IMG/VR virus record: IMGVR_UViG_3300032093_000740 | Location: 1-25,993 of that record | Source of the DNA: a virus | Direction: 5' to 3' (one strand) | DNA: 25,993 nt | Shown here: positions 1-25,993 of the stretch, in pieces | Layout of the letters: every line of letters begins with the position of its first letter | Numbering within the stretch: the first letter of the stretch is position 1 | Notes under the pieces: generated by a model | The model's database searches: none | Seen by the model: only the letters and a program-made list of their open reading frames with translations | What the model was told of the DNA's origin: nothing | Position numbers and translations under genes: made by a program

Positions 1-186
1 AAGTTCACTGCGGTGGACATGATCGGCACGATCTACGAGCCTGCGCCTGATCCGGTGCCTGAGAACTACAAGCCACTGCCGTACACGGGCTACCACGCCA
101 ACGTGCGCAACATCGGCCCAGCGCCTGAGCTGGATGTGTTCTTGGTAACACCACCTCCCGTAACCCCCCTTCGCGTGTGGGCTTAA
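1..186 (+). CDS. 3' end of an unidentified phage gene (partial)
   Basis: The frame is open from the first base and ends in TAA at 184-186, giving the last 61 residues of a protein whose start lies upstream. The visible part is rich in proline (EPAPDPVPENYKPLP, then a PPPVTPL stretch near the end) and closes with RVWA. No catalytic motif or membrane segment can be seen. The next gene starts one base after the stop, so it belongs to the same tightly packed transcript. Because the rest of the window is virion genes, a structural role is likely, but that rests on context only. I do not recognise the family. Confidence 0.75.
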   Translation, partial: KFTAVDMIGTIYEPAPDPVPENYKPLPYTGYHANVRNIGPAPELDVFLVTPPPVTPLRVWA

Positions 187-187
187 T

Positions 188-442
188 ATGGCTAAGTCAC
201 TCGCTTGGCAGCGCAAGGAAGGCAAGGCAGAATCAGGCGGGCTAAACGCCAAAGGCCGTGCCAGCTACAACAAAGCCAACCCCGGCAAGCCTGGGCTGAA
301 AGCGCCCCAACCCGAAGGTGGCCCCCGCAAGAAGTCATTCTGCGCCAGAATGACCGGAATGAAGAACAAGCTGACTTCTGAGAAGACAGCCAAAGACCCA
401 AACTCTCGTATCAACAAAAGCCTGCGGGCATGGAAGTGTTGA
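188..442 (+). CDS. Small basic phage protein with KSFCARMTGMK signature (DUF6321/DUF5872-like)
   Basis: This 84-residue lysine-rich protein has the pattern GGLNAKGRASYNKANPG in its first half, then RKKSFCARMTGMK and DPNSRINKSLRAWKC at the C-terminus. I recognise this architecture from a widespread family of small hypothetical phage proteins, annotated in my memory as DUF6321 or the similar DUF5872; I cannot say which without a profile search. Function is unknown in the family. The high positive charge would suit DNA binding or packing inside the virion, which is inference. The ATG follows the previous stop by one base. The paired Cys (near residue 52 and at the very C-terminus) are part of the conserved signature. 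Confidence 0.85.
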   Translation: MAKSLAWQRKEGKAESGGLNAKGRASYNKANPGKPGLKAPQPEGGPRKKSFCARMTGMKNKLTSEKTAKDPNSRINKSLRAWKC

Positions 443-443
443 G

Positions 444-689
444 ATGGAAGCCACAATACTTTGGAACCTCGTCCTGACCATCCTAATCGGTGCAGTGGCG
501 TTCTTCATGTCTTCCAAATTCCGGGAGCTTGACCGCATCTCCATCCTGCTCAACCGCACGCGGGAAGAGATTGCCCGTGACCACATCACACGGTCTGAGT
601 TCCGGGCTGACATGAAAGAGTTGCTGGAGCGCTTTGACAGGATCGAAGCCAAGCTGGATACTCTGCGGAGCAAGCAAGTTGCCAGTTAA
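444..689 (+). CDS. Small membrane-anchored coiled-coil protein
   Basis: The protein has 81 residues. Residues 5-23 (ILWNLVLTILIGAVAFFM) form one hydrophobic segment starting almost at the N-terminus, followed by a charged helix with heptad-like spacing (FRELDRISILLNRTREEIA, then RSEFRADMKELLERFDRIE). Similar small phage proteins with a single membrane helix plus an EFRADMxxLxxRxxxIExKLD helix are common and functionally unassigned. The topology would also fit an inner-membrane spanin subunit or a holin accessory, but no outer-membrane lipoprotein partner is seen nearby, so that remains a guess. The ATG lies one base after the preceding stop. The 3' end overlaps the next gene by 11 bases. Confidence 0.8.
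   Translation: MEATILWNLVLTILIGAVAFFMSSKFRELDRISILLNRTREEIARDHITRSEFRADMKELLERFDRIEAKLDTLRSKQVAS
667..670 (+). promoter_or_regulatory. Ribosome binding site fixing a TTG start at 679
   Basis: GGAG is followed by an 8-base spacer and TTG at 679. It lies inside the end of the upstream coil gene. An upstream in-frame ATG at 634 would add residues (GSKPSWILCGAS) that read as a shadow of the overlapping gene, so the TTG is preferred. Confidence 0.6.
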
Positions 690-978
690 ATCCGATGCTC
701 AGCGGCGTCTGATGTACGCTGCGTTGAAAGATCCAAAGGGCACAGGCATCCCCCGTAGCGTTGCCGAGAAGTTTGTCGGGCCGAAGGCCCATAAGGAGTC
801 CGAAATGAAAAAGCCGATGCCTGCTTTCCTGATGAAGGGCAAGAAGGACGACAAGAAGAAGCCCGCCAAGAAGATGATGGGCGGCGGCATGGCCTACGCC
901 AAGGGTGGCGGCATCGAGTCCAAGGGCAAGACCAAGGGCACGAAGATCAAGATGGCAATGGGCGGCAAAGCCTGCTGA
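679..978 (+). CDS. Small Lys/Gly-rich phage protein, KSDAQRRLMYAA family
   Basis: Reading from TTG at 679 gives 99 residues. The N-terminus PVKSDAQRRLMYAALKDP followed by GIPRSVAEKFVG is typical of a family of tiny phage proteins related in my judgement to the 'S-xx-QRRLM' group (DUF3008-like). The second half is low complexity: KGKKDDKKKPAKKMMGGG, then the motif YAKGGGI (895-915), then more Lys/Gly. No enzymatic motif is present. The protein is probably a basic virion or DNA-associated protein (inference from charge and neighbours). It overlaps the coil gene by 11 bases and is followed 9 bases later by the next small gene. The GGxx motif is shared with four other proteins in this window. Confidence 0.8.
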   Translation: MPVKSDAQRRLMYAALKDPKGTGIPRSVAEKFVGPKAHKESEMKKPMPAFLMKGKKDDKKKPAKKMMGGGMAYAKGGGIESKGKTKGTKIKMAMGGKAC

Positions 979-987
979 GGAGCAATC

Positions 988-1209
988 ATGGACTACGCAG
1001 CCGAATCTAAGCGCGAAGTTAAGTCACTGAGAAGCCGCCACCCCGAAAAACCTCCTGCTGGCATCCGCGCAGAACTGGACGCCATGAAGCAAGAGAAGGC
1101 CAACGAAGCGGGCATGAAGGCTCACGAAGGCCGGAAACTTGCCAAGGGCGGCTCTGTAAAGGGCGGTGGTTGCGAACAGCGTGGCCTTCGCAAGTGCAAG
1201 GTGATCTGA
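988..1209 (+). CDS. Small basic hypothetical phage protein with LAKGGSV motif
   Basis: This 73-residue protein starts at an ATG preceded by GAGG/AGGAG-like bases (976-982). The first 45 residues are a charged helix (KREVKSLRSRHPEKPPAG, then ELDAMKQEKANEAG). The C-terminus carries LAKGGSVKGGGCEQRGLRKC. The ending GGGCEQRGLRKCK resembles endings of other small aquatic-phage proteins, and the Cys pair (Cx6-7C) may be conserved. No function can be assigned. It sits among other lysine/glycine-rich small genes and directly before the HNH endonuclease, which starts one base after its stop. Confidence 0.75.
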   Translation: MDYAAESKREVKSLRSRHPEKPPAGIRAELDAMKQEKANEAGMKAHEGRKLAKGGSVKGGGCEQRGLRKCKVI

Positions 1210-1210
1210 C

Positions 1211-1699
1211 ATGAGCCGCAAGTGCGCCCCGCTTGAGCAACGCTTTTGGACAAAAGTTGCGGTGAAAACCGACGATGTTTGCTGGGAGTGGACAGGTGCA
1301 CTTACGCGCTCAGGTTATGGCTGGGTGCACACATCTGCCGGTGCAAGAGCGGCGCAAAGAGTTGCAGCTTTGCTTGCTGGTTTGTTAGGTAGCTTAGATA
1401 ACCCCCTGCATGTTTTGCACAAATGTGATAACCCGAAATGCTGCAATCCTAAGCATTTGTTTTTAGGAACAAATCTAGATAATGTTGCGGATAGGGTTTC
1501 CAAAGGGAGAAGTGGTAGTAGACCGCTTTATGGGCAAGCAAATGGGGCGTCAAAACTAACAGACATGCAAGTGCGGCAAATACGTGGAATGTACAAGTTT
1601 GCAAAGTTTAGCCAATCGCAGCTTGCCAAAATTTTTGCCGTCAATCAGCCGCACATCAGTAGAATTGTTAGTGGCGCTCGCTGCGGAGGTGTACTTTGA
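1211..1699 (+). CDS. HNH homing-type endonuclease with C-terminal helix-turn-helix
   Basis: The protein has 162 residues. An N-terminal CWEWTG (C24) and GYG precede the core HVLHKCDNPKCCNPKHLFLG (H68-G86), continued by TNLDN. This is the classic HNH_3-type beta-beta-alpha-metal layout, with H70 as likely catalytic base, cysteines C72/C77/C78 and H82. Residues 112-158 (KLTDMQVRQIRGMY, then SQSQLAKIFAVNQPHISRI) form a helix-turn-helix DNA-binding tail. Such enzymes are free-standing homing endonucleases that nick or cut DNA and spread between phages. The usual His in the 'AHRVA' helix is Gln here (A48-Q49-R50), which may weaken activity. A sampled 60-base line is about 37% GC, well below its neighbours, so recent acquisition is likely. 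Its TGA overlaps the next gene's TTG. Confidence 0.9.
   Translation: MSRKCAPLEQRFWTKVAVKTDDVCWEWTGALTRSGYGWVHTSAGARAAQRVAALLAGLLGSLDNPLHVLHKCDNPKCCNPKHLFLGTNLDNVADRVSKGRSGSRPLYGQANGASKLTDMQVRQIRGMYKFAKFSQSQLAKIFAVNQPHISRIVSGARCGGVL
1685..1690 (+). promoter_or_regulatory. Ribosome binding site GGAGGT for a TTG start at 1696
   Basis: A near-perfect Shine-Dalgarno lies about 6 bases before TTG 1696, inside the end of the HNH gene. It decides the start of the next gene and shows that translation of that gene survived the HNH insertion. Confidence 0.65.
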
Positions 1700-1971
1700 T
1701 CGCAAGTCGTGGCATGGGAGCCATCCGCAAGGGTGTGGTGAAGAAGCGCCGTGACAACACCGACTTTTTGGAAGGTGGCAAGCGCCATGCCCGCAGGGAC
1801 AACACAGACTTTACTGAGTACGCCGAAGGTGGGGAAGTTGGCCTCTACGCCAACATCAATGCAAAGCGTAAACGCATTGCCGCTGGATCAGGTGAGAAGA
1901 TGCGTAAGCCGGGTTCTCCCGGCGCTCCTACTGCCAAAGCCTTCAAGCGTTCTGCGCTGACAGCAAAGTAA
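1696..1971 (+). CDS. Small basic phage protein with duplicated RRDNTDF and conserved basic C-terminus
   Basis: The 91-residue protein starts at TTG 1696 behind GGAGGT. It contains RRDNTDF twice (1747-1767 and 1792-1812), the motif YAEGGEV (1819-1839), and a conserved-looking tail: GLYANINAKRKRIAAGSG followed by EKMRKPGSPGAPTAKAFK. I recognise this tail from many small hypothetical proteins of aquatic phages. Function is unknown; the very basic tail suggests contact with DNA or a negatively charged virion surface. A later in-frame ATG at 1714 exists but lacks a ribosome site. The gene begins within the last four bases of the HNH gene. Confidence 0.8.
   Translation: MIASRGMGAIRKGVVKKRRDNTDFLEGGKRHARRDNTDFTEYAEGGEVGLYANINAKRKRIAAGSGEKMRKPGSPGAPTAKAFKRSALTAK
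1747..1812 (+). repeat. Direct repeat coding RRDNTDF twice
   Basis: Two 21-base units at 1747-1767 and 1792-1812 code for identical RRDNTDF heptapeptides but differ at several synonymous bases. The protein sequence therefore appears to have been kept by selection after duplication. The spacer is 24 bases. Confidence 0.8.
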
Positions 1972-1974
1972 GCC

Positions 1975-2670
1975 ATGACCACATCCGGCACCACTACGTT
2001 TAATCTCGACCTCAACGAGGCTGTTGAAGAAGCCTTTGAGCGTTGTGGTGCTGAGTTGCGCACGGGCTACGATCTCCGTACTGCAAGACGTAGCCTAAAT
2101 CTTCTCTTTGCAGATTGGGCGAACCGTGGCATCAATATGTGGACCATTGAGCAGGGCCAACAAGTCCTGACTCCTGGCACCAATACCTACACGCTGCCCG
2201 CCGACACGGTGGATTTGATTGAGCATGTGATCCGCACGGGTGCGGGCTCTGCATCTACGCAGACGGACTTGACCATCACGCGCATCAGTGTTTCTACCTA
2301 CTCGTCTATCCCGAACAAACTGCAGCAGGCAAGGCCAATCCAAATTTGGATCAACCGCCAAGGCCCTGCTCCGCAGTTCACGGTGTGGCCTACGCCTGAC
2401 AATTCGCAGACGTATACGCTTGTCTACTGGCGGCTTCGCAGGATTCAGGACGCTGGTGCGGGCGGGACGTACACACAAGATGTACCGTTTAGGTTCATCC
2501 CTGCTTTGGTATCGGGACTTGCCTACTACCTGTCCATGAAGATCCCCGGCGCGATGGAGCGCATGCAGGTGCTGAAAGAGCAATACGATATGGCGTGGGA
2601 TCTGGCTAGTTCCGAGGACAGAGATAAGAGTGCTGTCCGGTTCGTCCCGCGTCAACAATTCATATCATGA
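1975..2670 (+). CDS. Head-tail adaptor-like structural protein (P22 gp4-like, putative)
   Basis: The 231-residue soluble protein begins with NLDLNEAVEEAFERCGAEL, then RTGYDLRTARRSLNLLFADW and ANRGINMWTIEQ. The middle is beta-rich (TPGTNTYTLPADTVDLIEHV). The C-terminal part has a helix, FIPALVSGLAYYLSMKIPG. This pattern is that of a large family of phage virion proteins that I associate with head-completion or tail accessory factors joining portal and tail; P22 gp4 is the nearest named analogue, but the match is from memory. It is followed by an ATGA overlap (2667-2670) with the zinc-ribbon gene, implying coupled translation. A second protein with similar opening logic occurs at 3427. Confidence 0.75.
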   Translation: MTTSGTTTFNLDLNEAVEEAFERCGAELRTGYDLRTARRSLNLLFADWANRGINMWTIEQGQQVLTPGTNTYTLPADTVDLIEHVIRTGAGSASTQTDLTITRISVSTYSSIPNKLQQARPIQIWINRQGPAPQFTVWPTPDNSQTYTLVYWRLRRIQDAGAGGTYTQDVPFRFIPALVSGLAYYLSMKIPGAMERMQVLKEQYDMAWDLASSEDRDKSAVRFVPRQQFIS

Positions 2671-3059
2671 GCAACCGCTTCGCAAATGGTGCTAAGGCCT
2701 TCGGGTTTTGCGATTATTGCAATTTTAGGTTTCCACTAAAGAGGCTTAAAAACGAAGTCGTAAAGACCAAACAAACGCAGATCAAAGCGTGTCCTCAATG
2801 CTGGTCGATGGATCATCCGCAGTTGCAGCTTGGCATGTACCCGGTCAGCGACCCAATCGCCATACGAGATCCGCGTCCAGACACGAACACTTGGTACTCG
2901 TCTGGTGTGACTGCTACGGGCTCGTTCGGCGGGGGTAGCCGGGTGATTGAGTGGGGCTGGAACCCGGTTGGTGGGTCCAGAAGTTTTGATGCCGCCTTGA
3001 CGCCAAATGCCTTGGCACCAAGTGGTTTAGTAGGTACAGTCACCGTTATAACGGCATAG
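2667..3059 (+). CDS. Zinc-ribbon phage structural protein
   Basis: This 130-residue protein has two CxxC knuckles, CDYC (C15, C18) and CPQC (C42, C45), separated by a basic loop (PLKRLKNEVVKTKQTQIK). This is a clear zinc-ribbon fold. The segment WSMDHPQLQLGMYPV and the following DPIAIRDPRPD are typical of a recurrent phage family found beside head-tail adaptor genes. The remaining half is Gly/Ser/Val-rich and probably beta. It is likely a small virion protein whose zinc site stabilises the N-terminal part; an enzyme role is not indicated. It overlaps the upstream gene by ATGA and ends six bases before the next tiny gene. Confidence 0.8.
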   Translation: MSNRFANGAKAFGFCDYCNFRFPLKRLKNEVVKTKQTQIKACPQCWSMDHPQLQLGMYPVSDPIAIRDPRPDTNTWYSSGVTATGSFGGGSRVIEWGWNPVGGSRSFDAALTPNALAPSGLVGTVTVITA

Positions 3060-3064
3060 GAGCC

Positions 3065-3223
3065 ATGATGGAAAAAGCAATGCGTAAGGTTGCCAAGCAA
3101 GAAGTTGGCAAGCACGTGAAGGCCATGCACAGCAAGGGCTTCAAAAAGGGTGGTCCCACCTCTGAGGACCGCATGCGCCTGGGCAAGAATATGTCCCGCG
3201 CCATGAACCAGAAGACGGGGTGA
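3065..3223 (+). CDS. 52-residue basic phage protein (KKGGPTSEDRMRLGKNMSRA type)
   Basis: This short gene begins at a double ATG (3065 and 3068) preceded by AGGAG (3058-3062) and ends in TGA at 3221-3223. The product is strongly basic: KAMRKVAKQEVGKHVKAMH, then SKGFKKGGPTSEDRMRLGKN and MSRAMNQKTG. The second half resembles a recurrent ending, 'GGxTxxxMxxxGRNxARAxNQ', that I know from small aquatic-phage proteins. Function is unknown. Good ribosome site, exact fit between neighbours and the familiar C-terminus together make it a real gene despite its size. Confidence 0.8.
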   Translation: MMEKAMRKVAKQEVGKHVKAMHSKGFKKGGPTSEDRMRLGKNMSRAMNQKTG

Positions 3224-3226
3224 GCC

Positions 3227-3418
3227 ATGGGCAAGATCACAAAGCTGCCGCCTGCCAAGCAGGCATACCCCCAGGAAGCCGAGAACCCTCGGGACCTCTG
3301 CATGGTGGTGAACAACATCTCCAAGCATCCTGCTCCATCCGCCAAAACTTCCGGCATCAAGCAGCGTGGGTCTGGTGCTGCTACGCGGGGCTTCATGTCT
3401 CGCGGGCCGATGGCGTGA
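3227..3418 (+). CDS. 63-residue phage protein with TSGIKQRGSGAATRGFMSRG tail
   Basis: The ATG at 3227 lies three bases after the previous stop. The protein has a neutral N-terminal half (KLPPAKQAYPQEAENPRDLC) and a basic Gly-rich tail (TSGIKQRGSGAATRGFMSRG, then PMA). The tail is a signature I recognise in many small phage proteins located among structural genes. It is probably a small virion or DNA-associated component; no function is known to me. It ends eight bases before the TTG start of the next structural gene. Confidence 0.8.
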   Translation: MGKITKLPPAKQAYPQEAENPRDLCMVVNNISKHPAPSAKTSGIKQRGSGAATRGFMSRGPMA

Positions 3419-3426
3419 GGTGAGCC

Positions 3427-4077
3427 TTGGACTACGCTGCGCTCAAGGTTGCCTGCGAGGATTACGTCGAGAACACGTTCTCGGCGACTGACTTTGCCAC
3501 AATGACGAAGTTGGCAGAGCAGCGCATCTACAACTCTGTTCAGCTTCCGGCGCTTCGGAAAAACGTTACTGGTACGTTGACGTCTGGCAATCAGTACCTG
3601 TCCGCGCCGACAGACTTCTTGTCTGTCTTCAGTCTTGCAGTCATTGATGCTTCAGGAAACTACGAGTATCTGCTGAACAAGGATGTGAACTTCATCCGCT
3701 CCGCGTTTCCTAACCCGTCCACGACGGGTACTCCAAAGTACTACGCGCTGTTTGGCCCTGACTCGTCAAATTTGACGGAGTTGACGTTCATCCTTGGGCC
3801 GACGCCCAGTGCGAATCTGTCAGCAGAACTGCACTACTTCTACTACCCGGTCAGCATTGTCACTGCCGGTACGTCTTGGTTGGGCGACAACTTTGACTCC
3901 GTGCTGTTCAACGCGGTGCTGGTCGAGGCTGCTCGGTTTATGAAGCAGGAGCCTGACATCGTGGCCGATACGGACAAGCAGTACGTGCAGTCCCTGACGC
4001 TGCTGAAGAACCTGGGTGATGGCAAGAACCGTCAAGATGCCTACCGCAGTGGGCAGGTAAGGACACAGGTGATCTGA
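3427..4077 (+). CDS. Phage structural protein, head-tail adaptor/tail-completion type
   Basis: The start is TTG at 3427 with GAGG (3417-3420) six bases upstream; length is 216 residues. The N-terminus is helical (DYAALKVACEDYVENTFSAT, then MTKLAEQRIYNSVQLPALRK). A conserved middle follows (GNQYLSAPTDFLSVFSLAV, YEYLLNKDVNFIRSAFPNP, GTPKYYALFGP). The C-terminal helix contains WLGDNFDSVLFNAVLVEAAR and the ending is AYRSGQ. This is a highly recurrent virion protein of aquatic podo- and cyanophages whose role is assumed to be in the neck or tail. Like the 1975 gene it is a soluble alpha/beta protein. A specific function is inference from family and position. Confidence 0.8.
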   Translation: MDYAALKVACEDYVENTFSATDFATMTKLAEQRIYNSVQLPALRKNVTGTLTSGNQYLSAPTDFLSVFSLAVIDASGNYEYLLNKDVNFIRSAFPNPSTTGTPKYYALFGPDSSNLTELTFILGPTPSANLSAELHYFYYPVSIVTAGTSWLGDNFDSVLFNAVLVEAARFMKQEPDIVADTDKQYVQSLTLLKNLGDGKNRQDAYRSGQVRTQVI

Positions 4078-4078
4078 T

Positions 4079-4501
4079 ATGGCTATCGTTCAAACGATGA
4101 CCACCAGCTTCAAAGCGGAGCTATTCACGGGCACCCAGGTTTTTGGTACGGACACGTTCAAACTTGCCTTGTACACTTCTGCTGCGGATCTAGGCGCTGC
4201 GACCACGGTCTATTCCTCAACCAACGAAGTGGCTGCAAGCGGGTCATACGTTGCTGGTGGCGGGACGCTGACAGGCGTAACAGTGGCAAGTTCTGGCACT
4301 ACCGCTTGGGTGACGTTTGACAATATCTCATTTACCTCTGCGACCATCACGGCCCGAGGAGCGTTGATATACAACTCCAGCAAGGGAAATAAATCTGTCG
4401 CGGTGCTGGACTTTGGGCAGGATAAGTCCTCCTCTAGTAGTACGTTTACCGTCCAGTTCCCTGTTGCAAATGCAACCAACGCAATCATTCGTATCGCGTA
4501 A
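4079..4501 (+). CDS. Small beta-rich virion protein
   Basis: The 140-residue protein has an N-terminus MAIVQTMTTSFKAELFTG and then a pattern of short beta strands (TFKLALYTSAADLGAATTVY, GGGTLTGVTVASSGTTAWVT, ITARGALIYNSSKGNKSVAV). The 'RGALIYN...GNKSVAVLDFG' segment is a signature I know from a conserved family of phage structural proteins. A decoration or tail-surface role would suit its size and Ser/Thr/Gly composition. It starts one base after the previous stop and is followed by another small beta protein nine bases later. Confidence 0.8.
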   Translation: MAIVQTMTTSFKAELFTGTQVFGTDTFKLALYTSAADLGAATTVYSSTNEVAASGSYVAGGGTLTGVTVASSGTTAWVTFDNISFTSATITARGALIYNSSKGNKSVAVLDFGQDKSSSSSTFTVQFPVANATNAIIRIA

Positions 4502-4510
4502 GGAAATACC

Positions 4511-4951
4511 ATGTCCATGACCAACGCCGCCGAAGCGGCACTTCTCGACCTTCTGTTCCTGAACGTCGATTGGGCGAACATCGGGGACGCCGCTGGCCTG
4601 CAGAACTCGGCTACGGCAGGCTCGTTCTTTATTAGCTTGCACAGCGCAGACCCTGGAGAGGCGGGCAACCAGAGCACCAACGAGATCAGCTACACCGGCT
4701 ACGCCCGCGTGGCTGTGAACCGCACCGCAGGCGGCTGGACGCGAACGGTGTCTACCATTGCCAACACCGCGCTGGTGCAGTTCGGTCAATGTACGGCGGG
4801 CACCGCCACGGCCACACATTTCGGCATCGGCACGGACTCCAGCGGCGCGGGCAATCTGCTGCTCAAGGGTGCGCTGAACAGCAGCCTGTCGATCAGCAAC
4901 GGCATCCAGCCGCAGTTCGCTGCCGGTGCCATGACCGCCACCGTGGACTGA
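4511..4951 (+). CDS. Phage tail/virion surface protein (ISLHSADPGEAG family)
   Basis: The 146-residue protein begins with a short helix (AAEAALLDLLFLNVDW), then FFISLHSADPGEAGNQST, NEISYTGYARVAVNR, GGWTR and ATHFGIGTDSSGAGNLLLKG. These blocks define a common family often annotated as phage tail fibre or structural protein. The layout is a small beta-sandwich-like domain without enzymatic residues. It has AGGAAATACC-type bases just upstream of its ATG. The adjacent genes are also small virion proteins, so a role in tail decoration is likely. The mapping of family to a specific virion location is not certain. Confidence 0.8.
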   Translation: MSMTNAAEAALLDLLFLNVDWANIGDAAGLQNSATAGSFFISLHSADPGEAGNQSTNEISYTGYARVAVNRTAGGWTRTVSTIANTALVQFGQCTAGTATATHFGIGTDSSGAGNLLLKGALNSSLSISNGIQPQFAAGAMTATVD

Positions 4952-4952
4952 T

Positions 4953-5087
4953 GTGACTCTGCGGTACTTTTGCGCCCACTGTCTGCGAGGCCTTGAGCTT
5001 GTGGACAACGAGGTGCAACAGTGCCCGGAGCACCCAGATGGCGCGGTGGATTGGCATGTTGAGGTGACACCCGATGTCGCTGAATAG
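4953..5087 (+). CDS. 44-residue zinc-ribbon-like protein (CAHC ... CPEH)
   Basis: GTG at 4953, one base after the preceding TGA, opens a 44-codon frame ending in TAG at 5085-5087 and overlapping the next gene by 14 bases. The product contains YFCAHCLRGLELVDNEVQQC followed by PEHPDGAVDW: a CxxC knuckle, then CxxH 16 residues later, as expected for a minimal zinc ribbon. I know similar 'CPxHP' mini-ribbons among aquatic phage genes. No clear ribosome site precedes it, so it is probably read by reinitiation after the upstream stop. Without it, 122 bases would be left uncoded in an otherwise gapless operon, which supports its reality. Confidence 0.65.
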   Translation: MTLRYFCAHCLRGLELVDNEVQQCPEHPDGAVDWHVEVTPDVAE

Positions 5088-5928
5088 CGTTCGCGTGCTG
5101 GGCGATGCTGCGGATGGCAGCAACACTTGGCAGTCATTCTTCTACAAGACCACAGGCCCCAACGTCGGCGGGCGCTGGGTGGACACCTCGGTGGGTTCGG
5201 GCATCCCGGTCTATCAGGCTTACGTCGGCTCACAGTTCCAGGCCACACCTGTCTACGGCGAGGGCAACCGGGGCATCTACGCCGGGCCGACGCCGCCAGT
5301 CGGGCTGACCAAGTACCTGCACGCCATGTCCATCGGCACAGCGGGCGTGGGGGTGCCGTCGCACTTCATGCTGTGCGACTACCTCATGTTCTACCCGCTG
5401 GTTGACGGCGACGATGCCGACCCGCAGGCGATGGACAACGCGCTCACGCTGCCCAGATACATGGATGGCCATGGCGTGAGGCTGATGTGCGTGATTGCAA
5501 CGCCGACTGCAAACTCGGTGCAGTGCACGGTCAACTACACCAACAGCAATGGTGTGGCGGGTCGCATAGTGACCTTCGGGGTCACTGCATCGGGCAACAT
5601 TGGCCTGATCGGCAACACAGGCAGCGACAGCATCGTAAGCACGGCGGTGAGCCCGTTCGCGCCCCTGGCTAATGGCGACAAGGGCATCCGGTCGATTGAA
5701 AGCGTCACCTTCTTGGGTGGTGCGGGTGGGTTTGTGAACTTCGTGCTGGTCAAGCCGCTGGCGCAGATTCAGATCTTCGAGGCCAACACACAAGCCGAAA
5801 AGACGTTCTTCAATCAGAACGCCAACGTGCCTGAGATCAAAGAAGGCGCGTATCTGAACATGATCGCGCTGTTGAACACAACCAACTACACCCCCCTGCG
5901 CGGGTGGGTGCAATTTGTCTGGGGATAA
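5074..5928 (+). CDS. Virion structural protein, paralogue A of a tandem pair
   Basis: This 284-residue protein is beta-rich, with GRWVDTSVGSGIPVYQAYVG near residue 30, PSHFMLCDYLMFYPLVDGDD in the middle, and FAPLANGDKGIRSIESVTFL and VPEIKEGAYLNMIALLN towards the end, closing with WVQFVWG. The same block order occurs in the next gene, so the two arose by duplication. There is no signal peptide and no catalytic pattern. I recognise the type as a recurrent structural protein of aquatic phages. It may form part of the tail or capsid surface; the exact role is not known. The ATG lies inside the end of the 44-residue gene. Confidence 0.75.
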   Translation: MSLNSVRVLGDAADGSNTWQSFFYKTTGPNVGGRWVDTSVGSGIPVYQAYVGSQFQATPVYGEGNRGIYAGPTPPVGLTKYLHAMSIGTAGVGVPSHFMLCDYLMFYPLVDGDDADPQAMDNALTLPRYMDGHGVRLMCVIATPTANSVQCTVNYTNSNGVAGRIVTFGVTASGNIGLIGNTGSDSIVSTAVSPFAPLANGDKGIRSIESVTFLGGAGGFVNFVLVKPLAQIQIFEANTQAEKTFFNQNANVPEIKEGAYLNMIALLNTTNYTPLRGWVQFVWG

Positions 5929-5931
5929 AGC

Positions 5932-6810
5932 ATGCCTTTCTCATCGATGGATGATCTGATCAACGAGATGACCAGCGGCAAGTTCAGTCGTGCCGACTGG
6001 AACAAGCTGACAGGCGCTGCCGCCTACGCGGCGGGCCGGTGGTATGACATGAGCAACCTGAACGGCACTCCCGTGGCAAACGCTTGGGCGGGCACTGCGC
6101 TGGCGTGGCGCACTTGCGATGAGGCCACGGGCAACGGCACGCAGATCTTCGGCATCCCGCACGGTGGCAACGTCAGCCCGGACACCAAGCACATCCTGAA
6201 CGTCTCGGCAGTGACGGCGGTGGCCACGGGCGTGCCTGCACAACTGATGCTGGTGGACCTGCAAGGCTACTGGCCCGGCATCAGCAACAACAGTGCTGTG
6301 GCTCAGACGCTGACGGGCACGCCGAGCCTGCGCTACACCAACGGGGCCGGGTGCCGACTGTTCTGGGTGCAGACCGCCGCAGCGGGTGCCACGGCCCAAA
6401 ACATCGCGCTCAGCTACAGCAACACGGTGCCGACTTCGGGCAGGGCGCTGCCGGTCACAGTCGCCATGACTGCCTCGGCGATTGCAGGCCACATCAGCCA
6501 CTCCGGCACTGCGGCCAACAACTACGGGCCGTTCCTGCCCCTGGCGTCCGGCGACACAGGCGTGTCCAACGTGGCCTCGGTCACCATGTCCGCCGCAAAC
6601 ACCGGCACCGGGGCGCTGTGCCTTGCGCGGCCTTTGCTGACCTTGCCGATCACGACAGCCTCGGTGGCGGGCGAGCGCGACCTGTTGAACCAGATCCCGA
6701 GCCTGCCCCAGGTCAAAGACGGCGCGTGCTTGGTGTGGCTGTACTTCGCGGGCGCGGCCACGGCGGCGAGCACCAACTTCTACGGCTCGCTGGAGATGGC
6801 GTGGGGCTGA
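5932..6810 (+). CDS. Virion structural protein, paralogue B of a tandem pair
   Basis: The 292-residue product is alignable by eye with the preceding 284-residue protein: GRWYDMSNLNGTPVANAWAG, PAQLMLVDLQGYWPGISNN, FLPLASGDTGVSNVASVTMS, LPQVKDGACLVWLYF and the ending SLEMAWG match the corresponding blocks in the same order. It differs by an N-terminal helix (SSMDDLINEMTSGKFSRADW) that may act as a separate attachment segment. It is very GC-rich (one hand-counted line is 65%). It starts three bases after paralogue A and its 3' end overlaps the next gene by ten bases. It is likely a virion surface or tail component; no enzymatic motif is present. Confidence 0.75.
   Translation: MPFSSMDDLINEMTSGKFSRADWNKLTGAAAYAAGRWYDMSNLNGTPVANAWAGTALAWRTCDEATGNGTQIFGIPHGGNVSPDTKHILNVSAVTAVATGVPAQLMLVDLQGYWPGISNNSAVAQTLTGTPSLRYTNGAGCRLFWVQTAAAGATAQNIALSYSNTVPTSGRALPVTVAMTASAIAGHISHSGTAANNYGPFLPLASGDTGVSNVASVTMSAANTGTGALCLARPLLTLPITTASVAGERDLLNQIPSLPQVKDGACLVWLYFAGAATAASTNFYGSLEMAWG
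6792..6795 (+). promoter_or_regulatory. Ribosome binding site for a GTG start at 6801
   Basis: GGAG lies five bases before GTG 6801, within the end of paralogue B. The reading frame is open much further upstream (from 6351), but that extension is a GC-driven shadow of paralogue B, so this site is used to set the start. Confidence 0.55.
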
Positions 6811-7652
6811 AGCAGAACACCACATTGCTGGCTCAGATGCCGCTGCGCCACCTCGGGGGCGCGGTGGGCACGCTGCGCCCGATGTGGGGCCGCACGGATC
6901 TGCGCAACCAGTCCGTGGGCCAGGGCATCCCGTCCAAGCTGGCGGGCATCCCCTCCGGGCACCTCGCGCCATCGTCGTGGGTGCTACCGTACAAGCCGGG
7001 GGCGATGTCGTCGTTCACCAATCTGGTGGTGACGGTCACGCCGGGGCTGCTAAATCTTGCGGCTGGCGTTAATATTAACGGCTCTACGACGGTCACGATT
7101 ACTGTCAACCCGGCAGACGGGCAACTGATCGTCTCGGCGGTCGGCAACGCCTCCATCACGTTCAACCTTGCGGCCAACTTGGCCGGCGCTCTGTCGGCAT
7201 CGGGCAGCACAGCAGTCACGTTCACGGTCAACAACGCCACGCTTGGGGCCATCGTTGACGCTGTCGGCGCCACGCTGGTGCAGTTCTCGGCTAGCGCCAC
7301 GCCACGCGCCACGGGCAACCTGTCGGGCGACATCACGCCGTTTACAGAACTCAGCCCGCAAAATTTAGCGGCGGCGGTATGGAGTGCTTTGTCCAGCGCA
7401 TACAACGACCCCGGCACGATGGGCGAGTTGCTAAACTCTGCGGGTACGGCGGCTGATCCACTGCTAGGTATCGTAGAAGGCACTCTGACCTTGCGTGACG
7501 TTATGCGGCTATTGCTTGCGGTCAATGCTGGAGATGCCACTGGTTTGGAAGGGAGCACAATGGTGTTCCGCAGTGTTGACGGCGCGACTATCCGAGTGCA
7601 GGCTTCTTACACAACCGGTACAAGAGACGTAACAACTTTGAACCCGACATGA
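6801..7652 (+). CDS. Beta-rich virion/tail protein with conserved C-terminal phage domain
   Basis: With GTG 6801 as start the protein has 283 residues; ATG 6837 is an alternative. The N-terminal part (GTLRPMWGRTDLRNQSVGQG) is followed by repeated beta segments of the type 'GSTTVTITVN' and 'GSTAVTFTVN', suggesting two or three small beta modules at about residues 80-170. Next comes NLAAAVWSALSSAYNDPGTM. The C-terminus TLRDVMRLLLAVNAGDATG, then MVFRSVDGATIRVQASY, matches a common phage module that ends many tail-associated proteins ('TLeqmmRlmlAalaGk...tfRdvnd...R'). It is therefore probably a tail or head-decoration component. The last four bases overlap the next gene (ATGA). Confidence 0.75.
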   Translation: MGLKQNTTLLAQMPLRHLGGAVGTLRPMWGRTDLRNQSVGQGIPSKLAGIPSGHLAPSSWVLPYKPGAMSSFTNLVVTVTPGLLNLAAGVNINGSTTVTITVNPADGQLIVSAVGNASITFNLAANLAGALSASGSTAVTFTVNNATLGAIVDAVGATLVQFSASATPRATGNLSGDITPFTELSPQNLAAAVWSALSSAYNDPGTMGELLNSAGTAADPLLGIVEGTLTLRDVMRLLLAVNAGDATGLEGSTMVFRSVDGATIRVQASYTTGTRDVTTLNPT

Positions 7653-8158
7653 GTTACGCAGGCACTTACTTCGGCAGCTACTTCGGTAGTTACAACGGAG
7701 CAGTTTCCTCTGGTACAAGTGTCATTGTTCAGGTTATTGGAGTTCAAGCCCAAGGTTTCATTGGGAATGTCTCTGTCACTACGGCACTGTGGAACATCAT
7801 TGATGACACGCAGATCCCAAATTGGCAGATTGTTGTAAATACGCAGACTTCATCGTGGGGCAATGTTCCAACACCGCCAGCTCCGGGCTGGGCAGATGTG
7901 CTGAGCACGCAGAGTCCAAACTGGCAAAGTTCCTTTACGGCATCGGGCTCTTGGATTACCATCCCATCTGGGCAAACGCCTAACTGGCAACTGATATTAG
8001 ACGCCCAATCACCGGGGTGGGCAGCGGCAGGGACGATTCAAACACCGGGATGGACCGCAGCGGGAACAAGTCAAACGCCGGGATGGTCGGTAGTGCCCGA
8101 TACGCAAGCCCCTGCATGGGCGCAGATCTCTAACCCCCAGTCTCCGAACTGGCACTAA
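7649..8158 (+). CDS. Tryptophan-repeat virion protein (11-residue repeats)
   Basis: This 169-residue protein has an N-terminal aromatic-glycine stretch (MSYAGTYFGSYFGSYNG) and a short valine-rich segment. From residue 48 it consists entirely of a repeat with one Trp every 11 residues: W at 48, 59, 70, 81, 92, 102, 113, 124, 135, 146, 157 and 168. Only one unit is 10 long. The consensus is W-x-x-[IV]-x-x-x-Q-[ST]-P-[NG], as in WNIIDDTQIPN and WSVVPDTQAPA. The regularity implies a solenoid or extended fibre with stacked tryptophans. It lies between a beta tail protein and a tail-fibre-like gene, so I infer a fibre, spacer or carbohydrate-contacting role. It begins in an ATGA overlap. Confidence 0.8.
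   Translation: MSYAGTYFGSYFGSYNGAVSSGTSVIVQVIGVQAQGFIGNVSVTTALWNIIDDTQIPNWQIVVNTQTSSWGNVPTPPAPGWADVLSTQSPNWQSSFTASGSWITIPSGQTPNWQLILDAQSPGWAAAGTIQTPGWTAAGTSQTPGWSVVPDTQAPAWAQISNPQSPNWH
7790..8152 (+). repeat. Array of eleven 33-base units coding 11-residue Trp repeats
   Basis: Eleven units (ten of 33 bases, one of 30) plus a closing TGG fill this stretch. The DNA units are diverged (for example CAAACACCGGGATGG and CAAACGCCGGGATGG in the most similar neighbours near 8040-8085), while the W and the Q-x-P pattern stay fixed. Protein-level selection is therefore acting on an old expansion. The most similar units lie at the 3' end. Confidence 0.85.
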
Positions 8159-8161
8159 ATC

Positions 8162-9151
8162 ATGGCTTCATACACCACAAGTCTTCGGCTGGTCCAGCCT
8201 AATACCGGGGAGTACTCTGGTACGTGGGGCACCCAGGTCAATACGGGCTTGACGGCGCTGGTGGACACCTCCATCGCGGGGACCGCCACGATTACCATGA
8301 CGGCAGCGGACTACACGCTGTCCTCAAACAACGGCGCAACCGACGAAGCGCGGGCGATGGTGCTGAACCTGACGGGCTCCCCTGGACTGGCGCGAAATGT
8401 GATCTGTCCTGCGGTCAGCAAGGTTTACATCGTCTTCAACAACACGGGCTTTGCACAAACGCTCAAGACCTCTGCTGGGTCTGGGATCTCGGTCCCCAAT
8501 GGGTCCACGGCCTTTCTGCGTTGCAATGGCACAGACGTAGTAACGGCGACGAACTACTTTGGCTCCCTGACGCTTGGCTCAGCGCTGCCCGTAGCTTCTG
8601 GTGGTACGGGAGCAGCCACTCTGACTGGCGTTCTCAAAGGCAACGGCACTTCGGCGTTCACTGCCGCTACTGCGGGCACTGACTACGTGGCCCCCGGAAC
8701 AGCCACAACTTTCACGGCAACGCAAACCTTCAGTGGTTCGTCCAGTACGTTGGCTACTGTCTTGACGGACGCCGCAGAAGTAGTGACGATTTCCGCCACG
8801 GCGGCAACGGGTACGATCAACTACGACATCACCACGCAGTCGGTGCTGTACTACACCACGAACGCCTCGGCCAACTGGACGGTGAACTTCCGCGCCAGCA
8901 GCGGCACAAGCCTGAACACGGCGATGAGCACGGGGCAGAGCGTGACGGTGGCGTTCCTTGTTACCCAAGGAACCACGGCGTACTACAACAGTGCAGTGCA
9001 GGTGGATGGTGCTTCGGTAACGCCGAAATGGCAGGGTGGCTCCGCACCAACGGTGGGTAACGTATCAGGTATTGACGTGTACGCCTACACAATTATTAAA
9101 ACGGGGGCAGCAGCTTTCACCGTTTTGGCCTCTCAAACGAGGTTTGCATAA
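8162..9151 (+). CDS. Tail-fibre-like / receptor-side virion protein
   Basis: This 329-residue protein starts MASYTTSLRLVQPNTGEYSG, then TWGTQVNTGLTALVDTSIAG, a hallmark of a very common phage tail or appendage protein family. The conserved continuation includes NNGATDEARAMVLNLTGSPG and AVSKVYIVFNNTG. A hinge LPVASGGTGAATLTGVLKGN (about residues 141-160), a motif often seen in tail fibres, leads to a second domain with TQSVLYYTTNASANWTVNFR and DGASVTPKWQGGSAPTVGN. The parts look like a virion-attached base and a distal beta domain. It is followed by the beta-propeller gene in a TAATG overlap, so the two may form one appendage. No depolymerase motif is visible. Confidence 0.85.
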   Translation: MASYTTSLRLVQPNTGEYSGTWGTQVNTGLTALVDTSIAGTATITMTAADYTLSSNNGATDEARAMVLNLTGSPGLARNVICPAVSKVYIVFNNTGFAQTLKTSAGSGISVPNGSTAFLRCNGTDVVTATNYFGSLTLGSALPVASGGTGAATLTGVLKGNGTSAFTAATAGTDYVAPGTATTFTATQTFSGSSSTLATVLTDAAEVVTISATAATGTINYDITTQSVLYYTTNASANWTVNFRASSGTSLNTAMSTGQSVTVAFLVTQGTTAYYNSAVQVDGASVTPKWQGGSAPTVGNVSGIDVYAYTIIKTGAAAFTVLASQTRFA

Positions 9152-10404
9152 TGCCGTTAATCGGTACTCGTGGTGTCGCCTCATCAAGAGGAGTTGGGTT
9201 TCTATCCGTTGCTAATATCGGTGGCCCGTATTGGATTGGCTCTATCTCATCTTATAACTATTATATTTTTACCACCGTAGACTACGACGGTAACGTGTAC
9301 TTATTGGCATCAAGTCCCGGATTTCCATATGATGTCTATATTATAAAATACAATTCTATCGGTGTATTACAGTGGCAAAAAACTTGGAATACTACAGTTT
9401 CTGGGTTTAGTGGCGTCCACGGCCTTTCATTTTTTGACGTTGACAATAACGGCAATATTTACTTTTCTACATCCATACCCGAGATCTCAACAGGCGCTCT
9501 TGGTTTTGCAATAGTTAAACTTAACTCTTCTGGTTCAATAGTTTACAATAACTTTGTACAACAATACTTTTTAGGGTCCCAAGGTGGTTTTTTAGATAAA
9601 GCGACAGGGGAGGTTTATATCGTAGGGAAATCAGGACCTACGCAAGAGCTAGGATTTTTTATTAAATTCAATGCGTCGGGCGTGGAGCAAACTAGTTTCG
9701 AAACAACAGCATATGTAGGAAGCCATTATCTGTCAGGTGTAGTTCTTGACAGCTCTAAAAATATCTACGTTGGAGGCTGGGACAACGGGGGTACTTACGT
9801 TTCAAAGTACAACACTAGCGGTACTCAACAATGGAAAAAGTATTTATCTGGGTATGGCGCTGCAAACGATCTTGCGGTGGATCAAAACAATAATATCTAC
9901 GCTGCTGGTTTTTCAGGTGTTACTTCTGTGCCACGTTTGTTGAAGACTGATAGCAGTGGGGCGATACAGTGGCAAAGGACTTTAACAGGAGCTACCGGTG
10001 GTAACCAATCTGTCGCTGTAGACGCTTTCAATAACGTGTATGCGTTAGGCGACATGGATGGAAAAGCACAGATAACAAAATACAACAGTTCAGGTTCTAT
10101 AGTATGGCAAAGAAGCCTCACTGCGGGTGGGTTCGGATACAGCCTAAAGATCGATAGGTCAAACAATCTTTACGTCGGCACAAACACTTCATTTGCCAAG
10201 CTACCTTCAGACGGGTCTTTAACAGGAACGTACACAGTAGGCAGCTCTTCGGTGGTGTACGCGTCTAGTGCATGGACAAACACAACTACAACAGATTTTT
10301 GGGGTGATAGTATCGCAACAGATAGTGCCCTGTCTGTGACGAGAACTAGCCCAACTGGAACCATAGGTACCGCGTCTTTGACGTTAAATTTGACGCAGTT
10401 GTAA
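9151..10404 (+). CDS. Seven-bladed beta-propeller (SBBP-like) putative receptor-binding protein
   Basis: This 417-residue protein contains seven 'D-x-x-x-N-x-Y' blade signatures with Tyr at about 50, 104, 156, 206, 250, 297 and 341 (GNVYLLA, GNIYFST, GEVYIVG, KNIYVGG, NNIYAAG, NNVYALG, NNLYVGT). Outer strands read like LQWQKTW, QQWKKYL, IQWQRTL and IVWQRSL. This matches SBBP/NHL-type propellers, which bind ligands at the cell surface. Residues 355-417 form a Ser/Thr-rich tail. Two sampled 60-base lines are only 30% GC against about 65% near 6.5 kb, so the gene looks horizontally acquired. Its place directly after a tail-fibre-like gene suggests host recognition; that role is inferred. Confidence 0.8.
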   Translation: MPLIGTRGVASSRGVGFLSVANIGGPYWIGSISSYNYYIFTTVDYDGNVYLLASSPGFPYDVYIIKYNSIGVLQWQKTWNTTVSGFSGVHGLSFFDVDNNGNIYFSTSIPEISTGALGFAIVKLNSSGSIVYNNFVQQYFLGSQGGFLDKATGEVYIVGKSGPTQELGFFIKFNASGVEQTSFETTAYVGSHYLSGVVLDSSKNIYVGGWDNGGTYVSKYNTSGTQQWKKYLSGYGAANDLAVDQNNNIYAAGFSGVTSVPRLLKTDSSGAIQWQRTLTGATGGNQSVAVDAFNNVYALGDMDGKAQITKYNSSGSIVWQRSLTAGGFGYSLKIDRSNNLYVGTNTSFAKLPSDGSLTGTYTVGSSSVVYASSAWTNTTTTDFWGDSIATDSALSVTRTSPTGTIGTASLTLNLTQL

Positions 10405-10423
10405 TCCATTTAAGGCGTTTAGC

Positions 10424-10891
10424 ATGCTTGAAGCCCTTTTCTCCTTCCTTGGCGGCTCCGTATTCCGGATGGTTTGGGGCGAAATCTCTGCTTGGTATAA
10501 CAAGAAGCAAGACCATGCGTTTGAAATTGAGCGCCTGCGCCTTCAAGGTGATCTGGACGCTGCCCAACATCAGCGTACTCAAGAGATGCTCAGGCTTCAA
10601 AGCGAACTGGGCATCAAGACGGTAGAGGCCAAGGCTGAGGCAGATGTTGCGGTAGCGGAAGCTGACGCCTTCACCAAAGCTATCGAGAACGCATTCAAGC
10701 CCACTGGCTGGGCCATCGTGGACATCTGGAACGGTATCATCCGGCCTTCTGCTGCAACCATCGCTTTGGTGCTCTGGGTCCTGAAGCTCAACTCTCAGAA
10801 TTGGCTGATGCAGGAGTGGGACATCACGTTGGCGGGGACCATCTTGGGTTTTTTCTTTGCCGACCGGAGCCTTGGCAAGCGTGGAAAATAA
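10424..10891 (+). CDS. Putative holin (3TM/GTA-type)
   Basis: The 155-residue protein has an N-terminal amphipathic or hydrophobic stretch (EALFSFLGGSVFRMVWGEI), then a long charged helix (residues 25-85, HAFEIERLRLQGDLDAAQHQ onward) and two C-terminal hydrophobic segments: IIRPSAATIALVLWVLKL and ITLAGTILGFFFADRSLGKR. The order 'long helix, NGIIRPS, TM, TM, FADRSL' matches the 3TM holin family (PF11351-like) found in phages and gene transfer agents. It is immediately followed by the endolysin, which supports a role in timed permeabilisation of the inner membrane. The last 11 bases overlap the endolysin start. The 19-base gap before it is the largest in the window and shows no obvious promoter. 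Confidence 0.8.
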   Translation: MLEALFSFLGGSVFRMVWGEISAWYNKKQDHAFEIERLRLQGDLDAAQHQRTQEMLRLQSELGIKTVEAKAEADVAVAEADAFTKAIENAFKPTGWAIVDIWNGIIRPSAATIALVLWVLKLNSQNWLMQEWDITLAGTILGFFFADRSLGKRGK

Positions 10892-11333
10892 GGCTATACA
10901 GGTGGCGCGTGACCTATGCCTCGTCTTTGAGGGGATGTACCTCAAGCCATACCTTTGCCCAGCCAATGTCCCAACAATTGGGGTTGGCTCCACGTTCTAC
11001 GAATCAGGTGCGCGTGTTACGCTTGCTGATCCTGCGATCACTCGTCAGAGAGCGATGGCGCTACTAGAGTGGGAACTGAACCACTGCCTGCCCAGGGTCA
11101 GGGCGCTGTGCCCAGGGCTTAAGGACTGGGGTGATAACGCTGTGGGGGCCATCCTTGACTTCGCGTTTAACTGTGGCACTGGAGCCTTGTCAAGCAGCAC
11201 GTTGCGCCGGAGAATCAACGCCGACGATGTAGGCGGCGCACAGGCCGAGTTGATGAAGTGGGTGCGCGGTGGCGGGCGTGTACTGCCCGGTCTGGTCAAG
11301 CGTAGAGCCGCAGAGGCGGCGCTGCTGGGGTAA
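10881..11333 (+). CDS. Endolysin, lysozyme GH24 (Glu-Cys-Thr variant)
   Basis: From GTG 10881 the protein has 150 residues. The catalytic signature FEGMYLKPYLCPANVPTIG places E17, C26 and T32 with the T4-lysozyme spacing of 8 and 5 residues between them. Cys replaces the Asp, a variant known in P21- and P1-type endolysins. It hydrolyses the peptidoglycan glycan strand. Further family features are WGDNAVGAILDFAFNCGTGA and GGGRVLPGLVKRRAAEAALL. No signal or SAR-type N-terminal helix is present, so release must depend on the upstream holin. In-frame TTG codons at 10857 and 10872 would lengthen it by 8 or 3 residues. GTG is preferred because GGAG lies 11 bases upstream and homologues tend to start this way, though the spacing is long. 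Confidence 0.9.
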   Translation: MENKAIQVARDLCLVFEGMYLKPYLCPANVPTIGVGSTFYESGARVTLADPAITRQRAMALLEWELNHCLPRVRALCPGLKDWGDNAVGAILDFAFNCGTGALSSSTLRRRINADDVGGAQAELMKWVRGGGRVLPGLVKRRAAEAALLG

Positions 11334-11335
11334 AC

Positions 11336-13252
11336 ATGCCGCTCAAGAAGCTACAACTCAAGCCCGGTGTCAACCGCGAAGGAACCCGCTATTCCACTGA
11401 GGGCGGTTGGTTTTCGTGCGACAAGATTCGCTTTCGCTCAGGACAGCCTGAAAAGATTGGCGGTTGGCAACAAATTACCAACGATCAATTCATCGGGGTC
11501 TGTCGAACGTTGTGGGCTTGGGCGGCGCTTAACGGGCTTAAATACGTTGGCGTAGGTACGCACCTAAAATACTACATTGCGCTTGCTGGCGGCGGCGTGT
11601 ACAACGATATTACCCCGATCAGGAAGACTGTCAATCCAATGCTGGGGCCTAATCCTCCTGGCACAGGCAATCCTTTTGCGGGTAATGGTACAACCACAGT
11701 AACTGTGACAGATGTCGCTCATGGCGGCATCACCGGAGATTACGTTACGTTCAGTGGAGCTACAGGCACTTATGCTTCCACATTCAATGCTGAGTTTCAA
11801 ATTACGGTTCTGACCGTTGATACGTACACAATCACTACGGGCTCGTCAATCGCAGCGGGTTCGTATGGTGGTGCGGCAGTTGTCGCCAATTACCAAGTTA
11901 ATACAGGCGACGCTATCCAAGTGCCGCTTACCGGGTGGGGCGCGGGTGGCTGGGGCGGTGGTGGGTGGGGTATTGGCACTACAGGTGCCGCGCTTACAAA
12001 CATCCGCATTTGGAACCACGACAACTTTGGTGAAGACCTGATCTTTGGCCCGTTAGATGGCGGGATGTATTACTGGGATCATTCTTCTGGATTAACGACT
12101 CGTGGTGTAGCGCTCAGTTCATTGGCTGGAGCTTCAGACGTTCCAACGGTGCAGCATCTTTTAACGGTATCTGACACTTCTCGGTTTGTGCTGGCGTTCG
12201 GCTGCAACGACTACGGTTCCAGCGTGCAGGACACCATGCTCATTCGCTGGTCGGACCAAGAGAGCGCTGTCAACTGGACTCCTGCAGCCACTAACCAAGC
12301 GGGCAGTGTGCGTTTGTCCCACGGCTCAAGAATCGAAGCTGTAGCGCAGGTTCGCCAAGAGTTTTTGGTGTGGACTGATACGGCTATGTACTCACTGCAG
12401 TACCTCGGCCCGCCAATTGTCTGGGGCACGCAGCTTCTGTCCGACAACACCTCCATTGTCAGCGACAGAGCCTGGGCCACTGCTGCAGGCATTAACTATT
12501 GGATGGGTAACGGCAAGTTTTATCGCTACGACGGTCGCGTTGAAACGCTTGTCTGCGACCTCAGGCAGTATGTCTTTAGCGACTTTAATGCCAACCAAGC
12601 ACAACAAGTTTTTGCATCCACCAACGAGCAGTTTAACGAGATCTGGTGGTTCTACTGCTCCGCAAGCTCTACGGTTGTGGATCGCTACGTCATATACAAC
12701 TATGTAGAAAAGGCATGGTACTACGGCAACCTGGGCCGCACGGCTTGGATTGACACAAGCGTTTCAAGCGATGTGCCGATGGCTGCGGATTACAACAACC
12801 GCTTGCTGTATCAAGAAACCGGAGTAGACGACAACGCTACAGTCACGACACTTCCAATTGCAGCGTTTATTACTTCGTCCGAGTTTGACATAGACGACGG
12901 ACACAACTTTGGTTTTGTCTGGCGAGTAATCCCTGACGTCAATTTCACAGGATCTACGGCTACCAGCCCGACGATGAATCTGACGCTGCTGCCTTTGCAG
13001 AATTCGGGCTCAGGGTATACCCGAGGCACTGTGCCGGTTCCGTCTGTGACTACAGATATGTCGGTGGCCGGGGATAACTCCTATCCTGTGGTGCGAAGCA
13101 CAACGGTGCCGATTGATCAGTACACAGGACAGGTCAACATCCGCGTGCGCGGTAGGCAAATGTCTATCAAGGCAGCATCAGATCAGATCGGCGTGCAGTG
13201 GCAGTTGGGTTCACCCAGAATTGATGTTCGCTTGGATGGGCGTAAATCGTGA
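11336..13252 (+). CDS. Tail hub / packaged-DNA stabilisation protein (P22 gp10-like, putative)
   Basis: This 638-residue protein opens with LKKLQLKPGVNREGTRYSTE, GGWFSCDKIRFRSGQPEKIG and ends with VRGRQMSIKAASDQIGVQWQ, LGSPRIDVRLDGRK. These are typical ends of a phage family that I relate to the P22 gp10 tail hub (Phage_stabilise). Internal beta motifs such as DGGMYYWDHSSGL, IRWSDQESAVNW and YWMGNGKFYRYDGRVETL look like propeller-type strands. Residues 110-185 hold an inserted Gly/Thr beta module, and residues 198-215 (TGWGAGGWGGGGWGIG) form a Trp/Gly linker. Longer than P22 gp10 (about 470 residues), which fits the insert. It would plug the head-tail junction. It follows the lysis genes by two bases. 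Confidence 0.75.
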   Translation: MPLKKLQLKPGVNREGTRYSTEGGWFSCDKIRFRSGQPEKIGGWQQITNDQFIGVCRTLWAWAALNGLKYVGVGTHLKYYIALAGGGVYNDITPIRKTVNPMLGPNPPGTGNPFAGNGTTTVTVTDVAHGGITGDYVTFSGATGTYASTFNAEFQITVLTVDTYTITTGSSIAAGSYGGAAVVANYQVNTGDAIQVPLTGWGAGGWGGGGWGIGTTGAALTNIRIWNHDNFGEDLIFGPLDGGMYYWDHSSGLTTRGVALSSLAGASDVPTVQHLLTVSDTSRFVLAFGCNDYGSSVQDTMLIRWSDQESAVNWTPAATNQAGSVRLSHGSRIEAVAQVRQEFLVWTDTAMYSLQYLGPPIVWGTQLLSDNTSIVSDRAWATAAGINYWMGNGKFYRYDGRVETLVCDLRQYVFSDFNANQAQQVFASTNEQFNEIWWFYCSASSTVVDRYVIYNYVEKAWYYGNLGRTAWIDTSVSSDVPMAADYNNRLLYQETGVDDNATVTTLPIAAFITSSEFDIDDGHNFGFVWRVIPDVNFTGSTATSPTMNLTLLPLQNSGSGYTRGTVPVPSVTTDMSVAGDNSYPVVRSTTVPIDQYTGQVNIRVRGRQMSIKAASDQIGVQWQLGSPRIDVRLDGRKS

Positions 13253-14607
13253 CTATCTGGTCCACCATCATCAAGCGCTTCAAAGCGCCTCCGCTGCCAA
13301 AGCCCACACAGGACTACGACAAGGGTTACCTTGACAACCTCGTCAACATCCTACGTCTGTACTTCAACCAACTAGATAACCTGCTGGAGCAGATCGTGAC
13401 TACAACAGGAAGCGCTGTTCCAGTTTCGATTGGCGGCACAAACACAGATGCTTTTGGGCGTTTACGCACCAGCGGGCCATACACGCTGTTTGACTCTCAA
13501 AACCGTTACGTCAAGAACGATCTGTTTGACGAGACTACCGCCACGGGCGGCACGGTGACCTATGACGCCAACGCCAGCACGGTGTTGCTCAATGTTACGA
13601 CAAGCTCAGGTAGCTCAGTGGTGCGGCAGTCATACCGCTCGTTCTCATATCAGCCTGGGAAGGGCCTGCTCTCGCTCAACACCTTTGTGATGGATACCGC
13701 CAAGGCCAACGTCCGCACCAGGGTAGGTTACTTCAACGAACAGAACGGCGTCTTTCTTGAGCGCAACGGGCTGGACACCAACATCGTCAGGCGCACATAC
13801 ACCTCCGGTGCGCCCGTGGATACGGTGGTGCCTCAGTCCAGTTGGAACGGCGACAAGCTCGACGGCACTGGAGATTCAGGGTATACCCTCGACCTGACCA
13901 AAGCGCAGATCCTCTGGGAAGACTTTGAATGGTTGGGTGTCGGCTCGGTGCGGGTTGGATTCGTGATTGACGGCGGGTACATTATCTGCCACACGTTCCA
14001 GAATGCCAACAATCTGAACTCGGTCTACATGACCACGGCCATGCTGCCGGTGCGTTACGAGATCACAAATACCGGGACTGCGGCAAGTGCCAGCACACTC
14101 AAGCAAATCTGCTCCACAGTGATTTCTGAGGGCGGCTACGAGAAGAAGGTTGCGCTGAATGTGGCGCGGATGACCACGGTAAACGGGTCTATCTCCACGA
14201 CCTTTGTCCCGTTGGTTTCCCTGCGCCTTGCTTCGGGAAGGACTGGCGCTATCGTGATTCCTGATGGATACTCGGTTCTGCCCACGGCGACTTCGGCCAC
14301 GACCTTTGAGATTGTGCTGGTCAAAAACCCAACGCTGACCGGAGCCTCATGGGTGGCGTCGGACTCCAGCAATGTCCAGCAAGATCTCTCGGCCACATCG
14401 TACACAGGCGGGACCATAGTGCAACAGCAGTACGTTCTGTCTAGCAACCTTGCCAATGGCATCGCTGTTGGGGTCGGGGATTACAACTGGGACTTGCAGT
14501 TTGGCGCAACCATTGCTGGTACATCGGACATTTACACGCTGGCCGTCCGGTCGCTGTCCGGCACCCATAGCGCCATCGGTAGCCTCTCATTCTGGGATCT
14601 GACGTAA
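13249..14607 (+). CDS. Large conserved virion structural protein
   Basis: GTG 13249 (GTGA overlap with the preceding gene) opens a 452-residue protein. A basic helical N-terminus (STIIKRFKAPPLPKP, then LDNLVNILRLYFNQLDNLLE) is followed by AFGRLRTSGPYTLFDSQNRY, YQPGKGLLSLNTFV, RVGYFNEQNGVFLERNG, WEDFEWLGVGSVRVGFVIDG and LKQICSTVISEGGYEKKVAL. This block order is a recurrent phage structural family, mostly beta, which I recognise but cannot name more precisely. The N-terminal helix may be its attachment to the hub. There is no clear ribosome site, so translation is likely coupled to the gp10-like gene. Confidence 0.75.
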   Translation: MTIWSTIIKRFKAPPLPKPTQDYDKGYLDNLVNILRLYFNQLDNLLEQIVTTTGSAVPVSIGGTNTDAFGRLRTSGPYTLFDSQNRYVKNDLFDETTATGGTVTYDANASTVLLNVTTSSGSSVVRQSYRSFSYQPGKGLLSLNTFVMDTAKANVRTRVGYFNEQNGVFLERNGLDTNIVRRTYTSGAPVDTVVPQSSWNGDKLDGTGDSGYTLDLTKAQILWEDFEWLGVGSVRVGFVIDGGYIICHTFQNANNLNSVYMTTAMLPVRYEITNTGTAASASTLKQICSTVISEGGYEKKVALNVARMTTVNGSISTTFVPLVSLRLASGRTGAIVIPDGYSVLPTATSATTFEIVLVKNPTLTGASWVASDSSNVQQDLSATSYTGGTIVQQQYVLSSNLANGIAVGVGDYNWDLQFGATIAGTSDIYTLAVRSLSGTHSAIGSLSFWDLT

Positions 14608-16340
14608 TGGAAGACCTAACATCCTTCCTGCCGGACTATGTCCGAGACTTTGTCTCCCAAGAAGACTTGGTGAAGATCCTTGACCAGCAGAAGGCCCAGG
14701 ACGCTTCGCTTGAAAAGCTGAAGACTCAACTTCTTGCCGGGTGGCAGGGGCTTGGCGAGAACGTCGGTATTGGTAGTGCTGGGACAGATCAAGCAGAAAT
14801 TGGCGGTAGGTTATTGCCATATGTTGCAGAGGACTTTGCTCGACGTTTACAGCAGCAAGGCATCACAGATCTTAGCCAAGCCAAGTTTGATCCCGGTGCC
14901 CAAGCGGCATGGACTCCTGAAGGTAAGGGTAATGTAAGCCTTGTAGCCACACAAGATGGGCGTTTAGTTCCCGTCTGGGGATCAAGTAGCGATGCGGGTA
15001 AAGCGCGAAATATTGCGCTCACTTTAGCTTCTGCATGGGCGGCTCCCGGTCTTGCAGGAATGCTTGGCGGTGGTCTAGGTGGTGCCGCTGGGGCAGGCGC
15101 ATTGCTAGGTGGCACTCGCGCAGCCGTCACTGGCGGGGATATTCTTAAGGGCGCTCTCATGGGGGGCGTCACTGGCGGTATCGGGCAGCTTGCTTCTCCG
15201 TATTTAGCAGACCTTGGCAAGACAGCAAGTCAAGCCGTTGGTGGCGATATGCTGGGCAAAATTGCTTCTGGTGCTGTGCAAGGCGCTGGGCGTTCGGCTC
15301 TTGGTGCTGCAATGACTGGTGACAGCATTGTTGATGCTTTGCTTACGGGCGCAGCTAGCGGTGCTACAAGCGCGGGGACTGACGTACTTGTCAAAGGCAC
15401 AAACTCTACGCTTAACGAGTATCTCAAGGATGTACCTGCACCAGTACGCAATGCGGTAACCTCCGCCGCTACGGCAGGCATGCTTGGTAAAGACCCCGAG
15501 AAGGCGGTTATCAATTCTTTCATTGGCAGCTTGATGAAAGAACTACCCTCTTCGACAGGGGGCAAGGGTTACTTCCCTGGATACGAAACCCCGGGAGAAA
15601 TTCAAGAAGGCTTCTTTGATGTCGATGGACCAGGGTACATGGAGCCCGACGCAGGGGACCTACCTGACTGGGCGCTTGATCCTTATAGGCCGACCATTGA
15701 CGTAACTGCAGCCGCAACTGCCGATGATTGGTATCAAGAAGGTGCAACGCCTACATATTCGGGCGTACCTGAATGGGATGATGCGTTAGATGCCGCACTG
15801 CAGGCAGGCAAAGTACCGAGTGAAGAGACGAGCCAAACAGTGGGTGTTACGGGCCGTAGAGATGACCTGAACATTGATCCGTGGCTGCAACCGTTTGTAG
15901 ATCCTGAGCGTCGTGTCAACGTAACCGAAGGTGAGCCGCAGACTATCGAGGTTACGGGTAAGCGCGAGACAACGCCAATACCTGACTACACGTTGGATCT
16001 CTTCCCGCCGATTGAGCCCAAGAGCATTCGAGACATTGGCACCGTGACCAAGGTCAGCCCAGATGAGAAGCTGGAAGGCACCGAGATCAAAGAGCCGGAT
16101 CTGGTCACGGGCTTGCCCTCTGCCAAGGTTGACACCATGAAGCCTGGGACGAAACCGACCACGCCTGGGACGAAACCGGCTACACCTGCCACCAGCAGTG
16201 ATCCCAACTTGGAGTGGCTTGCTGCACTCCTCGGCGCTATGGGCGGACAAGGTCAGGATCGGCAAGCGCCCGCACAGGTTAACGTGGCACGCGGCACACC
16301 AGAATCGCCGTTTGACTTGATGTACGATTTGAGAGGTTGA
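14607..16340 (+). CDS. Internal virion/ejection-type protein with glycine-zipper region
   Basis: This 577-residue protein starts in a TAATG overlap. Residues 1-60 are helical and charged. Residues 136-260 are Gly/Ala-rich with many GxxxG steps (APGLAGMLGGGLGGAAGAGA, LKGALMGGVTGGIGQL, GAASGATSAGTDVL), as in proteins that insert in membranes during DNA ejection. The C-terminal third is acidic, with two copies of a QT[VI]xVTG[RK]R motif (15834-15860, 15939-15965) and a proline repeat PGTKPTT/PGTKPAT. No transglycosylase or peptidase motif is seen. By composition and position I infer an internal (ejection) protein; a tail-associated scaffold is the alternative. Confidence 0.7.
   Translation: MEDLTSFLPDYVRDFVSQEDLVKILDQQKAQDASLEKLKTQLLAGWQGLGENVGIGSAGTDQAEIGGRLLPYVAEDFARRLQQQGITDLSQAKFDPGAQAAWTPEGKGNVSLVATQDGRLVPVWGSSSDAGKARNIALTLASAWAAPGLAGMLGGGLGGAAGAGALLGGTRAAVTGGDILKGALMGGVTGGIGQLASPYLADLGKTASQAVGGDMLGKIASGAVQGAGRSALGAAMTGDSIVDALLTGAASGATSAGTDVLVKGTNSTLNEYLKDVPAPVRNAVTSAATAGMLGKDPEKAVINSFIGSLMKELPSSTGGKGYFPGYETPGEIQEGFFDVDGPGYMEPDAGDLPDWALDPYRPTIDVTAAATADDWYQEGATPTYSGVPEWDDALDAALQAGKVPSEETSQTVGVTGRRDDLNIDPWLQPFVDPERRVNVTEGEPQTIEVTGKRETTPIPDYTLDLFPPIEPKSIRDIGTVTKVSPDEKLEGTEIKEPDLVTGLPSAKVDTMKPGTKPTTPGTKPATPATSSDPNLEWLAALLGAMGGQGQDRQAPAQVNVARGTPESPFDLMYDLRG
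16143..16184 (+). repeat. Two 21-base tandem repeats coding PGTKPTT/PGTKPAT
   Basis: Units 16143-16163 and 16164-16184 share CCTGGGACGAAACCG and differ only near their 3' ends. They extend a proline-threonine linker before the last 40 residues of the 577-residue protein. Confidence 0.85.
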
Positions 16341-16341
16341 T

Positions 16342-17214
16342 ATGAGTGATAACGTAGACTTCGGCGATTTCAACTGGCTGTCAGGTGGTACGCCATCTGT
16401 CGAAGATTTTGATTGGACAGACTATTTCAGTCAGCAAAACGCAACGCCCCTACCTGCTGGGGACAGCAGTGAGTTTTTAAATGCCCTTCCAGGCTATTAC
16501 GATGAGACGTCTGGTAAATGGGTTATTGACTTTGCCAGCGGCACAACTCCTGGCGATATCGCAGCGGGGCCAAACGAGCGCTGGAAAGATTGGAAATATG
16601 ATGCGTCCAAGCAGACATGGACAGATCCTCTTGGCAAAAACTACGACCTGTCATACCTGAAGTCGGGGAAGGGCGCGTGGGATCTCATCAAGTCTTTCGG
16701 CTCCAAGGCTGCCGACGCTGCCACATCAAAGACCGGCATGGCGGGTATCCTAGCGCTGCTCAGCTACCTCGACCGGCAGAAGGGCACCAGCTACGGCGGT
16801 GGTACGACAGAGGCCTACGCAGGTCCGTCCAGGCAACTCACGCCAACTACAGTCCAGGGCAAGTACGGCCCGCTGGTGACCTACGCAGCCAACGGCGGCT
16901 TGATGCAGGCTTACGCCAACGGCGGTAAGGTACAAATGGAAGATGGCGGCTTCGTCATGACCAAGAAGGCTGTGGACGGTGCGGGTGGCCCAAGGGGTAT
17001 ACAGCAACTGGTGCCCGGTGCGAGAATGATCGGAGGCCCCCCTGATCCAACAGGACGCAAAGATCTCACCCCCGCCGTGATCAGAGGCCCCAACGGGATA
17101 ACCCCTGCCAAAGTGTCCAACGGTGAAGCGTACGTCCCCAAAGCCGCAGTTGATGACCAAGGCGGTGCACAGCGTATGTACGCAATCATGAACAAGTTGC
17201 AGAGGAGTGCGTAA
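16342..17214 (+). CDS. Putative internal virion protein with duplicated GG-x(n)-KxAVD motif
   Basis: The 290-residue protein has an acidic aromatic N-terminus (MSDNVDFGDFNWLSGG, then VEDFDWTDYFSQQ), a single moderately hydrophobic segment (SKTGMAGILALLSYL, residues 129-143) and a Gly-rich C-terminal third. That part carries YANGGKV (16912-16932), DGGFVMTKKAVDGAGG (16942-16989) and the related NGEAYVPKAAVDDQGG (17119-17166). 'NGEAYVP' and 'DGGFVMT' resemble the 'DGEFVMP' element I know from many phage minor virion proteins. No catalytic motif is evident. It lies between two glycine- or coil-rich genes with a 1-base gap and a TAATG overlap, so it probably belongs to the same internal complex. 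Confidence 0.75.
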   Translation: MSDNVDFGDFNWLSGGTPSVEDFDWTDYFSQQNATPLPAGDSSEFLNALPGYYDETSGKWVIDFASGTTPGDIAAGPNERWKDWKYDASKQTWTDPLGKNYDLSYLKSGKGAWDLIKSFGSKAADAATSKTGMAGILALLSYLDRQKGTSYGGGTTEAYAGPSRQLTPTTVQGKYGPLVTYAANGGLMQAYANGGKVQMEDGGFVMTKKAVDGAGGPRGIQQLVPGARMIGGPPDPTGRKDLTPAVIRGPNGITPAKVSNGEAYVPKAAVDDQGGAQRMYAIMNKLQRSA

Positions 17215-18263
17215 TGACCCCCCAAGAAATGGCCGCAAGAATTGGTAAAACACTACCCTCAACATGGGGCGTAGCAGGTGGCGCATACGATGATGCGTTG
17301 GAGAAGATCGATTACTTCAATAAGCAAGGCATTACAGAAGCGCAGCTTTTACAAGCTGGGGTGCCTCAGAATGACATTAACTGGATGAAAACCAAAGGCT
17401 ATACCGGCACGCCTGTCACAGCAACTACCACCACAATCCCTGCGGCACAGTCCACATTGAGCCCTAACTTCTCGTCGTATGTCTATGACATGCTGGCGAA
17501 GGGGCAAATTGCGGCGAATCTGCCGTATAAGTCGTTCACAGGACAGCGTTTTGCTGAGACACCAGAAAGTCTGAAAGCGGCTTTTAAGGGTATTGCCGGG
17601 TTAACAGCACCTACTGGCGAGTATCAGGGCACTAAGTTTGATACTGGTCTTGGTTCGCTCAAGTCTGTCGAAGACTACATGAGTCCGTACACAACGGCTG
17701 TCACGGACATTACTTCGCGGGAGATGCGCCGCCAAGCGGACATCGGGCGGCAAGCAGAGCAAGCGCGTCTGGCTCAAGCCGGTGCGTATGGTGGGTCACG
17801 CCAAGCCATCATGGAGTCTGAGCGTCAACGCAATCTGCAGCAGCAGATGGAGGACATCACGACCAAGGGCCTGCAAGGTGCCTATGATCGCGCTATGCAA
17901 CAACGCTTGGCAGAGTCCAAGTTGGGTCTTGAGTCGCAGCAGTTGGGCGAACAGTCCAGCCAATTCGGTGCCAAGTATGGTTTGGAGCAGTTTGGCGCAG
18001 GGCTTCAGGGCTTGCAGGCGCAGATGGCAGCGGGAGAGAAGGAACGTGCAATTGCACAGCAGCCTCTGGACTTTGGCTATCAGCAGTTCCAAGAGTCGGT
18101 GAAGTTCCCGTATCAGCAAGCTACGTACATGCAGTCTCTGTTGGGTGGTCTGCCGCTGCAAGCTACACCGTACTCTGAAACCTCTGGACAGTCTGGGATG
18201 TTTACCGGCCTGCAAGGCGCACTGGCTGGACTGGCGCTGTACAACGCCATGAACCCGAAGTAA
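17214..18263 (+). CDS. Coiled-coil internal virion protein (AGAYGGSRQAIMESE family)
   Basis: This 349-residue protein starts in a TAATG overlap. Its middle is a long helix: SVEDYMSPYTTAVTDITSRE, MRRQADIGRQAEQARLAQAG, AYGGSRQAIMESERQRNLQQ, then QMEDITTKGLQGAYDRAMQQ. I know the 'YMxPYTxxVTDI...AGAYGGSRQAIxExExxRNL' pattern from a very widespread protein of aquatic phages, always near the tail or internal genes and of unknown exact function. The Gln/Ala-rich helical repeats continue to residue 300, and the C-terminus is hydrophobic (GLQGALAGLALYNAMNPK). This layout suits an elongated protein stored in the head or lining a channel, which is inference. Confidence 0.8.
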   Translation: MTPQEMAARIGKTLPSTWGVAGGAYDDALEKIDYFNKQGITEAQLLQAGVPQNDINWMKTKGYTGTPVTATTTTIPAAQSTLSPNFSSYVYDMLAKGQIAANLPYKSFTGQRFAETPESLKAAFKGIAGLTAPTGEYQGTKFDTGLGSLKSVEDYMSPYTTAVTDITSREMRRQADIGRQAEQARLAQAGAYGGSRQAIMESERQRNLQQQMEDITTKGLQGAYDRAMQQRLAESKLGLESQQLGEQSSQFGAKYGLEQFGAGLQGLQAQMAAGEKERAIAQQPLDFGYQQFQESVKFPYQQATYMQSLLGGLPLQATPYSETSGQSGMFTGLQGALAGLALYNAMNPK

Positions 18264-18272
18264 GGAATCGAC

Positions 18273-19994
18273 ATGCAGCAAGGTATTCGTTCGGTGATGC
18301 CACAAGGGGCGCAGATGCCACAAGGGGCGCAAGCTCCGATGCCCGGTCAAGCGCCTATGCAAACACCACCGATGCCGGGGATGATGCCTAGCCAGTCGGG
18401 GCCGAAACCTGGGTTGACGGCGTTTGTGCCTGCCTTGACAGCGGGCTACGACACTGAAGAACTTACGAAAATGCTGTTTGACCCCAGGTCACCAGTGCCC
18501 GCGAACCGAGTTCTTGCTGCGATTATTGAACAGCAGAAGAATTTTGCTACGAAGAAGGCGGTTGCAAACGAACTTGCTATGCGACAAAACGCTGCGCAGC
18601 AAGGCACGATTGCAGACGAAGTTGTGGCACAGGCCCGTCGTCAACTCCAACCCCAGGCAGCACCCGTCATGGCAGCGCACGGTGGCGAGATGCACAGCTA
18701 CGCAGGTGGCGGTGCGGTGGCGTTCCAAAGCGGGGGTAACCCTGAAATCGAACGTATCCTGAAAAAGAGTCCGCTGATACGGACGCCGGAGGAGAATGAA
18801 AAACTCCGCGCTGCTGGTATAGAGCTTACGTCTCGTAAGTTTGCTGCTCCTTCGTATTCCAGCGGGATTGACGAGGTGCTTGCGGCTGAGAAAGCACGTA
18901 CTCCTACAGCAATGACTGCACAACAAATGGAAGCGGCAATGCAGGCTGCCCCCGTTGCAGCACCACGCCCTCCAGGCGCGACACGTCCGGGTACTGGGCT
19001 ACCGCGTCCTCAAAACCGCCCACAAGCGGCACCCGCTACACCCCTGCAACAACTTGGTAGTGCTGTAGAGCAGACGGGAACCCCTGCGCCTGATCGGCTG
19101 GCTGAGCTTGAGGCAGATGAACGCGCCCGAGTCGAAGGACTGCAGAAACTTTTGGCGTCGCAGGCTCAAGTTGACCCGCGCATCGTCGCTGCTCGGAAGG
19201 AAGCCGCTGAGCTTGCCCAGCGGGGTATTGGTGAGCGTGAAAAACGCGCTGCAGGAGCGTTGGAAGCTGCGGGTATGCCGCTATCTCAAAGCCTCTTCGA
19301 CAACCAAGAAGCCTTGTTCCGCATGCTCGGCGCGATGAAGGGCGGCAAGCGTATTGGTGATGCGTTCAGCAGCATCGGTCAGGAAGCTGGGGCTATTCGT
19401 GGCGAACAGCGCAGGGCACTAGAGCTTGTACAACGTGAGAACCGTGCAGAACAGAACGCACTTGATCAACTCCGTCAAGCTCAAGCGGATCTCAAGTTGG
19501 CGCAGACAACCGGTGATGTCCAGGGTGAACGCAATGCGGCGCTCAAGGTTGAAGAAGCCAAGGCTAACCTTGGCTTGACCCGGTTGAATATTCAGAAGGA
19601 GCGTGCCACCGAAGCGGACCGCGCTGAACAGCGTAGACTCACTGCTCGTGGTCAGGACCTGCAACGACTGAGCGCTCAAGAACAGATAGCTGCCACCCTA
19701 AAAGCTGCATCGATGCGTGGATCTGGTGAACTGACTGAATCTCAAAAGGCTAACCTGCGTGAAAAAGCTACGGACAATGTGAGGCAGGACAAGAACCTAC
19801 CCCTGCTTTTGCAGAACGCGAAGATAGAAGCACAGAAAACTGGTAGGCCGTTTGACCAGCAAAAGTTTATCGACACTCTGATTCAGCGTGAATACAATCG
19901 GATCGTAGGTAAAGAAACCCCCGCTGCTCCTGCCGCTGGTGGGATTGATCCTGACATCCTCAAGCTGTTCAAAGTAACTCCTGTCGGGGGATAA
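18273..19994 (+). CDS. Large Pro/Met- and coil-rich putative internal virion protein
   Basis: The 573-residue protein has a Pro/Gln/Met-rich N-terminus with a duplicated MPQGAQ. Residues 45-115 are a conserved-looking helical block (LTAFVPALTAGYDTEELTKM). Then comes HGGEMHSYAGGGAVAFQSGG around residue 140, the shared GG motif. A Pro/Ala linker (residues 215-265) leads to about 250 residues of highly charged coiled coil (RALELVQRENRAEQNALDQL, VEEAKANLGLTRLNIQKERA, LTARGQDLQRLSAQEQIAAT). The last 70 residues are a separate basic helical segment. No enzyme motif is seen. Order and composition mirror other internal or ejection proteins. AAGGAA lies before its ATG. Confidence 0.75.
   Translation: MQQGIRSVMPQGAQMPQGAQAPMPGQAPMQTPPMPGMMPSQSGPKPGLTAFVPALTAGYDTEELTKMLFDPRSPVPANRVLAAIIEQQKNFATKKAVANELAMRQNAAQQGTIADEVVAQARRQLQPQAAPVMAAHGGEMHSYAGGGAVAFQSGGNPEIERILKKSPLIRTPEENEKLRAAGIELTSRKFAAPSYSSGIDEVLAAEKARTPTAMTAQQMEAAMQAAPVAAPRPPGATRPGTGLPRPQNRPQAAPATPLQQLGSAVEQTGTPAPDRLAELEADERARVEGLQKLLASQAQVDPRIVAARKEAAELAQRGIGEREKRAAGALEAAGMPLSQSLFDNQEALFRMLGAMKGGKRIGDAFSSIGQEAGAIRGEQRRALELVQRENRAEQNALDQLRQAQADLKLAQTTGDVQGERNAALKVEEAKANLGLTRLNIQKERATEADRAEQRRLTARGQDLQRLSAQEQIAATLKAASMRGSGELTESQKANLREKATDNVRQDKNLPLLLQNAKIEAQKTGRPFDQQKFIDTLIQREYNRIVGKETPAAPAAGGIDPDILKLFKVTPVGG
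18297..18332 (+). repeat. Two 18-base tandem repeats coding MPQGAQ-MPQGAQ
   Basis: Units 18297-18314 and 18315-18332 are identical except for the last base (CAG/CAA, both Gln). This looks like a recent duplication, in the low-complexity start of the coil-rich protein. Confidence 0.9.
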
Positions 19995-19998
19995 GTAA

Positions 19999-22900
19999 AT
20001 GGCGCTGTACCGTGTCCAAGCCCCGAACGGTAAGACATATCAGATCGAGGGACCTGCGGGGGCACCTCAAGCGCTGATCGTCCAGGCCCTGCTTGCTCAG
20101 TACCCTGATGCGGCGAAGCCGCCGCCTGAAACAACCGTCCTCGGGCAGGTTGGTGAAGCGTTCAAGGGCTTGGTGCCCGGTGCTGTAGGGCTGGTTGAAT
20201 CAGCGGCTGTGGGTGCCTCTGCGCTCTTGCCTGAGGACTACGAGAAGACGGCGCGGGAGAAGATTGCCAGCATCGCTGGCGCAGCCAAAGCACCGTTCGC
20301 TGCCTCTGCAGGGTACGAGGAGTCAGTCGGGCGTAAGCTGGGCGAAGCCCTCGGCTCAACGGTGCCGTTCTTGGCTGCGGGTCCTCTTGGCCTTGCGGGT
20401 CGTATCGGTGCGGTTGGTTTGGGTGTTGGAGCCGGTGCTGGTGAAGCACGTGGACGTGCCGAGAAGGAAGGTGCTACTGCGGAGCAGCGCAGCACCGCGA
20501 CGGCGCTCGGGATCATCCCCGGGGCGATGGAAGTCTTCGCACCCTTCCGCATCCTGTCTCGTATCCCTGATGCTGCCACGGCTCAGGGCGTGCAGTTGGT
20601 CAAGCGTGCTGCGCTTGCAGGTGGTGAGGAAGCTGCTCAGGAAGCAGCGTCGAACTTCGCCCAGAACCTGATCGCCAAGGGCGTCTACAAGCCTGAGCAG
20701 GAACTCATCGAGGGGCTGGGTGAGGCAGCGGCCTACGGTGGTGCAACTGGTGCCATCGTGCAGGGCTTGATGGACTTGGCCTTGGGTCGTCGCGCACGTG
20801 CTGCGCAGCCTGCCCCGGGAACCCTACCCGGGGAAAAGCCCATCGAGCGTGCCGAGCGCCTTGCTGCTGAACAAGCTGCGGCTAAAGCTGCTGCACAACC
20901 CCCTGCACCTCCTGCGGCGGGCATCCTACCTCCGCCTGACACCTACGCTGAACTTGTTCTGTACAGCGAACAACTGAAGACGCTTCCGAAATCCAAGGAG
21001 CGTGATGAGGCGTTGAAGGCAGCGGCTGAAAAACGCAAGGCACTCAACGTAGCGTACATTGAGGAGCAGCGCTCCACTAGCGAAGCAGCCAAGGGGTTCA
21101 TGACTGCCGAAGAAGCGGCAGCAGCACAGATCACCCCCCGTGAAGAAGTCACGGCAGCGGCTGAAGAGCAGCCCGCAGCAGCTATCGAAGAGCCCAAGGT
21201 TAGAAAGCCCGGTGAACCCCCTGCGACTGGCTTGCAGCCCGCTGACATTGAAGCCCTCGGCGTCAGTAAAAAGCAGCCGATCTATCGGCGCATGTTGGGC
21301 AAAGATCTTGAGGACCCTGCGCAACGAGACGCTGTCCTTGCTGACATCGAGAACTACCTTGTGCGGGGTAACGGCACTGAAGAGTCCCGTACCAAGCTGA
21401 CGGAGTTCAAGGCCAAGTTTGCTCCACCCCCAGTACAACCGGAGACCCCAAGTGTTGCAGAACCTCAGCCAGAAGCAGGTGGAGCAGGCGTTCCAGTGGC
21501 TGGCGGACCCGCTGCCGTCAGCACCGCCGAAGGAGTTGGACCTGAACCAGATGGAGTGGTTTCTCCTGTCGCGGATGTTACAGGGGCTGCTGGAAGAGAA
21601 GGAACAGAGCCGCCTGCAGTAACGCCTCCCACGCCCGCTCAGATTGAGCGTGAACTCACTTCGCTGATTGAGTCTGGTCGGATCACTGAAGAGCAGGCCG
21701 CCGACTACCGTGCTGAACTGCTGGGTGAAGCTGAAGAAGCCCCCACGACAGTGATGGGGCAAGCGCAGTCGGATGCGCTCAGCCCTGCTGAAACTGGCAC
21801 GCTCAAGCAGAAGCTGGAGAAGGCTGGTGCAACCGGCGTCTTTGAAGTGAGGGACGGCAAGCCCATCCTCGACATACCGGCTGTACGGCAAGCGCTCAAG
21901 GGGCGTGACCCCAAGATGCTCAAGGCGGTGCTGACCTACATTGGCGTGGATGAGGACGGTGACTACCTGCCCACTACCTACTCTGCCGACGAAGCTGCAC
22001 AGTCTGTAGGACTTGCAAAAAGCTCCGGTGCCAACGTGCGCCGCATCGCTGAGACCTTGGGCATCACGGCTGACGTGATTAGCCGGTTCCAGGCTGCGCA
22101 GACTGGGGCTATCGGTATTGCCAAGAACGTCTCTGAGGCAAGCCTATCCGGCATCTCGGTGGAGAACCCCAAGGCTGGGATTCTGTATGAAGCCCCTGCA
22201 AAACCTGTTCAAACAGATGCGGAATACGACGCGCTTGTTGCTCGTGTAAAAGCCCTACAAGTTGACGGTAAAGCTCCTAAGAAAGACGCTCCTAACTTCA
22301 AGGAATACAAAGAAGCTGAGAAAGCGCTTAAGCAGGCTACACCAAAGGTGCAGGCTTTCTTCCGCCCCGCACTGACCAAGACGGGTTCTTTTGACTTCAG
22401 CAAGCTCGACACCCGCCAACTGGCTGACATCTACTCACGCGCTTCTCGGTACGACGCCAAGGACAACACTGCTGTGATGCAGCAGTTGAACGCAGAGGTT
22501 GCAGCCCGCCGCAAAGCTGACAGAGTGGGTACTGACGCAGCTATCAACCGTGCCTATGGCAAGCTGGTTGCAGAGGAAGAAGCGCAGACAGAGGAAGAAG
22601 GAATCATCCCTGAGGAAGTTGCACCGGATCAAGTGCTGACCGAAGAGGAAGCAGCACAAGCAGAGGCAGCGGCAGAAGCGGAAGCAGAGGCAGCGCGGGA
22701 TAGCACTACACGACGACTGAGCGACGAAGACACTGACTTCCAACAGACCCGCACCGGCCCCGTTGACTTGGAAAACTCCAAGCAGATGGACGCCGCCCTG
22801 CGTGGGAAGTCTTTCACCGAGTCGATCGACTACGCGATCAGGAACGCCCGAGATGACCTCGATCGACAGATTCTGGTCAAAGTCAAGCGCCGCGCTGAGG

Positions 22901-25900
22901 AACTAGCGAACAACGGCGTGCAGTTCGACTTCGAACTTACCCCGCAGGGTAGGGTTCTGACAGGTGCTCTTGGCGTTGCAACAACGACTCCTGCTGGGCT
23001 CGGTGACGCTATGGCTGTCAAGGTCACACTCAATGGCTTTACAGGCAATCCAAGCAACACCATCAATCAAGAGACGTTGGTACACGAGCTAATTCACGCC
23101 GTAACGTCAGCCCAAATCACATATGCTCCGCAGAGTACAGCAGCGATCAAGCTCCGTGCTCTCCAGCAAGAACTCGTCAGTATCTATAACCAAAGGTATA
23201 AAGCTAAAACTCTCACTGCTACTGAAAAGGGCGTGATCCTCAACGCTTTGGAGAACCCCAAGGAACTCCTAGCATACGGCCTTACCAACGGAGAAACCCA
23301 AAACTGGCTAGCGTCGATTACTGACCCGTCTGGGGGCACGTTCCTCAGTCGGATGTTCAACATCGTCTCCCAGGTGCTTGGGCTGAAGGGTAAGGAAACC
23401 AGTGCGCTTGCACGGTTGATGGCTGTGTCTGAAGAGATTCTTGACGAGTCTCTGGTTCCGTATATCGCTGAAGCAAATAGGCGGGGGTTGTCTTTCGGTA
23501 AGCAAGCTAACACAACTGGTATCCCAAGTTGGGTGCTGAAAGAATCTCGTGGCCTGAAGCCTGTATGGAACAAAGGCCCTGTTGCCCTGTACGAAGGTAC
23601 GTCAACTGCAAACAAGACAATCTACGTTGCTGCCAAGCAAGGTGTAATAGTCACTAACGTAGACATTCGCAGCTACAGTGGTGCTGGATTTACCCCCGCT
23701 GAACTCGCTGAATTGAAGCAGGCTGCAGACAATCTCACCCCGCAGGCCAGCCCGCGCCTCACCCCGCAGACCGAAGCAGCCGTCAAGGATGTAGATGTCA
23801 TCGGTGAGAAAGAGCGTCAGACGCTGACCCAACGCATCGCGCAGGACCTCAAGGGCAACCCCGCACTCAAGCTGCGGATGAAGTTCACCGACTCGCTGGC
23901 CCCGCTGGAAGACTTCTTCGTCAACGCCTACGGTGGCGCTACCCGTACTGCCAAGGGGCGGTTGAACCCGATGGTGCTCTTGTCCCGGGCGCTCGACTCA
24001 TTGCGCGTCAGCAAGGCTGTGCAGGAACAAGGTGGGCTGGGCTTCGACAGCGGGCTCATCGTTGCCAAGGATCTGCAGGATGCCGAGGGCCGACCCGTCA
24101 GCTACACAGGCGTGCTGAACCGCATCGCTGAGGCTGCCAAACAGCGGGGTGAGACCTACGAAGCCTTCCGCACCAAGCTCGACACGGTTCTCTACGGGCA
24201 CCGGGAGCACGGTCTGCGTGAGACCAACAAGACCCTGCCTAAGACTGATCGGATCGAACTACTCCTGCCCGACGCCAAGATCGATGAACTGGAAGCAGCC
24301 TTCCAGAAAGACGACTTCATCAAGCAGATCTCCGCCGACCTCGACACCATCCGCTTCAACCTGCTGGACACGCTGGTTGATACAGGGCGCATCTCCAAGG
24401 ATCGAGCCCAGGACTACAAGGACGCCACGGGCTACATCCCCTTCAACCGACTCGGTGACTACGAGAAGGCGTATCAGTCCACCAAGGGTGCCAACCGTGG
24501 TGTCGCAGCCCTACGTAACATCCGCAAGCTGGAAGGCAGTGGGCGCAAAACGACTTCACCGGTCGAGAACTTCTCCGGGCTGGTTGACTGGGCAACAAAG
24601 GAGGCGATGAAGAACCACGCCGCCCTGAGTGCACTCAAGGATATGGCCCTGATGGGTGCAGCATTCAAGCGCCCGACCAAGCCTGCCAAGGACTCACCGG
24701 GGGACATGGTCACCGTCTACGACAACGGCAAGCCCGTCGAGTACTACGTACCGGACCCAGCGCACTTCATTGCGTTCAGTATCCAAGACCCGGTCATCCC
24801 AGACTCGTTCAAGCTACTACAGAAAGGTTCTCAGATCCTGCGTGCTGGTGTGACATCCATGCCACCGTTTGCGATCAAGCAGGTCTTCGACGACATCGTC
24901 CGTGCCTACACCTACGCAGGGGTGAAGAACAACGCAGCGCTTGTCAAGAGCGTGATGCTGAACTTCCCCAAGAACTGGGTGAACGAGATCTTCAAGAAGA
25001 AGCCCAAGGACATCAAGAACTTGGAGGCCCTCGGTATCGTCGGCACGTTCGACTTCAGCCAGCAGGGCAACCTCAAGAACATCCTTGAGGAAGCTGGGGC
25101 GAAGGAAGAAGGTCTTGGCTCCAAGATCATGCGCGTGATGGAAGCCGGTGCCAAGGCATCGGACCTCGCAGTGCGTCAAGCTGTCTACGATCAGGTGATG
25201 AAGGAGACCAACGGTGACAAGGCTCAGGCTGAGTCTGCTGCACGGGAGATCATCAACTTCAGCCGCCGTGGTTCATCCCAGGTAATGAATCTGCTGATCA
25301 GCGTCATCCCCTTCTTCAATGCCTATGCGCGAGGCATGGACAAGCTGGCAACGGCAGCGGCTGGGGGTGTTGTTGGGCAGAGCACAGGCACCGCACGGTC
25401 CATGTTCTACAAGCGCATGGGGGTGATGACCTCGATGGGCTTGTTGTATGCGCTGTTGATGCAGGATGATGAGGAGTACCAGCAGCTACCTGACCACGTG
25501 CGGGATACCAACTGGATACTGCCCTACGGGAAGGAACTGGGCTTCGTACCTGCCATCCCGATTCCTGCTGAACTCGCGTTCTTCTTCAAGGCCATCCCTG
25601 AGCGCATCGTCCGCTACTACAAGATGTATGGCACCGAGGAGGAGCAGACTGCACTCGACGTGGTGGGTAACTTAGCCAAGCGGGGGGTCGATGTTTTCTC
25701 ATCGCCCAACATCACACCGCAGGTGTTGCGCCCGTTCGTTGAGAACATGACGAACTACTCGTGGTTCCTTGGCAGACCACTGGAGTCTCAGGCTCAGCAG
25801 GCACTGCGTCCGTTTGAGCGGTACGGTACTGGCACATCAGATGCGATGAAGGCCCTCGCCAAGAGTTTGGAGGACGCTGCCAACGCCACAGGTATCGAAG

Positions 25901-25993
25901 CCTTCGCTGTCTCTCCGATCAAGCTGGAGAACGCTGTGCGCGGTATCTTCGGCACGGCTGCAGGGCTGGGCCTGTCGATGGCTGACATGATGA
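19999..25993 (+). CDS. Giant internal/polyvalent virion protein with HExxH peptidase motif (3' end outside window)
   Basis: One frame stays open from ATG 19999 to the last base, at least 1998 codons. Visible parts: residues 1-36, a small module (ALYRVQAPNGKTYQIEGPAG) seen at the start of other large phage proteins; 50-180, a glycine-zipper region (LGLAGRIGAVGLGVGAGAG); 270-315 and 475-520, Pro/Ala linkers; 855-900, an acidic linker. Residues 1029-1033 are HELIH (context ETLVHELIHAVT), with E1089 in NPKELLAYG as candidate third zinc ligand, making a zincin-type peptidase likely. Residues about 1290-1600 are helical. Residues about 1615-1800, with SDLAVRQAVYDQVM, INFSRRGSSQV and ISVIPFFNAYARGMDKL, resemble the LPD38 large-polyvalent-protein domain. 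Such proteins are thought to be injected with phage DNA; that role here is inferred. Confidence 0.85.
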   Translation, partial: MALYRVQAPNGKTYQIEGPAGAPQALIVQALLAQYPDAAKPPPETTVLGQVGEAFKGLVPGAVGLVESAAVGASALLPEDYEKTAREKIASIAGAAKAPFAASAGYEESVGRKLGEALGSTVPFLAAGPLGLAGRIGAVGLGVGAGAGEARGRAEKEGATAEQRSTATALGIIPGAMEVFAPFRILSRIPDAATAQGVQLVKRAALAGGEEAAQEAASNFAQNLIAKGVYKPEQELIEGLGEAAAYGGATGAIVQGLMDLALGRRARAAQPAPGTLPGEKPIERAERLAAEQAAAKAAAQPPAPPAAGILPPPDTYAELVLYSEQLKTLPKSKERDEALKAAAEKRKALNVAYIEEQRSTSEAAKGFMTAEEAAAAQITPREEVTAAAEEQPAAAIEEPKVRKPGEPPATGLQPADIEALGVSKKQPIYRRMLGKDLEDPAQRDAVLADIENYLVRGNGTEESRTKLTEFKAKFAPPPVQPETPSVAEPQPEAGGAGVPVAGGPAAVSTAEGVGPEPDGVVSPVADVTGAAGREGTEPPAVTPPTPAQIERELTSLIESGRITEEQAADYRAELLGEAEEAPTTVMGQAQSDALSPAETGTLKQKLEKAGATGVFEVRDGKPILDIPAVRQALKGRDPKMLKAVLTYIGVDEDGDYLPTTYSADEAAQSVGLAKSSGANVRRIAETLGITADVISRFQAAQTGAIGIAKNVSEASLSGISVENPKAGILYEAPAKPVQTDAEYDALVARVKALQVDGKAPKKDAPNFKEYKEAEKALKQATPKVQAFFRPALTKTGSFDFSKLDTRQLADIYSRASRYDAKDNTAVMQQLNAEVAARRKADRVGTDAAINRAYGKLVAEEEAQTEEEGIIPEEVAPDQVLTEEEAAQAEAAAEAEAEAARDSTTRRLSDEDTDFQQTRTGPVDLENSKQMDAALRGKSFTESIDYAIRNARDDLDRQILVKVKRRAEELANNGVQFDFELTPQGRVLTGALGVATTTPAGLGDAMAVKVTLNGFTGNPSNTINQETLVHELIHAVTSAQITYAPQSTAAIKLRALQQELVSIYNQRYKAKTLTATEKGVILNALENPKELLAYGLTNGETQNWLASITDPSGGTFLSRMFNIVSQVLGLKGKETSALARLMAVSEEILDESLVPYIAEANRRGLSFGKQANTTGIPSWVLKESRGLKPVWNKGPVALYEGTSTANKTIYVAAKQGVIVTNVDIRSYSGAGFTPAELAELKQAADNLTPQASPRLTPQTEAAVKDVDVIGEKERQTLTQRIAQDLKGNPALKLRMKFTDSLAPLEDFFVNAYGGATRTAKGRLNPMVLLSRALDSLRVSKAVQEQGGLGFDSGLIVAKDLQDAEGRPVSYTGVLNRIAEAAKQRGETYEAFRTKLDTVLYGHREHGLRETNKTLPKTDRIELLLPDAKIDELEAAFQKDDFIKQISADLDTIRFNLLDTLVDTGRISKDRAQDYKDATGYIPFNRLGDYEKAYQSTKGANRGVAALRNIRKLEGSGRKTTSPVENFSGLVDWATKEAMKNHAALSALKDMALMGAAFKRPTKPAKDSPGDMVTVYDNGKPVEYYVPDPAHFIAFSIQDPVIPDSFKLLQKGSQILRAGVTSMPPFAIKQVFDDIVRAYTYAGVKNNAALVKSVMLNFPKNWVNEIFKKKPKDIKNLEALGIVGTFDFSQQGNLKNILEEAGAKEEGLGSKIMRVMEAGAKASDLAVRQAVYDQVMKETNGDKAQAESAAREIINFSRRGSSQVMNLLISVIPFFNAYARGMDKLATAAAGGVVGQSTGTARSMFYKRMGVMTSMGLLYALLMQDDEEYQQLPDHVRDTNWILPYGKELGFVPAIPIPAELAFFFKAIPERIVRYYKMYGTEEEQTALDVVGNLAKRGVDVFSSPNITPQVLRPFVENMTNYSWFLGRPLESQAQQALRPFERYGTGTSDAMKALAKSLEDAANATGIEAFAVSPIKLENAVRGIFGTAAGLGLSMADMM

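Follow-up and report, generated by a model that had tools for sequence, protein, structure and literature searches.

The window analysed here, a 25,993-base IMG/VR virus record, carries a short gene whose product is dominated by regularly spaced tryptophans. The gene and the features within it are the following:

7649–8158 (+), gene of the Trp-array protein, 169 aa, a candidate rope or fibre anchor
7655–7696 (+), aromatic-glycine N-terminus, residues 3–16, YAGTYFGSYFGSYN
7739–7777 (+), lone copy of the G-V-x-A-T-G repeat, GVQAQGFIGNVSV, residues 31–43
7790–8152 (+), 12 units of the form W-x-x-[IV]-x-x-x-Q-[ST]-P-x
7922–7951 (+), aberrant fifth linker of 10 residues, without QxP

The Trp codons are found at 7790, 7823, 7856, 7889, 7922, 7952, 7985, 8018, 8051, 8084, 8117 and 8150, giving spacings of 11, 11, 11, 11, 10, 11, 11, 11, 11, 11 and 11 residues, with the lone 10 between W92 and W102. 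Ten spacings of 11 were thus observed, whereas none of 20,000 shuffles of the residues gave more than four, and the 11-residue period described in the first-pass annotation is confirmed from the reading frame. The same annotation held that the DNA units have diverged and that the pattern is kept by selection, which is also borne out: the 33-nt units share a mean pairwise DNA identity of 46% (background 26%), TRF returns a single call on the array (2.5 copies, 8006–8086), and the pattern must be regarded as selected because dN/dS against relatives that are approximately 86% identical is 0.24–0.32 with all 12 Trp, and the lone 10-residue spacing, retained. Of the consensus originally proposed, the W spacing stands, whereas Q and P are needed only loosely, one or both being absent between W59 and W70, W70 and W81, and W92 and W102. 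A fifth linker without Q, common to the window family, also occurs in the 12-unit arrays L056, L132 and L282. Searches of Pfam, PHROGs and the PDB with the window protein returned no matching family or entry, and its tblastn matches in named phages, mostly tape-measure proteins at 22% identity, were dismissed as chance.

Gene neighbourhood and the array family

Several neighbours of the array gene have recognizable relatives among phage tail proteins:

1975–2670 (+), second SU10-adaptor-like protein (PF24175, E 3.7e-12)
3427–4077 (+), SU10-type tail adaptor, candidate 12-fold partner (PF24175, SU10_adaptor, E 4e-18)
4079–4501 (+), 140-aa beta protein, phrog_644
4511–4951 (+), homologue of the GP4 fibre I protein gp80, 146 aa (PF23140, E 3.7e-20; 8jou_a, E 1.7e-4)
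8162–9151 (+), tail-fibre-like protein downstream of the array gene, with a conserved N-terminal domain, TGxxSGTWGTxxNxNL
11336–13252 (+), phrog_3287 virion structural protein, in the position of the annotated stabilization protein of DSL-LC04 and MW202692

The gp80 homologue shares a block with the array gene and lies about three ORFs upstream of it, and the proximity of the adaptor, the gp80 homologue and the tail-fibre gene places the array protein within the tail-fibre gene block of a short-tailed phage. Related loci are organized in a similar manner, most having a beta protein of about 148 aa directly upstream, the adaptor two to three genes upstream and the fibre gene directly downstream. 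In profile searches a beta-protein homologue was found in 308 of 357 array loci and the tail-fibre N-terminal domain in 324 of 361. The adaptor, beta-protein and fibre profiles match at similar rates at every array length, so the partner of the array has probably remained unchanged while the number of units varied. The beta protein of the window is predicted by AlphaFold2 with a pLDDT of 82, and Foldseek aligns it weakly to GP4 gp80 (8jou_a, TM 0.52, E 0.4); the comparison of gp80 with the ~148-aa neighbour by hhalign is not significant (probability 3%), and the resemblance is best described as weak. No relative of the fibre N-terminal domain was found in the PDB.

Other genes of the window can be noted in passing. 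Two similar proteins of 284 and 292 aa (5074–5928 and 5932–6810, +), encoded after the gp80 homologue and before the array gene, distinguish the window lineage from most array loci and have look-alikes in MW202692 (L382, 10521–12566). In many loci the adaptor and beta-protein genes are separated by one for a conserved, probably helical protein of about 95 aa (e.g., L381, 407–694), which was not seen in the window. The fibre block also holds a 417-aa beta-propeller protein with SBBP and Reg_prop repeats (9151–10404, +), a probable HNH-type homing endonuclease of 162 aa, recognized by eye from the motif CDNPKCCNPKHL, lies amid the structural genes (1211–1699, +), and an ORF of at least 1998 aa that runs past the window end (19999–25992, +) probably encodes a large DNA-ejection protein.

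The Trp array itself is the C-terminal module of proteins in hundreds of IMG/VR contigs, at least 120 in each of four pattern scans, and thus defines a very common, hitherto unnamed phage protein family. The family unit is W-x-x-[IV]-x-D-S-Q-T-P-N, with W conserved at 97%, Q at 99% and P at 89%, and arrays usually end in W-x-[DE]-[IV]-A(-A)-stop. Upstream of the array lie interchangeable regions, mostly G-V-x-A-T-G repeats present in many copies with a period of 20–22 residues, sometimes ETATATD or PVDAPNP repeats, and the N-terminus is often aromatic-glycine (e.g., GWGRGTWGQGTWG). Relatives carry GWGxGxWG at the place of YAGTYFGSYFGSYN in the window protein, and their aromatic-Gly dipeptides average 2.4 in the first 45 residues compared with 0.3 in the middle of the ORF. 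In the window protein this architecture is abbreviated to the aromatic-Gly start and one G-V-x-A-x-G unit, after which come the 12 Trp units. The C-terminal location of the array, preceded by N-terminal repeat regions that can be exchanged, makes a role as the protein's anchor more likely than one as its displayed part.

Among named phages, DSL-LC04 alone was found to encode a family relative, the match coming via a longer family member. Its protein WJZ48131.1 (OR003939.1), annotated as hypothetical, has the aromatic-Gly N-terminus, the G-V-x-A-T-G repeats and the Trp array, with 4 units in 376 aa compared with 12 units in 169 aa in the window. Here, too, the array gene follows the adaptor and the beta protein, the gene order being adaptor protein, 95-aa protein, 145-aa beta protein and array protein. 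MW202711 contains a divergent array of 6 Trp without QTP, and in the bacterial genomes scanned only two genuine-looking arrays were present (L399, with 4 units, and L411, degenerate) along with much chance sequence.

Unit number and its restriction

Repeat proteins are usually almost free in length. Whether the number of units varies among relatives was raised in the first-pass annotation, and it does vary; the unexpected result is that it is restricted to divisors of 12. The 367 distinct complete arrays among the matches listed, counted once duplicates and chance frames had been taken out (although a few chance frames persist among the 2s), comprise 32 arrays of 2 units, 122 of 3, 150 of 4, one of 5, 52 of 6 and 10 of 12, with none of 7–11 or more than 12, and 2, 3, 4, 6 and 12 are precisely the divisors of 12 above 1. 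Several scans were combined because they differ in the lengths that they can see, one requiring at least four units and another exactly three. An initial impression that unit numbers are only even was discarded in this way: the first scan was blind to 3-unit arrays, and the exactly-three scan showed them to be common. The scan of the whole collection for exactly five units yielded two contigs, one of them a true 5-unit array (L255), which is an exception to the rule, and the other a 6-unit array with an indel, and all 35 contigs with at least seven intact Trp proved, when read through, to carry 6- or 12-unit arrays.

The scarcity of five units is most evident in two samples that are unbiased with respect to length above two units, obtained by scanning for the last two units followed by an IAA-stop or EVA-stop ending. 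Among the matches listed, the IAA-stop sample contains 20, 40, 48, 1 and 14 arrays of 2, 3, 4, 5 and 6 units, and the EVA-stop sample 6, 14, 76, 0 and 7; geometric interpolation predicts approximately 26 and 23 five-unit arrays, respectively, against the 1 and 0 observed. An insertion of 24 residues divides the array of the L258/L018 family into 10 + 2 units, the total still being 12. As few as two or three origins may underlie all 12-unit arrays, and in three members of this set, L269, L271 and L261, the N-terminal part is like that of 3-unit proteins. L329 has a 6-unit array apparently cut 3 + 3 by a stop, due to either a sequencing error or a nonsense mutation.

The ~148-aa neighbours of 308 loci were used to build a FastTree tree, on which parsimony requires 86 changes of array length; as the tree was built from about 140 columns, single switch events are uncertain. 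The changes include 31 between 3 and 4, 24 between 4 and 6, 10 between 3 and 6, 7 between 2 and 3 and one into 5; of the 34 that cross 5, one lands on it. Locus pairs with nearly identical neighbours also differ in length (13 pairs 3/4, 11 pairs 4/6 and 4 pairs 3/6), and with switches this frequent the restriction cannot be due to shared ancestry alone. L087 even carries two array genes (1–473 and 4087–4920) of 6 and 4 units with almost identical ends, a duplication with length change.

These counts bear on two explanations in which no ring is involved. Recombination of larger blocks can alter repeats, and the missing 5 could then be a mutational effect, with units changing two at a time or by whole-array copying; however, one-unit steps are common and 5 is passed over, as follows from the frequent changes between 3 and 4 and between 2 and 3, which are also seen between loci with near-identical neighbours, and we consider this explanation very unlikely. 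Equally little favoured, and if anything less probable still, is a surface solenoid or carbohydrate-binding fibre whose unit number reflects chance and inheritance. Aromatic repeats are present in sugar-binding proteins, yet free variation of this kind is difficult to reconcile with lengths limited to 2, 3, 4, 6 and 12 despite frequent change, and the window protein has neither a predicted fold nor a Pfam, PHROG or PDB match. Of the earlier suggestion of a solenoid or fibre, the link to a virion fibre is well supported by the gene context (adaptor, GP4 fibre-I homologue and tail-fibre gene), while the solenoid is not, and contact with surface sugars found no support.

The structural prediction in question was obtained with AlphaFold2 for a single chain from a shallow alignment of ten 12-unit relatives and has a pLDDT of 30, a pTM of 0.11 and no secondary structure. 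A foldless chain would fit a peptide that becomes ordered only on its partner, although the small alignment of 10 sequences allows little to be concluded from it. The first-pass annotation had named disorder together with loss of the spacing in homologues as evidence against its reading; the monomer prediction is indeed disordered, whereas the spacing is clearly not lost.

A proposed attachment belt on a 12-fold tail ring

Length switches that are frequent yet confined to divisors of 12 suggest that assembly obeys a strict rule. In short-tailed phages, portals and adaptors are dodecameric, and if 12 equivalent sites are filled by chains of n units, n must divide 12. We propose that the array is a virion attachment belt whose W units sit on a 12-fold tail ring such that units times chains equals 12, a reading to which we give about an even chance. 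The array protein would thereby be a member of a widespread group of rope-like fibre proteins in short-tailed phages; each W-x-x-[IV] motif would dock to one subunit of the ring, for which the SU10-type dodecameric adaptor, or proteins ringing it, is the most likely candidate, and the D-S-Q-T-P-N stretch would bridge to the next subunit. With 12 units making a full circle, an n-unit chain would be present in 12/n copies (6, 4, 3, 2 or 1), and the 12-unit chain of the window would form one belt per virion. The unit number might then act as a molecular counter whose evolutionary change allows phages to shift among 6, 4, 3, 2 and 1 fibres per virion with the ring always filled, a suggestion that we hold tentatively, at slightly short of an even chance. 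In L087, the 6- and 4-unit genes could not together fill one 12-site ring.

The docking model is proposed on the basis of phage SU10, in which the adaptor is a dodecamer that carries long fibres, and the fibre dock loop of the nozzle protein gp17 holds a trimeric fibre through W839, W847 and W857 in a pseudo-threefold arrangement, each Trp touching one fibre subunit (PMC9509320). Trp thus recurs every 8–10 residues in the SU10 loop and every 11 in the window protein. The engagement of one Trp per subunit is seen in the structure of SU10 and proposed by analogy for the window array, and the three Trp of SU10 lie inside the nozzle protein, whereas the 12 of the window form part of a separate ORF. 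The SU10 loop holds a trimer, whereas the Trp family has 2–12 C-terminal units whose lengths fit a 12-fold partner, and no sequence homology between the two is known.

The same precedent could be taken to mean that the array is wound around the N-termini of the oligomeric tail fibre whose gene lies just downstream, with one Trp per fibre subunit. The SU10 loop does hold a trimer, the N-terminal domain of the downstream gene is conserved across the array loci at the frequency given above, and 3, 6 and 12 units would match one, two and four trimers. Trimers, however, suit neither the commonest length, 4, nor the arrays of 2; in addition, a single fibre domain family is found at all array lengths, and this domain has no relative found in the PDB. 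Such a fibre dock is therefore rather unlikely. Alternatively, a set of 12 W units, contributed by a single chain or by several, could close into a 12-blade or 12-strand ring that needs no partner as a template, which would account for the identical divisors of 12. We regard this self-closure as improbable, since the predicted 12-unit chain is foldless (on the shallow 10-row alignment) even though the ring would form within the chain, and since units of only 11 residues that include a QTPN turn offer little room for a core.

For the belt on a tail ring, a second comparison is offered by phage GP4, whose fibre I protein gp80 (PF23140) has a homologue in the window. A structural study of GP4 reportedly describes a rope protein that strings gp80 beads, five fibres and a 15-fold fibre-carrying adaptor ring. 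The PDB entry 8JOU contains 10 gp80 chains and 3 fibre-tail-adaptor chains, and a 15:12 mismatch in GP4 is cited in PMC10925440. The gene that follows gp80 in GP4-like phages combines ~20-residue repeats with a short periodic C-terminal array, and we infer that it encodes the rope; relatives in the Trp family likewise have many copies of 20–22-residue repeats ahead of their array, and the window protein has one copy. Three 9-residue C-terminal units were recognized by eye in JC1 (JC1_54), BcepIL02, CSP3, PBC5 and Itty13, and four in POI1126. By analogy, three units in each of five ropes would suggestively match the 15-fold GP4 collar. No PDB chain matched the window protein or the JC1 candidate rope. 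The GP4-like arrays lack Trp, repeat every 9 residues and fit a 15-fold ring (3 × 5), whereas arrays of the Trp family contain Trp, repeat every 11 residues and have unit numbers that divide 12. Because the fibre-carrying ring of GP4 is 15-fold, the partner of the Trp family could differ; five copies on a 15-fold ring are contradicted by lengths of 2, 4, 6 and 12, which do not divide 15, and by the near absence of 5.

If the belt is confirmed, the copy number of virion fibres could be read from sequence in many uncultured phages, the matching of appendages to the 12-fold portal–adaptor axis would become testable from genomes, and a likely role would be assigned to this abundant family.

Arrays of a different kind were also encountered, namely C-terminal 9-residue F/Y-x-V-P-x-E-x-R repeats in L385 (Microcystis phage Mae-JY04, 9343–11220) and in L524–L531. 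A scan for 9-residue F/Y arrays found 8 contigs, too few for a test, with approximately 3, 4 or 6 anchors, which is consistent with the divisor rule, and these arrays are possibly a second anchor type under the same rule.
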